From NCBI GenBank assembly GCA_018675335.1, contig JABGYH010000004.1:62001-126000 (forward strand): DNA of 64,000 nt, read 5' to 3'. The stretch comes from Candidatus Woesearchaeota archaeon. GTDB lineage: Archaea; Nanobdellota; Nanobdellia; Woesearchaeales; UBA11576. Below, piece by piece: positions 1-64,000 of the stretch (its first letter is position 1; every line of letters starts with the position of its first letter). Under the pieces are notes generated by a model, which had not been told where the DNA came from, made no database searches, and worked only from the letters and a program-made list of their open reading frames with translations. Position numbers and translations under genes: made by a program.

Positions 1-3000
1 ATGAACAAACGTATCCCAATTTTCATGACAAAAACCACCTTCAGGCAGCCAAGCATCAGATTCCCATTGACAATCTTTACTACTGCTACCACAGTCAGGA
101 GAAGTAGTACAAAAATCACAAATGTCATCACAACCAAAAGCATCATCACTAAAATGACAAGTATTTGACCAAGTATCATACTCGCAACCCATAGCTAAAC
201 ATGCAGATTCTTCACCGTAAAAAAATCCACAACCCGCAGTTCCAGCAATATTAGTACATTCAGGAATAACTGAACACTCAGGATCCGCACAATCTATAAA
301 ACCATTACCGTTATTATCAGCACCATCAAAACAATCTATCTCAGTTGAATCACACACATAAAAACCATAAAATCCCCCTGGAGCTTCCTGTCCATGACAT
401 TGAGTATCCTCACAATCAGTACCAAAAAAACCATCATCATCAATACCATTACCACAGATTTCTCCAACAGGACCTTCACTTGATTCAGCAACTGATGCTT
501 CAAACTTTTTTAATATCCAATCTTCAGAATCTACTTCATCAGTAGAAGAACCTGCAACATATAAATCTCCTTCATTACCTTTAACAACTGAATATGCAAT
601 ATCGACCATACGAATTCCAATAGTAGTATTCCAAGCAGAACTATCTTCAGTACCGGTATCATCAAACTTTTTAATTTTCATGTCTTCCATACCCAAATAT
701 CCAGTTTGACCTACAACAAAAACGTCACCATTTTCGTCAATGTAAATTGATCTTGCCCTACCACTTTCACCTTCATCTAAAGTTTTGTTCCAACCAGATA
801 TGGTTCCAGATTCAATACCTTCAGAGGAATATTTTTTAATAATCCAGTCATAATCCATACTATCATCAAATGCTCCGTAACCTACAACAAATATATCTCC
901 GGAGTCATCAACTTCAACACCGTAAGCTTCAGAATCATAAGATTGTGTTGGATGAGATCTAATTATTTTATTCCAATTAATTGTATCTTCTACTCCTGAA
1001 CTATCAAATTTCTTAAGCCACCACATGGCCATGCCATCATAAGCTTTTCCGACAACATAAATATTTCCGGAAATATCTGAAGTTAAATCGTACGGAGCAT
1101 CAGAATCTCCAGCATAATCAAAAACAACATCAAGATAATTAGTAGTACAAGTACTTCCTTGATCTAAACTTCCACATTCGGAAAGACTACTCCCTCCAAA
1201 ATCAAGTTCGTTACCACCAGAATCAAATTTCTTAATCCACCAATCACTAGCGGTTGAAAATCCTACCTTATTAACTAAATTTTCTCCTCTACCAAGAACA
1301 TAAATATTTCCAAAGTCATCTATTTCAATACCCATTGCAGAATCATAAGAAAAACCATCAGAACTATAACATTGATTCCAATCCCTAGTATCTTCAACAC
1401 CTACAGAATTATACTTTTTAATCATCCAATCAAAACTACTCGTACCAGTAACACAATTCCTTGCACTGCCAACTACAAATACACTTCCGGAAGAATCAAT
1501 AGCCGCATCATACGCAATAGTTCCTTCTGAAATTTGTTTATCCCAATATATAGTATCTTCAGTTCCATCAGAACCGAATTTTTTTATTATCCAATCCCAA
1601 TTGTCTCCACCTTGACCTACAACATAAATGTTATTTTCCCCATCAACAGTCATAGCATAAGGAATATCATTTGGACCAATATCAATAGTTTTATTCCAAC
1701 CAGCATCAACTCCAAATTCAACTCCTTCTTCAGGACTTTCAGAAGAACTTGATTCTCCTCCTGCAGCATCTAATTCTTCCTGACCTGAAAAGAAAAAATC
1801 ATAAGTAAAATCAAAAATTGAGTCAGGATCAAAATATACTGCATGCGACAAACAAGAGTCCCACACATACCCAGTCATTTCACCATAACACATACAATCA
1901 GTACTACTTACAGTACCACCATTACGATTATAACTTGGACAAGTAATTTCTTTACTTTTAAGTTCAGGATCATAATAATCTAGATGATAAATAGCACAAC
2001 CATAATCCCCAGCACCTAAACTATCATCACAAACACTATCAGAATCTGTCTGAACCATCATGTTTATTTCACCAGATATATCAGATCCATCACAAAAACC
2101 TGCAACTTCATAACTCCAAGAATCACCAATAAATGATTGGAATAATTGATCACAACCAGAATCACAATCTTCAACATAAGGAGAACACCCATCAGGATTT
2201 TCAGACTCACTTCCATTAACAATTGTAATAGTGATATTATTTGATTCCGAATAAGAATCTATAGGATCTGAAGTCATATTAACAAATGCAAAGAAAGTAT
2301 ATGCCTCACCAACAGTACCCGTTGTATTAACTGCCCAACTAACAATAGATGTTTCACCACTTGATAAATTTACATATTGAGGATTATCATCAGTTGTATA
2401 AAAGGGAATTGCTCCAGGAGTTGTACTAATCAAACCTTTTACTGCCCCCCCACCAATAGCAGGAGTAGCAGTATCAGTTGCCGTTGCAGTAGCTCCTGAA
2501 AAAAATTCATCAGTAAAATTAAAATATGTACTTGCAGGATTATAAGGATCACATACACCATAACTTATTGCATCTGTTGAACAAACACAATTAGTATCCA
2601 TAACTTCAGTTAAATAATTACGCGTATAACTTGGGCACACGTAATAAATTGGTTGAGTTTCTTCATAATAAAAAGCACAATTTCCAGATACATCTACAGT
2701 AAATACATTATCACAAAAACTTGAAGGATTTGCCTGATCTGGATAAATATTTAAATTTGTTAGAACAGTATCATGACAAGAACTATCAAAAACCCAACTA
2801 GCTCCACCATAACCTGGAATTAAATTATTACAATCAGTACCACAATTAAGTACAGGATCACAAACAGTACTTACTGGTGCTTCAGGAGTAACTGTTTCTG
2901 CAGCCAATTCATGAGAACCCATAGCAAAAAAATCATGAGCAAAATCAAAAACACTAGCCATATCAAAATCTGCAGAATGATCTCCACTCATACAATTTTC

Positions 3001-6000
3001 AAAACCAACTGTATTAATGCTTCCACATAAACAATCCATAGAAGAAACCATTGTTCCAGCTCTATTATAACTAGGACAATAATATTCTTTTGAGTTTAAT
3101 ACATCATTATAATATACACAGCCATAATAACCATCACCTAATTGAGCGTCACAATAACCTCCTTCATCAGTGTAAATATTAACATCCATTGCAGAAGGAA
3201 CACAAGCACCCAAATCCATAACCCAACTAGGATCACTATAACTCATAAATAAACTATTACAATCTGAATTACAAGCATCATTTCCAGGAGTACAATATGC
3301 AGCAGCACCACCCGCAGGAGCGCCACCCGCAGCAAGAGATTCTTCAGTACCTGTAAAAAAGAAATCATGAGTGAAATCAAAAATAGTTCCAGGACTAAAA
3401 TCTGCAACATAAAGCGAACAAGATTCCCAACTATTAGTTACGCCATCTTCAAGACATTGACACTCTGATCCAGAAACCATTCCTCCTTGACGATTATAAC
3501 TTGGACAAACATATTCTTTACCAGTAACACTATCCATATAATGTATACAACCATATTCACCTGAACTTGAAGGAAACATATTATCACAAAACTGAGCTGA
3601 ATCCGCATCGACATATATTACAACATCTTCAGTTCCTGTACTTGCAGTACATACAGTATCAGAAGGATTATAACTTCCACTAGACGTAAATCCTTCAAAT
3701 GTCATAAATATATTATCACAACCAGAATCACAAGACATAGTATATGGAGAACAACTAGAACCTATTTCAAGCGCACCTGTGAAAAATTCATGAGAAAAAT
3801 CAAAATAAGTATTTGGAGTTAAATCTCCTGTGCAAGTAGTAGGATTTACATCACCATCATAACAAATACAACTATAATCATATACTTCAGCACTTTCTAA
3901 ATTATAACTTGGACACCAAATAGCTCCAAAACCTGGAACTTCCATTTTAGCACAAGTACCAGGAGAACCTCCAAACATCAAATCACATTGTGCTGCCATC
4001 TCCCCATAAATAAAAAGATCACTATCCGAAGCTTCACATGCTTGATCCATATCATTCGTCCATAAAATACTTGTTTCAGTAGTAGTCAAATTATTACAAG
4101 TAGAAGTACAATCCATAGAATCAGGATCACAACCAGTAACAGGAGTAGTTTCTTCTGCAGCACCTGCAAAAAACTCTTGAGATAAATCAATATAACTGGT
4201 AGGCAAAAGTCCATTACTCCCACAATCAATTAAACTATCTCCAAAATCATAACAACTACAATCATAATCATTAACTGCTCCAACCAGCATATCATAACTT
4301 GGACACCAAATATAATTAGAGCCCACATCATATCTAACACAAGATGAATACGTTCCAAATTTATCATAACAATCATTAGAACTTGTTGAATAAACAACCA
4401 ATCCAGAATTACTATCAGAATCATAACAATAATCTGCTTCAAAATTAGTCCAACTAGTTCCAAGCCCCATCGCATCTAATGAACTACAATCATCACACAT
4501 TCCAGGATCACAACTTGCAGGGAATGGATCTAAACTAACTGCAATTTCTCCACAGTCTCCACTATCACAAGTAACAATAACTGAAAAATCTGTAAATTCT
4601 CCGTAGGTGAAACTCTCATCCATTGCAGGAATTGATAAAATAACTCCAACTATTGGATCTTCTGAACCTGTGAAAAATGAATTTGAAAAATTAAAAACTA
4701 AAGACGCATCATAAGATTCATTAATACCTGTATAAGTTGAACAAGGAGTATAACTCCAAGCAGTCAATTCACCACTACAATAACAATCTGCTGCAGTAAC
4801 ACTACTACCAGATCTATCATAACTAGGACAAGCATATTCAATCATAGTGTTTGATTCTATAAGTTGCACGCAACCACCAGATTCATCAATACCTCCCAAA
4901 TAATTATCGCATTGAGAAACATCCGAATAAATTGTCACATCATTTCCACCTTCAATTTGCTCAGTACAAGATTCATTCATCCCATCACTAGACCATGAAA
5001 AACTATCAGAAGTAATATCAATATCACTACAAGTTCGAGTACACTCACCAATAGACGGATCACAACTTAAATTCCCCGTGGCAGATGCTTCTTCAAGACC
5101 TGCTAAGAAAAAATCATGACTGAAATTAAAAAGAGTTGACGGTAAATCAAAATTAGCAAGATAATTAGAACAAAGTTCATAAGAAAATCCTGTTGCATCA
5201 CCAGAACAATAACAATCAGAATCAGTAACTTCTCCACCGTTACGATTATAACCAGGACACAAATAATCTTTACCTGCCATGCTATCTGAATACTGTGCAC
5301 AACCATAATCTCCATGCTGCTTTAAATTAGTATCACAAACTTCACCAGTAGTATCAAATAAAACAAGCGCTTCCATAGAAATATCATAACAATGTTCACT
5401 AGTACCATCATAATCCCAATCAGTATAATCGCCTAAAAAAAGAGAATTACAATCAGAACTGCAATTTTCAGATACTGCAGTACAACCTGAACCTGATCCT
5501 CCACCAACAGAACCTGTAAAAAATTCACTAGTAAAATCAAAAAAAGTAGCAGGATAATAACCATTAGAGTTGCAAGCATCCCAAACACCTGCAGTATTAG
5601 AACCGTTACAACTACAATCAATATCAGAAACACTAAGTTCATAATTTCGCTCATAACTTGGACAAAGATAATAAGCATCAGTTCCAGAATCATAAAACTC
5701 CACACAATCACCATCATAATTCCAAAGATTATCATCGCAGTAATTAGCATTACTAGCATCAGATAAAACAGTAAGATACGACGCTGCAGGAGCCAAATCA
5801 TAACATAATGCTTCACCAACATTTGAAGCCCATGCACCTGCATTATAACCTGCTTGAGTTATATCATCACATTCAGTAGTACAAACCCAAGATCCTGGAT
5901 TACAATCAGACGTTGCTTTAGAACCTAAACCAGATTTTTTAGATGGGGCTAAATCAGAACTCTGCGAGGGGGCGCTTGCAGAATCAGCCATAGGTCGAGG

Positions 6001-6369
6001 ATTATTAGGGTCAGTTATATCAATATTAATCCCTGCATAAACCATAGAACTTGAACCTTCAAATTCAATATAATCTCCCTTATCAGAAAAAGGAACATCA
6101 ATTTGAACCCAACCAGAATCACAATCATTTGTTTGTTCATCCCAATCAGAACAACCAACAATCGCATTTACTTCACTTGTTGTAGGGATTTTAATTAATC
6201 CTTCCGAAGACAATGATTCTCCAGATACAACTTTAGTCGTAATACTTTGTTCAAGAACTTCTTCAGGTACGTTCTCTAAACTTAACGGTTGAGAAACGCA
6301 ACCAAATAATAAAACCACTACTAATATAATAGTAAGAATGAAACTTTTTCTAACTGCCCCTTTTCGCAT
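1..6369 (-). CDS. Giant modular surface lipoprotein (3' end outside window)
   Basis: Reading the minus strand from the ATG at 6369, no stop codon occurs in frame down to base 1, so at least 2123 codons are open and the C-terminus lies outside the window. The N-terminus is a lipoprotein signal: basic start (MRKGAVRK), a hydrophobic stretch, then the lipobox LFGC with the lipidated Cys at residue 24. A GGGGTGG ribosome site precedes the ATG. Residues about 155-1530 hold nine cysteine-rich modules. Within them, near residues 1290-1380, lies an Ig/CARDB-like insert rich in Asn-x-Ser/Thr sites. Residues about 1555-1955 hold seven propeller-type repeats, and residues about 1960-2040 two cysteine repeats of the CxDGxDNDxxGxxDC type. 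The protein is therefore most likely anchored to the outer face of the membrane as a very large, disulfide-rich adhesin or binding protein. The substrate is unknown. The ORF and modules are seen; surface location follows from the signal; adhesion is inference. Confidence 0.9.
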   Translation of the reverse strand, partial: MRKGAVRKSFILTIILVVVLLFGCVSQPLSLENVPEEVLEQSITTKVVSGESLSSEGLIKIPTTSEVNAIVGCSDWDEQTNDCDSGWVQIDVPFSDKGDYIEFEGSSSMVYAGINIDITDPNNPRPMADSASAPSQSSDLAPSKKSGLGSKATSDCNPGSWVCTTECDDITQAGYNAGAWASNVGEALCYDLAPAASYLTVLSDASNANYCDDNLWNYDGDCVEFYDSGTDAYYLCPSYERNYELSVSDIDCSCNGSNTAGVWDACNSNGYYPATFFDFTSEFFTGSVGGGSGSGCTAVSENCSSDCNSLFLGDYTDWDYDGTSEHCYDISMEALVLFDTTGEVCDTNLKQHGDYGCAQYSDSMAGKDYLCPGYNRNGGEVTDSDCYCSGDATGFSYELCSNYLANFDLPSTLFNFSHDFFLAGLEEASATGNLSCDPSIGECTRTCSDIDITSDSFSWSSDGMNESCTEQIEGGNDVTIYSDVSQCDNYLGGIDESGGCVQLIESNTMIEYACPSYDRSGSSVTAADCYCSGELTAWSYTPCSTYTGINESYDASLVFNFSNSFFTGSEDPIVGVILSIPAMDESFTYGEFTDFSVIVTCDSGDCGEIAVSLDPFPASCDPGMCDDCSSLDAMGLGTSWTNFEADYCYDSDSNSGLVVYSTSSNDCYDKFGTYSSCVRYDVGSNYIWCPSYDMLVGAVNDYDCSCYDFGDSLIDCGSNGLLPTSYIDLSQEFFAGAAEETTPVTGCDPDSMDCTSTCNNLTTTETSILWTNDMDQACEASDSDLFIYGEMAAQCDLMFGGSPGTCAKMEVPGFGAIWCPSYNLESAEVYDYSCICYDGDVNPTTCTGDLTPNTYFDFSHEFFTGALEIGSSCSPYTMSCDSGCDNIFMTFEGFTSSGSYNPSDTVCTASTGTEDVVIYVDADSAQFCDNMFPSSSGEYGCIHYMDSVTGKEYVCPSYNRQGGMVSGSECQCLEDGVTNSWESCSLYVADFSPGTIFDFTHDFFFTGTEESLAAGGAPAGGAAAYCTPGNDACNSDCNSLFMSYSDPSWVMDLGACVPSAMDVNIYTDEGGYCDAQLGDGYYGCVYYNDVLNSKEYYCPSYNRAGTMVSSMDCLCGSINTVGFENCMSGDHSADFDMASVFDFAHDFFAMGSHELAAETVTPEAPVSTVCDPVLNCGTDCNNLIPGYGGASWVFDSSCHDTVLTNLNIYPDQANPSSFCDNVFTVDVSGNCAFYYEETQPIYYVCPSYTRNYLTEVMDTNCVCSTDAISYGVCDPYNPASTYFNFTDEFFSGATATATDTATPAIGGGAVKGLISTTPGAIPFYTTDDNPQYVNLSSGETSIVSWAVNTTGTVGEAYTFFAFVNMTSDPIDSYSESNNITITIVNGSESENPDGCSPYVEDCDSGCDQLFQSFIGDSWSYEVAGFCDGSDISGEINMMVQTDSDSVCDDSLGAGDYGCAIYHLDYYDPELKSKEITCPSYNRNGGTVSSTDCMCYGEMTGYVWDSCLSHAVYFDPDSIFDFTYDFFFSGQEELDAAGGESSSSESPEEGVEFGVDAGWNKTIDIGPNDIPYAMTVDGENNIYVVGQGGDNWDWIIKKFGSDGTEDTIYWDKQISEGTIAYDAAIDSSGSVFVVGSARNCVTGTSSFDWMIKKYNSVGVEDTRDWNQCYSSDGFSYDSAMGIEIDDFGNIYVLGRGENLVNKVGFSTASDWWIKKFDSGGNELDFGGSSLSECGSLDQGSTCTTNYLDVVFDYAGDSDAPYDLTSDISGNIYVVGKAYDGMAMWWLKKFDSSGVEDTINWNKIIRSHPTQSYDSEAYGVEVDDSGDIFVVGYGAFDDSMDYDWIIKKYSSEGIESGTISGWNKTLDEGESGRARSIYIDENGDVFVVGQTGYLGMEDMKIKKFDDTGTEDSSAWNTTIGIRMVDIAYSVVKGNEGDLYVAGSSTDEVDSEDWILKKFEASVAESSEGPVGEICGNGIDDDGFFGTDCEDTQCHGQEAPGGFYGFYVCDSTEIDCFDGADNNGNGFIDCADPECSVIPECTNIAGTAGCGFFYGEESACLAMGCEYDTWSNTCHFSDDAFGCDDICDFCTTSPDCGSSSKDCQWESDAWLPEGGFCHENWDTFVH
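500..1705 (-). repeat. Seven propeller-type (SBBP-like) repeats
   Basis: Seven copies of a 53-75 residue repeat with the core WxIKKFDSSGxEDTxxWN, then a stretch of the type GNIYVVGxG, lie near + positions 505, 670, 830, 1010, 1235, 1415 and 1575. This pattern (aromatic-KK-F/Y-D/N, then a YVVG strand) is that of SBBP or delta-60 beta-propeller repeats. Seven copies fit one closed seven-bladed propeller, which is inference from the count. Confidence 0.75.
1780..5905 (-). repeat. Nine tandem cysteine-rich modules (about 130-145 aa each)
   Basis: Inside the giant lipoprotein, the signature CPSYxR (or CPGYNR) occurs nine times, near + positions 5650, 5248, 4818, 4290, 3903, 3502, 3067, 2627 and 1930. 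Most intervals are 390-440 bp; longer ones (about 530 and 700 bp) hold extra sequence, one an Ig-like insert. Each module runs: CxP...CxxxCxxL, an aromatic-rich stretch, CD...GxYGC, CPSYxRxG, xDCxC, a Cys-containing loop, and a closing motif close to FDFTHDFF followed by a Gly/Ala/Glu linker. I do not recognise a named family. Divergence between copies shows an old duplication series rather than a recent expansion. Confidence 0.85.
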
Positions 6370-6624
6370 TAAATGCCACCCCACGTGTATTTTTTTTGAA
6401 TTTGAAATCTGATTGTAAGCATAAAATTAATAATAATAATAATAATAGTTACAATTATTGCCATTTAAATTTATTTAATTTATAAATATTTCTAAAAAAT
6501 ATTTAATTAGCTTATAAAAAATAAGTAATTTAAAAACACCGTAAAAAAAATAATTTTAATAAAAATAATAGTAAATTATATAATTGCCAACTGTTATTAT
6601 TTTATCAAAAAGGAGGCACACAAA

Positions 6625-6864
6625 ATGTTTGGACATAGAACCGGCGGATACTTACATAAAGAACTTAAAGAAGCAAAATTTTATTTAGAAAGACTCGCAC
6701 CACTTCAAGAACCTAAATTAACAAATAGAAACATGGCACTTGGAAGAGTAAAAAATGCTATTGAATTTATTGAACACATAGATAAAAACAAACACCAAAT
6801 TCTTAAAAAATTAGAACAAGACATCATACAACAACTCGAAGAATTAGATGAACAAAAATCATAA
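6625..6864 (+). CDS. Small charged helical protein, unknown function
   Basis: This 79-residue protein starts at an ATG with a strong AAGGAGG site 14-8 nt upstream. It is almost wholly helical, rich in Lys, Glu and Gln, with no membrane segment and no Cys. The N-terminus (MFGHRTGGYLHKELKEA) resembles no family I can name. The upstream spacer (6370-6624) is very AT-rich, with a run of AAT trinucleotides near 6430-6445, and separates it from the divergent lipoprotein gene. The strong ribosome site and clean codon pattern support expression; the role is unknown. Confidence 0.65.
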   Translation: MFGHRTGGYLHKELKEAKFYLERLAPLQEPKLTNRNMALGRVKNAIEFIEHIDKNKHQILKKLEQDIIQQLEELDEQKS

Positions 6865-6876
6865 ATTTGTTTTAAA

Positions 6877-7407
6877 TTATTTTATTAATTCTTTCCAATG
6901 TTCTTTGTAATGGTTAAACTTAGATTCAAAATCTTCTCGGGGAGTAATTGGAATGTTAAGTTCAGAAAATTTGATTTTAAGTAATTCAAGCATATTTAGT
7001 TTTTGATCATCATCGCAAAGTTTTTCTAACTCAATAATATATCCATACCCTTTAGTGTAATCAAGACAAACAGTTACGTCTTCCCACTCAAACTGAAATC
7101 TTGTACGAAACCATTTAATATCTACTTGATAATTTAATGCAAGAAAAAGTTTTTCTAATTCTTCAAATTGATCTTTTTCAAATTTGATTTCAATCTCTTC
7201 GCGATGCGCATCATGAATTTTTCCTTTCTTCATCCAAATCTTAGCACCAAAACTATTTTTTTGAATTCTTAAATCTTCTTCACAATCAAAATAAAACGTT
7301 TCTTGATAATCCTCTTTAATCAATTTAGAATTAGATTTAAAGAATGTTAATAGTTCTTCATATTTTTCTTTTGTTATAAAACTTCTTAGTTCAACTTCAA
7401 TGTTCAT
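6877..7407 (-). CDS. CYTH-domain (triphosphate tunnel) protein
   Basis: A 176-residue protein of the CYTH superfamily (class IV adenylate cyclase / thiamine triphosphatase), which binds triphosphate substrates and metal inside an eight-strand tunnel. Seen: the N-terminal EVELR (residues 4-8, the ExExK motif with Arg for Lys), basic strands DLRIQ and AKIWMKKGK, the acidic strand REEIEI, RTRF, and the C-terminal CLDYTKGYGYIIELE with the paired Glu that ends the fold. Length matches archaeal CYTH proteins. The exact substrate cannot be told from sequence; a triphosphatase is more likely than a cyclase in an archaeon. It converges on the small gene before it. Confidence 0.85.
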   Translation of the reverse strand: MNIEVELRSFITKEKYEELLTFFKSNSKLIKEDYQETFYFDCEEDLRIQKNSFGAKIWMKKGKIHDAHREEIEIKFEKDQFEELEKLFLALNYQVDIKWFRTRFQFEWEDVTVCLDYTKGYGYIIELEKLCDDDQKLNMLELLKIKFSELNIPITPREDFESKFNHYKEHWKELIK

Positions 7408-7479
7408 AACTGGTTTAAAAAAATTAGAGTTAATAAATATTTCTAGTATTCAACCGCCCAATATTAATCACCCATCAAT

Positions 7480-8643
7480 CTAATGTTTTTTAATATAATA
7501 GTAAGAACAAACTAAAAATAAAAATAATACTATTCCTAAAAATGCATAACCTAGTTTGTAAGAATAATTCATAACAAACCCACCAATAAATGCCATAGAA
7601 AATTGAAACATCGCAGAGATTTGTTTCATAAATGAAATAATTGTTGCTTTATATTTAGGATTAGGATTGTAGTTTAATAAATAATTATTGATAACTTGAT
7701 GTCTCCCCCATTGATACCCAACAATAATTGAAAATAACAAACCAACAAAATATGGATTTGAAAAAAAAGCTATTGCAAAAAATAAAAGTGGAAAGAAAAA
7801 TATCTCAAATAAAAAATGTTGTTTCATAGTAAACTTTTCTTCAATTAAATGCGCGTAGTTTCCCACAACAAACCAAATTAAACGAGACAATCCCATAACA
7901 AAACCTAAAAAAATAATTGGATAACCTAACTGATCTAAATAAACAGATCTAAATCCAGAACTACCTAAATGAAAACCAGTGATTGCTCCTGTAAAAATTG
8001 CGATTGAAAAAAACTTAAATTTATGTGCATCTTTGAATAATTGTAAAACAGATTTTTGATCTTTCTTTTGAATAGTTTTATGATTGTTAGTATTAACAAA
8101 AGTAAATGAAATAAATAAACCAATAAAATCGACAAATAACCAAATCCATAATGGAACAAGAATATTAATACTTGTGAAAAAAGGAAGTAGTACGATTAAA
8201 ACCACACTAACAACAGAAATATTTGCTGAAAGTTTTCCCATAACTTTAGAAAATTCTTTTTCTCGCTTAAGTTTTTTAAGAGTATCATGCATAAATGCTT
8301 CTTTAGTTCCTGATGATAATGAAAGAGATGTTGCCATCAAAATAGATCCTGCAATAAACCAATAAACACTAGATGCAAAAATAAAAAATAATTGAGAACA
8401 AATCATTGCAATCTTACTGAAAATTAAAGATCTTTTATGACCAAATACATCAGAAAAATAACCACTAGGAATTTCAAATAAAAAAGAAGTCAAATAACCA
8501 ATTCCAGTATACAACCCAATTTGTTTTGCAGTAGTATTTGGAAGAGTTAAGAAAAAAATTGAAAGAATGGGAATAAAGTTTCTTCTTTGAGACAGTGCGA
8601 AAATAAAAAACTTCCAAAGATTACTTTTGTAGTTGTTATTCAT
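7480..8643 (-). CDS. MFS transporter
   Basis: A 387-residue integral membrane protein of the major facilitator superfamily with about 12 hydrophobic segments. The loop between helices 2 and 3 has the motif A-like GYFSDVFGHKRSL. Near the end of the N-terminal half is a long charged loop (KKLKREKEFSKVMGKLSA). The solute is not evident; the family includes drug and sugar efflux proteins. It is transcribed away from the AbrB/RelE pair and has no operon partner. Confidence 0.85.
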   Translation of the reverse strand: MNNNYKSNLWKFFIFALSQRRNFIPILSIFFLTLPNTTAKQIGLYTGIGYLTSFLFEIPSGYFSDVFGHKRSLIFSKIAMICSQLFFIFASSVYWFIAGSILMATSLSLSSGTKEAFMHDTLKKLKREKEFSKVMGKLSANISVVSVVLIVLLPFFTSINILVPLWIWLFVDFIGLFISFTFVNTNNHKTIQKKDQKSVLQLFKDAHKFKFFSIAIFTGAITGFHLGSSGFRSVYLDQLGYPIIFLGFVMGLSRLIWFVVGNYAHLIEEKFTMKQHFLFEIFFFPLLFFAIAFFSNPYFVGLLFSIIVGYQWGRHQVINNYLLNYNPNPKYKATIISFMKQISAMFQFSMAFIGGFVMNYSYKLGYAFLGIVLFLFLVCSYYYIKKH

Positions 8644-8756
8644 GCCATGCAGTTGAAAAGGTCGAGTTATAAATGTTTTGCATCACCCACTATAATTTCC
8701 GGTTTTTTCCACTGAAAATATATTAAGAAGTTTGACTCATATTAAATTTAAGAAAT

Positions 8757-8766
8757 ATTTATATAC
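8757..8766 (+). promoter_or_regulatory. TATA box of the AbrB/RelE module
   Basis: ATTTATATAC, 32-41 nt before the antitoxin ATG, would place transcription initiation near 8788-8793, just after the palindrome at 8770-8785. Confidence 0.55.
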
Positions 8767-8769
8767 TTG

Positions 8770-8785
8770 GTAAGATACGTCTTAC
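8770..8785. promoter_or_regulatory. Palindromic operator candidate, AbrB/RelE module
   Basis: GTAAGA-TACG-TCTTAC is a perfect 6-bp inverted repeat with a 4-nt spacer. It lies between the TATA box and the antitoxin start, flanked by CTTGG on both sides. Antitoxins of this class usually repress their own promoter, so it is a natural site for autoregulation (inference). Confidence 0.5.
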
Positions 8786-8797
8786 TTGGTGATATAA

Positions 8798-9064
8798 ATG
8801 GAGATAGGTTTAACCAAAATGAGTTCTAAAGGCCAAATTGTAATACCTGTTGAAATGCGCAAAGGATTGAAAGAAGGAGATCAAATTATGCTAATGAAAT
8901 CTAAAGATAAAATTGTTTTGAAAAAAGCTACTGCAAAAGATCTCAAACTAGCAGAAGATTTAGAGTTTGCTAGAAGAACAGAAGAAGCTTGGAAAAGATA
9001 TGACAAAGGAGAATTTATTGAAATGGAATATGATGATTTTTTAGAAGAAATAAAAAAATGGTAA
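8798..9064 (+). CDS. AbrB/SpoVT-type antitoxin
   Basis: An 88-residue protein with an N-terminal swapped-hairpin DNA-binding domain: LTKMSSKGQIVIPVEMR (residues 4-20), GDQIML, and KIVLKKA. The acidic C-terminal half (EEAWKRYDKGEF, then EMEYDDFLEEIKKW) is the toxin-wrapping tail. GGTGAT precedes the ATG. It overlaps the downstream toxin gene by 7 bp, so translation is probably coupled. Confidence 0.9.
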   Translation: MEIGLTKMSSKGQIVIPVEMRKGLKEGDQIMLMKSKDKIVLKKATAKDLKLAEDLEFARRTEEAWKRYDKGEFIEMEYDDFLEEIKKW

Positions 9065-9306
9065 AAGCAATCTTAGATCCCAAATTTAAGAAAAAACTAT
9101 TAAAAATAAAAGATAATTCTTTGAAAGATAGAATCATAAAACAATTAGAAAAACTTAAATTAAATCCCGAATTTGGAAAGCCAATGAGGTTTGCTAGAAA
9201 AGGAACTAGAGAACTTCACGTTCAACCTCATAGAATAGCTTACATATATCTCCCAGAAAAAGAAGTAATAATATTCTTAGATATATACCACAAAGACATT
9301 CAATAA
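9058..9306 (+). CDS. RelE-family toxin (mRNA interferase-like)
   Basis: An 82-residue RelE/ParE-fold protein: the helical N-terminus (LDPKFKKKLLKIKDNSLKDRI), LNPEFGKPMRFARKGTRELHV, HRIAYIYLPEKEVIIFLDIYHKD. The basic, aromatic C-terminus and size match archaeal RelE toxins, which cleave mRNA on the ribosome. It starts inside the antitoxin gene (7-bp overlap). The final residues (DIYHKDIQ) lack the typical RelE terminal Tyr-Arg, so activity is not certain. Confidence 0.85.
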   Translation: MVKAILDPKFKKKLLKIKDNSLKDRIIKQLEKLKLNPEFGKPMRFARKGTRELHVQPHRIAYIYLPEKEVIIFLDIYHKDIQ

Positions 9307-9307
9307 A

Positions 9308-10207
9308 CTAAGCACCAACTAAAAATAAACCAATAACTAAAAGAATAACTGCAATTATTTTGAAAGTTAAAGTTTTTTTATCTAAATTCTCTTCATACAA
9401 ATGTGGAAAAAACTTAGAAAGAATAATGACTAAAATTAAAATAAATAATGGCTGAAAATTAATTAATGAAATAACTAAACTAACAGAACCAATACTAATT
9501 GCATAACCTATTGAAATAAGTGCTATAATGTTTATGATTTCAGTACTGAAAACTAATTTCCAAGATTTTGATTTAAAATTAATTGCTAATTTTTTAAACT
9601 GACACCAATACTTAGGCATAAGAATAATTGTTAATGCACCCACAAAACTTCCTAAACGAATCCAAAAAAAACCATTCCAAAAAGATTCATGTTGATAAAC
9701 ATATTTTTCTAACATATAATAAACATCTAAAAGCACACCTGATAATAACATCAAAAATAATGCTTTACTAACTGTTAATTTTTTTAATGAATCACGTTTA
9801 ATTGAGATTAATAATCCCCCAATAAGAACCAATCCAAAACCAACATATTGTGAAACTACCAAACTTTCATTAAGAAAAAACTTCGCACCAAACGGAACAA
9901 TAATTTGCGCAATAAACCACAATAATATAACTGACGATGCATCTTCAAACGACAATGCTTTAAAATACGGCACCATCGCATAAATGTATAAAATTCCAGT
10001 TCCTAACGCAATTAATGCAATACTCCAACCAGGAAAAGACATGCCTTTGAATGGAACTAACACAAAAACTAAAAGTCCCACAATTCCTGCAACTGCAGTT
10101 AATAAAAAATCATCTTTAATATATTTAGTTCTTAATTTACTATCAACTAAATTACATATTGCCCAAAGGGCTGGAGGAATTAAACCAAATATAAGCCAGG
10201 AATTCAT
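9308..10207 (-). CDS. EamA/DMT-family transporter
   Basis: A 299-residue membrane protein with ten predicted hydrophobic segments in two five-helix halves, the EamA (drug/metabolite transporter) layout. The N-terminus SWLIFGLIPPALWAICNLVDSK and the loop LLISIKRD between the halves are typical. Substrate unknown. It converges on the RelE toxin gene one base after its stop. Confidence 0.85.
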   Translation of the reverse strand: MNSWLIFGLIPPALWAICNLVDSKLRTKYIKDDFLLTAVAGIVGLLVFVLVPFKGMSFPGWSIALIALGTGILYIYAMVPYFKALSFEDASSVILLWFIAQIIVPFGAKFFLNESLVVSQYVGFGLVLIGGLLISIKRDSLKKLTVSKALFLMLLSGVLLDVYYMLEKYVYQHESFWNGFFWIRLGSFVGALTIILMPKYWCQFKKLAINFKSKSWKLVFSTEIINIIALISIGYAISIGSVSLVISLINFQPLFILILVIILSKFFPHLYEENLDKKTLTFKIIAVILLVIGLFLVGA

Positions 10208-10264
10208 TATGAATCAAAAGAATAATGTTAGTTATTTAAATTTAACCCAAGCAAAAATAAAATA

Positions 10265-11020
10265 TTAAAGAGCTGACATGTTTTGTTTAGTTTTTTTTAC
10301 CATATCATCTAATGCAGTGCCTAAATATTTTGCAGCCAATGCAAATGCTTCTTTTGTTTTTTCAGATTCAGTTAATCTTGCAGCATAATTAATTAAAAAT
10401 TCTGATGTTGAATACTTTTTAGAAAACCAAGAATCTAAATTTTTGCGCCAGTTAATTACAGGCATTCCTTTTTTTTCAGAAACACTAATTGATACCAACC
10501 GATCCAAATGAGCTTTAGGTTCATAATAACACTTTTGACCATAGTTTACAACAGTTCTTTGACTTGGATAATTATTAGATATTTTAATGATAAGTTTTCC
10601 TTTATTGATTTGAACAGAATACTCAATAAACTTTTCAACTTCCATAAATTTATTATCTTTAAAAACTTTTTTTGAATCATACACATATCTTAATTGAAAA
10701 CTCATGCCCTCAACATATCTTAAATGTTCATATGTTTCAAATAATTTAGACTCAAGTTCTAAAACTCTTGATGCTAAAACATTTTCAATTCTATCATCTC
10801 TTTCTTGAAAAAATTCTTCAACTGCCCCCGTAACAATTTCAGGAGAATAAACTTGATTTAAAGAATTAACTAAATTAACTAAATTTGACCCCTCTCTTAA
10901 ATCATCTGATTTACCAGAATCTTTAGAAATAACTTTTCCAATTATTGCCAATTCATCTTCAGGGGTGAGTTTATCTTCAGAAACTAATCTTAGTGGACTT
11001 AGTTTAACTATTGCAGTCAT
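10265..11020 (-). CDS. Hypothetical membrane-linked protein, uncertain start
   Basis: The frame is open from 11221 to the stop at 10265, but its first part lies inside the SemiSWEET gene, so the ATG at 11221 is unlikely. The next ATG is at 11020 (251 aa); TTG codons at 11023 and 11038 are alternatives. Oddly, the frame between the SemiSWEET stop (11113) and 11020 encodes two hydrophobic stretches (such as IVFFVLIIFLFVLL) without a normal start codon, so a non-standard start or a sequencing slip is possible. The soluble part has a long helix and conserved-looking aromatic segments (PSQRTVVNYGQKCYYEP). I recognise no family. Confidence 0.6.
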   Translation of the reverse strand: MTAIVKLSPLRLVSEDKLTPEDELAIIGKVISKDSGKSDDLREGSNLVNLVNSLNQVYSPEIVTGAVEEFFQERDDRIENVLASRVLELESKLFETYEHLRYVEGMSFQLRYVYDSKKVFKDNKFMEVEKFIEYSVQINKGKLIIKISNNYPSQRTVVNYGQKCYYEPKAHLDRLVSISVSEKKGMPVINWRKNLDSWFSKKYSTSEFLINYAARLTESEKTKEAFALAAKYLGTALDDMVKKTKQNMSAL

Positions 11021-11112
11021 CAAAGTAAATATGAACAAAAAATGTTTTAAAACTTCTGAATTAAAACTACGTGATAATAGAACAAATAAGAAAATTATTA
11101 AGACAAAAAAAA

Positions 11113-11373
11113 CTATTTGTACTTGAAAATTAATACCATAACCGCAGTCGTACCAACTACTGCAATAACAAAACTTAGAATAATTGGTAATTCTTTTAGA
11201 AGAATTCCATAAATTAACCAAACATATGAACCTATGGTAAACGTTGAATAAGTAATAATACTAATATCGTTTGCAGACTTTCTTTTGTAAATTTTATGTG
11301 CTTGGATTAAATGCCCAATACTCATAGCAACTCCTAAAATAGTTACTAGAACGCTAAATATAGTTAATAACAT
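11113..11373 (-). CDS. SemiSWEET sugar transporter (MtN3-like)
   Basis: An 86-residue protein with three transmembrane helices, the half-size form of SWEET transporters, which works as a dimer to move sugars. Seen: SANDISIITYSTF (helix 1-2 loop), GSYVWLIYGILLKELPIIL (helix 2 to loop with WLIYG) and a final hydrophobic helix ending IFKYK. Size and order match bacterial and archaeal SemiSWEETs. Confidence 0.85.
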   Translation of the reverse strand: MLLTIFSVLVTILGVAMSIGHLIQAHKIYKRKSANDISIITYSTFTIGSYVWLIYGILLKELPIILSFVIAVVGTTAVMVLIFKYK

Positions 11374-11458
11374 GATTCATAATTTATTTGAGTTTAATAT
11401 AAAGCTTATGTTATTTAGAGCAATAGATTAATATAATAAAACAGATTCAAACTAACTT

Positions 11459-11932
11459 ATGAAATTAAAAATAAATTATGTAAAATTAATATCTGCAATA
11501 ATACTCTGTCAATTAGCAGGGATTATCGGATCATTATTTACTGCAAATTCTGTTAAAACGTGGTACACCACAATAAACAAACCAATTTTTAATCCACCTA
11601 GTTGGATTTTTTCTCCAGTTTGGATTACGTTATTTATTTTAATGGGAGTATCGCTTTACATAATATGGAATCAAGGTTTCAAAAAGAATAAAACAGAAAT
11701 AACCATATTTGGAATCCAACTAATTTTGAATACTTTTTGGTCAATAATATTTTTTGGATTAAAAAATATTTCACTTGCTTTTGTTGAGATAATAATTCTT
11801 TGGATAATGATATTATTTACATTAATATTTTTTTACAAAAAATCAAAAACTGCAGCATATTTGTTAATACCTTATTTGCTATGGGTTGGTTTTGCAACAA
11901 TACTTAATTTATCAATATTAATTTTAAACTGA
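11459..11932 (+). CDS. tspO: TspO/MBR family protein
   Basis: A 157-residue five-helix membrane protein of the TspO (tryptophan-rich sensory protein) family, which binds porphyrins and sterol-like ligands. Seen: TWYTTINKPIFNPPSWIFSP (residues 34-53, the family signature), VWITLFILMGVSLYIIW, NTFWSIIFFGLKNISLAF and the C-terminal LIPYLLWVGFATILN. It is followed after 10 bp by another membrane protein, likely one operon. Confidence 0.9.
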   Translation: MKLKINYVKLISAIILCQLAGIIGSLFTANSVKTWYTTINKPIFNPPSWIFSPVWITLFILMGVSLYIIWNQGFKKNKTEITIFGIQLILNTFWSIIFFGLKNISLAFVEIIILWIMILFTLIFFYKKSKTAAYLLIPYLLWVGFATILNLSILILN

Positions 11933-11942
11933 GGAGATAACT

Positions 11943-12479
11943 ATGAAGATAGAAAAAATCATTAATGATACATTCAAAGACTCATTTAATTTATTCAAAA
12001 AAGAATATGTTACATTCATACTAGGAACATTACTTGCAATACTTCTTTCAGTTTTTGTTATTACAATGCCACCACTAATGTTTGGAGTATACTTAATGGC
12101 ATCAAAACTTTCTAAAGGCAAAAAAATAGAAATTACTGATGTGTTTAAGGGATTTAGTTATTTCTTTACAAGTTGGGGAATGTTTATTCTTGCAGCAATT
12201 GCAATCACAATAGGACTTGTTTTACTAGTAATTCCAGGAATAATACTTATGATTTTATTTCAATATGCAATAGTTATTGCAATCAAAGAAAACAAAGGTG
12301 CAATTTCTGCATTAAAGAAAAGTTATGCTGTTGGAAAAAAACATTTTGTATTTTCAGTAGCACTGTGGATTTTATTAATCATATTAAATGGAATTGCTCA
12401 AGCAACATATGTTGGAGTTTTGTTAACAATACCATTTTCAGCATTAGTATTAACAACTGCTGCAAGTAAATTAAAATGA
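11943..12479 (+). CDS. Small integral membrane protein (DUF4013/YesL-like layout)
   Basis: A 178-residue protein with about five hydrophobic segments and an amphipathic start (INDTFKDSFNLFKKEYVTF). The motif VIPGIILMILFQYAIVIA followed by KNKGAISALKKSYAVGKKHF is typical of a poorly defined family of archaeal and bacterial membrane proteins with a 'Kxxxxxg..ALkkSyelvkg' loop. Function unknown. GAGGAGAT lies before the ATG; the stop overlaps the next small gene's ATG (ATGA). Confidence 0.75.
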   Translation: MKIEKIINDTFKDSFNLFKKEYVTFILGTLLAILLSVFVITMPPLMFGVYLMASKLSKGKKIEITDVFKGFSYFFTSWGMFILAAIAITIGLVLLVIPGIILMILFQYAIVIAIKENKGAISALKKSYAVGKKHFVFSVALWILLIILNGIAQATYVGVLLTIPFSALVLTTAASKLK

Positions 12480-12607
12480 AGAAATTAAAGCTCAATAAAA
12501 AAGGACATCACGAATTAGGTTTGATTCCTTATTCAATAATCGCAGGAGCAATTGGATTTGTAGTTGTGTTTGGTCAAAAAATTATTGACAAAATAAAAAA
12601 AGTTTAA
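12476..12607 (+). CDS. 43-aa single-span membrane peptide
   Basis: A short ORF coupled by an ATGA overlap to the preceding membrane gene. It encodes a basic start (MKKLKLNKKGHH), one hydrophobic helix (YSIIAGAIGFVVVFG) and a basic tail (KIIDKIKKV). The stop-start overlap and the membrane context are the evidence; no family is recognised. Confidence 0.5.
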   Translation: MKKLKLNKKGHHELGLIPYSIIAGAIGFVVVFGQKIIDKIKKV

Positions 12608-12636
12608 CTACTCATTAATAAATACAAATCGAAAGA

Positions 12637-12646
12637 TTTAAAAATA
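12637..12646 (+). promoter_or_regulatory. TATA box, leaderless promoter
   Basis: TTTAAAAATA ends 23 nt before the ATG at 12669, which has no Shine-Dalgarno. The spacing predicts initiation at or next to the ATG. Confidence 0.5.
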
Positions 12647-12668
12647 TAACTAGCTAAACTATCTTAAA

Positions 12669-13055
12669 ATGGCAGAACCGCAATTAGAATGGAAATATAA
12701 TCTAGAAAACCGAGGAACTGATCATCCAGATTGGTTTGAAACTTTCACTGCAACTTATAATGGAAAACCAGTTGAATTAACAATTCGAGATCACATGCAC
12801 CCAATTGCACCAAGGGGAACTCCTGATGGTTTAACATTAAGGTTTTACACTGATGATACACGAACAGATTTTATTGCGTTAACAGCACCTTATGGAACAC
12901 CTGATGAAGCAAATTTTGTTAAACCACTAAAACCCCAAGGACAAACATCAATGACCCCTGAAGAAGCACCAAACTTAGCAACATTTGTTAGAGATCACAA
13001 ACCAGTGTTTGAATCACAAAGAGATCTAAGAGAAACTTTTGAACAATATCTTTAA
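12669..13055 (+). CDS. Hypothetical soluble protein
   Basis: A 128-residue acidic, Pro-rich protein without membrane segments or Cys. It contains RDHMHPIAPRGTPDG and, in the middle, LRFYTDDTRTDFIALTAPYG. The C-terminal half has a run of short Pro/Glu motifs. It is followed after 26 bp by a DUF488 protein and may share its transcript. No family recognised. Confidence 0.6.
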   Translation: MAEPQLEWKYNLENRGTDHPDWFETFTATYNGKPVELTIRDHMHPIAPRGTPDGLTLRFYTDDTRTDFIALTAPYGTPDEANFVKPLKPQGQTSMTPEEAPNLATFVRDHKPVFESQRDLRETFEQYL

Positions 13056-13081
13056 AATATTTTATTAATTCTTTTTTTATC

Positions 13082-13477
13082 ATGTTAAAAACAAAATCTA
13101 TACTTGCACCAATTGAAGAAAGTGATGGTAGAAGAATTTCTGTAATGTCAAGACATACACTAAATGATGGAATAACTCCTGATGATCGAATCACTTCAGA
13201 TAAATATGATTCACACCTAACTGCATTTGCACCACCATTAAAATTAGTTGGAGCATATTACAAACAAAGAGTAGACTGGACTGAATTTGAAATGCAATAT
13301 TTAGAATATTTAAGAACTCCAAAAATGCGAGAACAAGTACGATCATTAGCTGCAGAAAGTTTAGAAACAACAATTACAATTATGTGCATTGAAGAAACGC
13401 CTGACAAATGTCATCGAAGATTGCTCGCAGAAGAATGTCTTACATATCAATCAGGATTGCAAGTATTAATAGAATAA
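13082..13477 (+). CDS. DUF488 family protein
   Basis: A 131-residue protein whose C-terminal half carries the DUF488 hallmark: ITIMCIEETPDKCHRRLLAE (residues 98-117; the family form is LxCxExxxxxCHRxxLA). The N-terminal half has YDSHLTAFAPP and a tract for YYKQRVDWTEFEMQYLEYL. DUF488 proteins are short, of unknown biochemical role. Its last 31 bp overlap the convergent YkgJ-like gene. Confidence 0.8.
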   Translation: MLKTKSILAPIEESDGRRISVMSRHTLNDGITPDDRITSDKYDSHLTAFAPPLKLVGAYYKQRVDWTEFEMQYLEYLRTPKMREQVRSLAAESLETTITIMCIEETPDKCHRRLLAEECLTYQSGLQVLIE

Positions 13478-13887
13478 CCCAAAGAAATCACTTCTTTTTC
13501 AAACGAGTATAATAACATTTTTTTTACTGCCAAACACCTTGGTGAAAGTCTCACTTTTTTATTTTTGTGATCAATAAAAATAGGAAAATCTTTACAACAA
13601 TCAGGTCTAAGATTTGATTTGTGAGCAGAACATTTGTTATCATCTAAACGAGGGCAACCATTAACACTTAAGTCAAACAAATACTCATTAGGACCTATTT
13701 CTTTTAATTCTTCAGAGCGAATAAACTTTTCAGAATTATTATCAGTAACTAAATCAACACTTTTATCTCCAAATGATAACGCACCTTTTCTACAACAATA
13801 AGCACCACACTCAGTAAAACAAAATACTCCAATTGAATCCCTCGCAGAGTTTGCAATTTTATTTATGTTGATTTGAATATTTTCCAT
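13447..13887 (-). CDS. YkgJ-type cysteine-cluster protein
   Basis: A 146-residue protein of the YkgJ/CxxCxxCC family, which binds zinc or iron. Cysteines: FCFTECGAYCCRKG near residue 23-36, NGCPRLDDNKCSAHKSNLRP with a following DCCKDFP, and SPRCLAVKK. The order CxxxCxxxCC ... C ... C ... CC ... C matches the family. Metal binding follows from the family; the partner is unknown. A paralog lies at 48488-48988. Confidence 0.8.
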   Translation of the reverse strand: MENIQININKIANSARDSIGVFCFTECGAYCCRKGALSFGDKSVDLVTDNNSEKFIRSEELKEIGPNEYLFDLSVNGCPRLDDNKCSAHKSNLRPDCCKDFPIFIDHKNKKVRLSPRCLAVKKMLLYSFEKEVISLGYSINTCNPD

Positions 13888-14034
13888 TAAAACTCCTTAA
13901 CTAATTAAATTAAAGTAAGGATATATTAAATGTTTGTTTTAAAAAAGGATACTGCCTACAGAGTATTTTTTACTAACAATAAATTCAATATTTTTATATA
14001 GAACTGACCTCACAATCAAGTTAGGTGAAAAAAA

Positions 14035-14142
14035 TTGAAACAAAAAAGAACATTTTTAGAAATAATTCAACAGCAAAAAATGCAAGAATTATGGGACAAT
14101 AAAGAAGACGAAGAATGGGAACAGCTCGTTCAGAATTGCTAA
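14035..14142 (+). CDS. 35-aa peptide with Trp-acidic tail
   Basis: A TTG start preceded by AGGTGA and, further up, a TATA-like TTTTTATATA near 13990-13999. The peptide (KQKRTFLEIIQQQKMQ, then ELWDNKEDEEWEQL) resembles the short amphipathic C-terminal tail of archaeal AbrB/RelB-type antitoxins. It could be a mini-antitoxin relic or an independent small protein. Only size, ribosome site and promoter support it. Confidence 0.35.
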   Translation: MKQKRTFLEIIQQQKMQELWDNKEDEEWEQLVQNC

Positions 14143-14483
14143 CTGAAAAGAAGTCTTTGAAAATATAACGCACAAATTATCCAATTTAATTAATTGAACA
14201 ATTCTAACACTCACTTTCTTATTTTTTCTGATTGAAAGTTTCAAGAATCTTGAATTATTTCGAATTATGTCTGCGTTTTTTCGAATAATTTTTGTCGAGA
14301 TAATTTAGACATTAGTTTAAATTAGTCAATAAGTAAGTATGAATAAATAAATAATGTGTTGGAATGGTTTCTCCAAGAATATGTGTTTTTACTTAATGCA
14401 AGTATGAATGATGACTACAAATAAATTAATTAAAAAGAAATAAAAACAAAAAGATTTGATCAAAAACTAAATAATTTAAATCT
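14143..14483. other. AT-rich spacer without recognised gene
   Basis: No credible ORF. It holds an imperfect inverted repeat around TTCGAATTATG...TTTTTTCGAATAATT (about 14258-14290) and a GTCGAGAT word at 14294-14301, similar to intergenic words elsewhere in the window. It may be the 3' region of both neighbours. Confidence 0.4.
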
Positions 14484-15014
14484 TTAATTTCTTACAGGCC
14501 CAGGAAATGAATTCTCGTCGACAAGTTTCTGTTTTTGAGTTTGAGAAATCTTCTCATTTTTAATGAGTTTTTGCAATTCTTGAACATATTTCATAGTCAA
14601 TGTTAAATTGTTAGAAATACATCCATGTGCTTTTTCAAACGCTTGCTCAAGAGTCGTTCCATTAAGTTTATACCCAATAATAACTTTATTGTTGTTTATG
14701 TGACTCGTTTTCATTATGAGCGACAATGCAATCCACCTCTTAAGGTAATCATACATCGTTTGACGAGTAATACCTGCAAAAAACGCCATTTCCTCAACAG
14801 TCATTACTGCTTTTTCTAAGTTCTTTTCCCTATTCGCAATCTTACTACGTTCATACAACTCAAGAAGACAACGATGCATCTTGTCAGTACTCCCACTCTT
14901 TCTTGGTTCAAGTCCCACACGAGACATAACAATTTTAGCAAGTTCCTCGGACGTAGGATTCATGCTCGGTTCATTGTTTTGTAATACTATTTTTGGTTTT
15001 TTGAAAGTTATCAC
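14484..15014 (-). CDS. HTH protein, probable transcriptional regulator
   Basis: A 176-residue soluble protein. The clear part is a helix-turn-helix at residues about 68-100: AVMTVEEMAFFAGITRQTMY followed by DYLKRWIALSLI, the layout of a winged-helix DNA reader. Before it is a basic segment (SRVGLEPRKSGSTDKMHR). The C-terminus is helical, ending in the compact ENSFPGPVRN. The upstream region (15015-15100) has a TATA-like stretch (TATATAAGC on the plus strand) and the word TCTCGACGAGT. Its targets are unknown; a plasmid- or virus-type regulator is possible, given the accessory surroundings. Confidence 0.65.
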   Translation of the reverse strand: MITFKKPKIVLQNNEPSMNPTSEELAKIVMSRVGLEPRKSGSTDKMHRCLLELYERSKIANREKNLEKAVMTVEEMAFFAGITRQTMYDYLKRWIALSLIMKTSHINNNKVIIGYKLNGTTLEQAFEKAHGCISNNLTLTMKYVQELQKLIKNEKISQTQKQKLVDENSFPGPVRN

Positions 15015-15081
15015 CTCTTGTTAGAATTAATAGATATCATAATCGAAAAACTACTATATAAGCTTTTAGTACAATCCCGAC

Positions 15082-15092
15082 TCTCGACGAGT
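15082..15092. promoter_or_regulatory. TCTCGACGAGT inverted-repeat word
   Basis: Matches 10 of 11 bases of TCTCGACGAGA, which occurs exactly at 28095-28105 and 56993-57003. The arms TCTCG/CGAGA are inverted around one base. It lies 68 bp upstream of the HTH gene start, so it may be an operator. Confidence 0.3.
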
Positions 15093-15179
15093 AAATCGCA
15101 GAATTCTTTTAATTATTGATTAAAGGTTTTAAGAAATTGAACAATAAAAAAGAAAAAAAATTTATCAAAGATATGTAAA

Positions 15180-15479
15180 CTAAACATCAAGACCTTTCTG
15201 CTCTAAAGTATTGTAAACTCGAGCACGATTGTATCTTTGAAGTAAAGTACAATACGTGTTAACAAAAAGCAACGCTCCCCAGTAAAATGCACTGCCAGTG
15301 TTGCCATTTGAAACATGCTGAACTAATTCATACGCATTCCAAATTATTTGAGGTGCGTGAATTAATTCATTAAGTCTTGTTCCCACTTCATATTTTTTCA
15401 AATCAGATATTGAACGATTAGTACCAACACGATAGTTGGAAGGAACACTTTTACGCGTTAACCTACCAAAAGTATTCAT
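15180..15479 (-). CDS. CrtO-like acyltransferase-family protein, N-terminally incomplete
   Basis: The 99-residue product ends with LLFVNTYCTLLQRYNRARVY; the NxYxxLxQRYNRxR motif is the signature of the CrtO family (glycosyl-4,4'-diaponeurosporenoate acyltransferase, PF18927, in carotenoid glycolipid synthesis). Upstream the same frame stays open to 15698 and encodes FFEKSGKLYKYLGVRYFKK, the family's central 'GxxYexlgvrxfK' segment, but this extension has no ATG, GTG or TTG. The normal N-terminal membrane helix is also absent. The gene therefore looks 5'-truncated or uses a start I cannot see. Family assignment rests on motifs recalled, not on a search. Confidence 0.55.
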   Translation of the reverse strand: MNTFGRLTRKSVPSNYRVGTNRSISDLKKYEVGTRLNELIHAPQIIWNAYELVQHVSNGNTGSAFYWGALLFVNTYCTLLQRYNRARVYNTLEQKGLDV

Positions 15480-15915
15480 AACTAATTTTTTGAAATATCT
15501 AACTCCTAAATATTTATAGAGCTTACCACTTTTTTCAAAGAACTTAGGTTTGAAATATAAGTTGGTAACTTTTCTTACACCACCATTTTCTTCTTCTTTG
15601 TGAATTATTTGCTCTAACTGTGATGGATCTTTGATTCCCCCAATAACAGGAGGAGATTCATATTTTATACCTCTCCCAGCATCCCGACCACATTCCCTCT
15701 AAAATCTTAATTTGTATTAAACCAAATAAATTATAAAAAGTATTTATGAAAAACTTAGCACTAGAAGGAAAAAACTGAATGAAAATTAGCGAGTTGCGTT
15801 TTTCATAGTAAAATTTATAAGGGCTCATTTCTTAATATGAACTGAAAATGAGTGAAAAGTTTTATCAAAGACTTTAACTAAATATTATTGAAAGAAGGGC
15901 AAAGGGGATCTTAAA

Positions 15916-16497
15916 TTGAGGAAAATACGAAATATGAAATCAATAGATATATCTGCAACAAAAAAAGGCCTTGATAAAATACTGTTTGAAATTTCAGAAG
16001 AATTAGATTTGCGAATAGAATTAGAAGCTCAACAAATTGTTGAAAGGGCCACCACGTCAGATATTTCTAAATTAATTGAATCATATGCACGGAAAATTAA
16101 TGCAGAAAAACAGTTAGTTTATCTGAGAAATCCTTACAAAACAAGAAAACAAGAAAAAACAAATGAGCCAGATTCGGCATTCGGAGTAGGCGTAATTAGC
16201 AGTTCAAGCGCAACATTAGGTTCTGGATTATTTATTTGGCACGTAACACAACTATTAAGTTATGCAATTACCGGCGGACTAGGAATAGGATTGGCAATTG
16301 CAGGAATTGCACCCACAATATATCTTAATCACCGAAAAAAGACTCGCGAGAGAATACAACAAAGACAAGACTGGATGGAATCTACAAATAATGTATATAA
16401 TTTGCACAAACTTCAAGTCGAGCAACAAGCATATCGATTAATGACTCAGTTTGAACAAAAATATGTCAACGATGGAACAAACGAATTAGCCGCATAA
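15916..16497 (+). CDS. Gly-rich membrane-hairpin protein, paralog 1
   Basis: A 193-residue protein, first of three tandem paralogs. Layout: an amphipathic N-terminal helix bundle (KGLDKILFEISEELDLRIE, then a YARKINAEKQL helix), two Gly-rich hydrophobic segments (SSATLGSGLFIWHVTQLL and AITGGLGIGLAIAGIAP), then a basic turn and a long C-terminal helix (NVYNLHKLQVEQQAYRLM, FEQKYVNDG). The start is TTG at 15916 after AGGGGAT; an in-frame ATG at 15934 is possible. A TATA-like TTTATAAG lies near 15810-15820. No known family recognised; the layout resembles membrane-inserting hairpin proteins. Confidence 0.7.
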   Translation: MRKIRNMKSIDISATKKGLDKILFEISEELDLRIELEAQQIVERATTSDISKLIESYARKINAEKQLVYLRNPYKTRKQEKTNEPDSAFGVGVISSSSATLGSGLFIWHVTQLLSYAITGGLGIGLAIAGIAPTIYLNHRKKTRERIQQRQDWMESTNNVYNLHKLQVEQQAYRLMTQFEQKYVNDGTNELAA

Positions 16498-16505
16498 AAC
16501 CAAAA

Positions 16506-17072
16506 ATGGAAATAAAACACCCAATAGCAAAAAATGTCAAAGGACTTGATAAAGTTTTAACCGAATTATATGAAGAATTAGAATTAAGAATCGAGAGTGA
16601 TGCAAATAGCCTTTGCAAATTAATTCAAGATACACCCAATTCTGAAGCAGCAAAAGAAATCATAAATTCATACGAACAAAGATTAAATGCTGAAAGTGCT
16701 GTTTTGAAAGATGCATACCCTCAAGTTAATAGATATGGGGACGATAGAGCAGTTATTGCCACAGGTTGTGCCGCAGTAACCGGACTTGGAACAGTATTTG
16801 GAGGAGGAGTTTTTATTGACATACTTACAAATAGTTTTTGGTACGCAGCGTTTGGAGGACTGGGCGCAGGAATTGTCGTTGGAGGCGTAATTGGTTTGAT
16901 AGGTTTTGGACTTGCAATGTACAGATCAAAAATTAATGAAAGAAAAAAAAGTTGGTTGCATGGCGTAGATAATATTTACAAATTACATCACAAACAAGTA
17001 GAACAAAAAGTAAAAGAAAAAATTGTTGAGTTTGAAAAAAGATATGTCGCAGACGGCAAAGATACAACATAA
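16506..17072 (+). CDS. Gly-rich membrane-hairpin protein, paralog 2
   Basis: 188 residues, 8 bp after paralog 1. It shares KGLDKVLTELYEELELRIE with KGLDKILFEISEELDLRIE, then SYEQRLNAESAV with SYARKINAEKQL, and NIYKLHHKQVEQKVKEK plus FEKRYVADG with NVYNLHKLQVEQ plus FEQKYVNDG. The central hairpin is longer and richer in Gly (AAVTGLGTVFGGGVFID and GGLGAGIVVGGVIGLIGFG). Similar ends but a diverged membrane core suggest that the core carries the specificity (inference). Confidence 0.7.
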   Translation: MEIKHPIAKNVKGLDKVLTELYEELELRIESDANSLCKLIQDTPNSEAAKEIINSYEQRLNAESAVLKDAYPQVNRYGDDRAVIATGCAAVTGLGTVFGGGVFIDILTNSFWYAAFGGLGAGIVVGGVIGLIGFGLAMYRSKINERKKSWLHGVDNIYKLHHKQVEQKVKEKIVEFEKRYVADGKDTT

Positions 17073-17159
17073 TTTTTTTAACAAAATATAAAATTAATAA
17101 CATCAATTATAATTATTAAAAGAGAGTGAGATTGTAAAAAAAAACACAGAGGGGTAAAA

Positions 17160-17750
17160 ATGTTTAATGCAAGGCCTACAAAAAAAGTCTTAGAATTAAT
17201 GCGTGAAACTACACGAAAAATAACTAACAAATTAGAACAAAAAATTGAAGACGCGGTTGAAACAATCGTTTTGACACATCTAGATAATCCAGATCAAAGC
17301 ATTGACGGATTATTAAAAAAATACACTCAAAGAATCTATTCACACAAACAAGGGATGTATAGATTACTAGATATTTCTGATCCTACCAATGAATCCGCAG
17401 TACGCGCGAAGATTGAGTTAATTAACTCAGACCAAACTCATGAAGAAACTGAGAAAAAATATATTAGTCAAGCATTAGGTGCATTCGCAACACTTGCCTC
17501 AGGACTAATTTCATATGGCTTAGGCGCAGATTTTGCGACATCAAGTATTATTGCAGTACTTACTGGAGCACTAACATATGGCGCAGTCGAATTAGCCTCA
17601 GTTCAAACACCATTTGACAATTCAGAAGCAAAATTAGTTATGAATCTTGCTGCAGAAAAAATTCATGAAGTTTATGAATCACATATTAAAACAGTATCAG
17701 AAAAAGTTTATGCTCAAATGGAATTACAACACCTCGCAGATAATTCATAA
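17160..17750 (+). CDS. Gly-rich membrane-hairpin protein, paralog 3
   Basis: 196 residues with its own GAGGGGT ribosome site and 87 bp after paralog 2. More diverged, but with the same order: helical N-terminus (ETTRKITNKLEQKIEDAVE, YTQRIYSHKQGMYRLL), a hydrophobic Gly/Ala hairpin (LGAFATLASGLISYGLGADF and IIAVLTGALTYGAVELA), and a C-terminal helix (AAEKIHEVYESHIKTVSEKV). The loop before the hairpin is longer. Its last 6 bp overlap the convergent gene. Function unknown. Confidence 0.65.
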   Translation: MFNARPTKKVLELMRETTRKITNKLEQKIEDAVETIVLTHLDNPDQSIDGLLKKYTQRIYSHKQGMYRLLDISDPTNESAVRAKIELINSDQTHEETEKKYISQALGAFATLASGLISYGLGADFATSSIIAVLTGALTYGAVELASVQTPFDNSEAKLVMNLAAEKIHEVYESHIKTVSEKVYAQMELQHLADNS

Positions 17751-18152
17751 AATTTTTTTATACTTTTTTTTGAAACATTTTTCATCACCATATTTTGTGA
17801 AATCTCTGTGATGTGCAGGCTCTTTGAAATCTTTTGGAAGATCTTTATGCTTAATGCCACACCAATGAGTTTCAGTATCAGCAGCAATCTTACATGCATA
17901 TGCGAAAAGACCATTACCATACCCACAATAAAGACAATTAATTTTCTCATACCATTTTAAGTAAGAAAGTTTGTAACGATCAATCTTAATATATTTTGAT
18001 CTTGGAACAATTGGAAGGCCATATAACCTAAAACAAAAGTGATGATATATTTCTAAACTAATGTCTAATATAAGAATTGGTAGAACCATACCCCAAATAA
18101 ATGGTACTGATAAAAAATTTCTAAAATGCATTGGTTTCTTTTTATAGTTCAT
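17745..18152 (-). CDS. Conserved hypothetical membrane protein
   Basis: A 135-residue protein with an N-terminal hydrophobic anchor (NFLSVPFIWGMVLPILILD), a conserved aromatic block (LEIYHHFCFRLYGLPIVPRS, KIDRYKLSYLKWYEKINC) and a Cys pair in LYCGYGNG plus a later WCGIKH. I recall this pattern from a widely distributed bacterial conserved-hypothetical family without known function; an archaeal copy suggests transfer. The fixed Cys and His hint at metal binding (inference). Confidence 0.7.
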   Translation of the reverse strand: MNYKKKPMHFRNFLSVPFIWGMVLPILILDISLEIYHHFCFRLYGLPIVPRSKYIKIDRYKLSYLKWYEKINCLYCGYGNGLFAYACKIAADTETHWCGIKHKDLPKDFKEPAHHRDFTKYGDEKCFKKKYKKIL

Positions 18153-18678
18153 TCTTGAGTTTCACCCCTGTTAAAAAAAGAATTAAAAACATTTTTATAA
18201 ATTTTGCTATATAACATTTAAGAATTGATTAAATTTTTTTAGCAGAATCAGATTTAGGCGCTCTGAGAGTAAATTTTTGCAAATTAATGGTTTTATATGG
18301 CTAAAAAAGCGTTCTTTTTTCAAAAATTAAGTATTTTTTTAGATTGATCAATTATTCGGCACTATCTCGAATTTTAGATATTTTGAAAAATGGCAAATTA
18401 TGGAACTATCCCAAATTGCGCATGGAAGTTATGGAATGATGCCCAAAATTTAGGGATTATCGCGACAAATTTAGAAAACTGAGTTTGAGGGGTCTTGATT
18501 GGAGAACCCAGGTTTACTGATACGAATGTAGTGTTCGATGCCAATTTTTAGTAGTTAATGAAATTGTTCGAGAAAGTTTCGACAACAATACCCATAATGT
18601 TTGGAACAGGAACTAGTGTGGAAAAAATGTAGAAAAATAAGCGAAAGGAATTTATAGTTAAATAGGTTAATAATTTAG
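18153..18678. other. AT-rich spacer with degenerate repeat words
   Basis: No credible coding frame over 525 bp. Words of the type GGAACTATCCCAAATT (18402-18417), GGAATGATGCCCAAAATTT (18434-18452) and GGGATTATCGCGACAAATTT (18453-18472) recur loosely here and again near 20600-20655. It may be a decayed region or host an untranslated RNA; no tRNA or known riboswitch fold is apparent. Confidence 0.35.
18651..18660 (+). promoter_or_regulatory. TATA box, leaderless promoter
   Basis: TTTATAGTTA, ending 19 nt before the ATG at 18679, which has no ribosome site close by. Confidence 0.45.
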
Positions 18679-19158
18679 ATGAAAATCACAAAAGAACAAT
18701 TACTACCATTTATTCACAAAGCACATAGAAATACATATGCAGCACCAAAAGAAATCAGAGAAAAAAATAAAGTAGAAATAATGAAAGGTCACACCAGTTA
18801 CCGATATGTTGAAGGAAGTTTAAGTTATGAAGATTCTTATGCAGGACATTTATGGGCTCCAGGCAGAGAAGTTGTATTTTTGAATGACGAACCCATTTGG
18901 TGCATGAGTTATCAAGGCAAAGCAAAAGATGGACTTGATGAATGCTTTGTTTCTCAAGTTTATGGATTTTTAAAAAAAGCACTAGATTCTTGCACAGAAG
19001 ATGTTCCATTCAGAGGACTTCATGGATTTAGTGAAGACGACTTTGAATATAGATTTATTTTCGAAGGAACTTGGGAATACTTTGTTGGACGCGAACAAGT
19101 ACTTTACAAAGGAGAAGTTGTTTTTTTCCAAGATGTGATGGGAAGCAAAATAATTTAA
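18679..19158 (+). CDS. DUF5680 domain protein
   Basis: A 159-residue soluble protein. Residues about 45-75 (LSYEDSYAGHLWAPGREVVF, then DEPIWCMSYQGKA) and the C-terminal FRGLHGFSEDDFEYRFIFEG followed by FVGREQVLYKGEVVFFQD match the DUF5680 layout, a domain often attached to small regulators and of unknown function. It stands alone here, with AT-rich spacers on the left and a PLP enzyme on the right. Confidence 0.7.
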   Translation: MKITKEQLLPFIHKAHRNTYAAPKEIREKNKVEIMKGHTSYRYVEGSLSYEDSYAGHLWAPGREVVFLNDEPIWCMSYQGKAKDGLDECFVSQVYGFLKKALDSCTEDVPFRGLHGFSEDDFEYRFIFEGTWEYFVGREQVLYKGEVVFFQDVMGSKII

Positions 19159-19230
19159 TTATTTCTTAAATGTTTTAAGTCCAACAATATTTAGTTATTG
19201 ATTAGAAGTTTTAGGCTTAAAAAGACAAAT

Positions 19231-19240
19231 ATTTATATAA
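19231..19240 (+). promoter_or_regulatory. TATA box, leaderless promoter
   Basis: ATTTATATAA ends 22 nt before the ATG at 19262. This spacing favours ATG 19262 over the upstream TTG at 19247 as the true start. Confidence 0.55.
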
Positions 19241-19261
19241 ATAAAATTGGATCTAAACAAT

Positions 19262-20284
19262 ATGTCATTGACTAAGAAAGAAGAACAGATATTAAAATCA
19301 ATAGTAATCGCATCTGAGAATGATCCTAACAACCCAGAGTTTCCAGCAGATGATCCAAAATTTCCTGCAACACCAACATACAAAATAAAAGTTGAAGGTT
19401 TTTCTAATATATGGTTAAAAGATGAAAGTCACAATCCAACAGGCACACATAAAGATCGAATGGCTTGGGAGATCATCGTAACCTACCGAGATTTCTTGCT
19501 CGCTAAAAAAAGAGGACAAATTAAAGGAAAAATACCTGCAATGTCAATTATTTCTTCAGGAAGCGCTGCAGTTGCAATTCAATCACAATTAAAAAAATAT
19601 AATTTACCTAATTTGAAAGTACTCGCAGATGCAAATATGAATCCCCAAGTTTTAACGTCTATGAAAAAAATTGGTTGTGAAATCTATGAAACAAATTTAA
19701 GCAAAAAATCACTTCATTGGCAAGAAATACTAACACTAACTCACAATCCCAACGGATTTGACATAACTTCAAGCGAAGCACTTGATCCAACCACAAGATT
19801 TTATGACTGGCTAAGTTATGAAATAATTAATTCGTCACCTGACTATTGCTTTATCCCATTTGGAACTGGAAATTTATTTGAAAATGTTTTAAACATCAAT
19901 AAAAAGGAAGTTTCAACGAAAGATCATGATCCACGTTTCAAAGGAAATTTGAAAAAATTAAGAAACTGTCATTTTTTGGGTGCCACAACTAATAACCCAA
20001 AATCAAAAGCAGATAAATTATATTCTCCACACTTGCCGTTTGTTCATTTCGACGAGCAATGGATACGATTGTATCGACATGCAGGATTTTGTGGATCAGA
20101 ATCCCAAGTTCATTTAATAAAAGAAAAATACTTAGATGAAGCTATAACTATTGCTAAAACACAAGGAATTAATTGCGAACCTTCAGGAATTTCTGGACTT
20201 GCATTGTTTTTGCAATGGAAAAATAAAGTGCCAAAGAATAAAAAAATTCTAATTGTTAGTACTGGAAAAACTAAGTATCCTTGA
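19262..20284 (+). CDS. PLP-dependent fold-type II enzyme (threonine/cysteine synthase-like)
   Basis: A 340-residue enzyme. Seen: NIWLKDESHNPTGTHKDRMA with the PLP-binding Lys in THKDR, the substrate/phosphate loop SIISSGSAAVA, the glycine loop FIPFGTGNLFENV, and the end IVSTGKTKYP. The overall pattern is that of threonine synthase, diaminopropionate lyase and cysteine synthase relatives; the Asn usually seen after the SSG loop (SSGNxG) is Ser-Ala here, so the substrate may be unusual. The TATA box position argues for the ATG at 19262; 19247 (TTG) would add five residues. No operon partner. Confidence 0.8.
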   Translation: MSLTKKEEQILKSIVIASENDPNNPEFPADDPKFPATPTYKIKVEGFSNIWLKDESHNPTGTHKDRMAWEIIVTYRDFLLAKKRGQIKGKIPAMSIISSGSAAVAIQSQLKKYNLPNLKVLADANMNPQVLTSMKKIGCEIYETNLSKKSLHWQEILTLTHNPNGFDITSSEALDPTTRFYDWLSYEIINSSPDYCFIPFGTGNLFENVLNINKKEVSTKDHDPRFKGNLKKLRNCHFLGATTNNPKSKADKLYSPHLPFVHFDEQWIRLYRHAGFCGSESQVHLIKEKYLDEAITIAKTQGINCEPSGISGLALFLQWKNKVPKNKKILIVSTGKTKYP

Positions 20285-20672
20285 TTTTTTGATTAAAATA
20301 TTTTAGCAATGTGTATTTTTTCTATATTGAAAATAATTATTTCTTTAATCAATGCTAAAAGGTTTTAAGACTTAGAAGTTTTTAGCAGAAATTATTGTTT
20401 GTTAAATTTAAGTTTTGATTAAAAGTTTTGCATTTTATTTAAGCTAGAACTTTTTGTTTTTGATCGAATATTTTAAGTTTTCTTTGTTGGGATAATGTCG
20501 ATTATTTGTTTAAAACTTAGTGTCGGATTTTTAGTTTTTTTAGTTAAGATTATTTAATGATCCTGCTGGTTTTATTTCTAAGATTGTTGGAATAATACTA
20601 ATTGTTATTTGGAATAATATCGACAAAACTACAATCGGAACCATCCCAAAATTTGAAGAAAAAAAGTGAGAG
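20285..20672. other. T-rich spacer between convergent genes
   Basis: No coding frame. Strong T bias on the plus strand right after the PLP-enzyme stop suits archaeal T-tract termination. It holds copies of a loose motif TTGATTAAAAGTTTTA (20288-20307, 20413-20431) also found at 15115-15134 and 19197-19216, plus GGAATAATATCGACAAAA near 20611-20628. Confidence 0.4.
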
Positions 20673-20972
20673 TTACAAATAGATTTCATCATGATGTGCA
20701 TAGTCACCAAAAATAATTTGTTTATTTTTGTGATCTATAAAGAAAATGAGGACAAAATGGCCTAAGTGAACTCGATTAAATTTTTTCAGATCGTGACGCA
20801 GAAATTTATAATTATGAAAAGGATCATTAATTATCCCACAAATCTTTTTTTCTAATTTTACATACTGAGAAATATCTTTTTTCTTGAGTTTAATAATTTT
20901 GTTAAATAATTGTTCACTGCATACTTTTTTATATTTCTCGTAATGCTTTCTCGAGCTTTTCGCCAGAAACAT
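20673..20972 (-). CDS. RelE-family toxin
   Basis: A 99-residue RelE/ParE-fold toxin of the archaeal type ending in the fold's typical strand and motif: FNRVHLGHFVLIFFIDHKNK then IIFGDYAHHDEIYL. The RVHxGxFVLIF and HHDEIY signatures mark the archaeal addiction-module branch. The gene starts 44 bp inside the antitoxin gene; a later start would still leave the fold intact. Confidence 0.85.
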   Translation of the reverse strand: MFLAKSSRKHYEKYKKVCSEQLFNKIIKLKKKDISQYVKLEKKICGIINDPFHNYKFLRHDLKKFNRVHLGHFVLIFFIDHKNKQIIFGDYAHHDEIYL

Positions 20973-21162
20973 ATTTTCCTCGCATAATCTTTTTAAGTTT
21001 CTTTACGTACTCAGGTCTTAACTCAGGCTCTTGTTTTAATTCTATATACTCAGAAACTAATGCTTCTATAGCTTCACCTTTATCCTTCAACTCATACTTT
21101 GCCTTTATTATATTTAACACCCTGTTCGTATTTTGACTTAATTCAACTAAAGCTTGAACCAT
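20929..21162 (-). CDS. DUF2683-type antitoxin
   Basis: A 77-residue protein of the DUF2683 family, a partner of archaeal RelE toxins. The N-terminal half is a ribbon-helix-helix-like VQALVELSQNTNRVLNIIKA with KGEAIEALVSEY; the C-terminal half (PEYVKKLKKIMRGKYVSGEK) is the toxin-binding part. GGTGAT lies before the ATG, as in the first module. A 17-bp palindrome sits 18 bp upstream. Confidence 0.85.
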   Translation of the reverse strand: MVQALVELSQNTNRVLNIIKAKYELKDKGEAIEALVSEYIELKQEPELRPEYVKKLKKIMRGKYVSGEKLEKALREI

Positions 21163-21179
21163 AATATCACCTTAGTTTG

Positions 21180-21196
21180 AATAAGTTCAACTTATT
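21180..21196. promoter_or_regulatory. 17-bp palindromic operator of the DUF2683/RelE module
   Basis: AATAAGTT-C-AACTTATT is a perfect inverted repeat (8-bp arms, 1-nt spacer) just upstream of the antitoxin start, in the promoter zone. Autoregulation by the antitoxin is the likely role (inference from the class). Confidence 0.55.
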
Positions 21197-21490
21197 TATT
21201 AAGTTTTTGATAAATCTAATAGAGTTAGAACTCATTAATTAATTTTCAATAGAAAAAACCGGAAAAAGTGAGTGTTACACCACAAAAAATACAAAAAAAT
21301 AAGAAAATAAAACTAGAATATAGAACAAACTCAAATAATATAGAAACCAATCACTATTCACCTGAGATAAGATAAGTTATTTAAATATTTTTTCCATAAT
21401 TTAGCACCATAAATTATATAAATCAGATCCAAGCGCTCCAACATAGATTAAAATCATAAATAAAATAACCAATTATTGGGGTGAATAAAA
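21197..21490. other. Divergent promoter region of the RelE module and ppdK
   Basis: No gene. It contains a TATA-like AAATTATATAAATC at 21411-21424 on the plus strand, about 70 nt before the ppdK start, and the ribosome site GGGGTG at 21478-21483. Confidence 0.45.
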
Positions 21491-24109
21491 GTGACTAAAT
21501 ATGTATACGATTTCTCAGAAGGGAAAAAAGACATGAAAGAATTATTAGGCGGCAAAGGTGCAAACCTAGCTGAAATGACAAACATTGGAATTCCAGTACC
21601 ATTCGGATTTACAATCACTACCGAAACATGCCACGAATTTTCTCAAAGCAATAAATTTCCAGAAGGAATGCTTGCAGAAGTAGAAGAAAAAATCAAACTT
21701 GTTGAAGAAAAAATGGGCATGAAATTTGGAGACCCAACAAACCCATTATTATTATCAGTTCGAAGTGGAGCTGCAGCATCAATGCCTGGAATGATGGACA
21801 CAGTACTAAACTTAGGACTTAATTCTACAATCGTTGACGGAATGGTTCAAAAAACAGGAAATGAAAGATTCGTACTTGACTCATACAGACGATTTATTCA
21901 AATGTTTGGAGATGTTGTAATGGAAGTACCACACCACAACTTTGAAAAAATTCTTCACGCAAAAAAAGAAGAAAAAGGAGTAAAGCTTGACACAGACTTA
22001 ACAATTGAACACTTAAAAGAATTAGTTAATGAATACAAAGCAATGGTTAAAGAAACTACTGAAAAAGATTTTCCAGAAGATCCAATGGAACAATTAAAAT
22101 TGTCAATTGAAGCAGTATTTTCATCATGGAATAATAGTCGAGCAATATTATACAGACAATTAAATGATATTAAAGGACTTCTTGGAACTGCAGTAAATGT
22201 ACAAGCAATGGTATATGGAAACATGGGTGATACATCAGGAACGGGAGTTTGTTTTACAAGAGATCCTGCAACTGGTGAAAATATTTTCTACGGAGAATAC
22301 TTAATGAATGCACAAGGCGAAGATGTTGTTGCAGGAATTAGAACACCACAAAAAATATCCCAACTAAATGAAGTGATGCCTGAAGCTTACTCCGAACTTG
22401 TTGCAATTTACAAAAAACTTGAAACACACTACAAAGACATGCAAGATATGGAATTTACAATTCAAGACTGTAAGTTATACATCTTACAAACAAGAAATGG
22501 AAAAAGAACCGCAGCTGCTGCTGTAAAAATCTCAGTTGATATGGTAAGCGAAGGACTAATTGATAAAAAAGAAGCACTACTAAGAATTGATCCTAATGCA
22601 CTTAACCAATTACTGCACAAACAACTAGATCCTGCAGAAAAGGTTAAATTTAGCGCAGTTGCAACAGGACTTCCAGCGTCCCCTGGAGCTGCAGTTGGAC
22701 AAGTAATATTTGATTCACACAAAGCAAACGAATGGGCAGAAGAAGGAAAAACAGTAGTACTTGTAAGAACTGAAACTAGTCCTGAAGATTTAATTGGGAT
22801 GAATGCAGCACAAGGAATCTTAACTTCTCGAGGAGGAATGACATCTCATGCAGCAGTAGTTGCAAGAGGAATGGGAAAATGTTGTATTGCAGGATGTTCT
22901 GATGTTATTGTTCATGAAGCAGAAGGATACATGGAAGTTGCGGGAAAACAAATCAAAGAAGGAGAATACATAACACTTGATGGAACTACTGGAGAATTAT
23001 TCCTTGATAAAATTCCAACAAACGATCCCGAACTAACTGGAGACTTTGGAACTATTATGAGTTGGTCTGATGAAGTTCGAAAACTAAAAGTAAGAACTAA
23101 TGCAGATGGACCAAAAGATGCAACTGTTGCAATTAAGTTTGGAGCAGAAGGAATTGGTTTATGTAGAACTGAACACATGTTTTTTGAAGGTGACAGAATC
23201 AAAGCTATGCGCGAGATGATTTTATCAGCAGATCTTGAAGGACGTAAAAAAGCTCTGGCTAAAATATTACCATATCAAAAAGCAGACTTCAAAGGATTAT
23301 TCGAAGTAATGGGAGATCTACCAGTAACAATTAGATTACTTGATCCACCACTACACGAGTTTTTACCAAAAGACGCAGCAGACATTAAATTAATTTCTGA
23401 AGAATTAAATGTTAGTGTTGAAAAACTAAATGAAAAAATTGAAAGTTTACATGAAGTAAATCCAATGCTTGGACACCGTGGATGTAGACTCGGAATTACC
23501 TATCCAGAAATTACTGAAATGCAAACAAGAGCAATAATTGAAGCAGCGCTCGAAGTAAAAAAGGAAAAAGGTACAAATTTAGTTCCAGAAATTATGATTC
23601 CATTAATTGGAAATGTAACTGAATATAAAAACCAAAAAGAAGTAGTGGTAAAAATTGCAGATGCAATCATTTCAGAGTCAGGAATTGACATGAAATACAT
23701 GGTTGGAACTATGATTGAAGTTCCTCGAGGAGCATTAACCGCAGACGAAGTTGCAGCAGAAGCAGAATTTTTTAGCTTTGGAACAAATGACCTAACACAA
23801 ATGACTTTAGGATTTTCAAGAGATGATGTTGGAAATTTCGTACCTGAATATGTTAAAAAAGGAATTTTAGAAAAAGATCCATTTCAAGTTTTAGATCAAA
23901 CAGGAGTTGGACAACTAGTTAAAATGGCTGTTGAAAAAGGAAGATCCGTAAAGAGTAATTTGAAACTTGGAATTTGCGGAGAACATGGAGGAGAACCATC
24001 ATCTGTTGAATTCTGCCACAAAGTAGGACTTGACTATGTAAGTTGCTCACCATTTAGAGTTCCAATTGCAAAACTTGCAGCAGCACAAGCAGTTTTAAAA
24101 GAAGAATAA
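21491..24109 (+). CDS. ppdK: Pyruvate phosphate dikinase
   Basis: An 872-residue full-length enzyme that interconverts pyruvate + ATP + Pi and PEP + AMP + PPi, the switch between glycolysis and gluconeogenesis in many anaerobes. Domains in order: N-terminal ATP-grasp (GGKGANLAEM near residue 20; LLSVRSGAAASMPGMMDTVL near 90-110), the phosphohistidine domain with the catalytic His in SRGGMTSHAAVVARGMGK (about 445-460), and the PEP-binding TIM barrel (GLCRTEHMFF, GHRGCRLGI, FSFGTNDLTQM, GICGEHGGEP). The start is GTG with a GGGGTG ribosome site 8 nt before. All key residues are present. Confidence 0.97.
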   Translation: MTKYVYDFSEGKKDMKELLGGKGANLAEMTNIGIPVPFGFTITTETCHEFSQSNKFPEGMLAEVEEKIKLVEEKMGMKFGDPTNPLLLSVRSGAAASMPGMMDTVLNLGLNSTIVDGMVQKTGNERFVLDSYRRFIQMFGDVVMEVPHHNFEKILHAKKEEKGVKLDTDLTIEHLKELVNEYKAMVKETTEKDFPEDPMEQLKLSIEAVFSSWNNSRAILYRQLNDIKGLLGTAVNVQAMVYGNMGDTSGTGVCFTRDPATGENIFYGEYLMNAQGEDVVAGIRTPQKISQLNEVMPEAYSELVAIYKKLETHYKDMQDMEFTIQDCKLYILQTRNGKRTAAAAVKISVDMVSEGLIDKKEALLRIDPNALNQLLHKQLDPAEKVKFSAVATGLPASPGAAVGQVIFDSHKANEWAEEGKTVVLVRTETSPEDLIGMNAAQGILTSRGGMTSHAAVVARGMGKCCIAGCSDVIVHEAEGYMEVAGKQIKEGEYITLDGTTGELFLDKIPTNDPELTGDFGTIMSWSDEVRKLKVRTNADGPKDATVAIKFGAEGIGLCRTEHMFFEGDRIKAMREMILSADLEGRKKALAKILPYQKADFKGLFEVMGDLPVTIRLLDPPLHEFLPKDAADIKLISEELNVSVEKLNEKIESLHEVNPMLGHRGCRLGITYPEITEMQTRAIIEAALEVKKEKGTNLVPEIMIPLIGNVTEYKNQKEVVVKIADAIISESGIDMKYMVGTMIEVPRGALTADEVAAEAEFFSFGTNDLTQMTLGFSRDDVGNFVPEYVKKGILEKDPFQVLDQTGVGQLVKMAVEKGRSVKSNLKLGICGEHGGEPSSVEFCHKVGLDYVSCSPFRVPIAKLAAAQAVLKEE

Positions 24110-24111
24110 AA

Positions 24112-24180
24112 TTTTCTTTTAGCATATGAGTTTTTAAAATTTTTTATTTTTTTAAATTTTATTTTTTTTCTCATTTTTAG
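24112..24180 (+). terminator. T-tract terminator region after ppdK
   Basis: Several runs of six to eight T with little else follow the ppdK stop, the form of archaeal polymerase termination. The flanking words AGCATATGAG and CTCATTTTTAGCATATT also form loose complementary and direct repeats. Confidence 0.5.
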
Positions 24181-24245
24181 CATATTATTGATATCAGCAA
24201 TCTTAAGTACCTAGTTCTCAAACTCATACTTAGGGTGAAGGAAAA

Positions 24246-24626
24246 ATGAATAAACTAGCAACAGCAAGCAATATAGGCGATTTAGCAATAACACTTGGAA
24301 TAAAACTTAGTCCAACAACTCAAGAACTATTTGTTAAACAGCAATATGAGCCAACAGTGCATTTTATGAGATCTGCTTTAACGACTCGCAATAATTTAAC
24401 TTTAAGCGGTGCAAGACAATGGGCAGTAGTTAAAGATTTGGAATCTGCAGGGTTTGAATTTTTAGGCTGCGTTAAACCTCAACATGCAAACACAGTTTAT
24501 CAAACATTATTATCAAACTATCCTGCAAGAAATATTATTACAATCCCAGGAGAAACAATGATATACAGGCCAATGGAAAAAAGAATGCCACACAAAGAAC
24601 AGGTTTATTTTTTTCATAGAACTTAA
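24246..24626 (+). CDS. Hypothetical protein
   Basis: A 126-residue soluble protein preceded by GGTGAAGG. The N-terminal half is helical (ASNIGDLAITLGIKLSPTTQ); the middle has SGARQWAVVKDLESAGFEFLG, which could be part of a winged-helix domain. No catalytic motif. It may be cotranscribed with the next gene, 50 bp on. Confidence 0.55.
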   Translation: MNKLATASNIGDLAITLGIKLSPTTQELFVKQQYEPTVHFMRSALTTRNNLTLSGARQWAVVKDLESAGFEFLGCVKPQHANTVYQTLLSNYPARNIITIPGETMIYRPMEKRMPHKEQVYFFHRT

Positions 24627-24677
24627 AATATTAATAAAGTTTAAATATGAAAATCATACACTCATTTTTTGATCTGT

Positions 24678-24956
24678 ATGTTACCATTCAAAGTTGGCAT
24701 TGCCTATCAATTAAGAGAAGTTGAAGAATATCAAACAACACTCGCAACTGAATTAGGTCATCCAGTAACAATCGATGCAGCAATTAAACATTGGGTCGGT
24801 GCAGGATATGCTGCAACATTCAGAAAACAACTTGAAATACGCGAAGCACAAATACTTCAAACATGCACTTATTCTTGTGGAATACCTGAAGAATGTAAAG
24901 GATTTGAATACTGCCCATTAGAACTCGCCGTTGTTCACGAAACATTAAATGATTAA
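24678..24956 (+). CDS. Small Cys-containing hypothetical protein
   Basis: 92 residues from the ATG at 24678; an in-frame TTG at 24669 is an alternative. The N-terminal half contains LGHPVTIDAAIKHWVGAGYA; the C-terminus has four Cys in CTYSCGIPEECKGFEYCPLE, arranged C-x3-C-x6-C-x5-C, suitable for a zinc or iron-sulfur site (inference). A promoter-like TTTAAATATG lies near 24640. Its stop overlaps the convergent gene by 4 bp. Confidence 0.55.
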   Translation: MLPFKVGIAYQLREVEEYQTTLATELGHPVTIDAAIKHWVGAGYAATFRKQLEIREAQILQTCTYSCGIPEECKGFEYCPLELAVVHETLND

Positions 24957-25723
24957 GGATCTTTTGTTACTTCAGTTAATTCTTGGTAATCTAAAAGCAT
25001 TTTATCCATAAATCTTGCATCATACTCTAAAACAACTTCTCCTTGAAATTTAGTAGAGCTCAAATAACCAACTAATTGAGGTGCCATAAGACTCCCTCGA
25101 CGATAAGGAAGATGAACTTGCCATTTTTCATCCGAATTATCAGGAATAATTCTATTACTCAAATGCAAAACACCAACTTTTGAAGAAACCAATTCAAACT
25201 CAGTAAGTAAGTCAATACCTTCTACAGTATGACTTATATCATAAGTAATTCCTAAATGAGGCATAACACATGCAAGCCCAAATAAACTTAATGGATCATA
25301 AACCCACCTTTGATCATTTCCATTTCTCCCTCTTGAAGGAAAATTTTCTAAACAAATTTGCACATCAGAATCTGTAAGTTGTCCCTCCAAATCAAGAAGC
25401 GCATTCATTTCAGCAGATTTTATTTGAACTAAATCAGATTTCGGACTTTTAACAGGATGAATTGTAATTGTACTAACTTCGTAAATATCTTGCATTGCCT
25501 TAATCAGGTGAAAAAACTCAGGATCAGAAAAAGCAACAGTTGGTGCATGAATTGAAGTTACAGAAATATCATTTTGTCCAAGTTGATCTAAAATTGCATC
25601 ATGATTTTTTGGAAAGCCATGATAAAAATTTAGTTGAACATTAACTCCACTAAATTTAGCTAAATCAAAATTAAGATCTAAAACATCTTTCGCTTCCAAA
25701 CAACACGAATACGTAACCGCCAT
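24953..25723 (-). CDS. Xylose-isomerase-like TIM-barrel protein (sugar isomerase/epimerase)
   Basis: A 256-residue AP_endonuc_2/xylose-isomerase-like barrel. Strand-end motifs in order: TSIHAP, TITIHP, ICLENFP, LGITYDISHT, VGVLHLSN, HLPYRRGSL and VVLEYD. The metal-binding His/Glu/Asp set of the superfamily (E in LENFP, D and H in DISHT, H in VLHLSN, E in VLEYD) is complete. Members isomerise sugars or cut abasic DNA; this short form fits a sugar isomerase or epimerase better than endonuclease IV. It lies downstream of the NTase-phosphorylase gene, same strand, 90 bp apart. Confidence 0.75.
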   Translation of the reverse strand: MAVTYSCCLEAKDVLDLNFDLAKFSGVNVQLNFYHGFPKNHDAILDQLGQNDISVTSIHAPTVAFSDPEFFHLIKAMQDIYEVSTITIHPVKSPKSDLVQIKSAEMNALLDLEGQLTDSDVQICLENFPSRGRNGNDQRWVYDPLSLFGLACVMPHLGITYDISHTVEGIDLLTEFELVSSKVGVLHLSNRIIPDNSDEKWQVHLPYRRGSLMAPQLVGYLSSTKFQGEVVLEYDARFMDKMLLDYQELTEVTKDP

Positions 25724-25813
25724 TTTTCACATATTTTTTTAAAATTAGTTTTTAATAATTATTTTTCAATAATTTTTTTATTATTTTATTATTTAATATT
25801 AAAATAGACCTAA

Positions 25814-28000
25814 TTATCTTTTACAACAATCACCAGCTTTACCTGCTTGCAATTTTTTTAAATATAACTCATGAAGTGCAGTCACTGAAACATCAACTAT
25901 CTGCAAAGTATTATTATCTCGCCGAGTATAATCTCCTCTCAGATCATGATGCCCGCCACCACGCAAATAAACATCAGTAACAAAATGAAGCCCGCAAAAA
26001 TGAACTCTCCCACCATCATTAAGACTTAACTTACCACTTCTAAAACCTGCCACTGCCGCAACATTTGTATCTTCTTCATCAATAATAGTCGCATAACCTT
26101 CATCCCTTGCACGACGAATAAGTGCATCGGTTTGATAATAAATAGGAATTGTCGCACACTTACCAACATCCCATGATAAACCTCGTTCGTTTAAAGCAGA
26201 AATTAAATGATCTTGAAGAATTGGACTTGAAGTAGGCCGCGTCCTATTTAATGGCGCCACATAAAATGATGTTGGATCAGTACCCATAAAATCTCCTTTA
26301 CGATCTAACCTCGCAAATTCTCCTGTTAAAACTACACTTCCAGGAGGGAGTTCATCAACTAAACTACCACAAATTCCAGGTGCCACAATATATTCAGCAC
26401 CAAAACTAATACCTATTTCTGCCCACTTCATTGCGCTAGTTTGACCACTACAACAAATAAGATCAAACTCAAAACCATCTTCAAATGAGTAACGAACAAT
26501 ATTTTGCCCAATAGAATTTACTTCTGTTGGAACTGCACCCGGCAAAACTAAAAAATTAGCTTCACCTCTTAACCCTGCATGTTCAAGAGTTTTAGGAGTT
26601 GCAGCAGGATCACCAAATATTTGAGTTAATACCTCTTTATATCTAGGATTTGATGTTAATAAAACATATTTGGGACCTGTTTTTTTATGTCCATGACGAC
26701 GAAGTTGACCCGCAGGCCTAATTGCAAAATTGTCAGGATCAGGATAAGCCATAAATTCATTTAAGTTCGCAAACAAATGATTTCTGAAAAATTTTATTTG
26801 TTCATCAACACAAGACTCAAATGATTGATCTTCAAATCTACGTTTTGGTTTGAATGCAATTCCTAACTGATCTTTCCAAGAATAAATTTCAAAATCTTCA
26901 ATCCTATCAGGATGTGATGTCAAATATTCTTTTGCTTTTTCAAAAATAATTCTTTCAACATCCTTAATATGATCTAACCTAGTATTTACTGGAAAAACAA
27001 ACCAATCAGGATCACTCAAATAATCTAATTCTAAATCCCTATAATTAAAAAGGTTATTTTTTATGCAACCTGCATTTTCATCTTTAGTGAAATCGTGAGC
27101 TGCAAGAACAATTCTTTGCCACATTTTAGGATTTTGACTAACCCACCAATTCATAATTCCTTTACTACCCTCATCATTATTTGGAAATTTAATTTCAAAC
27201 CCAGATTCATCAATTGGCACAACATCTTTTTTTGAAGGAGTGCCAGCTAAATCTTTTGGAAGTCCTACTTCAATAATTTTTTCACAAACAAGTTCTAATG
27301 AACCATATTCTTGAATTAAACGCTCAACAGTGATTCCATTAAGACCATGATTAGAACGATGATAAACTCCTTTTGAAACAAAAAATTGTTTTGCACGACG
27401 AATCTCATATTTCATCTCATCAGTCCAGCCAGCCATAGAAAGAATATAATCTAGAGTCCTCACATCATATTTTGGGCGAATGCTTAAATCAACTCGCCCA
27501 CTAGACCTAAACGTATATGCCATTCTTGGTTGATCATCAAAATCAGACCCTTTACGACCTAACTGATCCACTGCTGGAACATGCCTAAGAATAGTATCTG
27601 CGATAACTTGTTTGAATTTAATTGACTCTTCATTCATAAGAACCATATCGATATCAGTATCTGATTTGGCAGGAAGATAAGTTCCTCTCGCAGAACTACC
27701 AACAGAATAAAAAACTATATCTCGTTTTTCAGCTTCATCTTGATCAAATAAAAAAATACCCGAATCGAGTTCTTCTCTCGTAATTGGAATTTGATCTTTA
27801 GCAATTAATTCTTCTAATTTTGCTTTTGGAAAATAATTCCCAATAAAAATACCCACCTTTGCAGGATCAAAATCATGAGCTACAAGAATATCTCTTAAAT
27901 CAGTAAGAATACAAACATCTGTTTCGATGTTATGTTGATGCTCTATTTGTGATACGTTCCACCCATTATGTTGCACGAATTTCAAAGCCCCCTGAATCAA
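25814..28000 (-). CDS. CCA-type nucleotidyltransferase fused to a nucleoside-phosphorylase-like domain
   Basis: A 728-residue two-part protein. Residues about 90-430 follow the archaeal CCA-adding enzyme: GSSARGTYLPAKSDTDIDM with the metal-binding acids D116 and D118, the third acid in RVDLSI (D171), and GLNGITVERLIQEYGSLE, matching the central domain's 'GFSGYLxELLixxYGsFe'. Residues about 440-710 resemble a purine/uridine phosphorylase (PNP/UDP superfamily): LICCSGQTSAMKWAEIGISF, VAPGICGSLVDELPPGSVVL, IIDEEDTNVAAVAG. The C-terminus ends CCKR. The fusion is not one I know. It could act on tRNA ends or make and break a nucleotide signal; both are inference. Divergent from the DRE-TIM gene. Confidence 0.8.
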   Translation of the reverse strand: MIQGALKFVQHNGWNVSQIEHQHNIETDVCILTDLRDILVAHDFDPAKVGIFIGNYFPKAKLEELIAKDQIPITREELDSGIFLFDQDEAEKRDIVFYSVGSSARGTYLPAKSDTDIDMVLMNEESIKFKQVIADTILRHVPAVDQLGRKGSDFDDQPRMAYTFRSSGRVDLSIRPKYDVRTLDYILSMAGWTDEMKYEIRRAKQFFVSKGVYHRSNHGLNGITVERLIQEYGSLELVCEKIIEVGLPKDLAGTPSKKDVVPIDESGFEIKFPNNDEGSKGIMNWWVSQNPKMWQRIVLAAHDFTKDENAGCIKNNLFNYRDLELDYLSDPDWFVFPVNTRLDHIKDVERIIFEKAKEYLTSHPDRIEDFEIYSWKDQLGIAFKPKRRFEDQSFESCVDEQIKFFRNHLFANLNEFMAYPDPDNFAIRPAGQLRRHGHKKTGPKYVLLTSNPRYKEVLTQIFGDPAATPKTLEHAGLRGEANFLVLPGAVPTEVNSIGQNIVRYSFEDGFEFDLICCSGQTSAMKWAEIGISFGAEYIVAPGICGSLVDELPPGSVVLTGEFARLDRKGDFMGTDPTSFYVAPLNRTRPTSSPILQDHLISALNERGLSWDVGKCATIPIYYQTDALIRRARDEGYATIIDEEDTNVAAVAGFRSGKLSLNDGGRVHFCGLHFVTDVYLRGGGHHDLRGDYTRRDNNTLQIVDVSVTALHELYLKKLQAGKAGDCCKR

Positions 28001-28094
28001 CTTATAAAATTATATTAACCCTTAAAATTCAATAATAACTTATAAATGTTTGGATTTAGTTTTTACTCCTCAGTAGAAATGCTTTAATTATTGT

Positions 28095-28105
28095 TCTCGA
28101 CGAGA
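28095..28105. promoter_or_regulatory. TCTCGACGAGA inverted-repeat word in a divergent promoter
   Basis: An exact copy of the 11-mer also at 56993-57003, here between the divergent NTase-phosphorylase and DRE-TIM genes. The arms TCTCG and CGAGA flank one A. A TATA-like CTTAAATATAAC follows at 28118-28129. Confidence 0.4.
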
Positions 28106-28194
28106 CCAAACCCAAAGCCTTAAATATAACCTCGAAACTCTGTCAAAAGCTCTAAAAAAAATAAAACGAAATTATTTGTTGAGATCAGAAAAAA

Positions 28195-29412
28195 ATGGAA
28201 CACCTAGATTTACTAATATCAGAAGAAGTGCTACGCGATGGACAACAAGACTATCGAGGAGTATCATTCAATCAACCTGAAATGCTAGAACTAGCACACG
28301 CAATAGCATCAATTGGCCCTGCTATTTTTAATATTGACATAATGCCTGCGATGCACGAAATGCACGCAGATGTAGCATCACAATTAATTCGTGAAGGAAT
28401 TCCAATAACACAAGCAACAAGGATGCACGCAGATGATATTTCAGGTTGCCTAACAAGAGGAAATAGAGTTATTACAATAAGCTCAGTATCCGAAGAATTA
28501 ATGCACGCCAAAGGACTAACTGCTGAAAAAAACTTAAGTTCAACACTACGAGAAATAACTGCAGCAACCAATTATGGCGCTAGCACAAGACAAGTTGAAG
28601 TTGGACTAGCACTTGAAGATGCGTCCCGTGCAGATTTAGGATTTCTAAAAAATTATATTCAAGCAACATCACAACTAGTAGATTACTTCGTATATTGCGA
28701 CACCAATGGAATTGCAACTCCAAGTGAGACAGGATCAATAATTAGTGAACTCGTAATCGATACTGGAGCCAAAATACTTATGCACTGCCACAACGACTCA
28801 GGACTTGCAGTTGAAAATACAATTGAAGGCATCCTTTCAGGTGCTGCAGGAATCTCAACAGTACTTACTGGAATTGGAGAACGAGCTGCAGGAAATGCAC
28901 CAACTGAAGAAGTTCTTGAAGCATTAAAAGAAAGAGGATATCTAGTTAATGATGTTGATTATGATAGACTTCACGCAGTTACTGACTTAGTAAAAATGTA
29001 TACTGGCGGACTTAAACCAGCAGATAAAGGTGTTCAAATTCATTCATCAGGAATGCATGTTCACGGAGTTAGAAGTGGACTTAAAAGAGGAGTTGAAGTT
29101 TATGGTTCAGAAAAAACTTATGGCGCTGCAAGACCAATCGAAGTTACACTAACAGTTGCAAGTGCTAGAAGTACTCTTCAAGAAATAACTGCTGCAACAG
29201 GAATTGACATTGCAGAACAAGACGTACCAGCAATACTTACTGGCCTTAAAAACTTAGCACTAATGAGACGACAAGGAATAACTCCAACTCAAGCCGCAGA
29301 AATAATTCAAACAGGGCAATATTTGGCACACCAAGATTGGAGAACAATTCCTGCCCTAACTCGACCAAGATTACTAACTCCCAATCAACCAAGACCATAC
29401 AGACCAAAATAA
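28195..29412 (+). CDS. DRE-TIM metallolyase (isopropylmalate/homocitrate synthase-like)
   Basis: A 405-residue enzyme of the HMGL-like/LeuA barrel family, which condenses acyl-CoA with 2-oxoacids or cleaves such products. Seen: VLRDGQQDYRGVSF (family form LRDGEQ; Gln replaces Glu), the metal-binding ILMHCHNDSGLAVENTI, and GIGERAAGNAPTEEVL. The C-terminal half is shorter than LeuA's, with no obvious LeuA-type allosteric domain. The Gln for Glu change touches the catalytic motif, so the substrate may differ. Candidates: homocitrate, citramalate or isopropylmalate synthase, or an aldolase-type lyase. Confidence 0.8.
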   Translation: MEHLDLLISEEVLRDGQQDYRGVSFNQPEMLELAHAIASIGPAIFNIDIMPAMHEMHADVASQLIREGIPITQATRMHADDISGCLTRGNRVITISSVSEELMHAKGLTAEKNLSSTLREITAATNYGASTRQVEVGLALEDASRADLGFLKNYIQATSQLVDYFVYCDTNGIATPSETGSIISELVIDTGAKILMHCHNDSGLAVENTIEGILSGAAGISTVLTGIGERAAGNAPTEEVLEALKERGYLVNDVDYDRLHAVTDLVKMYTGGLKPADKGVQIHSSGMHVHGVRSGLKRGVEVYGSEKTYGAARPIEVTLTVASARSTLQEITAATGIDIAEQDVPAILTGLKNLALMRRQGITPTQAAEIIQTGQYLAHQDWRTIPALTRPRLLTPNQPRPYRPK

Positions 29413-29473
29413 ATTTGAAATCACACCAAAATAATAAATAAATATAAAAAAACAATTAACTTCTCATCCATTT

Positions 29474-29971
29474 ATGACTAAAAAAATTTTATCCAAACTA
29501 AGTTATGGAGTTTACGCAGTAGGTGCTGGACGCGAAAAGAAAAATGCACAAATTGCAAATTCAATAATGCAAATAAGTTCTGAACCTCAAACTATCTCAA
29601 TTAGTCTTCACAAAGAAAATTTAACACAGGATTTAGTTTTAGCTGAAAAGAAATTTTCTGTTTCAATCTTATCTAAGAAAACTTCACTCGAATTTATTGG
29701 TAAACTAGGATTTAAGTCAGGCCATACAGAAGAAAAATTAACAGACATCAATTTCGAAATTGTTGATGATGTTCCAGTCGTTATTGAAAATTCTATTGGA
29801 TGGCTCATTTGCAAAGTTATTGAATCTATCGATGTTGGAACACACACAGTTTTTATTGCAAAAGTAATTAATGGGCAACTTTTGAATAGCGATGAAACAA
29901 TGACCTATGATTTTTATAAAAATGTCAAATATGGAGGAGTTCCAAAAAATGCTCCAACATACAATAAATAG
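29474..29971 (+). CDS. Flavin reductase-like (FMN-binding split-barrel) protein
   Basis: 165 residues, the flavin reductase-like domain that binds FMN. The start SKLSYGVYAVGAG, the middle FSVSILSKKTSLEFIGKLGF, and the end YDFYKNVKYGGVPKNAPTYN (family form YhxxkxgxxPxNAPTY) are diagnostic. It may transfer electrons from NAD(P)H to flavin or act as an oxygen-sensitive reductase. It stands 62 bp after the DRE-TIM gene on the same strand. Confidence 0.85.
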   Translation: MTKKILSKLSYGVYAVGAGREKKNAQIANSIMQISSEPQTISISLHKENLTQDLVLAEKKFSVSILSKKTSLEFIGKLGFKSGHTEEKLTDINFEIVDDVPVVIENSIGWLICKVIESIDVGTHTVFIAKVINGQLLNSDETMTYDFYKNVKYGGVPKNAPTYNK

Positions 29972-29974
29972 AAA

Positions 29975-30400
29975 TTATAATCTAGGTAAAATAAAATTAG
30001 GATCTTGCTTAACAATATACATAGCAAAAAGTTCAAGAGTTAATTCATCTTTTTTTGGTAAATTAGCATAGTCCAATCCAAGCATATTACAATAAGACCG
30101 ATTATGACATAAATCATCACTCAATCTTTTCCAATTCTTAAACAAATTATCCGAAATTGGTGCTTCAGAATTGATTGCATCTGCCAACTCATCAATAGAA
30201 CCATACTGCGCAACATGATCTCTCGCACTTTCAATCACTTCCATTTGTTTTTGTCTGGCTTGCGCGCCGAAATCAACATAAGCAACATTAGTTTGAACTG
30301 GCTCAGGATCATATCTAGAAGAAACCGTTTCAAGCTCAGCTAATTCCCCAGAATCAGGAGCAATTAATCTCATAATATGAACAATAGCTGGGAAAAACAT
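29975..30400 (-). CDS. Hypothetical helical protein
   Basis: A 141-residue soluble protein with an N-terminal hydrophobic start (MFFPAIVHIMRLIAP) and an acidic, helical body with SIDELADAINSEAPISDNLF and a C-terminal DELTLELFAMYIVKQDPNFI. No catalytic motif. It converges on the flavin reductase gene. The function is not evident. Confidence 0.5.
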   Translation of the reverse strand: MFFPAIVHIMRLIAPDSGELAELETVSSRYDPEPVQTNVAYVDFGAQARQKQMEVIESARDHVAQYGSIDELADAINSEAPISDNLFKNWKRLSDDLCHNRSYCNMLGLDYANLPKKDELTLELFAMYIVKQDPNFILPRL

Positions 30401-30492
30401 TTTTTATTAATACCTCAACACAAATACCCAAAGAACTAGCATATAAGCTTTTCGATTGTTAGTCATTTAAGAGTAGTTAATTAAACGAAAAG

Positions 30493-30503
30493 TTTAAATA
30501 TAA
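30493..30503 (+). promoter_or_regulatory. TATA box, leaderless promoter
   Basis: TTTAAATATAA ends 22 nt before the ATG at 30525, which has no ribosome site. Confidence 0.5.
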
Positions 30504-30524
30504 GCATTAAAATAACTCCCGAAA

Positions 30525-30992
30525 ATGGTAGAACACGAAGATACAGCAAGCAAAGAACTTTCCGATATTTTATCAGAAATTCAACGCACACATAAAACTC
30601 ACAGCCCAAATGAAGTCGTACTATTTGCACACCAAGACACAAGCTATACGCTGCAAGATCTTACTGCAGAAATTTCTTCATTAGGTTATGATGGCGCAGG
30701 AGAAAAACAATATGAAGCATATTCTCACGGAATAAAATCAGGAAATTCTCAAATTGGAACTTTACAAATTAATGCTCGAAAAGGATCCATAGAAATTACA
30801 TACTCACCACAAACAACCACTCAAGAATCAACAAACGATAACGAATTATCATTTAAAATGAAAGTAGGATTTGGCAGCAGAGTTATTGACTATGAAGTAA
30901 AAGGAAATGATGGAATGTACCGAAGTCATTTTCAAAAAAGAATGGTAAAAGGATTAATGACAGATCTATTAAAACAAACACAAAAAACTTAA
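30525..30992 (+). CDS. Hypothetical soluble protein
   Basis: 155 residues, acidic and Ser/Thr-rich. The N-terminal part is helical (ASKELSDILSEIQRTHKTH); the C-terminal part looks beta-rich (GSIEITYSPQTTTQES, FKMKVGFGSRVIDYEVKG) and ends with a helix (MVKGLMTDLLKQTQKT). This resembles polyhydroxyalkanoic-acid-system-like or ribosome-associated small folds only loosely, so no name is given. The leaderless TATA box supports it as a real gene. Confidence 0.5.
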   Translation: MVEHEDTASKELSDILSEIQRTHKTHSPNEVVLFAHQDTSYTLQDLTAEISSLGYDGAGEKQYEAYSHGIKSGNSQIGTLQINARKGSIEITYSPQTTTQESTNDNELSFKMKVGFGSRVIDYEVKGNDGMYRSHFQKRMVKGLMTDLLKQTQKT

Positions 30993-31090
30993 ACTGTTTA
31001 AAAAATATTTTTAATCTTAAATTAATTATTTATTTTTTACTTTCATCAATGGATGTTTTAAAGCAATATCTAATTGAGGTTTTATTTAGA

Positions 31091-31819
31091 TCACTTCAAT
31101 TCTTTGATACCAACAAATAAGCCCCTGCCTTTCATCAAACCATTTTTAATAAATTTAGATTTGAGACCTGCCAATTTCATAAACTGTAAAGTTTTATCAA
31201 TTTCAAATAAACCCATTTCATGCCTGTCGATAAAATGTTTTACTTCTTTATTCTTCTCAGCAATTAAATAATGCATATCCATTATAGAAATATTACCTTT
31301 AACTTTAGATACCACCAATCTTGAAATTTTAAGATCTTTTCCATCATAAGTTGACATATGAGGAGACCCTGCCAAGTACGCAGATTTTGTATACCACGGC
31401 TCAATTATAACTACCCCACCCGGTTTCAAATGTTTTGAAAAATTTAACAATGTCTTTTTAAGATTTTGATAAGTTTTAATATAACCAAGAGAACTAAAAA
31501 GACAAGTTATCACATCAAACTTTTTATTTAGCTTTATATTAACCATATCTGCTTTTTTGAAAGTAACATTTTTTATTTTCTTTTTCGCAATATTTAGCAT
31601 ACCTTGATTTATATCAGTCCCAGTACAAGAAAAAGTTTTCTTAAAATACTTAATGTGATGACCAGTCCCACATGCAACTTCAAGTAAATCTTTGCCTTTT
31701 GATTTTTTATATCTGACAATAATTTTATTGAGTTTAACCACTTCTTTTTTGTAATCTTTCCAATAGTAGATTAAATCATAATACTTTGCCAGATCCAGAT
31801 AGAGCACTTGTTGTTTCAT
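31091..31819 (-). CDS. SAM-dependent methyltransferase (class I)
   Basis: A 242-residue Rossmann methyltransferase: motif I in LLEVACGTGHHIKYFKK, motif II after TGTDINQGML, motif post-I/III in FDVITCLFSSLGYI and motif IV in LKPGGVVIIEPW. The N-terminus LDLAKYYDLIYYWKDYKKEV is the typical start of the 'YDxiY' branch that methylates small molecules or unknown substrates. The last third (DMHYLIAEKNKEVKHFIDRH) is the substrate lid. Substrate unknown. Confidence 0.8.
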   Translation of the reverse strand: MKQQVLYLDLAKYYDLIYYWKDYKKEVVKLNKIIVRYKKSKGKDLLEVACGTGHHIKYFKKTFSCTGTDINQGMLNIAKKKIKNVTFKKADMVNIKLNKKFDVITCLFSSLGYIKTYQNLKKTLLNFSKHLKPGGVVIIEPWYTKSAYLAGSPHMSTYDGKDLKISRLVVSKVKGNISIMDMHYLIAEKNKEVKHFIDRHEMGLFEIDKTLQFMKLAGLKSKFIKNGLMKGRGLFVGIKELK

Positions 31820-31888
31820 AATATTTATCTTTACAAGAATGAGATTATAAAATTATCGAAAAATAAAAGAAAAAAAGAAGAAAAAAAA

Positions 31889-32506
31889 TTAAAGCAATCC
31901 TGAAAATGCCAAAAATCCAATTAAAACAACAAATAATACAGTAATTACTATTTGAACCCAATTAATCATTTGAATATCTTCTTTGAACTTTAATTCACAA
32001 GACCCACCCGGACATAACTTTGCTTTCTTTTTATTGAAATATTTGTAGATTAAACAACCCAAACAAATTCCAAAAACTGATTCGAAAAACAAAAATGTCA
32101 AACAAGCAAGACAAATAATTAAATTTACAGGTCCTGTAACATTAAAAATTACAACCAAAAAAAACATAGTTATTGCTAAACTAAGCCCAAGAATCCATGC
32201 AAACTTTTTTTGTGGTGCCCCAGAATACTCAGGAGTTTGATTTTGAACTACAAATCTGCCCACTACTAAAAAAGGAGAATACTTAGGATTAATTACAAGC
32301 CTAATTAAAAAATCAATTAAGAATGCAATAACAAAAATTTTGATAAAATAAAAATTTTTAAGTAAAAATGCATTCATAAAAGCAATCATCGCAAATAAAA
32401 ACATGATTCCAGCACCAGCCCTAATTTCTCGCTCATTAAAAACGTGCACATCAAATCCCTTTACAGTTTCACCAAATTGAAACAAATTTTTCTTTAAATT
32501 TTTCAT
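31889..32506 (-). CDS. DUF4395 membrane protein
   Basis: 205 residues with five or six hydrophobic segments. The motif VFNEREIRAGAGIMFLFAM (helix 1), VINPKYSPFLVVGRFVV, and ESVFGICLGCLIYKYFNKKK with CLGC are typical of DUF4395, a domain often near thioredoxin-like proteins. A CPGGSCELK sequence follows, then a final helix. The CLGC and CPGGSC pairs suggest a redox link (inference). It is the downstream neighbour of the methyltransferase at 32568-33305. Confidence 0.75.
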   Translation of the reverse strand: MKNLKKNLFQFGETVKGFDVHVFNEREIRAGAGIMFLFAMIAFMNAFLLKNFYFIKIFVIAFLIDFLIRLVINPKYSPFLVVGRFVVQNQTPEYSGAPQKKFAWILGLSLAITMFFLVVIFNVTGPVNLIICLACLTFLFFESVFGICLGCLIYKYFNKKKAKLCPGGSCELKFKEDIQMINWVQIVITVLFVVLIGFLAFSGLL

Positions 32507-32567
32507 AATATAACACCCAGTTAATTATATCTCATTAAAATAAATTAGTCATTCATCAAAACATAAT

Positions 32568-33305
32568 CTATTTTTTCTTTAATTTCCAAACACAAAAATT
32601 AGGCAAATCCATTGTTTCGCCATATTTATTTAAATATTTTTGTTCAGCACTCTTCGGAGGTTTACAATCCTCATAATCTACCAATTCAAACCCGTGTTTC
32701 ATAATAAACTTTATTATTGTCGCATAAGTTTTGTGATGATGAGAAACAGTAAATGATTTTTTTTCATTCTTCCATTCAGAATAAATTAATCTTTCATCAA
32801 AATAATTTTTAACAATCCTGAATTCTTTTCCTTCCCACGCAACTTTTGTTAAAACTTCTTTGAATGGATTATAAATTGAAAAAACAAAAATTCCGTCTTT
32901 TTTTAAAACTCTATTAACTTCATTTAAAATTTTAGTCCAATTTTTGAAATGTCCAAGAACCATCGCAGAAAAAACAACATCAAACTCTCGGGATTTGAAT
33001 TGTAACTTTTCAATATCACCCACAATAAAGGTCGATTTAGGAGATTCTGTTTTTGCTAATTTAATTGATTCTTTAGAATTATCAATCCCAATTACTTTTG
33101 CACCTTTTTTTGTGAGAATTTTAGCATGAATTCCAGGACCACAACCAAGATCTAACACATTTTTATTTTTGACATCACCCACAAGTTTAAGCAAAAAAGG
33201 AGTCTCAAGAATTTCCTTATAAAACTTTACAGAACTATCTTCTTTTCTTAATTTATGGTAATGCTTGGCAAGACCATCGTATGCTTTTTTGATTTGAGAT
33301 TTCAT
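32568..33305 (-). CDS. SAM-dependent methyltransferase
   Basis: 245 residues starting at the ATG at 33305, 7 bp after the Lrp-type gene; the longer frame back to 33434 would lie inside that gene and is not used. Motifs: KAYDGLAKHYHKLRKED at the start, NVLDLGCGPGIHAKILTKKG (motif I), VIGIDNSKESIKLA, FDVVFSAMVLGHFKNW and VLKKDGIFVFSIYNP. It belongs to the UbiE/Methyltransf_11 group. Being next to an Lrp-type regulator suggests joint expression; the substrate is not visible. Confidence 0.8.
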   Translation of the reverse strand: MKSQIKKAYDGLAKHYHKLRKEDSSVKFYKEILETPFLLKLVGDVKNKNVLDLGCGPGIHAKILTKKGAKVIGIDNSKESIKLAKTESPKSTFIVGDIEKLQFKSREFDVVFSAMVLGHFKNWTKILNEVNRVLKKDGIFVFSIYNPFKEVLTKVAWEGKEFRIVKNYFDERLIYSEWKNEKKSFTVSHHHKTYATIIKFIMKHGFELVDYEDCKPPKSAEQKYLNKYGETMDLPNFCVWKLKKK

Positions 33306-33312
33306 AGATTTA

Positions 33313-33894
33313 TCACTTATCAAAACAAAGTTCACCTTCACACTCATAACAATCTTGTTTACAATTAAGTTGATTTTTATTATCATAATCAACATTAAGT
33401 GGAAGAACAAAATCTTTAGCAGCAGATATAACAATATTCATCTCAATCTCTTTAACTTTAGGATTTCCTCTTAAATGACAATTAACAATTCCTTCTAATC
33501 TTTTCAAATCAGTTGCAGTAAATAATAAACAAACATTATACTTGCCAGAAGTTACTAATGCATTCAAAAAGAACGGGCAATCTTTAAACTCATTTACGAG
33601 CCCAGTTGTATCTGTCGTATTAATATCAATTTTTGCCAAGAACAAATCAACTACTTTGAAATTAACACCATTTACTGCATGTAAAATTCCTTTATCTCTA
33701 AGTTTTCTTAACCGTGCACCCACTGAGGGTTGAGATAATTTAATTTTTTTTGCAATTTCTTCTTGAGAAATATCAGGATTTGTTTGAATTAAAGTCATAA
33801 TAACATTGTCTCGCTCATCCAAACCAAGCTTATCATTAAAGTGAATTTTTTCTTTGAATTCATCAATTTTTTGAAAATAGTTTTTTGCAGCCAT
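33313..33894 (-). CDS. Lrp/AsnC-family regulator with four-cysteine tail
   Basis: 193 residues. N-terminal winged helix: LGLDERDNVIMTLIQTNPDI, SQEEIAKKIKLSQPSVGARL, KLRDKGILHA (Lrp form). A C-terminal RAM-like domain follows (LFLAKIDINTTD, VTSGKYNVCLLF, VKEIEMNIVISAAK). The tail has four cysteines spaced C-x3-C-x2-C-x4-C (NCKQDCYECEGELC), absent from ordinary Lrp and able to hold zinc or an iron-sulfur cluster (inference). Upstream lie two inverted half-sites (33915-33928 and 33998-34011), and the divergent genes include a peroxiredoxin, so redox control is a plausible role. Confidence 0.8.
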   Translation of the reverse strand: MAAKNYFQKIDEFKEKIHFNDKLGLDERDNVIMTLIQTNPDISQEEIAKKIKLSQPSVGARLRKLRDKGILHAVNGVNFKVVDLFLAKIDINTTDTTGLVNEFKDCPFFLNALVTSGKYNVCLLFTATDLKRLEGIVNCHLRGNPKVKEIEMNIVISAAKDFVLPLNVDYDNKNQLNCKQDCYECEGELCFDK

Positions 33895-33914
33895 AATTAT
33901 ACACCCCTAAAATC

Positions 33915-33928
33915 AAGTTTTAGACTTA
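33915..33928. promoter_or_regulatory. Half-site AAGTTTTAGACTTA upstream of the Lrp-type gene
   Basis: Nearly the inverse complement of TAGTCTAAAAACTT at 33998-34011, 69 bp away. A third, weaker AGACTAAA lies at 34101-34108. Spaced half-sites of this kind suit an Lrp-type octamer wrapping DNA; inference only. Confidence 0.35.
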
Positions 33929-33997
33929 CAGCAGAAATCATTAATTAAAACAACTGCCAACAAGCAATAACGCATAAAACTCAATTTTATTATAATT

Positions 33998-34011
33998 TAG
34001 TCTAAAAACTT
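33998..34011. promoter_or_regulatory. Half-site TAGTCTAAAAACTT between Lrp-type and peptide genes
   Basis: Inverted partner of 33915-33928. It lies in the divergent intergenic region ahead of the 56-aa Cys peptide and the peroxiredoxin. Confidence 0.35.
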
Positions 34012-34169
34012 CTACTATTTATAAACATTTCCTTTAAGATAAATGAAAAATAGGCCATTTCATTATAAAACAAAGAGATTGATTTTAAATAATATAAGTC
34101 AGACTAAATGCTTAAGTGAGAATGAAATGCGTCAATAATCATTAATATTTTATTAAGAGGTGAAAACAA

Positions 34170-34340
34170 ATGAAACAAAAAATAAATTGTCATAAAGGCA
34201 AATGTGCAGAATATGGCACAGTTGATTCTGAAATTGAATATCTTAAAAAACAAACAAACATTGTTGAAAAAATTCAAACAGACCTATTACAAGAAAATAT
34301 GACAACTACAAAAAAAAGAAAAAGATCTAATTATAATTAA
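34170..34340 (+). CDS. 56-aa Cys/His peptide upstream of peroxiredoxin
   Basis: A short ORF with a good GAGGTG ribosome site. It begins MKQKINCHKGKCAEYG (Cys-x-His-x3-Cys), continues as an amphipathic helix (DSEIEYLKKQTNIVEKIQTD) and ends in a basic run (TTTKKRKRSNYN). A hairpin follows and then the peroxiredoxin gene. The Cys/His head could bind metal or react with oxidants; inference from composition and context. Confidence 0.6.
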   Translation: MKQKINCHKGKCAEYGTVDSEIEYLKKQTNIVEKIQTDLLQENMTTTKKRKRSNYN

Positions 34341-34371
34341 ATTAATGATTTACAAAAATTAAATTAAGTAG

Positions 34372-34411
34372 AATCGGATCCTGAGTTTGCCTCTTTTCTT
34401 AGGGTCCGATT
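34372..34411 (+). terminator. 14-bp stem hairpin between peptide and peroxiredoxin genes
   Basis: AATCGGATCCTGAG (34372-34385) pairs with CTTAGGGTCCGATT (34398-34411) as RNA over all 14 positions, with two G-U pairs and a 12-nt loop, then TTTAATTCTT. Such a long stem is rare in this AT-rich window. It may end the peptide transcript or act as an RNA element before the peroxiredoxin. Confidence 0.6.
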
Positions 34412-34468
34412 TTAATTCTTATCATAAAAATAAAAAAATTAACCCACATAGAGGGAGGTAACAAAAAA

Positions 34469-35032
34469 ATGATAAAAATAAATGAAAAAGCACCAGAGTT
34501 TACAGAAAATGCATATGTTGGTGGTGAAATAAAAAAAATAAGTTTAGAAGATTACAAAGGAAAATGGGTCGTATTATTTTTCTATCCCGCAGACTTTACA
34601 TTCGTATGTCCAACAGAACTTGGAGATCTTGCTGATAATTATGAAACTATTAAAAATTTAGGTGCAGAAATAATTAGTGTAAGTACTGATACTGCATTTG
34701 TTCATAAAGCATGGCATGATACTTCAGAAACAATTAAAAAAATAAAATTTCCAATGCTTGCAGATCCTTCCAGACGAGTATGCACTGCTTATGGAACCTT
34801 AATTGAAGACGAAGGATTATCTTTAAGATCCACAGTATTAATTAATCCAGAAGGAGAAATAAAAGTGTTTGAATTCCATGATAATAGCATTGGACGAAAT
34901 ACAAAAGAAATAATTCGAAAAATTCAAGCAGCGAAATTTGTTTCTGAACACAATGGACAAGTTTGCCCTATGAATTGGAATCCTGGAGACGAAACATTAA
35001 CTCCTGGCGTTGACTTAATTGGAAAGATCTAA
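34469..35032 (+). CDS. Peroxiredoxin (AhpC type)
   Basis: 187 residues, a 2-Cys peroxiredoxin of the AhpC/Prx1 group that reduces peroxides. The peroxidatic Cys is in FYPADFTFVCPTEL (about residue 49); the resolving Cys is in GQVCPMNWNPG near the C-terminus (about residue 168). WHDTS and PSRRVC in the middle also match the family. GGGAGGT lies before the ATG. The electron donor may be the thioredoxin at 50064 or another disulfide reductase. Confidence 0.95.
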   Translation: MIKINEKAPEFTENAYVGGEIKKISLEDYKGKWVVLFFYPADFTFVCPTELGDLADNYETIKNLGAEIISVSTDTAFVHKAWHDTSETIKKIKFPMLADPSRRVCTAYGTLIEDEGLSLRSTVLINPEGEIKVFEFHDNSIGRNTKEIIRKIQAAKFVSEHNGQVCPMNWNPGDETLTPGVDLIGKI

Positions 35033-35145
35033 TTATTAGAACTAATTTAATCTTTCAATTAATTAATTTTTAAATTTTTTAAAATTCTATTTTTTCATAA
35101 AATAAATTTCGATAATAAAATAATATATACTGAGGTAGCAATAAA

Positions 35146-35271
35146 ATGAAACCAACAAATAAAAAAGAAGAAACATATAAAGATATATTTTACTTTAACG
35201 GAAATAAAGTATCAAGATTATGTGAAAGAAAAAACGGAAAAATGATTTGTGAATTTGTAGATAATAGTTAA
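35146..35271 (+). CDS. 41-aa basic peptide downstream of peroxiredoxin
   Basis: A short ORF with GAGGT before its ATG. It encodes MKPTNKKEETYKDIFYFNGN then KVSRLCERKNGKMICEFVD, with two Cys ten residues apart. It looks like a small beta-hairpin protein. Its place right after the peroxiredoxin and the ribosome site support it; family unknown. Confidence 0.5.
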   Translation: MKPTNKKEETYKDIFYFNGNKVSRLCERKNGKMICEFVDNS

Positions 35272-35284
35272 ACAAAGCTCACAA

Positions 35285-36418
35285 TTAATCTTTTTTTCTA
35301 ATTACAACAAAACCGCCAACAGTTAATGCTAACAATAACATAATTGCATAATCTGAGAATTCTGGAACTGCTGCGGGAGCTGAACCAATGTTTATTGTTC
35401 TTGAACTCATAACAGTTTCTGAATCAGATGCATTCTTTGCTGAAACAAAATAAGTATAAGAAGAATTATCTAAACCAGTTGTTGCATTCTGACTTTGATT
35501 AACATAAAATCTCCACTGAGTAGAATTAAATTGGTTTAAGTTAGATACATATTGCTGATAAATTTCATTTGATGATAAACTTCTATTCCAAATTCTAACT
35601 TCGTCAATAGTACCATCCCAAATTCTCGAATTAGTACTAAAATCACGACCGATTTCTAAATTGTTATCTGAAGTATCTTGCCATCCAATAATTTCAGCAC
35701 TTGCATCTTCAACACCATTAATGAAAAGTTTTGCTGTAGTTCCATCATAAGTTGTAGCAACATGATACCAAGTATCAGTTTGAAGTCCAATATCACTTTG
35801 AATTTTATTTGAATCGAATGCCATTTGTAACTGATTTGAATTAATTCCTGCATCACCAACTCTAAATACAAATCCAGTACTTCCTCCGGTGAACTTACTA
35901 ACAATCGCATCAATATAAGGATTTACTGCATCAAACGAATCAGCATAAATCCAAGCAGAAATACTTAGAGTTGTTAAATCGTTTAAACTAGAAGAATTAC
36001 TAACTGTAATGTAATCGCTCGATCCATCAAATAAACAAGCATCATCATATTTTCCAGAAGTTGTATAAGTTATACCTGGATTTGCAGACCCATCATTACC
36101 ATACATAGAAACATCTGCAAATAAAGTATTAGTTTCACCAAGATCTGAAACATCATCAAAATTCATCATTAAAACTAAAGAATCATCATAATAAGTGAAA
36201 TTAGTCCCATTCCAATTATAATTAAACTCATTTAATTGAGACTCATTAACTCGCACATTCATTTCTACAAAAGATTCATTTCCAGTATACGCATTATTTT
36301 GAGGAGTTGGAGTTACATAACTTATAGAAGGTGCTGCAAAAACACCTACAGACAACAATGCACAACTAAAAATTAATGCAAACAGCATTTTAAATGAAAG
36401 TTTAACCATCCTTAACAA
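35285..36418 (-). CDS. Secreted LamG-domain protein with PEF-type C-terminal anchor
   Basis: 377 residues. A signal peptide (MVKLSFKMLFALIFSCALLS, cleaved near VFA-AP), then an N-terminal beta region, and a LamG/concanavalin-like domain at about residues 85-275 with MNFDD, LFDGSSDYITVSNSSSLN, TLSISAWIYA, TDTWYHVATTYDG and IDEVRIWNRSLSSNEI. The C-terminus is the sorting-type tail: PEF in AVPEFSDYAIMLLLAL, a membrane helix, then RKKD, as in archaeosortase PEF-CTERM substrates. Many Asn-x-Ser/Thr sites suggest glycosylation. Likely a cell-surface carbohydrate-binding or adhesion protein. Confidence 0.85.
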   Translation of the reverse strand: MLRMVKLSFKMLFALIFSCALLSVGVFAAPSISYVTPTPQNNAYTGNESFVEMNVRVNESQLNEFNYNWNGTNFTYYDDSLVLMMNFDDVSDLGETNTLFADVSMYGNDGSANPGITYTTSGKYDDACLFDGSSDYITVSNSSSLNDLTTLSISAWIYADSFDAVNPYIDAIVSKFTGGSTGFVFRVGDAGINSNQLQMAFDSNKIQSDIGLQTDTWYHVATTYDGTTAKLFINGVEDASAEIIGWQDTSDNNLEIGRDFSTNSRIWDGTIDEVRIWNRSLSSNEIYQQYVSNLNQFNSTQWRFYVNQSQNATTGLDNSSYTYFVSAKNASDSETVMSSRTINIGSAPAAVPEFSDYAIMLLLALTVGGFVVIRKKD

Positions 36419-36540
36419 ACAACCCCGTTTTTTATTTAAATCACTTATTATTTATTAATTCAATTATGGTTAATATATAAATATTATTATTATTTATTAG
36501 TATTTAATTATGCTCAATATTCATTATTATAGTTTAATTA

Positions 36541-37173
36541 TTATGTAAATTTATTTGGAACCCCCACAAAGACTTTATTTTTAGGAGTGATTTTAGAATC
36601 AATAAAACTCACATGAACAGAATAACCTTGATCTCTAATGTAATTTAAAAATAATCTATCATTTTGGACAAATTGATAAGCACTACCTTTATGACAACAA
36701 GGCATTATTGCAAAACTTAAAGAATTCTTAATTGCAATATCTACAACACGCCCAGTTAAGTCTCCACATGCATGAATTGCACAAACAATACCTGATTTTT
36801 TTTGTTGCACAGGTAAATTCGTTGTTGATAAATCTAAATCAAATATGTCTGCTTCTTCAAAATAAATTTGATTTGAAACAGTAGGATATATTCTTGAAAT
36901 AGATTTTCTTAACGAACAATATTTAGTGGTTTGAACTTTATCAAATTGAAAACTTGTAACTTCCCCATATTTTAACGCAAGATACATTCCAAGCAAACCA
37001 TTACCACAACAAAGATCATAAACAACTTGATAATTTTGATCACCAAAATTAATTAATTCTCCTGATTGAACTACACTTACAAACTCACTAACTTTGCGCA
37101 AATGTTTTTGTTCAATATTGCACCCATCAAGAATATTTTTTAAAACTAATTCAAGCTCACACTCACTAGTCAT
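36541..37173 (-). CDS. Methyltransferase-domain protein (TRM13-like motif)
   Basis: 210 residues from the ATG at 37173; earlier in-frame ATGs lie inside pheT. Rossmann motif I is VVYDLCCGNGLLGMYLALKY; IVCAIHACGDLT and AIMPCCHKGSAYQ match methyltransferases of the methyltransf_32/TRM13 type, whose members act on RNA or small molecules. The CCGNG and PCC motifs are conserved in that group. The gene follows pheT closely, so it may be part of the pheS-pheT transcript. Confidence 0.7.
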   Translation of the reverse strand: MTSECELELVLKNILDGCNIEQKHLRKVSEFVSVVQSGELINFGDQNYQVVYDLCCGNGLLGMYLALKYGEVTSFQFDKVQTTKYCSLRKSISRIYPTVSNQIYFEEADIFDLDLSTTNLPVQQKKSGIVCAIHACGDLTGRVVDIAIKNSLSFAIMPCCHKGSAYQFVQNDRLFLNYIRDQGYSVHVSFIDSKITPKNKVFVGVPNKFT

Positions 37174-37186
37174 TCGCGCTTCAGAG

Positions 37187-38911
37187 TTATTTGGATTCAA
37201 ACGGAGACTTAACATATTGCTCAACCACATCAAGATTAAATTCACCAACGACTGCAGGCAATTCCAAATCAAAATTTGTTAAAACACTCGGATGAACCTC
37301 TCCAAACGACCCCACAAAAACATCTTTATTCTCTCCAATGTAAACTTCCCCAGATCTTCCTTCAAAATAATGTGGTGCAGTGCCAGGTCTTACGCAATAA
37401 TCCAAATTAAGCGAATCAAAAAAACCAGAAACTAAACTTCGTGCACGAGAAAACTCAGTATTTGCACCCATTTCTGCAAAAGCAAATTTACGAATATCCC
37501 TGGTTTGATTTGCACTGTCTTTATCAACCAAAATACAATCATCAACTTCAAAAATACTAATAGGGGTTGCTTTCACCTTATTGTATCTTAAAAATTTAAG
37601 AAGCTCAGGAACTAATTTTACCCTCGTAATTTCATGACCTGCAGATTTTGAATTAAGCAAAGAAACATAATCAAGTCCCATTTGTTCCTTCATACGATGA
37701 TACTGATCTTGAGTATTAGATAAAACAAAAGTCATTACTTCAACTAAACCCATCTCAACACAAGCATCCCTAACATATGATGAAAATTCTTCCCTGGGAT
37801 GACCTTTACCCATACTAAAAGTTCGGGGAGCTTGAAATTCAAAATTACCATACCCAAATGCAATTGCTATGTCCTCAACAACATCGCAAGGATCCAGTAC
37901 ATCAACTCGGTAACAAGGAATCTGAAGATCAAATCTAATATCTTGTTTTTCTTTTGTACTAGTCACACCATAACGCATACGCTCAAGAAAAGAAGTTACT
38001 TGACCAGGATCTAATGAAACTCCCAAATAATCATTAATTAAACTTAAATTCAAACTAATTTTTGAAGGAGTAAAAACTGGCGATTCATAAGACATACTTT
38101 CTAAATCTCCTGTGTGTTTTATATCAACACTTTCAATAATGGTATCACGATCAGCAAGTGCAGTTGTTAACATATTAACTGTTTTAATTAAAGTTGGACG
38201 ATGAGTTCCAGTAACTTCAATAAAAAGATTTTTTGTATCGGGAGTTACTTTACCACTATAATTTGAGTTAATAATCGGCGGAAAAGAAAGAACTTCCCCT
38301 AACGAATCAACCAATAACGGAAACAAATCAAATCCTTCTAACAAATGTGCATATTCAGAACCCATGGGATGCTCAGTAAGAATTCTATCTAAAGTTAATT
38401 TAGTATCAAACTCTAGTGGAACAAAACTTTCTTCACTAGGCACAACCGCACGATAATGAATCGGAGGAGTTACTTTATCAAAATCATAAACTCCAATTGC
38501 AACCTTATGTCTTTTTCTCCCCAATGTAAGATGAAGTTTTTCTTGAAAACGAATAATTGAACGCAATAAATGATCATCAACCGTAACATTACGAACAACT
38601 GCGGCACCAATAAATGGACGAATGTCCGCAGTTTTAGGATCTACAATAAGTTCAACTCCCGACACTGGTGCAACATAAGATTTAAGTCCAGTTTCTAAAC
38701 TATTAAAACCTCTAAGAGACCTTGCGAATCCTTCAACACAATACAAATCAGGACGTTCTGGAGTTACATCTACACTAAACTCACCTTCTTCAGATAAATC
38801 TCCTTCAACTTCAATCCCATAATCAAAAGACAATTCTTTCAGATCTTCAAACGAAATATCTTTACCAAACAAATTCTTAAAATCATCAAATGAAAAAGTA
38901 CTTACAGCCAT
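37187..38911 (-). CDS. pheT: Phenylalanyl-tRNA synthetase beta subunit
   Basis: A 574-residue archaeal-type beta subunit, shorter than the bacterial form and without a tRNA-binding OB fold at the N-terminus. It starts STFSFDDFKNLFGKDI, contains the B3/B4 editing region (AVVRNVTVDDHLLRSIIRFQ, KVAIGVYDFDKV) and the B5 domain (ISLNLSLINDYLGVSL), then a catalytic-like core (EEFSSYVRDACVEMGLVEVM, FGEVHPSVLTNFDLE). It forms the alpha2-beta2 enzyme that charges tRNA-Phe. Its start overlaps the pheS stop by 10 bp, so the subunits are translationally coupled. Confidence 0.95.
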   Translation of the reverse strand: MAVSTFSFDDFKNLFGKDISFEDLKELSFDYGIEVEGDLSEEGEFSVDVTPERPDLYCVEGFARSLRGFNSLETGLKSYVAPVSGVELIVDPKTADIRPFIGAAVVRNVTVDDHLLRSIIRFQEKLHLTLGRKRHKVAIGVYDFDKVTPPIHYRAVVPSEESFVPLEFDTKLTLDRILTEHPMGSEYAHLLEGFDLFPLLVDSLGEVLSFPPIINSNYSGKVTPDTKNLFIEVTGTHRPTLIKTVNMLTTALADRDTIIESVDIKHTGDLESMSYESPVFTPSKISLNLSLINDYLGVSLDPGQVTSFLERMRYGVTSTKEKQDIRFDLQIPCYRVDVLDPCDVVEDIAIAFGYGNFEFQAPRTFSMGKGHPREEFSSYVRDACVEMGLVEVMTFVLSNTQDQYHRMKEQMGLDYVSLLNSKSAGHEITRVKLVPELLKFLRYNKVKATPISIFEVDDCILVDKDSANQTRDIRKFAFAEMGANTEFSRARSLVSGFFDSLNLDYCVRPGTAPHYFEGRSGEVYIGENKDVFVGSFGEVHPSVLTNFDLELPAVVGEFNLDVVEQYVKSPFESK

Positions 38912-40464
38912 AGTTTACCCTCCCCCCTTAACCAATCAACATCAACTTCACACCCATACAAATCTTTAATTTTTGGAACATCAAAAACAATACTTGCTAA
39001 ACGTTCTAACGCAAGTCCCCACGCAATTGCTTTTTGATTTTCAAAACCAAACTGACTCATCATTTCAGGACGAAACATTCCAGAATTTCCAACCTCGACG
39101 TGTTTATCAAGTGCAGGATGATACGCAAAAATTTCCATAGACGGTTCTGTATAAGGATTAAATGTTTTCTTAAACTTAATATCAGTCAACCCAATTCGCT
39201 GATAAAAAACAGAAATATGCCCCATCAAATCACGCAAATTAACATCACCCACAACAACACCTTCTATCTGATGAAATTCAGGCAAGTGCATTGCATCCAT
39301 AGTTTCATTTCTAAAAACTCTCCCAATAGAAAACAATTTCATTGGAGTGTCAGATCTTTCTTCCAAATATTGTGCAGTAACTGCAGTCGTATGAGTTCTT
39401 AAAACATTTTTACGTGCAACTTCAGGATCAAAATCATACGCATACAAAGCAGTATGAGATTTTCTAACTTCTTCTACTAACTCGGGAGACAGCTGACCAC
39501 ATTTTGCAGGATGTTCTAAAAAAAAAGTATCTTGCATTTCACGAACAGGATGATCTTGTGCAGTAATTAATGCATCAAAATTATAAAAAGAAGAGGACAC
39601 TAAAGAACCAGCCATATATTCATAACCCATATCTCTAAAAATTTTCTCTACGTATTTTGCTAATTGTCTTAATGGATGATGTTTTCCTATTTGCAAAGTT
39701 TTTGAGTCTAACGACGGATCATAAGATTTAAACTTAGTTGTTTTCCAAGAACCTGAACGAATCATATCAGGAGTTAACACTGCAACTTCTTTTTCACCGA
39801 CCGCGTCTAACCTCGCTTGTCCTTCAGGCACTATTTGAAGAACATAATTTGACCTTTCCTTTGATCTAATTAATTTACGTTTTTCAAACTCTTTTAATCG
39901 AGACTGCACATAATCAGAATCTTCCAATTCACTTAAGACAAATCGGGATTGTGATTTTAATAATTGAAAAAATTCATTTCGCAAAATAAGTTCGGAAGTA
40001 TTATCCCCAGGAACATAAGTTATTTCTAAAGGTAATTCTTTATCCAATCTTTCAATTGATACCAACCCTAATTTTCTTAATTCATTTAATGCCATACCAA
40101 ATGTTTTTTTACCCAGTCTTGATTCAAGATCATCACCTGTTACAAATAATTCATCCTGCATAATTTTAAGAAGAGAATACTCGGGCAGATCAGATTCTCG
40201 TAATGATTCAAATCCTTCAAGAGGTCTCACTTCAAAATATTTTTGTTGCGAAAACTCAATCCATCCTTGATCACGAAAAAAAGATCCTTCTCTAACAATA
40301 TCACTATTATTTAATCCATATTTTTCTACAAGATCTAAATTAGAAATTGGACCTGCGGCGTCAGATAAAACTTGCAATAAATTTCGCTGAGCATTTGTAA
40401 ATTTTGGATTTGTGTTCGGATTTGAATTTGAATTAGTTTTTTCATTTGTTTTTGAATCAGCCAT
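38902..40464 (-). CDS. pheS: Phenylalanyl-tRNA synthetase alpha subunit
   Basis: A 520-residue archaeal/eukaryotic-type alpha subunit. The N-terminal third contains winged-helix repeats (QRNLLQVLSDAAGPISNLDL; YSLLKIMQDELFVTGDDLES) that bind tRNA. The class II core shows HPLRQLAKYVEKIFRDMGYE, motif 2 in LFSIGRVFRNETMDAMHLPE followed by FHQIEGVVV, and motif 3 in AWGLALERLASIVF (Ala where most enzymes have Gly). It starts with a low-complexity Asn/Lys/Thr run. Confidence 0.95.
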   Translation of the reverse strand: MADSKTNEKTNSNSNPNTNPKFTNAQRNLLQVLSDAAGPISNLDLVEKYGLNNSDIVREGSFFRDQGWIEFSQQKYFEVRPLEGFESLRESDLPEYSLLKIMQDELFVTGDDLESRLGKKTFGMALNELRKLGLVSIERLDKELPLEITYVPGDNTSELILRNEFFQLLKSQSRFVLSELEDSDYVQSRLKEFEKRKLIRSKERSNYVLQIVPEGQARLDAVGEKEVAVLTPDMIRSGSWKTTKFKSYDPSLDSKTLQIGKHHPLRQLAKYVEKIFRDMGYEYMAGSLVSSSFYNFDALITAQDHPVREMQDTFFLEHPAKCGQLSPELVEEVRKSHTALYAYDFDPEVARKNVLRTHTTAVTAQYLEERSDTPMKLFSIGRVFRNETMDAMHLPEFHQIEGVVVGDVNLRDLMGHISVFYQRIGLTDIKFKKTFNPYTEPSMEIFAYHPALDKHVEVGNSGMFRPEMMSQFGFENQKAIAWGLALERLASIVFDVPKIKDLYGCEVDVDWLRGEGKLWL

Positions 40465-40488
40465 TTTTTTACTACCCCTACAATTTAA

Positions 40489-41733
40489 TTATAATACCCA
40501 ATTAGCTAAAAAAAGATCAAGAGATTCATACACAGAAAGTAATGAATCAATACACACTCTTTCTTGATCACCATGATGTCCTATAGACAACCCACCAAAA
40601 ATAATGCTTGGAATTTTTCTTTCACTAAAAAATCTAGCATCACTTGCACCATGACCTTTTTTAAAAATAGGCGGGCAACCTAATACTTTTGAAATATGAT
40701 TTGCAAAATTTGCAACATGAATATTATCTTTTGGCGTGTGAAGAATTGATACAAGGGGATTTGGCTTATGAACTGTGATTTTATAATCTTTACAACCATC
40801 AAAACAATTACGAACTCCTTCTTGAACTTCAGCTGCACAAGACAAAATAATTTCAAAAACTGCATTGTGAGACCAATCAGAAGAAAGTCTTAAATCTAGT
40901 TTTGCAGTTGCATATTTAGGAATAGAATTTGCACTATTAAGAACAATTTTATCTTCTGAAACTTTAACATCACCCCCATAAATTCCACCAAGATTAACTG
41001 ATTCAATCCAACTCTCAGTTGCTGGAGCAGGAAACTTTTCTCTTAATTTTGAATATACTGCAAACAATAAATCAACAGCACTTTTTGCTTTCCAAGGACG
41101 AGCAGCATGACCTCCTGGACCTTCAGCATCAATTACTACCCACATCGCACCTTTTTCACCATTAATAATTTTTAAATTTGAAGGTTCAATTGCAATTACG
41201 AAATCAGGATTGATATGAGGTGCCACATAACCTGCACCACCAAAACCACCAATTTCTTCATCAGTTGTCACTAAAATCTGAATATTTGTCGTTTCATGAT
41301 ACTTCAAAAATAATTTTAATGCTATTGCTAATCCTGCTTTCATATCTCCCGCCCCACGCCCATGTAAAAAATTATTTTTAACATATGGTTCGAACTGAGA
41401 ACTTGATCCTGGAACTACATCTGCATGAAGTAATAATAATAATGAAGGCATGCGAGCAATTTTGGGATCAGGATTAAAAAAATGATAAGACTCAATATTT
41501 TGTCCAGAATTAGGACTAATAGAACAATAATATTTTTGATCAAATGACTCGTTAGTTGAATTTGAACTTAGAAAATTTTTTACATATTTAAGAATTGCAA
41601 CACGCTCTGAGGGATGATTTGCATCAGACCTAAATCTAATAAGATCTGACGTTAAACTAATCAATTCAGATTTTAATAATTCTGATTTTTCTCTAGTTTT
41701 ATAGCTCTCGCTAATTTTGTCTTGACTTTCCAT
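40489..41733 (-). CDS. M20-family amidohydrolase (N-acyl-amino-acid deacylase type)
   Basis: 414 residues from the ATG at 41733 (GGGTGG 11-16 nt upstream); the longer frame to 41790 has a hydrophobic lead without a ribosome site. M20 motifs: LLLLHADVVPGS (first metal His), GRGAGDMKAGLAIAL (bridging Asp), VTTDEEIGGFGG (catalytic Glu pair), KGHGASDARFF and IIFGGLSIGHHGDQERV. Members remove acyl groups from N-acyl amino acids (ArgE, DapE). It lies next to an N-acylamino-acid racemase-type gene and close to a GNAT acyltransferase, which fits an N-acyl-L-amino acid deacylase. Confidence 0.9.
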   Translation of the reverse strand: MESQDKISESYKTREKSELLKSELISLTSDLIRFRSDANHPSERVAILKYVKNFLSSNSTNESFDQKYYCSISPNSGQNIESYHFFNPDPKIARMPSLLLLLHADVVPGSSSQFEPYVKNNFLHGRGAGDMKAGLAIALKLFLKYHETTNIQILVTTDEEIGGFGGAGYVAPHINPDFVIAIEPSNLKIINGEKGAMWVVIDAEGPGGHAARPWKAKSAVDLLFAVYSKLREKFPAPATESWIESVNLGGIYGGDVKVSEDKIVLNSANSIPKYATAKLDLRLSSDWSHNAVFEIILSCAAEVQEGVRNCFDGCKDYKITVHKPNPLVSILHTPKDNIHVANFANHISKVLGCPPIFKKGHGASDARFFSERKIPSIIFGGLSIGHHGDQERVCIDSLLSVYESLDLFLANWVL

Positions 41734-41825
41734 AATACTAAAAACCACCCAATTACAGCATGCAATGCAAAAAATAATTCTTAATCGCATACTAAATACA
41801 AAATAATGCTTGCTGCTTAATGTTT

Positions 41826-41885
41826 AAACTTCTAGTTAAACTTCTAGTTAAACTTCTAGTTAAACTTCTAGTTAAACTTCTAATG
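41826..41885 (-). repeat. 12-bp tandem repeat duplicating the gene's last codons and stop
   Basis: On the minus strand CTAGAAGTTTAA (Leu-Glu-Val-stop) repeats in frame: the gene's own end TTAGAAGTTTAA plus four further perfect-period copies. On the plus strand the unit is AAACTTCTAGTT. It lies between the racemase stop (41872) and the M20 gene and yields a string of in-frame stop codons. Confidence 0.85.
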
Positions 41886-43008
41886 AAAACTGTTCGATTG
41901 TATGTTTACTCAATAATTCTTCATCAGGAACAACCCCTATTCCAGGTTCATCAGATAAATAAATAATCCCATTTTGGTGTTCCCTCCCACCTTTTACTAA
42001 ATCTTCCTCAAAATACCTTGCAGAATCAGAATTATCTCCCGGCAATAAAAAATTAGGCAATGTGGAGAGATGATCCAAAAATGACTTTCCAATAAATGAC
42101 TCGACCATCCCCCCAATCCAAACTGGAATATTTTTCTCTTTACAAAAATCATGAATTTTAATTGTTTCCGAAACTCCCCCGACACGTGCAGGCTTAATAT
42201 TAATGATTTTGCAAGAATTAAAATGAACTGCAGTTTTTACATCTTCTAAACAATGTATGCTTTCATCTAAACACACAGGAGTTCTAATCTTTGCTTGAAG
42301 CTCTGAATGATCAAACAAACAACTCTCAGAAAAGGGTTGTTCAATCATCAATAAATTATAATCATCAAATTGAGAAAGATGTGCTATATCCCCCCCAGAA
42401 TATGCCGAGTTTGCATCAACCATTAAACGAATACTTGGAAAGTGACTACGAATAAATTTAACAATATCAACATCCCAACCAGGTTTAATTTTTACTTTAA
42501 TTCTCCTATATCCTTCTTCAGTATATCTTTTAATATCTGCAATAAGTTCTTCAGGCGAATCTTTTATCCCAATACTTATTCCAATCTCACTCCAATTTCT
42601 TTGTGAACCAATAAACTTGTAAAGAGGAAGATTAGCTTTTTTTGAAAACAAATCCCAAACTGCCATTTCAATTCCTGCTTTTGAAATATTATTTCCTTTA
42701 ATATCTGCAAAAAATTGATGGATGTCATCAGGACAAGAAAGTTCTTTGCCAATAATTCTTGGAAGTAAAATATTTTGTAAAAGTTTTTTGCCAGATTCTA
42801 GAAATTCTGAAGTGTATAAAGGTAAATCTAGATGTGGCGACTCCCCCCAGCCAACTAATTTTCCAGATCTAATGCAAATTAATAAAACATTACGTTCAGT
42901 TAATTCACCAAAACTAGTACGAAATGGAGTTATGAGTTTTAAACGAACTTGATATAATTCAATCTTGTCAATTTTTAGTTTATCAGGCGAGTTTTGAGTA
43001 AAATCCAT
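41872..43008 (-). CDS. Enolase-superfamily N-acylamino-acid racemase / o-succinylbenzoate synthase-like
   Basis: A 378-residue MLE-subgroup enolase-superfamily protein. Capping domain: KIELYQVRLKLITPFRTSFG, WGESPHLDLPLYTSE. Barrel: KVKIKPGWD with the catalytic Lys pair (KxK), LMVDANSAYSG (metal Asp), LLMIEQPF (metal Glu), TPVCLDESIH (metal Asp), NIKPARVGGVSE (second-face Lys), and WIGGMVESFIG. This set is that of OSBS/NSAR enzymes. With no other menaquinone genes here but with a GNAT and an M20 deacylase, N-acyl (succinyl) amino acid racemase is the better reading (inference). Confidence 0.85.
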   Translation of the reverse strand: MDFTQNSPDKLKIDKIELYQVRLKLITPFRTSFGELTERNVLLICIRSGKLVGWGESPHLDLPLYTSEFLESGKKLLQNILLPRIIGKELSCPDDIHQFFADIKGNNISKAGIEMAVWDLFSKKANLPLYKFIGSQRNWSEIGISIGIKDSPEELIADIKRYTEEGYRRIKVKIKPGWDVDIVKFIRSHFPSIRLMVDANSAYSGGDIAHLSQFDDYNLLMIEQPFSESCLFDHSELQAKIRTPVCLDESIHCLEDVKTAVHFNSCKIINIKPARVGGVSETIKIHDFCKEKNIPVWIGGMVESFIGKSFLDHLSTLPNFLLPGDNSDSARYFEEDLVKGGREHQNGIIYLSDEPGIGVVPDEELLSKHTIEQFSLEV

Positions 43009-43157
43009 TTTTATTTCTCTTTTGATTTTATTTAATAATTATATTAACTTTAATTAATAAATGAGTTATGTTTTATTTTCGGAAAGTTTCCGGTGAAAAT
43101 GAAAAAAATTTTGAAATCATAAAATTATGAAAAAAACAAAAAAAATAATTATAAATT

Positions 43158-44294
43158 TCAAGACTTCTGCATCACATAAAAAGGCCTCAGACCATTCCCA
43201 TTGAAAGGATCTAATTGAGTTTCATGCTTTTTTAAAACTAAATCCACTACTTGATATCCCCTCTCAAGATAAGTTTCAAAAACTGCCCGGCTCTTAGTAC
43301 GCCAATCAAGTCTAACTGGACTATCCAAACTTGCATCTGCTGCAATAAAATCAGACTCATTAAAATTTAGAGGAACTTCAAACAAAATAGTATCAGCAGT
43401 TTGATCTAAATCAAATTCTTTTAATTCCCTACAATAAACAAGTCCTGACTGAGGTGATTTATTTTTTTGTTCAGGTTGGCCTAAAAATTCTGGCGATAAT
43501 GTAAGCAATCTTGCACTTGTTGAAGAAATTACTTTTGCACCATCTGACACATATTTATCAAAAGAAGTTTTTGAAGAACTTGGAGGTTGATTCTTTTTTG
43601 ATGTATCCCAAGTAACAATAAATCTATCAGTAGGAAGTCCTTTGTAATCTCCACTAATTTCACCATAATAATCACGCACATAATTTTTTGGAGCAGGCAC
43701 TTTAGCACCTAACTTGTTTAAATTAAGCTTACCATTCCTAGAAATTAAAGGATCATATGTCCACTCAATTACACCCATGCCTAAACTTGCACACTCATCA
43801 CGTTGAAAAGACTTAAGTAACGCACCAATACCTTTACCTCTCAAAGATTTTCTCGTCGCAACCATGTGAGAATAAAAAACATCCCGATCACAACGTTGCG
43901 CATACACTGCAAATTCTTTATCAATGTGTGCAGGAACATTTCCTCCAAACTCAATAAAATCATTAACTGAGTTAACAAGTCCTGAATTATTACTAAAAAA
44001 ACCTAGTGCATACCCGACCAAAAAAGGATTATCTGAATTTGAAATTGCATCATCATTTGCAAATGCACCTACAACCAAACCATTATTTCCACAAATTTTT
44101 AACAGCTCAGGAGTTAGTATATCTTCCTCACCTAAATTCCAACCTTCCACTTGCAAATCCACAATTTGCTCTAATTCAATTTGACTGTCAAGATCAACTG
44201 GCCTTATAACAATATCACTTACGACCAATTTTGATTCATCTATTTCCGACTTATCACTTTTTAATTTATCCCTTTTCGATTTATCTACTTTCAT
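43158..44294 (-). CDS. GNAT acyltransferase (COG3375-like)
   Basis: 378 residues from the ATG at 44294 with GGGGAGTG upstream; the earlier ATG at 44342 lies inside the aminotransferase gene. The N-terminus is a charged Lys/Asp/Ser run. The GNAT core: SHMVATRKSLRGKGIGALLK with the acetyl/acyl-CoA loop RGKGIG, FQRDECASLGMGVIEWTYDP, then ISRNGKLNLNKLGAKVP and GLPTDRFIVTW, features of the predicted acyltransferase group COG3375. Relatives near racemase genes transfer succinyl groups to D-amino acids in the N-succinylamino acid pathway; that role is inferred here from context. Confidence 0.8.
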   Translation of the reverse strand: MKVDKSKRDKLKSDKSEIDESKLVVSDIVIRPVDLDSQIELEQIVDLQVEGWNLGEEDILTPELLKICGNNGLVVGAFANDDAISNSDNPFLVGYALGFFSNNSGLVNSVNDFIEFGGNVPAHIDKEFAVYAQRCDRDVFYSHMVATRKSLRGKGIGALLKSFQRDECASLGMGVIEWTYDPLISRNGKLNLNKLGAKVPAPKNYVRDYYGEISGDYKGLPTDRFIVTWDTSKKNQPPSSSKTSFDKYVSDGAKVISSTSARLLTLSPEFLGQPEQKNKSPQSGLVYCRELKEFDLDQTADTILFEVPLNFNESDFIAADASLDSPVRLDWRTKSRAVFETYLERGYQVVDLVLKKHETQLDPFNGNGLRPFYVMQKS

Positions 44295-44310
44295 TTTATC
44301 AACACTCCCC

Positions 44311-45594
44311 TTAACCACGATACTCACCACTAGAAACATCACTCATACGTTCGATCAAACAAGAATTAGCCTCAGGTTTTCTAACTGTTAAACGAACATA
44401 ACCTTTGCCTGCAAGAGATGGAATAAAATCTAAACTCTGAACAATAATTCCCTCCCTAAGAAAATCCCCTGCAACATTGCCTTTTCCTTTCAAAACAACA
44501 ACATTTGTTTCCGACGGATAAAACTCATATTTATCACTCAACGCTTGTTCTAATTTTGTTTTTGCACTTTTTGTTTCACTTCTTACTAAATCCATATATT
44601 CAACATCTTGAAGTGCCACATTTGCAACCAAACCACTTATTGTTGAAATTGGAAATTGAAGACGCATCTTTTCCATGATTTCAATTATTTCAGGACTGCC
44701 AATACCATACCCGACTTGAATTCCTGCAAGACCAAGTCCCTTTGAAGTAGTTCGAGTTACAAATAAATTAGAATATTTGCCAAGTAATGAAACTGCACTA
44801 TTAGCTCTTTTGTCACCATTAGCATCAGAATATTCCCCATAAGCTTCGTCGACCACAACTAATTTTTTATGCTTTGACGCAACACTTACTATCTCTTCAA
44901 TGTGCTCCAAAGGAATTGTTGTTCCAGTAGGATTATTCGGAGTACACAACCAATACAAATCAATATTTGGATCACTTAATTTTTCCAAATAATCATCCCT
45001 GTTGGATTCAGACCATAAAAAACCATTATTTTCGTCGAGATCAGAACTAATAATTCTTGCATTAATGTGCGCTGCTGCTTCTTCAAACCTAAAAAAAGTA
45101 GGATTGTGAACCATCACAAAATTTCCAGGAGTTACAAACGCTTTCGTTACGAGTTCAAGAAGTTGATTACTACCAGTACCAATAGTTACAGGATATTTAT
45201 CAAATTCTCCCCCACCTAATTTAACAAAATTATAAGGTTCAAGTTGAAATAAATCAGCAATTGTTTTAACAAGTGCAGATGCATTAGTATCAGGGTAATC
45301 TAATAGTTCTGCTCGAAATAGAGGATCTGCACTTTTTCTTAATACTTCTTGAATCTTTGACGTTGCACCCCAAGAAGATTCACCTAAATTAAATTTTTTA
45401 ATATCTTCTTTTGCAATTCCTTTTTGTGCATATAAACTACCTAACAATTGCCACGCAACATCAACTGGATCGGCCTCCCCTTTTGAGGTATAATCTAATT
45501 TTATTACATCATAAGTCGTTGCTACATTAGGCTTAATTCTTAAAACTGCAGCCAAAGTTGTGTCGAGGTCCGATTCATTAATTATTCGAGACAT
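44311..45594 (-). CDS. Class I/II aminotransferase (HisC-like)
   Basis: 427 residues from the ATG at 45594, which overlaps the decarboxylase stop as TAATG; GAGGTGA lies upstream. A fold-type I PLP enzyme: TIGTGSNQLLELVTKAFV, YWLCTPNNPTGTTIP, VVVDEAYGEYSD (PLP ring Asp and Tyr), RTTSKGLGLAGIQVGYGIG with the Schiff-base Lys, and YVRLTVRKPEANSCLIE with the carboxylate Arg. The fold is close to histidinol-phosphate aminotransferases, but no other histidine genes are present. Substrate unknown. Confidence 0.85.
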   Translation of the reverse strand: MSRIINESDLDTTLAAVLRIKPNVATTYDVIKLDYTSKGEADPVDVAWQLLGSLYAQKGIAKEDIKKFNLGESSWGATSKIQEVLRKSADPLFRAELLDYPDTNASALVKTIADLFQLEPYNFVKLGGGEFDKYPVTIGTGSNQLLELVTKAFVTPGNFVMVHNPTFFRFEEAAAHINARIISSDLDENNGFLWSESNRDDYLEKLSDPNIDLYWLCTPNNPTGTTIPLEHIEEIVSVASKHKKLVVVDEAYGEYSDANGDKRANSAVSLLGKYSNLFVTRTTSKGLGLAGIQVGYGIGSPEIIEIMEKMRLQFPISTISGLVANVALQDVEYMDLVRSETKSAKTKLEQALSDKYEFYPSETNVVVLKGKGNVAGDFLREGIIVQSLDFIPSLAGKGYVRLTVRKPEANSCLIERMSDVSSGEYRG

Positions 45595-47246
45595 TAACAA
45601 TCACCTCGAATAAGATCAGATTCAATGTATGTGCAAAGTTCACCAACAAACCTATCAATATCTTGCCTGGTAGTATCTGGATGCATCAGACAAGTACGAA
45701 TAGCATAAATCTGAGTATCTTTTTCCCCATTAGTTGCAAGCCCAGCACTTGATACAATAAAACCGGAATCAGATTCTGAAAAATATTTTTCAATTTGCAC
45801 ATTTAATGATTTAATTTCATCTGAATTATCACTACTTACATCACCACCAAAATAATCTTTTTTGGAAACGTGTTTAAATTTTTCTGGAACAAATCTAAAA
45901 TTAACTAAATTTAAATCTGGCTCAGGATTCATTACTTCAATTCGACCCTCACTTAATCTTACAGATTGAAGTTGCGATGCAAAATAATTTGCATTCTCAA
46001 ATGTTGTTTCAATCGTTTCTCCAATTCCTGCCAAACCAAAAGCAACACAAGTCAAATATGTAGATATAACTCCTGCAGTAGATTGTGATCCAATAAGTTT
46101 AACACCACCAAGGTGAGTTTCTAAATTTTTCTTAAACTCCTCAATATTTGATAAATCATTATTGATGTAACTAGCATCAGTTGAAACTGTCTGTAAATCA
46201 TCACGATTTTTGAAAGTAATCGATCCAGCATTGTAGGGAACCCAAAATAATTTATGAGGATCAAAAGTTACTGAATCAAACTCTTTTACAACCTTTTTTA
46301 GATGCGCATATTTTTTTGTTAATACTGAAGGACCACCATATGCAGCGTCAAGATGAAGCCATATTCTTTCACCAGTTTCTTTTTCGTATTTTCTAACTAA
46401 CTCCATTCCTTTTGCAATATCATCAACAGCCCCAATTTCAGTTGATCCTAAAACAAAAACAACTCCCATTGGTTTTTCTTTTGTACGATCTAAAGAATCT
46501 AGTTGAACTTGCAACTCATCCAAATCCATCCTAAATTCAGAAGTGGATCTAATCTTAACCAAGTGATTTTCACCAATGCCAATAGCATTAGCAGTTTTGT
46601 CCCAAGAATAATGAAATGACGCAGGAACAATTAATTTTGGAATTCTTAAATTAGCTTTTTCATAAACATCCGAATGAGGCGAAAACATTTCAGGAAAACC
46701 AATTTTTTTAAGATTAACACCTTCTTTTTCAAGATATGAAACATTTCTACCAGTTAGAAGAGCAAGAATATTTGCATCAGTACCTCCTGCAGTAATAAAA
46801 GAAATTGCTTCTTTTTGATCATAACCTAACATGTTTTTAACATACTGCCCAACACGTTGTTCTAAATGATTTTCAATTGGGGATACTTCACGACAAACTT
46901 GATTTCCAGTCATTAAAGCACCAATTAAATTTGCTACCACTCCAATTTTTGTTGGATCTGATAACATGTGTGCAAAATAAGAATGAGGATTGAAACTTAA
47001 ACCTGCTTTCTCATAAATTTGAGCAAACTCAGTCATAAAATTTTGAAAACTAAAATCATCATTACTGGCCCGGTGTTGTGGCTTTGTTTCAAATTCATTA
47101 ACTAACTGCGCAATATCAGTTTCAGAGGCAACTCTTGAAGGAGCAGAATCCCTAATACTTCTCGAACTAAAAAGAGTTTTAAAAATTTCGATGAACTCTT
47201 CAGGCTCACCAATTTGTCCGTTGAAAAATAAATTGTTGGATGTCAT
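45594..47246 (-). CDS. Group II PLP-dependent decarboxylase
   Basis: A 550-residue decarboxylase of the glutamate/DABA/tyrosine group. Seen: FNPHSYFAHMLSDP (substrate loop), SFITAGGTDANILALLTGRN, RIWLHLDAAYGGPSVL (PLP Asp in HLDAA) and VTFDPHKLFWVPYNAG with the Schiff-base Lys in DPHK. It is longer than the archaeal MfnA type (about 380-400 aa) and resembles the long bacterial type, which suggests transfer. Amine products from Glu, Asp, DABA or aromatic acids are possible. It heads a run with the aminotransferase and GNAT. Confidence 0.88.
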   Translation of the reverse strand: MTSNNLFFNGQIGEPEEFIEIFKTLFSSRSIRDSAPSRVASETDIAQLVNEFETKPQHRASNDDFSFQNFMTEFAQIYEKAGLSFNPHSYFAHMLSDPTKIGVVANLIGALMTGNQVCREVSPIENHLEQRVGQYVKNMLGYDQKEAISFITAGGTDANILALLTGRNVSYLEKEGVNLKKIGFPEMFSPHSDVYEKANLRIPKLIVPASFHYSWDKTANAIGIGENHLVKIRSTSEFRMDLDELQVQLDSLDRTKEKPMGVVFVLGSTEIGAVDDIAKGMELVRKYEKETGERIWLHLDAAYGGPSVLTKKYAHLKKVVKEFDSVTFDPHKLFWVPYNAGSITFKNRDDLQTVSTDASYINNDLSNIEEFKKNLETHLGGVKLIGSQSTAGVISTYLTCVAFGLAGIGETIETTFENANYFASQLQSVRLSEGRIEVMNPEPDLNLVNFRFVPEKFKHVSKKDYFGGDVSSDNSDEIKSLNVQIEKYFSESDSGFIVSSAGLATNGEKDTQIYAIRTCLMHPDTTRQDIDRFVGELCTYIESDLIRGDC

Positions 47247-47301
47247 GCCAATTAATAAAGAAATCGTTTTAAAGTGAATTTTCCAACGAAAATCGAAAAG
47301 A

Positions 47302-47312
47302 TTTCGACGAGA
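47302..47312. promoter_or_regulatory. TTTCGACGAGA word upstream of the decarboxylase operon
   Basis: Ten of eleven bases match TCTCGACGAGA. It lies about 56 bp before the decarboxylase start, in the divergent region shared with the ferritin-like gene. A plus-strand TATA-like AGTATATAAAC is at 47374-47384. Confidence 0.3.
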
Positions 47313-47445
47313 AAATTGTCATTTAAAAGGCAGTTAAATATACCTGAAAAGTTTTCGAAATTGAATGTGGCCAGTATATAAACTAACTTGTAAAATTTAC
47401 GAAAATACCAAAGAAATTAAATAAGAGATAACGTTCAGCATCATC

Positions 47446-47916
47446 ATGGATGAATTTATGCGAGTCATATTTGAAAATGCAATTGTTAGAGAAACTGCTG
47501 CACACCATAAATATCTCCAATTAGCAAAATTTGCAAAAAGCAATATACTTAAAAAAATTTTTGAAACTCTTGCAGCAGAAGAACTCACCCATAAAGAACT
47601 ATTTAGTAAAATGGACTTAACAGTTTTAAAAATAGTATCTAAAACCAATTTAACAACACTCAACTTGCTTAATGAATATGAAGACAAATTAGACATAACC
47701 GATATGCAAGACATAAAAAATGCAATTGATCTTGCAATCAAAGAAGAAGAGCAAGCATATCAAGATTATAGCACACTAATAAAATATCTCGATTTTGGTC
47801 CAGGCAGAGAATCATTACAAGAAATTGCAAAACAAGAACTTGCACACAAACATATTTTACAAAAAACAAAACAAAAACTTGAAAATAATTGGAAAAATTC
47901 GTTTGATATTTCTTAA
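47446..47916 (+). CDS. Rubrerythrin/ferritin-like di-iron protein
   Basis: 156 residues, a four-helix bundle with two E..ExxH pairs: ENAIVRETAAHHKYLQLA (Glu ligand), LAAEELTHKELFSK (ExxH), IKEEEQAYQDYSTLI (Glu) and IAKQELAHKHILQK (ExxH). This is the rubrerythrin-type di-iron site, without the rubredoxin tail. It probably reduces peroxide or stores iron, in line with the peroxiredoxin and thioredoxin in this window. Confidence 0.85.
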   Translation: MDEFMRVIFENAIVRETAAHHKYLQLAKFAKSNILKKIFETLAAEELTHKELFSKMDLTVLKIVSKTNLTTLNLLNEYEDKLDITDMQDIKNAIDLAIKEEEQAYQDYSTLIKYLDFGPGRESLQEIAKQELAHKHILQKTKQKLENNWKNSFDIS

Positions 47917-48002
47917 GTTACCATAAAATATAGGTTTTTAATTCTATTTATGCATAAGTTAAGTTGGTTAGATATAAATTAATTTAATGTTACTTATTAT
48001 TT

Positions 48003-48407
48003 ATGACTGACAAAAATAAAAAATTAATAGATATATCACAAGAAGACAAACAGTTTCTAAAAAAATTAATTCCTACAACAGCATTCATCGCAGGACTTTG
48101 TTGTTTTACTCCAGTCGTATTAGTATTGTTTGGTTTAAGCAGCGTTGCATTTGCAGCGTCACTTTCAGATACACTTTATGGAACTTACAAATGGGTATTT
48201 CGAAGTGTCGCACTAGCATTACTCCTCTCAGGTCTTGCGTGGTATTTTTACAAAAAAGAAAATGTGTGCAGTTTAGATTCATTAAAACGTAAAAAAAGAC
48301 GAATAATTAATGTTGTTATTATTGCCTTAATTACTGGAATTATCACATACATTTTATGGCTATACTTAGTTGTCGAATTAATTGGAATTGGCCTAAACAT
48401 CTGGTAA
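48003..48407 (+). CDS. MerT-like small membrane protein
   Basis: 134 residues with three to four hydrophobic segments. The first helix contains FIAGLCCFTPVVLVLFGLSS, close to the Cys-Cys helix of mercuric transporter MerT (xxCCLGPLVLVxLG). The loop has a single Cys (KENVCSLDSLKRKKRR). No mercury-resistance partners are nearby, so a metal or thiol role is uncertain. A DTLYG loop and a long last helix differ from MerT. Confidence 0.6.
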   Translation: MTDKNKKLIDISQEDKQFLKKLIPTTAFIAGLCCFTPVVLVLFGLSSVAFAASLSDTLYGTYKWVFRSVALALLLSGLAWYFYKKENVCSLDSLKRKKRRIINVVIIALITGIITYILWLYLVVELIGIGLNIW

Positions 48408-48457
48408 GAATATTGCACACGCATGACAATTTTTCATAACTAATCTTAGTGGAAAGC

Positions 48458-48465
48458 TTTATAAA
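48458..48465 (+). promoter_or_regulatory. TATA box, leaderless promoter
   Basis: TTTATAAA ends 23 nt before the ATG at 48488; no ribosome site is present. Confidence 0.5.
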
Positions 48466-48487
48466 TTAAACTCCATCTCGCAGAAAT

Positions 48488-48988
48488 ATGGAAGGGCCAA
48501 CAAATAAAAAAAATTGTCAAATGTGTGGAGGCTGTTGTAAATATATAACAGTACAATTACATGAACCAACGTCAAAAAGTGATTGGGACGGATTCTTTTG
48601 GTATTTACATCACGAAAATGTATATCTATATGTAGATGATGAATCTGATTGGTTTGTTGAATTTAAAACAAAATGCAAGCAGCTAGATTCTGAGAATAAA
48701 TGCTCAATTAGAGATCATCGACCAATGGTATGTCGCGATCACGAATCAGATGAATGTGAAAATAATAATTCAGACTCACCATACAAATTACTATTTAGTA
48801 CTGCTGATCAATTGAAAGCATATTTGATTAAAGAAGGAATCGACTTTGAATTTAACAAATTAAAAAAAATCTCTAATTGCGAAAGCGAATGCAGTGCAAA
48901 ATGTATACCTGAAGAATCAAATGAAAAAAAGAGTTCAGATATGGGAGTTTTAAGTCTAAAAACAAAACTCAAACTTAAAGACGTCTGA
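48488..48988 (+). CDS. YkgJ-type cysteine-cluster protein
   Basis: 166 residues. The N-terminus carries NCQMCGGCCKYITVQL (CxxCxxCC), then KCKQLDSENKCSIRDHRPMV with CRDH, the classic YkgJ series for zinc or iron. A late Cys cluster (NCESECSAKC) is additional and not part of the core family, so there may be a second metal site. It stands alone after a leaderless promoter. Confidence 0.85.
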   Translation: MEGPTNKKNCQMCGGCCKYITVQLHEPTSKSDWDGFFWYLHHENVYLYVDDESDWFVEFKTKCKQLDSENKCSIRDHRPMVCRDHESDECENNNSDSPYKLLFSTADQLKAYLIKEGIDFEFNKLKKISNCESECSAKCIPEESNEKKSSDMGVLSLKTKLKLKDV

Positions 48989-49078
48989 GACCAAGTAATC
49001 AAAACTAGTTTAGTAATAATATTTTATTTTTATTTCTTTAATATAAATTAATTTTAATTTATCACATTAAACAATATG

Positions 49079-49843
49079 TTAATTAGCGTACTGTGAAAGT
49101 ATTCTCATAATTGGATGTTTGGCAGTTATAATTTCTTGATCTAGCAATCTCCAATCAATTGGAACTTTAGTCATAACATCCACACCTTTAGATTTTGTTA
49201 CCACCCTTAATAATTCTAAACCATCACTATAAACTAAACCTTCTTCACCAAAATACTTATTACCTCGACTATGATCCCCATTAAATAAATCAGTAGAACA
49301 AAAAACAGCAAATCCTTCATACCAAAGATTGTGCCTATCAGATCTTTTGTAAGATTCTGGATGAATTAAATCCCACACGGCATGAGCTAATTCATGAACT
49401 ATAATAGGATCAAAAGGCGCAGTCATTATAGGATCAACAAAATTAGAATAAAGTAAATGTCTCATTTTTAGCCCAGTTGGAAAAAAAATATTTCCCCTAG
49501 CATAAACTGCTTTAGCACATAAGTGATCTTTAGATAATGCATTCGCACGAATAATTGGAACTGCTAAAAATTTTGAAATATAAAACATAAGATTGAAATT
49601 AAATCCTGTAGGCTCGACTTTTTGTTCTACCAACTTATGTTCAAAATTATTCCAATAACTAGATTCCATAAAATTTGCTAAATCATCAAAAAACTTGATT
49701 TGAACATTACTTAAATCAACACCAAAATAATCTCCCATTAACGCTTTATTTCTCTCTAGACTTCTATTAAGTCTTGTTTCTAACCTTCTTTGTTCAATTT
49801 TAGAAAATGGAATTATTGCATTTATCAAATCATTAAGACTCAT
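49079..49843 (-). CDS. HExxH metallopeptidase-like protein
   Basis: 254 residues. PIIVHELAHAVWDLIHPESY has the zinc motif HELAH, and NLWYEGFAVFCSTDLF gives the downstream Glu (WYEGFA) of gluzincin-type peptidases. The N-terminal 100 residues are helical with ERNKALMGDYFGVDLSNVQ. No signal peptide, so it probably works in the cytoplasm. I do not recognise a named family; a single-domain gluzincin is the best description. Confidence 0.7.
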   Translation of the reverse strand: MSLNDLINAIIPFSKIEQRRLETRLNRSLERNKALMGDYFGVDLSNVQIKFFDDLANFMESSYWNNFEHKLVEQKVEPTGFNFNLMFYISKFLAVPIIRANALSKDHLCAKAVYARGNIFFPTGLKMRHLLYSNFVDPIMTAPFDPIIVHELAHAVWDLIHPESYKRSDRHNLWYEGFAVFCSTDLFNGDHSRGNKYFGEEGLVYSDGLELLRVVTKSKGVDVMTKVPIDWRLLDQEIITAKHPIMRILSQYAN

Positions 49844-50063
49844 AATAACAAATTAAAAAAGAACTCATTTATAACAATAATTGTTATACATCATACTTAA
49901 TAGTACTTCCATTTTTTATACATTTTTTAAGGTTCTCAAAAGCATTTATATATGACTTCCAGTTTATAGCAGTACTGTGAACAAAAAGTTGTATCAACCC
50001 AAATTTTAACTTAAAGGATTGTTACAAACAACACACAATATCCTATTTATGGAGGTAACCAAA

Positions 50064-50381
50064 ATGAGCGTAAAAGAATTAAGCAAAACAAATTTTGATG
50101 AATCAGTTAAAGGAGACAAACCAGTAATTGTCGATTTTTGGGCAAGTTGGTGCGGACCTTGCAAAATGATGGGCCCAGTATTTGATGAACTAAGCGAAGA
50201 GTATGACAATTTAGAATTTGCAAAAGTTAGTACTGAACTAGAACCAGAACTTGCAGAAAAAAACTCAGTTAGAGGAATTCCTTGTTTAATAGTATTCAAA
50301 GACGGAAAAGAAGTAGACCGAATTGTAGGCTATACACCGAAAGATGCGTTAAAAGAAAAAATTAATGCAATCATTAATTAA
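50064..50381 (+). CDS. trxA: Thioredoxin
   Basis: 105 residues from the ATG at 50064, with GGAGGT 8 nt upstream (an in-frame ATG at 50019 lacks a ribosome site). [14 protein letters not shown] holds the WCGPC redox site; [20 protein letters not shown] has the cis-Pro loop with an added Cys (IPCL; usually IPT). A reductant for peroxiredoxin or other disulfides. It is followed 19 bp on by a regulator. Confidence 0.95.
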
Positions 50382-50400
50382 AAAAACTGGTTAAAATAAA

Positions 50401-50748
50401 ATGATAGACTTTGCATGCAAACAATTCAAACTGGAAGAAGTTATTAAATGTGGACTTGGCTTAAGTAAAGCAGACTACAAATTATTAGAATTTTTGTTAC
50501 AGCAATACGATGAGTGGTTCACAACTGACGATCTAGCAAAAAGAATGAAACTTAATCTTTCAACAATACAACGAAGCGTGAAAAAGTTAAGTGAAAAGCA
50601 AGTAATTAAAAGATCACAAAATAACTTAGATGGTGGCGGATATATGTATGTTTATCAAATTAAAGATAAAGACCAAATAAGAGAATTAATGATGAATATA
50701 GTTACTGCATGGGTTAAACGTGTCGATGATGAACTAAAGAAGTGGTAA
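50401..50748 (+). CDS. Winged-helix transcriptional regulator
   Basis: 115 residues. DFACKQFKLEEVIKCGLGLS is a start also seen in archaeal regulators with a Cys pair; the winged helix is LEFLLQQYDEWFTTDDLAKR, LNLSTIQRSVKKLSEKQVIK, followed by the wing GGYMYVYQIKD. The two early cysteines (C6, C17) might sense redox or metal. It lies right after thioredoxin and is likely in its operon. Confidence 0.75.
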   Translation: MIDFACKQFKLEEVIKCGLGLSKADYKLLEFLLQQYDEWFTTDDLAKRMKLNLSTIQRSVKKLSEKQVIKRSQNNLDGGGYMYVYQIKDKDQIRELMMNIVTAWVKRVDDELKKW

Positions 50749-50838
50749 TCGCCAAAAAAATTCTTTTAAATTTTTTTTATTTTAAATTGTTGAACTCACA
50801 CAATAAAATATTTAATTTTTAAAATAAGATATTATTAA

Positions 50839-51477
50839 TTATTTTTTTACGAGTCTCCAACAGCCAACTTTAATTCTTTCAATTCTTTTTTTATGAAAAG
50901 ATTGAGTTGCTTTAAGAGGAAAATCAAATATCCAATGATTTGAACTTCTAAAATTATTATCTTTTGAAACTGCAGACACAAATGACGCTGTTGATTCTTT
51001 ATGAAAACTATAAATCACATTTGTAATCTTAAATGCCTTTTCTAAAAAAGATTTATCTGCATGAGTATTTCGAGTACCAAATGGAGGATTTTGAATAACT
51101 ACATCCACGTTTTCTTGAAAATTTAAAATATCTTGATTAAGAAAAACAAATTCGCCCATTTTTGATTCTATTTCAAACTCTTCAAATAAATTCGCAAGAT
51201 TTTCTTTAGCAATATTTAATGCAGCTAAATCAAGTTCAATAAAAAAAACTTTTTTAGCACCTAACAATAATGCACCAATACCAAGAATTCCCGTACCACA
51301 ACCAAAATCTGCAATTGTTTTATTTTCGATATCCTGGTTCATAAATGAGTTCCATAAAACTTCTGCTGCAATTTCTGAATCAGTAGGATATTGTTCTAAT
51401 TTAACATTAGGATTTGAAAATAATTTAAGCTTGGATAAAATAATTGCAAGACTTGATTTTGAATTAACTAAAGCCAT
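50839..51477 (-). CDS. METTL5-like RNA N6-adenine methyltransferase
   Basis: 212 residues: start KLEQYPTDSEIAAEVLWNSF, SAM motif TIADFGCGTGILGIGALLLG, FIELDLAALNIAKENL, and the N6-adenine catalytic motif VVIQNPPFGTRNTHAD (NPPF). This is the archaeal relative of METTL5, which methylates one adenine in small-subunit rRNA. Specificity to rRNA is by family analogy. Confidence 0.88.
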   Translation of the reverse strand: MALVNSKSSLAIILSKLKLFSNPNVKLEQYPTDSEIAAEVLWNSFMNQDIENKTIADFGCGTGILGIGALLLGAKKVFFIELDLAALNIAKENLANLFEEFEIESKMGEFVFLNQDILNFQENVDVVIQNPPFGTRNTHADKSFLEKAFKITNVIYSFHKESTASFVSAVSKDNNFRSSNHWIFDFPLKATQSFHKKRIERIKVGCWRLVKK

Positions 51478-51584
51478 AATAATTTAGAATCAGCAAAGAT
51501 TAATAAGTTTTTCTAGATAAAAATTGATTATGCTACTTAGCACTTAAAAATTTAATTACTGTACTGATTAACACCGCACAATAT

Positions 51585-52148
51585 TTAATCGCAACTACTC
51601 CTACAATAATCACAGATAGATCTAGAATCAGTTGGAGGAATAATCACCCTCATTCCTCTTTGAAATGCAGGAGTTGAATTTCTAATATAACCCAAAATAA
51701 CATCATCAATTTGAGCCCCATCAAAAAATCTAGCACCATATCCCTTTGCCCGCGCAGCAGTTTCAAATAAAGCTCTATGCGCAATAGGTAATAGATGAAC
51801 ATATGATTCTTTTTTTTCTGATTTATCATCAAGAGGATTTTCAAAATAATCAGGAATCCTAAACTCTAAATTAAATAATACATCGCTAGTGCCATAAGTT
51901 TTTCTAAACCTAAATTCAGGTCTTGACTGAACAATCCCAAAATTAAATCGTTCTTGACTACCATTACACATCAAGACCATCCCCCTATAACCATCAACAC
52001 TAGTTTTTTGAGCTGCCAATGCTTCATTTAACTTATCCTTAATTTTACCCATCACAGAATATTTAACAAGGGTATCAAATCTACCAACCAATAAACAAAC
52101 AGAATCCATTAGTACAACATCTAGTTGTTTACTATCCTCGCCCTTCAT
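51585..52148 (-). CDS. Hypothetical protein with C-terminal Cys cluster
   Basis: 187 residues, with SVCLLVGRFDTLVKYSVMGK at the start, RGMVLMCNGSQERFNFGIVQ in the middle, and AHRALFETAARAKGYGARFF followed by ARFFDGAQIDDVILGYIR. The end DSRSICDYCRSSCD has C-x2-C-x3-C, possibly a metal site. No family recognised. It is read away from the ClpX-like gene across a 600-bp spacer. Confidence 0.5.
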   Translation of the reverse strand: MKGEDSKQLDVVLMDSVCLLVGRFDTLVKYSVMGKIKDKLNEALAAQKTSVDGYRGMVLMCNGSQERFNFGIVQSRPEFRFRKTYGTSDVLFNLEFRIPDYFENPLDDKSEKKESYVHLLPIAHRALFETAARAKGYGARFFDGAQIDDVILGYIRNSTPAFQRGMRVIIPPTDSRSICDYCRSSCD

Positions 52149-52751
52149 AAAAACTTATACTCAATAAAAGTATATAAAACTATTCATACAAATAAACCTG
52201 TGAAAAAGTAAAAAAATAAATTAAAAATAGAAACATTAAATCAAACGCAAACAGACATAGTTAAAAACAAAAAAAAATTAATGGTTAAAATTAACCACCC
52301 ACTAAAGAAAAAATAAATGCTCTTTTTCTCAATGTGTCAAAAAATCCTGCAAGAAGTATTAAGAACGCAATACTCATCATCAGAAAGTAATTACAACTAA
52401 TTAGCAAGCTAAAACACACAAAAATAGCCAAAAATTAAACTGAACTTGACAAACATAAAAATATCAAAAACCTGCTTTAAGTAGAATAATTTCAAAAAAA
52501 AAAGCATAAAACAAAAAAAATTACTAAAATAACAGAGAATCACGTAAAATCACCAAATAACATTATTATATCGCACTCACCATACTAATAAACAGGAAAA
52601 GGGGAATAAATAATCTGATCTTTATTGATTATTTTAAACAAACATGCTGTGTTGAGAAAAAAAAGAGAATACTAGCAAAAGCTCTGTACTAATTATTGAA
52701 TCACACTAGCGAAAGCTAGATTGAAACGGGCAAAAATATAGGTGGGGAACC
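52149..52751. other. 600-bp A-rich spacer before the ClpX-like gene
   Basis: No credible ORF on either strand. Long A-runs dominate. It ends with a GAAA-loop hairpin and ATTGAAAC (52706-52727) and a GGTGGGG ribosome site at 52741-52747. A stable RNA cannot be excluded. Confidence 0.4.
52706..52727 (+). other. GAAA-tetraloop hairpin with ATTGAAAC tail
   Basis: CTAGC-GAAA-GCTAG (5-bp stem with a GNRA loop) followed by ATTGAAAC, 24 nt before the ClpX-like ATG. It resembles an archaeal CRISPR repeat end, but only one copy is seen. A 5'-UTR hairpin is equally likely. Confidence 0.45.
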
Positions 52752-54692
52752 ATGACTGACAATAACCAAAATTTAGAACAAATAGCCAATGAAGGCGCGG
52801 CAAGCGTTCACGTAAGAGAACCGAAAAAACCAAAAAACGATGCAGAAATTGAATGGGACGATCCAGTATCAATCAAAACGTATTTAGATAAATTTGTGTA
52901 CGGACAAGAAGCTGCAAAACGAGCACTTTCAGTTGCGTTTTCTGATTATATGTCACTAGGCAAACAATCACACTCACTTCTTATTGGCCCATCAGGATCA
53001 GGTAAAACCTATATGATCTCAGTTCTATGTGACGCCGCAGGAATACCATTTGCAAAAAAAAGTTTAGCAAGACTAAGTTCTGAAGGTTACAAAGGAGAAA
53101 ACTTAAGTGGAATTGTTGAAGCACTAAAAGATGCCCGAAAAGGTATTTTATTCTTTGATGAATTCGACAAAGTAGCAGTTGCACAAAACTCACACTGGGG
53201 AGATAGTTTTCCTAAAAAATTACAAGAAGAATTATTATCATATTTTACTGGAGAAATTGTTCATGGAGTAGATACATCAAGATTTTTAATAGTTGCAGCA
53301 GGAGCGTTTCATGGAGGATTTGGAAAAACTTCATTATACCAAGTAATTCAAAAAAGACTTGGAGGAAGTCAAGCACAAGTAAAACCAGAAACATTGCTTG
53401 AACAATTAGTTGATCAAGACTTAATGGAATATGGCCTTATGCCTGAACTTGTTGGAAGACTGGCAAATAAAGCACCACTTGTTGAGATAGATTCTGAAGG
53501 ATTATATGAAATTCTTTCAAACAAAGAAAGTTCACCTGCAAAGGAAGCTTCCGAATACTTCCAAGAAATGGGAATTACACTATTATTTGAAGACTCAGCA
53601 CTACAAGAAATTGCAAAACTTGCAAAAACAGGTGTTGGTGTAAGAGGACTTCATAGCGTAGTAAATCAATTAGTAAATGAATATTCATTTGATCGAAAAA
53701 AACTTATCGGAACAACAATAACAATTGATAAAGCAAAAGTAGTAGATAAATTTGAGAAAGAAATTCAATTCGAAGAACCAGACGAAATAGAAATTGACTG
53801 GATGAATCCTGAATCAATTATCAATTATTTAGATAATTATGTTGTTGGACAAACAGAAGGAAAACAAGAACTAGCAAAAGCGTTTCACTTATACCACTTA
53901 AAATTACAAACTGGAAATCCACTTTTGCCAAAATCTAACGTATTAATACTTGGTCCATCAGGATCAGGAAAAACATACATGATCGAACTACTAGCAAAAA
54001 AAGCACAATTACCAATGGCAAAAACAAATGCAGCAGGAAAAGTATCTGCAGCATACTCAGGAGATAGATTTGTCGACGTATTTGATCAATTTAGTGAAAG
54101 TCAAACAACGGGAATTGTATATGTTGATGAAGTAGATAAAGTACTATTGAATCCAGGAAATCCAGTCAACAGTGAACTTACCGGTTGTCTTGAAAATGGA
54201 GAAGTTGGAGGACGCCACACAGGAGGATATTTATTCATACTCTCAGGAGCATTCCAACCATTATATGATTATAAAAGAAGACTACTAGCTCAACAAACTG
54301 AAGACGGAGTTGTTATTCCTGCAGGTTATGAAGGAATTGAAATTACTCGAGATGACTTACAAGAAGTTGGAATATCCCCCGAAATACTTGGAAGAGTACC
54401 AATCCTTGCAAAAACAGAAGCACTAAGCATTGATGATCTCGCAACAATCCTAACTAAAAAAGGATCCGTTCTTGAAGAGTATGGACAATACTTTGAATCA
54501 ATGGGAAAAAGTTTAGAAATGGAAGATGGCGCACTAAGAGTAATGGCAGAACATGCATATGGACTTCGAGGTGCAAGAGGACTAAAAGATGTTGCTAACA
54601 GATTATTTGGAAGCTACATAATGGGAATTGCGCAAAATTCCGAAGAAGTAATACGAGTTACAGAAGACGAAGCTCGACGTGTTTTAGGGTGA
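52752..54692 (+). CDS. Double-AAA ClpX-like ATPase
   Basis: 646 residues with two complete ClpX-type AAA+ domains in one chain. Domain 1: VYGQEAAKRALSVAFSDYM, Walker A GPSGSGKTYM (about 77-86), pore-loop-like EGYKGENLSG, Walker B GILFFDEFDKVA, GLMPELVGRL, sensor-2 VGVRGLHSVV. Domain 2: VVGQTEGKQELAKAFHLYH, GPSGSGKTYM (about 402-411), AYSGDRFVDV, GIVYVDEVDKVL, ISPEILGRVP, GARGLKDVANRL. No zinc-binding N-domain and no IGF loop to dock ClpP. It is probably an unfoldase or remodeller that acts without ClpP. The downstream gene follows at once. Confidence 0.88.
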   Translation: MTDNNQNLEQIANEGAASVHVREPKKPKNDAEIEWDDPVSIKTYLDKFVYGQEAAKRALSVAFSDYMSLGKQSHSLLIGPSGSGKTYMISVLCDAAGIPFAKKSLARLSSEGYKGENLSGIVEALKDARKGILFFDEFDKVAVAQNSHWGDSFPKKLQEELLSYFTGEIVHGVDTSRFLIVAAGAFHGGFGKTSLYQVIQKRLGGSQAQVKPETLLEQLVDQDLMEYGLMPELVGRLANKAPLVEIDSEGLYEILSNKESSPAKEASEYFQEMGITLLFEDSALQEIAKLAKTGVGVRGLHSVVNQLVNEYSFDRKKLIGTTITIDKAKVVDKFEKEIQFEEPDEIEIDWMNPESIINYLDNYVVGQTEGKQELAKAFHLYHLKLQTGNPLLPKSNVLILGPSGSGKTYMIELLAKKAQLPMAKTNAAGKVSAAYSGDRFVDVFDQFSESQTTGIVYVDEVDKVLLNPGNPVNSELTGCLENGEVGGRHTGGYLFILSGAFQPLYDYKRRLLAQQTEDGVVIPAGYEGIEITRDDLQEVGISPEILGRVPILAKTEALSIDDLATILTKKGSVLEEYGQYFESMGKSLEMEDGALRVMAEHAYGLRGARGLKDVANRLFGSYIMGIAQNSEEVIRVTEDEARRVLG

Positions 54693-54697
54693 TTAAA

Positions 54698-55216
54698 ATG
54701 AATGATAGACTTACCGAACTACTGACAAGTTCAAAACCTGCAAATTCTAATGCAGTAAAATCTGGAAAAGAAAACAATCTAAGAGATAATACTCAAGGAG
54801 AAAATCCAACTAGTTCGAAAAATACAACGCTAGAAATAACTCTAGAAGACGCAATTTTCAAACTAAGTAAATTACCTGCAAGTACTCAAGTTTATGTCGA
54901 ATATAAAAAATCAATAGTCAAACATGAACCAACATATGCATCACCACAAGAAGTAATAAAAGTACTTGAAAAAGATTTTGGTAAATGTATTTATTTTGAT
55001 AAAGAAGATTATGCAAATAGAATTACTTATGAAACATCCAGATTACCAACAAATGACTGCGAAGTTATAAAACATGAAATGTATTTTGAACATGCAGAAC
55101 TTGATGCAATATTTGGTGGGGAAAAAATTCTTGGACACCCATTTAGAACATTACGTATAAAGTATGAAACTCAAAATAGGCTCATAGATTATTTAAACGC
55201 ACCAATGCGCAGTTAA
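54698..55216 (+). CDS. Hypothetical protein coupled to the ClpX-like gene
   Basis: 172 residues from the ATG at 54698 (GGGTGA upstream; a GTG at 54689 would overlap the ClpX-like stop). The N-terminus is a disordered Ser/Asn stretch (SKPANSNAVKSGKENN). The rest is mixed alpha/beta with KLPASTQVYVEYKKSIV and KHEMYFEHAELDAIFGG. No family recognised. Its position 5 bp after the ClpX-like stop suggests a partner or adaptor (inference). Confidence 0.55.
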   Translation: MNDRLTELLTSSKPANSNAVKSGKENNLRDNTQGENPTSSKNTTLEITLEDAIFKLSKLPASTQVYVEYKKSIVKHEPTYASPQEVIKVLEKDFGKCIYFDKEDYANRITYETSRLPTNDCEVIKHEMYFEHAELDAIFGGEKILGHPFRTLRIKYETQNRLIDYLNAPMRS

Positions 55217-55274
55217 TTGACATGATCAAAAAAAAGAAATCAAGAAAAAAATTATTTCATTATTTTATAAATTT

Positions 55275-56408
55275 TTAATATTCTTCTACAAGCTTAACGT
55301 AATCCTTATGAACTTTAACTAGTTTATTTAAATCAACATATTCATTAGGACAATGCGCAAGTTTTTCATCACCCGCACCATAAATTATAAAATCACATTT
55401 TAAAAATCTAGAGTCAGTAGAATAACTCACACCTTGTGCTTTTCTTTTTAGAATTTTTTCAACCTTTTTAATTGTAGCAACAGATGATTGCGCAGCTTTT
55501 CCTGTTTCTAAAACTTTTATTTTGTAAGTCCAACTAAGTTTAGACTTAGAATGACTCGATTTAATTTTATTAATAATTGATTTAACTTCTGCAAGAATAT
55601 TTTTTGAGGTAATTTCTGGAATATGTCTTATGTCAATTCCAAATTTACAATAGTCAGCAACTTTGTTAAGTGCATCACCTCCCGAAATAATTCCAAAATT
55701 AACAGTTAATGGAGGTGAGAGATATCTGTTTGGTTTTGAATTTAATTTTAGTTTTGATAATTCTCCAATCAATCTTGAAGCCACCTGAATTGAGTTAGTT
55801 CCTAAGTGAGGTGTTGATGCGTGAGCAGACTTTCCAAAAATCTCAATTTCTGCTTGAATAACTCCTTTATGAGATACAATTAATTTTTGATTTGTAGGCT
55901 CCCCCACAATCACTAAATCTTGATTGAATAATTGAGAATGATTTTTTAGAAGCATTTCCGCACCAAGTTTTCCACCAGTTTCTTCATCAGCACAAAAAGC
56001 AAAACTTAACGTTGCATTAATACTTGCATATTTTTTTTGATTTTTCATAATTTCTTTTATTAAAACCATATGACTTGCGGCAGCACACTTCATATCACCA
56101 GAACCTAGACCATACAATTTATTATTTTTTATTACTGGTTTTAAAAATTTAGTAGTCCATCCACGAGAACCAGGAACTGTATCCACATGAGTCATAAACA
56201 TAATTTTTCGTTTTCCAGATCCTAATTTGATACTATTAATTAGATTAAGACGATTTGCTTTTCCAATAATCTTACTTCTAATTTTTAATTTTTTAAATTC
56301 TTTATCCAAATAAGAAATTATTGCTTTTTCATTTCCAGGAGGATTTTGAGAATCAATACTTATGAGCTTTGAAAGTTCATTTGCTAATTGGGTTTTTAAG
56401 TCTGCCAT
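55275..56408 (-). CDS. M20-family peptidase (ArgE/DapE type)
   Basis: 377 residues with MFMTHVDTVPGSRG (His), YGLGSGDMKCAAASHM (bridging Asp), FCADEETGGKLGAEM (Glu pair), VGEPTNQKLIVSHKG, the lid IFGKSAHASTPHLGTNS, and IIYGAGDEKLAHCPNEYVDL (His). Slightly shorter than the M20 at 40489, and not near racemase genes. It may deacetylate or desuccinylate amino acids or act as a dipeptidase. Confidence 0.88.
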   Translation of the reverse strand: MADLKTQLANELSKLISIDSQNPPGNEKAIISYLDKEFKKLKIRSKIIGKANRLNLINSIKLGSGKRKIMFMTHVDTVPGSRGWTTKFLKPVIKNNKLYGLGSGDMKCAAASHMVLIKEIMKNQKKYASINATLSFAFCADEETGGKLGAEMLLKNHSQLFNQDLVIVGEPTNQKLIVSHKGVIQAEIEIFGKSAHASTPHLGTNSIQVASRLIGELSKLKLNSKPNRYLSPPLTVNFGIISGGDALNKVADYCKFGIDIRHIPEITSKNILAEVKSIINKIKSSHSKSKLSWTYKIKVLETGKAAQSSVATIKKVEKILKRKAQGVSYSTDSRFLKCDFIIYGAGDEKLAHCPNEYVDLNKLVKVHKDYVKLVEEY

Positions 56409-56590
56409 TTTAATTTAACAGATGTGAATTTCATATAAAAACGTTTCTATATTAAATAAATAAGATTTTCGAGAATTTAAGTTAAAATATAAATTTAAAG
56501 ACCACATCAGAATTTGAAATAAATCTAAATTGAAAAATAAAACTAAAAGAACGTTAATTAATCATTCAAAATAGTAGTAATAGCTAGTAA

Positions 56591-56707
56591 TTATAAAATA
56601 AGGATAATAATGATTAAAAAAAATAATGCTAAAACTATTTTAACTACTAAATCGTCTTTTCTATTATCTCTAGTTCTTAGTTCTTGAGCCATCATTACAT
56701 CAATCAT
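56591..56707 (-). CDS. 38-aa tail-anchored membrane peptide
   Basis: A short ORF with AGAGGAAT before its ATG. It encodes a soluble, charged head (MIDVMMAQELRTRDNRKDD) and a single C-terminal membrane helix (LVVKIVLALFFLIIIILIL). Its ribosome site and classical tail-anchored form support it; the role is unknown. Confidence 0.5.
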   Translation of the reverse strand: MIDVMMAQELRTRDNRKDDLVVKIVLALFFLIIIILIL

Positions 56708-56992
56708 TTTTATTCCTCTAATACTTAACAGGTAACTTGAATGAATTAAAAAGGTTAGCATTCATAGTATCCCCATAGTAGTAATAAAATTTCAATTAGT
56801 ACGGGAAATACGAAAATACAAAGAATAGGCTGATTCTCCAGTAAAAAATACTAACACCCAACTAAAAAAAAGAATGCTAACTTTTTGGTTGAACAAATGC
56901 AAAAAGATAGTAACGGAAATAATCAAAAACCAATTAAAACAATATTTTAAAAAATAAATAATTGCAATTTTAAATTTAATTTTAAAAAATTT

Positions 56993-57003
56993 TCTCGACG
57001 AGA
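56993..57003. promoter_or_regulatory. TCTCGACGAGA inverted-repeat word
   Basis: Exact second copy of the 11-mer found at 28095-28105; it lies in the spacer before the coiled-coil/HTH gene. Confidence 0.35.
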
Positions 57004-57243
57004 TATGATGCACCATAAATGCTTCCACTCGAAAATAGTTAACAGAAGTTTTGGTAGTTGCGGAAGTAACGGAAATGAGGGAAAAAACGGAACATTTAAA
57101 TATGATTTTGAGATACTGAGTGTAGTTGTAAAAAACAACAGTTTTAGAACGACAAAATCTTGCGAATCTGAAACTTGCCAAAGACAACAAAACAAACATG
57201 CACAAAATACCGCTCAAGAGATATAAGATGAAAACTACAAAAA

Positions 57244-57250
57244 TATATAA
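57244..57250 (+). promoter_or_regulatory. TATA box, leaderless promoter
   Basis: TATATAA ends 22 nt before the ATG at 57272, which lacks a ribosome site. Confidence 0.55.
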
Positions 57251-57271
57251 ACGACAAAAATTCAAATCTCC

Positions 57272-57850
57272 ATGGGGGTCATAGACATGTTTGGTAAGAG
57301 AGGAAACTCTAAAGATAATATAAAATTAGCTACAGACTTAGTTAATATACAAACCAATCTAAAACACTCATTCTCAAAAATAAAAGAAGAATTTGACGAC
57401 CACATACAATCAATAAATGACAATACTTCAGAACTTACAGTCCTGGAGGGTAATGTCTGTGAAGTAGACAAACGCCTCACTAAACTTGAGGAAAAAATGG
57501 ATAACATACACATGATATTAAAGACCCTCCTATCCCAATCACACCTTAACATCGAATTAAACCAAGATGAACAAAAATTATTTTTACTATTATATACTTC
57601 AGATGAAGCAATGAATAGAAAAGAAATTTCAACAAAAATCTCACTTGAAGAAGAAACAGTAAGTGAATTGATTTTATCAATGACAGATAAAGGAATCCCA
57701 CTACACAGAATTAACACAACTCACGAAACACATTTTAAACTGGATGAAGAATTTAGACTTGCACAAGCAAGAGAGAAAATTATTAAAATTTGTCCAGAAG
57801 TAAATCAACAATACCAAAATAAATTATTATTCTCATTCTTTAACGAATAA
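57272..57850 (+). CDS. Coiled-coil plus winged-helix-like protein
   Basis: 192 residues. The N-terminal half is a long coiled coil (LVNIQTNLKHSFSKIKEEFD; VLEGNVCEVDKRLTKLEEKM). The C-terminal half is a probable winged helix (QDEQKLFLLLYTSDEAMNRK, EISTKISLEEETVSELILSM, GIPLHRI). The start MGVIDMFGKRG and this layout recall an uncharacterised archaeal protein type. It may be a DNA-binding oligomer. TATA spacing supports the ATG at 57272. Confidence 0.65.
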   Translation: MGVIDMFGKRGNSKDNIKLATDLVNIQTNLKHSFSKIKEEFDDHIQSINDNTSELTVLEGNVCEVDKRLTKLEEKMDNIHMILKTLLSQSHLNIELNQDEQKLFLLLYTSDEAMNRKEISTKISLEEETVSELILSMTDKGIPLHRINTTHETHFKLDEEFRLAQAREKIIKICPEVNQQYQNKLLFSFFNE

Positions 57851-57948
57851 ATTAAAATAGATTTTTAATGCGATGTCAAATAGTTATTACCAAATATATT
57901 AATTTCACCACCGCAATTTTTTTAAATTAAAAATATGCAATAAATGAC

Positions 57949-58389
57949 ATGACATTATACACACCCGAAACAATTACACTCAGACACTTAGATGGAAGAA
58001 TAGCAAACGTTGTTGCAGGAGATCATTATGTACCCGCAATATTTGTTGAAGTAGAACGAGTTTCCCTACAACCCGATCAAGTCGAAATTCATTCAATACC
58101 CTCACTTAAACCCGCACGAGATAAATCAGCATTTACTGATGCAGTATTAACATTAGAAAAAGCAGGTTATGGTTGGCACAGAGTTATGCTTTACACAGAT
58201 AAATTTGCAGGAGCACCTCAAGAATTATTTAATAGCAACACAAAACATGGAACAGGAACTCCTCTCAAAGAACAAGAACGATATGCAAGAGAAGCATACA
58301 GGCAATTAAAATTACTATTACAACAAGGAACGTTTAAACTTCACATAACACATAATGGAGCACCCAGTTTAGAAGAAATAGTTGAATAA
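57949..58389 (+). CDS. Hypothetical soluble protein
   Basis: 146 residues. Beta-rich start (ETITLRHLDGRIANVVAGDH, FVEVERVSLQPDQVEI), then a helical end (EQERYAREAYRQLKLLLQQG). No Cys and no catalytic motif. A promoter-like AAATTAAAAATATGC lies 20-34 nt upstream. Function unknown. Confidence 0.55.
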   Translation: MTLYTPETITLRHLDGRIANVVAGDHYVPAIFVEVERVSLQPDQVEIHSIPSLKPARDKSAFTDAVLTLEKAGYGWHRVMLYTDKFAGAPQELFNSNTKHGTGTPLKEQERYAREAYRQLKLLLQQGTFKLHITHNGAPSLEEIVE

Positions 58390-58403
58390 AAAAATAAAAA
58401 AAA

Positions 58404-58838
58404 TCATAAATTATTTTTCGATTTGTAATCACTTAAAATTTGGTGATGATCAAATGCAAATGATTCTTTGTAATTATCCAAATCTTTTAATTTAATTCTC
58501 ACAATACTTTTTGCATCAGACCCAGCCTCAGGAATCCCATAAGTTTTACAAACATAAACAGTCGATCTATACTTCCCCCTAGGATCTCTTCCAGGTGTTG
58601 AATAAACACCAAATTTTTTCATCGATTTTACACCAAGATTTGTTTCTTCTCTTAATTCACGAACAACTGCATCATCTAATGATTCTCCAGGATCAACGTG
58701 CCCACCAGGAATTGCAATGCCTGATGGATAATCTCTTCTTTGAATTAAAATAATCTCGGAACCATACAATGCAATCGCATCAACAGTTTCAATAAAATTT
58801 GATTCACTTTTTTTAGCTAACGATTTATACTCACTCAT
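58404..58838 (-). CDS. Nudix hydrolase (ADP-ribose/nucleotide pyrophosphatase type)
   Basis: 144 residues from the ATG at 58838; a longer frame reaches into the neighbour gene. The Nudix box is complete: GGHVDPGESLDDAVVREL followed by REETNLGV (Gx5Ex7REUxEExGU). FGVYSTPGRDPRGKYRSTVY resembles ADP-ribose pyrophosphatases. It overlaps the upstream gene's stop by 8 bp. Its position in the run after PRPP synthetase suggests nucleotide or NAD housekeeping. Confidence 0.88.
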   Translation of the reverse strand: MSEYKSLAKKSESNFIETVDAIALYGSEIILIQRRDYPSGIAIPGGHVDPGESLDDAVVRELREETNLGVKSMKKFGVYSTPGRDPRGKYRSTVYVCKTYGIPEAGSDAKSIVRIKLKDLDNYKESFAFDHHQILSDYKSKNNL

Positions 58839-59184
58839 TTTTACTAACCTCCCCATACAAAATAGTTTTTGTTTTGTGCAAGTTTCCATCCAATCTAACA
58901 TCTTCAATTTTCGTTTCAAAAGCAACGACTTTACCTGTCAAATTTTTTGGAATTTGCGAAACTACATCACCAACAAACGGATTAAAAAATCCATAATAAA
59001 CAAAAGAATGATTTGTCTCAATGATCTTCAAAACTTCAAGATCCCCCGCACACTCGATAGGACGAGGATCAAAAACAAAAGACGTGTTTTTGAAATCCAA
59101 GTTTTTCACAAAATAAAGTTTCCCCTCCCCTCCAAGTTCAAGTTTTCCATTTTCCCCCTGAACAAATCTAAGTAGTGCTTCCAT
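58831..59184 (-). CDS. Hypothetical protein between prs and Nudix genes
   Basis: 117 residues from the ATG at 59184 (GGGGTG 9-14 nt before); the GTG at 59196 would overlap prs. It has GGEGKLYFVKNLDFKNTSFV and KIIETNHSFVYYGFFNPFVG, with DVRLDGNLHKTKTILYG at the end; mainly beta. It is coupled to prs (2 bp gap) and to the Nudix gene (8 bp overlap). No family recognised. Confidence 0.6.
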   Translation of the reverse strand: MEALLRFVQGENGKLELGGEGKLYFVKNLDFKNTSFVFDPRPIECAGDLEVLKIIETNHSFVYYGFFNPFVGDVVSQIPKNLTGKVVAFETKIEDVRLDGNLHKTKTILYGEVSKNE

Positions 59185-59185
59185 T

Positions 59186-60232
59186 TTATTTTTCACCCCC
59201 AGAATAAAATAGAGAACTCACGCTACCACCAGGTTTTGAACTCTCATAAACTGCCCTAGAAAGTAATTTGTCAATTGGCAACACAGTCAACCAAGATGCG
59301 TTTTTTTCTAAGTACTCATTTGATCTTGGAATGGTTCCCGCAACAACAACTTCCAAACCCGACTCAGCAAACTTTTGTTCTGTTGATTTTTGCGCGCCCT
59401 CTTTTGCACTGAACAAACCATGACTAACACAAGCATAAACATTACGCGCACCTTTTTCTTTTGCAACATTTGCTGCTGCAACAATTGAACCCCCCGTATC
59501 AATCATGTCGTCATAAATAACAATGTCCTTGCCACTTATGTCCCCACCTATGAAATTCATAACTTCACATTGATTTGCACCAGTTCTTCTTTTGTCAATA
59601 ATGTATACTGGAACTGACTCATCAAGAGATTTCGCAAATCTTCTTGCACGAACAACACCGCCATGATCAGGTGAGACTACCACCAAGTTTTCGTAATCAC
59701 TTTGAAATTTTTCTTTGAAATATTCTGCGTGAACCAAAGAACCATACAAGTTGTCAACTGGAATTTGATAAAATCCCTGTGCTTGATCTGAGTGAAGATC
59801 CATCGTTAACACTCGCTCAACTTTAGGATTTGCCTGAATTAAATCCGCAACAAGTCTTGCCGAGATTGGTACGTGAGGTTCATCTTTTCTGTCTTGTCTT
59901 AAGTAAGACATATAAGGTAAAACCAATGTGATCGAATCCGCAGAACTTCTTGAAATTGCATCAGCAGTTAACAATAGTTCAACCAAACTAGAGTTAGGGT
60001 CAGGATGATACATCGAATGAAATAAGTAAACATCCTTATGTCTTGTCGCCCCAGGAAGTTTTGGTTTCATTTCTTTGTTTGCGAAAACTGTGCAATCGAC
60101 TTTTGAATAATTAAAGTTGCCTTGATCTTTAAGTTGATCAAATACGTTTTTTGCAAGATCACCCATTTCTCTTCCCGCAACAATTTCAATTGAGTTCCCA
60201 TTTTGTGCCATTTCATTTTTTGTTTGTTTCAT
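59186..60232 (-). CDS. prs: Ribose-phosphate pyrophosphokinase (PRPP synthetase)
   Basis: 348 residues, slightly longer than the usual 285-320. ATP + ribose 5-phosphate gives PRPP for nucleotide and NAD synthesis. Seen: LVLPYMSYLRQDRKDEPH (flexible loop with Arg-Gln-Asp-Arg), VLTMDLHSDQAQGFYQIPVD (metal-binding DLH), VVVSPDHGGVVRARRFA and the PRPP loop IVIYDDMIDTGGSIVAAANV. First gene of a three-gene minus-strand run and divergent from an NrtR-like regulator. Confidence 0.95.
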   Translation of the reverse strand: MKQTKNEMAQNGNSIEIVAGREMGDLAKNVFDQLKDQGNFNYSKVDCTVFANKEMKPKLPGATRHKDVYLFHSMYHPDPNSSLVELLLTADAISRSSADSITLVLPYMSYLRQDRKDEPHVPISARLVADLIQANPKVERVLTMDLHSDQAQGFYQIPVDNLYGSLVHAEYFKEKFQSDYENLVVVSPDHGGVVRARRFAKSLDESVPVYIIDKRRTGANQCEVMNFIGGDISGKDIVIYDDMIDTGGSIVAAANVAKEKGARNVYACVSHGLFSAKEGAQKSTEQKFAESGLEVVVAGTIPRSNEYLEKNASWLTVLPIDKLLSRAVYESSKPGGSVSSLFYSGGEK

Positions 60233-60262
60233 TTTCCCACCTTCAGACCTTTACGTTCTTTT

Positions 60263-60271
60263 TACGTTAAG
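60263..60271. promoter_or_regulatory. Direct repeat TACGTTAAG, copy A
   Basis: One of two identical 9-mers in the divergent prs / NrtR-like spacer, 56 bp apart (five helical turns). Candidate operator pair for the divergent regulator (inference). Confidence 0.4.
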
Positions 60272-60318
60272 CCTAAATCTGGCTAAGCATAACTACTATT
60301 TAAGCTTTATGTCTTTTC

Positions 60319-60327
60319 TACGTTAAG
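60319..60327. promoter_or_regulatory. Direct repeat TACGTTAAG, copy B
   Basis: Second copy of the 9-mer. It lies 22-30 nt upstream of a TATA-like TTTATAAAT (60350-60358) for the plus-strand gene. Confidence 0.4.
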
Positions 60328-60421
60328 TTAGCGTTTTTAATACGCAACATTTATAAATAGAAGAAATATTGATGAATTAAATAACAAAAATCGAGTCAAA
60401 ACTAACAAAAAATATCTGAAA

Positions 60422-61084
60422 ATGACAAAAATATCAAAAACCACTCAAAACTCAATCGAAGAATTAGATTATGAAAAATCATTTATAGCAGCAGATCCAG
60501 TAATATTTACTATTTCTCAAAAAAAACTCAAAATACTTCTACATAAAAGAGAAAAAGATCCATTCAAACATAAATTAGAATTACCAGGAGGACTAGTATT
60601 ATCCCAAGAAAATGCAGAAGACACAATCAAACGAAAATTAACAGAGTTAATTGGAAAAGAAGACATATATTTCATACAATTTAAAACATTTAGCAACCCA
60701 AACAGAGATCCTCGTCGCAGAGTTATATCAATAGGATTTATCGCACTAATTAATTCCGAACAAATAAATATTAGTTCCGAACACTGGCATGACTTTAATG
60801 AATTAAATGACCTTGCATTCGATCACAAAATAATAATTAAATGTGCAACCGAATTTTTGAAAAAAAATCTTGACGAAGTAGTTGCAAAACAATTCTTACC
60901 ACAATATTTCCCACTCAATAACTTACAAGAAGTCTATGAATTAATAGAAGGAAAAGATTATGATAATAGAAATTTTCGAAAAAAAATGATTAGTTCGGGC
61001 ATCGTAGTTGAAACCGAGAAAAAACAAGAGAATTGCTCACACAGACCCAGTAAGTTGTACACATTCAGTGACGATAATTCTTAA
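60422..61084 (+). CDS. NrtR-like Nudix-HTH regulator
   Basis: 220 residues: an N-terminal Nudix fold (AADPVIFTISQKKLKILLHK, FKHKLELPGGLVLSQENAED, PNRDPRRRVISIGFIALINS) and a C-terminal winged-helix part (FLPQYFPLNNLQEVYELIEG, NFRKKMISSGIVVETEKK). The Nudix box is degenerate: where REUxEE is expected it reads RKLTEL, so hydrolysis is probably lost, as in NrtR, the ADP-ribose-sensing NAD regulator. It is divergent from prs, with two direct repeats between them. Confidence 0.82.
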   Translation: MTKISKTTQNSIEELDYEKSFIAADPVIFTISQKKLKILLHKREKDPFKHKLELPGGLVLSQENAEDTIKRKLTELIGKEDIYFIQFKTFSNPNRDPRRRVISIGFIALINSEQINISSEHWHDFNELNDLAFDHKIIIKCATEFLKKNLDEVVAKQFLPQYFPLNNLQEVYELIEGKDYDNRNFRKKMISSGIVVETEKKQENCSHRPSKLYTFSDDNS

Positions 61085-61139
61085 AGATAAATATGAGGGG
61101 AAATTAATAAATACCCCTTACTATTAACTCATTCTTAAA

Positions 61140-62171
61140 ATGAAAGAGATAGGATTAGAACAACTAACAGTGGAATTAGTACCTGCATTTACTGGCGCAG
61201 ATGAACAATCTGCAAGAAGCTATTTTGATGCGAAGTTAAGATTATTACCCTTAATTAGAGATAGAGTTATGCTCCCTTTTCAAGACTTACTAAAAGCACA
61301 CACTGAGTGGAATGATAGTCATGTCCCTACTGAAAAACAAACAGATCCAATTACGCTTGGAGATATAACATTTGTTGTAACTAGTGAACCAAAAACTAAA
61401 AGACCACCCTATAAAACAGTAATTGAAGAATTAGAAAATTACTTAACATTCTTAAAACAAGAATCAGATAATGAAAACAGACCTAAAGGAATTAGGACTC
61501 TTGGAAAAACTGAACGTAGAAAATATATCGAATTTGGATTAGTTATTGCAAAACTAGAAGAATTAACTACAAAAGTTCAAACTCCTGGAGTTACACAAGG
61601 AATAAAACATAACTACGAAGAAGAATGGAAAAGTCCAATAATAGTCCCAGTTTCATATGGAGTTGCATTAACAGAACACGATGCACTAACATATGTGCGA
61701 GCACAATCTCTTGATAAAATTTTACGAGCAGACGTAGTAGTTCCATTTGAAACTGCACTTAAAAATGCAACCACATATACTAAAACTAATTTACCTCCCG
61801 AAACAGAAGCAAGATGGTCTCAAGTTGCAAGTCACAGATTTAGAGTAGTTTCAAAACCTGAAGATACAGTGAAATATGCAGAAATAATAAAACAATTAAT
61901 GCATTACAAAGAATTTAAGAAAAAAGATCCTGAAAGAGGAGAACTAATAATGATTCGAGATGGCGTTGAATTACCCGAAGATGTACGAGCAGAATATGAT
62001 TTAAGAAATAGAGATGGAAAACAATATATCGGAATTGATGCATTATTAACTAGACTTGCAGCAATAAAAGCAGAACACACAAATCCCAGCTTAAATCAGA
62101 GCATATCCCATTATCCAATGGTCATACCCCAATCAGTAACTGATAAAGACTTTATTGATGCCAATTTCTAA
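61140..62171 (+). CDS. Hypothetical protein, apparently internally duplicated
   Basis: 343 residues, soluble, rich in Lys/Glu/Thr. The two halves share a loose pattern: RSYFDAKLRLLPLIRDRVML with PFQDLLKAHTEW and FVVTSEPKTK in the first; TYVRAQSLDKILRADVVV with PFETALKNATTY and FRVVSKPEDT in the second. No Cys, no catalytic motif, no membrane segment. Function unknown. A TATA-like TTAATAAATA lies 27 nt upstream. Confidence 0.6.
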   Translation: MKEIGLEQLTVELVPAFTGADEQSARSYFDAKLRLLPLIRDRVMLPFQDLLKAHTEWNDSHVPTEKQTDPITLGDITFVVTSEPKTKRPPYKTVIEELENYLTFLKQESDNENRPKGIRTLGKTERRKYIEFGLVIAKLEELTTKVQTPGVTQGIKHNYEEEWKSPIIVPVSYGVALTEHDALTYVRAQSLDKILRADVVVPFETALKNATTYTKTNLPPETEARWSQVASHRFRVVSKPEDTVKYAEIIKQLMHYKEFKKKDPERGELIMIRDGVELPEDVRAEYDLRNRDGKQYIGIDALLTRLAAIKAEHTNPSLNQSISHYPMVIPQSVTDKDFIDANF

Positions 62172-62211
62172 ATTTTTTTATTTTTAAACTATCATTTCTT
62201 TTTTATTAAAA

Positions 62212-62220
62212 TTTATAAAC
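62212..62220 (+). promoter_or_regulatory. TATA box, leaderless promoter of asnS
   Basis: TTTATAAAC ends 25 nt before the asnS ATG at 62245; no ribosome site. Confidence 0.55.
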
Positions 62221-62244
62221 AAAAGCTGTTTCTCAAGAAGTAAA

Positions 62245-63555
62245 ATGGAACAAAATAATCAACAATTCAAATCAATACAGGAAGCTATGGAACAAGGAAG
62301 CGGCAAAGTAGCAATACGCGGATGGGTTCATCGCGAAAGAAAAAGCTCAAAACTCAAATTCATAGTTCTTAGAGATTCAAGCAACATAATCCAATGCGTA
62401 ATCGAAAAAGAAATTATTGGAGAAGAAAAATTTCTTACTGTAAAAAAAACCCAAGTAGAAACAAGTATGAAAATTTATGGCGAAATCAAAAAAGAAGAAC
62501 GAGCGCCAACAGGATATGAACTTCACGTATCAGATTTTGAAATTGTTGGAGAGTGCGATACATTCCCAATATCCCGAGATCAATCAATCGAATTTCTTGC
62601 AGACAATAGACATCTTTGGTTAAGATCTCGAAAAATGACTGCAATTATGAAAATAAGAAGTACTTACATCCAAGCACGCGAAGAATTTTTCAAAAATAAA
62701 AAATTTTGGAGATTTGATGCACCAATACTTCAACCAAGTCAATGTGAAGGCGGCTCAACATTATTTGAAGTTAAGTTTTACAAAGAAAAAACATTCCTAT
62801 CACAAACATGGCAATTATTTGCAGAAGCAGGAATATTCTCCCTTGAAAAAATATACAATATGGGACCTACATTCAGAGCAGAAAAATCAAAAACATCAAG
62901 ACACTTGTCAGAATTTTGGATGGCAGAAACAGAAGTTGCATGGGCAAACTTACAGGACATTTCAGAACTTGCGAAAGAAGAATTAAAATATTGTTTAAAA
63001 CAAGTTTTAGCTGAAAGGCAAGAAGAACTAAAAATACTCGAACGAGATGTTGGAAAATTAAATATTGCATCCAATAAAGAATGGCCAACAATAAAATATC
63101 GCGAAGCATTAAAAATACTAAAAGAGAAATCTGAAATGGAAGTTTCATTTGGAAAAGATCTTAGAACAATTGAAGAAGAAAAAATAATGGAACATTTTGA
63201 TACTCCAGTTGTAGTTACTCATTATCCTAAAGAAGTGATGGCATTTTACAAACCAAAAGATCCAGACTTTCCTGATGAAGCATTATGTTTTGATATGCTA
63301 GCACCAGAAGGTTATGGAGAAATTGTTGGTGGAAGTCAACGAGATACAGACATGGAAGAAATCAAAAAAGCACTTGAACGCGACGGCGAAGATTTAGAAA
63401 ATTATAAATTTTATTTAGACCTGCGAAAATATGGTTCAGTCCCACATTCAGGATATGGAGTTGGAATTGAAAGAGTGATTACTTGGATCTGCGGACTCGA
63501 TAATGTAAAAGATGCAATTGCATTCCCTAGAACAATGACTAGATGGACACCATAA
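62245..63555 (+). CDS. asnS: Asparaginyl-tRNA synthetase
   Basis: A 436-residue class IIb synthetase. N-terminal OB-fold anticodon domain (VAIRGWVHRERKSSKLKFIV, LRDSSNIIQCVIEK). Core: HLWLRSRKMTAIMKIRSTYI, motif 2 TFRAEKSKTSRHLSEFWMAE, and motif 3 SGYGVGIERVITWICGLDNV ending KDAIAFPRTMTRWTP. Asn- rather than Asp-specificity is suggested by the QPSQCEGGSTLFEV region and the shorter archaeal-AsnRS layout. It charges tRNA-Asn directly, so the amidotransferase route is not needed for Asn. Confidence 0.9.
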   Translation: MEQNNQQFKSIQEAMEQGSGKVAIRGWVHRERKSSKLKFIVLRDSSNIIQCVIEKEIIGEEKFLTVKKTQVETSMKIYGEIKKEERAPTGYELHVSDFEIVGECDTFPISRDQSIEFLADNRHLWLRSRKMTAIMKIRSTYIQAREEFFKNKKFWRFDAPILQPSQCEGGSTLFEVKFYKEKTFLSQTWQLFAEAGIFSLEKIYNMGPTFRAEKSKTSRHLSEFWMAETEVAWANLQDISELAKEELKYCLKQVLAERQEELKILERDVGKLNIASNKEWPTIKYREALKILKEKSEMEVSFGKDLRTIEEEKIMEHFDTPVVVTHYPKEVMAFYKPKDPDFPDEALCFDMLAPEGYGEIVGGSQRDTDMEEIKKALERDGEDLENYKFYLDLRKYGSVPHSGYGVGIERVITWICGLDNVKDAIAFPRTMTRWTP

Positions 63556-63557
63556 AA

Positions 63558-63746
63558 ATGGAATGTAAACAATCAGAAAACATAAAGGATTGTAAATGCA
63601 CTTATTCTTGCTCTAGACGAGGAAAGTGTTGTGAGTGCGTAAGAAACCATAGAAAAATGGGTGAACTGCCAGGTTGTTTTTTCTCAAAAGATGCTGAAAA
63701 AAGTTACGATAGAAGTATTGAGAAATTTATATTAAATAAACAATAA
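63558..63746 (+). CDS. DUF6485 family Cys-rich protein
   Basis: 62 residues from the ATG at 63558, 2 bp after the asnS stop. Cys-rich: CKQSENIKDCKCTYSCSRRG, KCCECVRNHRKMGELPGCFF. This matches the DUF6485 pattern (CxCty.CxrxGxCCxCxxxHxxxxelPxCfF), likely a zinc or iron-sulfur protein. Cotranscription with asnS is likely. Confidence 0.8.
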   Translation: MECKQSENIKDCKCTYSCSRRGKCCECVRNHRKMGELPGCFFSKDAEKSYDRSIEKFILNKQ

Positions 63747-63768
63747 ATCAATTAAAACAAAAAAATAT

Positions 63769-64000
63769 TTATTTTCTTTTTTTACCTTTAAGCGTATTTG
63801 GTAATGCAAGTTCGTAAACAGTTACATAATCAGTTGTTGTATTTTTATCATACCGAACTCGTTCTGCAAAACAATTTGTTAAATTAAAACTATTCATAAA
63901 CCAACTATGATACCCCGCAGGAAAAGGATTTCGCGCGCATTTAAGATCAAAAACTTTAGCTTCTAAAATAATTGGATCTGAATTGTCAACATCAACAACA
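63769..64000 (-). CDS. Hypothetical protein, 5' part outside window
   Basis: The minus-strand frame is open from the right edge to the TAA at 63769-63771, giving at least 76 residues: PIILEAKVFDLKCARNPFPA, YHSWFMNSFNLTNCFAERV, TTTDYVTVYELALPNTLKGK and a basic end. The codon pattern is coding-like. There is no clear family. The start is beyond the window. Confidence 0.6.
   Translation of the reverse strand, partial: VVDVDNSDPIILEAKVFDLKCARNPFPAGYHSWFMNSFNLTNCFAERVRYDKNTTTDYVTVYELALPNTLKGKKRK

Follow-up and report, generated by a model that had tools for sequence, protein, structure and literature searches.

A CCA-like nucleotidyltransferase fused to a nucleosidase-like domain and paired with an endonuclease IV-like protein in Woesearchaeota: a putative RNA-end-modifying gene pair

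What might a protein do that joins, in a single reading frame, a nucleotidyltransferase (NTase) resembling the tRNA CCA-adding enzymes to a domain of the nucleoside phosphorylase superfamily? The question is raised by a gene in the 64,000-nucleotide stretch of a Candidatus Woesearchaeota contig analysed here (the window; JABGYH010000004.1, positions 62,001 to 126,000). The gene lies on the minus strand at 25814..28000 as an uninterrupted frame of 728 codons counted from TTG 28000, and an earlier note on this DNA had read it as just such a fusion. Both of its domains, like the protein encoded by its neighbour at 24953..25723, belong to known superfamilies and it is their combination that appears new. 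Our literature search found no paper on a fusion of an NTase with a nucleoside phosphorylase-type (NP-I, or PNP/UDP superfamily) domain, and no named system in Pfam, NCBIfam or PADLOC matched the combination of fusion and partner. Together the two genes resemble a pair for the modification of RNA ends that has not been described before, and this role is putative.

The fusion is real and not an accident of assembly. Four full-length homologues including the window protein were found, all in Woesearchaeota and 44–54% identical: 54% for the copy in G001, a genome of the same genus as the window genome, 48% for G420 and 44% for G188. The G420 fusion is the same protein as the one in JACQSP010000071, which also belongs to Candidatus Woesearchaeota. 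Because the fusion recurs in three other genomes at this level of identity, an assembly chimaera or a chance frame can be ruled out. Its distribution is nevertheless sporadic: among 353 genomes of the order, only four, from two families, carry it. A scan of genome contigs used two short peptide patterns and may have missed distant relatives outside Woesearchaeota. The homologues start 4–5 residues ahead of the conserved W14 and for this reason translation probably begins at GTG 27976 (720 aa) rather than at TTG 28000; a run of G lies about 12 bases 5' of this GTG. GC content and GC3 of the gene agree with those of its neighbours and no relatives were found in the viral contigs, plasmids or phages searched, which argues against an origin from such elements. 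The partner likewise had no relative in viral contigs. PADLOC gave no match at the fusion and we therefore rejected the idea that it is a known defence gene, and none of the RNA families searched for was present in the region. The G188 copy carries an in-frame TAA 17 codons past its ATG (L027 8433-8483); this copy is otherwise an open frame, and its partner gene is open as well.

The N-terminal half is a diverged class-I CCA-like enzyme. Single-sequence matches are weak: the window protein scores 24.2 bits (1.3e-05, aa 94-243) against NCBIfam TIGR03671, the archaeal CCA family, whose equivalog cut-off is 281.3 bits, and Pfam NTP_transf_2 matches below threshold at aa 94-126. A profile search of this half against PDB sequences returned no CCA chain; a four-sequence profile is insensitive in such a search and hhalign was used instead. 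With hhalign, the profile of the four fusions matched that of 19 archaeal CCA-type proteins of the same phylum with an E-value of 3.4e-12, and the N-terminal half alone matched archaeal CCA proteins at 5.8e-13, while a control comparison with an unrelated family profile gave nothing (probability 0.7%). The aligned part, aa 80-408 (26777..27763, minus strand), corresponds to CCA positions 41-392 of 441. It extends past the NTase core through regions equivalent to the catalytic, central and C-terminal or tail-like parts of class-I archaeal CCA enzymes in the same order.

The catalytic acids that the earlier note had picked out in SDTDID and VDLSI hold up in a joint alignment of 22 proteins, 18 of them archaeal CCA enzymes. 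Both aspartates of the DxD motif (D114-T115-D116, 27653..27661, minus strand) are invariant in all 22 rows, and D171 of RVDLSI (27488..27490, minus strand), invariant in the four fusions, falls in the column of the third CCA acid. The three carboxylates D114, D116 and D171 may be compared with Glu59, Asp61 and Asp110 of the Archaeoglobus fulgidus CCA enzyme, whose tail domain holds the TpsiC loop of the tRNA (PMC3925840). The fusions further share with the CCA enzymes the central-domain motif GxxG...E..I..YG(S). They differ in their overall identity of only about 13–19%, far below the family cut-off, in the absence of the central-domain DPxxxRN motif and in the additional NP-I domain. Judged from these alignments, the fusion has a complete polymerase site and retains, at least in part, the layout by which a CCA enzyme binds RNA. 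That the similarity reaches beyond the NTase core favors an RNA substrate over a nucleotide signal.

Could the fusion simply be the CCA enzyme of its lineage? We rejected this, as all four fusion genomes encode a separate archaeal CCA gene (257, 262, 293 and 292 bits), the one in the window genome being C7 (257 bits); no bacterial-type CCA gene was found in the window genome. The search for a separate enzyme that the earlier note had proposed as a check thus identifies the fusion as a second, diverged and extra protein that coexists with a true CCA enzyme. Since separate PNPs are encoded besides the fusion as well, its role would be accessory in regard to both of its activities.

The C-terminal half, aa ~440-715 (25856..26683, minus strand), is an NP-I domain, as the earlier note had supposed for the part after residue 440. 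Pfam PNP_UDP_1 matches the window protein above its gathering threshold (29.0 bits versus 25.1; 8.5e-07, aa 532-653) and is found in all four homologues, and comparison with the standalone PNPs of the phylum by hhalign gave an E-value of 2.9e-11 over aa 440-678. The AlphaFold model of the fusion is of moderate quality overall (pLDDT 68, pTM 0.55) and better within the domains. A fold search with it retrieved NP-I enzymes at TM 0.7-0.8, among them AMP nucleosidase, which ranked first by E-value, and MTA/SAH nucleosidase, so that structure prediction, too, bears out this assignment.

In an alignment with E. coli Mtn, Amn, DeoD and Udp, the invariant E643 (26072..26074, minus strand) coincides with the ribose-binding Glu of the EME/DME motif of all four enzymes, and the invariant D676 (25973..25975, minus strand) with the catalytic Asp of the 'SD' motif of Mtn, Amn and DeoD; the GxxGSL loop is also shared. 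Arg24, Arg87 and Ser90 of DeoD bind phosphate. None of these residues is present in the fusions, which have Tyr454, Ala or Asn, and Ile, Phe or Met in the respective columns. The general acid/base Glu12 of Mtn is absent as well and its column is occupied by the same invariant Tyr454. As the phosphate-binding arginines are missing, nucleosidase-like is a better description than phosphorylase, and the domain looks catalytic but hydrolytic, nearer to the nucleosidases on the basis of these residues. The superfamily assignment of the earlier note therefore stands, while its idea of phosphorolysis or base exchange is weakened. What also sets the domain apart from Amn, MTA/SAH nucleosidase and DeoD is that it is joined to a polymerase-type enzyme. 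A different arrangement was seen in G420, where an 841-aa protein (L081 2850-5375, minus strand) has a C-terminal PNP domain behind an unrelated N-terminal part that by eye resembles a phosphoribosyltransferase.

The gene at 24953..25723 (minus strand) encodes an AP_endonuc_2 TIM barrel and has an orthologue at each of the other fusion loci, so that the pairing holds in four genomes out of four. In three of them it follows on the same strand 2–91 bp downstream (about 90 bp in the window and at locus L026, 2 bp at L027), and in G001 it is 1.4 kb away. The best NCBIfam match of this partner family is CbiR (1.3e-05), a weak and partial match made by two of the four members and not by the protein of the window itself. 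CbiR is a cobamide phosphodiesterase of the AP endonuclease 2 superfamily (PMC7733943). No cobamide genes occur among the annotated neighbours of the two genes. When aligned with E. coli Nfo, the partner keeps eight of the nine metal ligands of endonuclease IV (EndoIV), an enzyme in which the roles of these residues are established: H59, H89, E126, D162, H165, H187, H204 and E233, with H59 matched by eye because MAFFT left that short segment of Nfo unaligned. The ninth ligand, EndoIV Asp229, is lost and replaced by Q, H or K. The AlphaFold model (pLDDT 84) is a generic TIM barrel of the xylose isomerase type and Foldseek ranks sugar isomerases above EndoIV. Still, owing to the metal ligands and the CbiR match, an EndoIV/CbiR-type metal phosphodiesterase is a better, if not proven, reading than the sugar isomerase suggested in the earlier note.

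Relatives of the partner point in the same direction. Searching the order with the TIM barrel yielded five more distant relatives at loci that lack the fusion, plus one weaker match. Four of the five (L053, L054, L055 and L057) are arranged tail-to-tail with a gene whose product bears the NTase signature GS...SD[LM]DL, and the module that carries this signature is C-terminal or internal, lying at an end, or close to one, of proteins that are giant or seem to be secreted. Three of these proteins comprise 2,290-2,338 aa (L053 7608-14579, minus strand; L054 92-7108, plus strand; L057 268-7140, plus strand), one of them with GNAT and FHA domains and another with HEAT and beta-lactamase-like domains. 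The fourth has a signal-peptide-like start (L055 5572-7152, plus strand). The neighbour of the fifth relative (L056), again tail-to-tail, is also a giant protein, and there the module was not observed. An alignment of ten module members showed the G, the S and both Asp to be invariant; the module was assigned from its motif and from weak Pfam matches (E 0.02-0.3), of which those to polymerase-beta-type families occurred in two of the ten (E 0.02-0.1). A profile comparison of the module with CCA enzymes was negative, and we rejected homology with the CCA-like domain of the fusion in favor of a functional analogy. At L054, a further gene (8320-9396, plus strand) has an N-terminus that resembles the segment preceding the NTase-like module of the giant and a different C-terminus, possibly representing an orphan tip cassette; two genes beside it (9399-10355 and 11405-12439, both minus strand) appear by eye to be ADP-ribosylglycohydrolase-like.

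Standalone members of the same module family have another kind of neighbour. At the five loci with a readable flank (L069-L072 and L074; genomes G520, G130, G065, G050 and G001), each adjoins a gene for a calcineurin-like phosphoesterase. With about 12 such genes per genome of this group, chance adjacency is expected for about 1.4% per gene. A standalone NTase-like gene and its phosphoesterase could possibly form a pair of enzyme and antidote. That a single NTase-like family is paired with phosphoesterases of two unrelated kinds suggests, by analogy, that the TIM barrel also supplies phosphodiesterase chemistry, directed against nucleotidyl transfer or following it.

How could the three activities work together? 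Sequences and models show to which classes the enzymes belong, that their active-site residues are intact, that the pairing is conserved and that a separate CCA gene exists. From these we infer an accessory module of two genes directed at RNA 3' ends, with tRNA or a tRNA-like molecule as the likeliest substrate. The NTase domain would attach or re-attach a nucleotide to the 3' end of an RNA acceptor, the NP-I domain may hydrolyze the N-glycosidic bond and free the base from a nucleoside or a terminal nucleotide, and the TIM-barrel protein may cut a phosphodiester bond to release the altered residue. In the version that we hold to be the best candidate, at somewhat less than even odds, this is a matter of conflict: the fusion would disable an RNA end and the TIM-barrel phosphodiesterase would be the antidote. 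This reading draws on the pairing of the partner's relatives with NTase-like tips, which elsewhere pair with metallophosphoesterases. NTase toxins of the MenT type that attack the 3' end of tRNA are established (PMC11541572, PMC10435456). Like MenT and the toxSAS enzymes such as FaRel2, the proposed module would target the tRNA 3' end by a nucleotidyl or pyrophosphoryl transfer. Those toxins, however, belong to other NTase families, whereas in the module described here the NTase is joined to a nucleosidase domain and the putative partner is of the phosphodiesterase type. A conflict or antidote system appears more likely than a housekeeping function.

The strongest competitor, which we nevertheless regard as unlikely, is a benign form of maintenance, akin to the base-excision repair of DNA. 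Here, the NP-I domain would remove a damaged or wrong base from the 3' end of tRNA or another RNA, the EndoIV-like protein would clip the baseless residue and the CCA-like domain would refill the end. The three activities match such a cycle of excision, trimming and refilling exactly. The extent of the CCA homology past the catalytic core also agrees with it, as does the partner's retention of all but one ligand of EndoIV, itself an abasic-site enzyme. At L026, moreover, a TiaS-like tRNA modification gene, a radical SAM gene and a methyltransferase gene are located nearby. On the other hand, the known NP-I enzymes have free nucleosides or nucleotides as their substrates and not RNA ends. In addition, one would expect a repair pathway to be much less patchy than 4 of 353 genomes, and the TIM-barrel relatives pair with the NTase-like tips of giant proteins instead of repair genes. 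The patchy distribution and the association with giant tips favor the conflict reading over repair without deciding between them.

A nucleotide-signal device, in which a messenger made by the NTase would be degraded by the NP-I domain or by the phosphodiesterase, or would have one of them as its effector, seems less likely still. The folds of class-I CCA enzymes, OAS and CD-NTases are related and the catalytic residues of both fusion domains are intact, which would suit such a device. NP-I domains and calcineurin-like phosphoesterases have been recorded as nucleotide-signal components of conflict systems (PMC7159879). Yet the fusion has no conserved neighbour that encodes a sensor, a CARF or SAVED protein or a membrane effector, PADLOC gave no match, and the retained region resembling the CCA C-terminus and tail would be needless in a synthase of small molecules. 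The earlier note's alternative of a signal synthase with its own degrading domain accordingly finds no support at these loci.

The loci L026 and L027, from two genera, share flanks with genes that by eye resemble a PD-(D/E)XK nuclease and a prepilin peptidase, and the genes in between differ; in both, the pair of fusion and TIM barrel sits in a variable gene slot. Divergent from the fusion in the window is a gene (28195-29412, plus strand) for an HMGL-like protein that resembles isopropylmalate or homocitrate synthase, remains far below all equivalog cut-offs and is conserved in the genus only. It is kept beside the pair in G001 and is absent from the other two fusion loci. We dropped it as a third member of the module, because the region is broadly syntenic between the window genome and G001 and the linkage is not independent evidence. 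A small-molecule pathway, in which the NTase would activate an acid or sugar, the NP-I domain release a base, the TIM barrel isomerize the sugar and the HMGL-like enzyme build the carbon chain of a nucleoside-like metabolite, is improbable: it could appeal to this gene, which adjoins the pair in the two genomes of the genus, and to the sugar isomerases at the top of the Foldseek results, but the former lies within general synteny and, beyond the genus, the gene has only a distant match elsewhere in G188 and none in G420.

Taken further, and tentatively, the pair may represent an undescribed class of modules for RNA-end conflict or repair: a CCA-type polymerase would have a nucleosidase in the same chain, and an EndoIV-like phosphodiesterase would control or complete its action. 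Phosphodiesterases with two unrelated folds, the EndoIV-like TIM barrel and the calcineurin-like enzymes, might then be interchangeable in DPANN archaea as partners of nucleotidyltransferase-type enzymes. If true, the union of a tRNA-end polymerase, a base-stripping domain and an abasic-type phosphodiesterase would either do for RNA what base-excision repair does for DNA or be a new switch by which tRNAs are turned off and on. As the partner family recurs beside the NTase-like tips of giant proteins, the gene pair also opens a testable route to understanding those giant proteins and conflict genes of Woesearchaeota that are so far unexplained.
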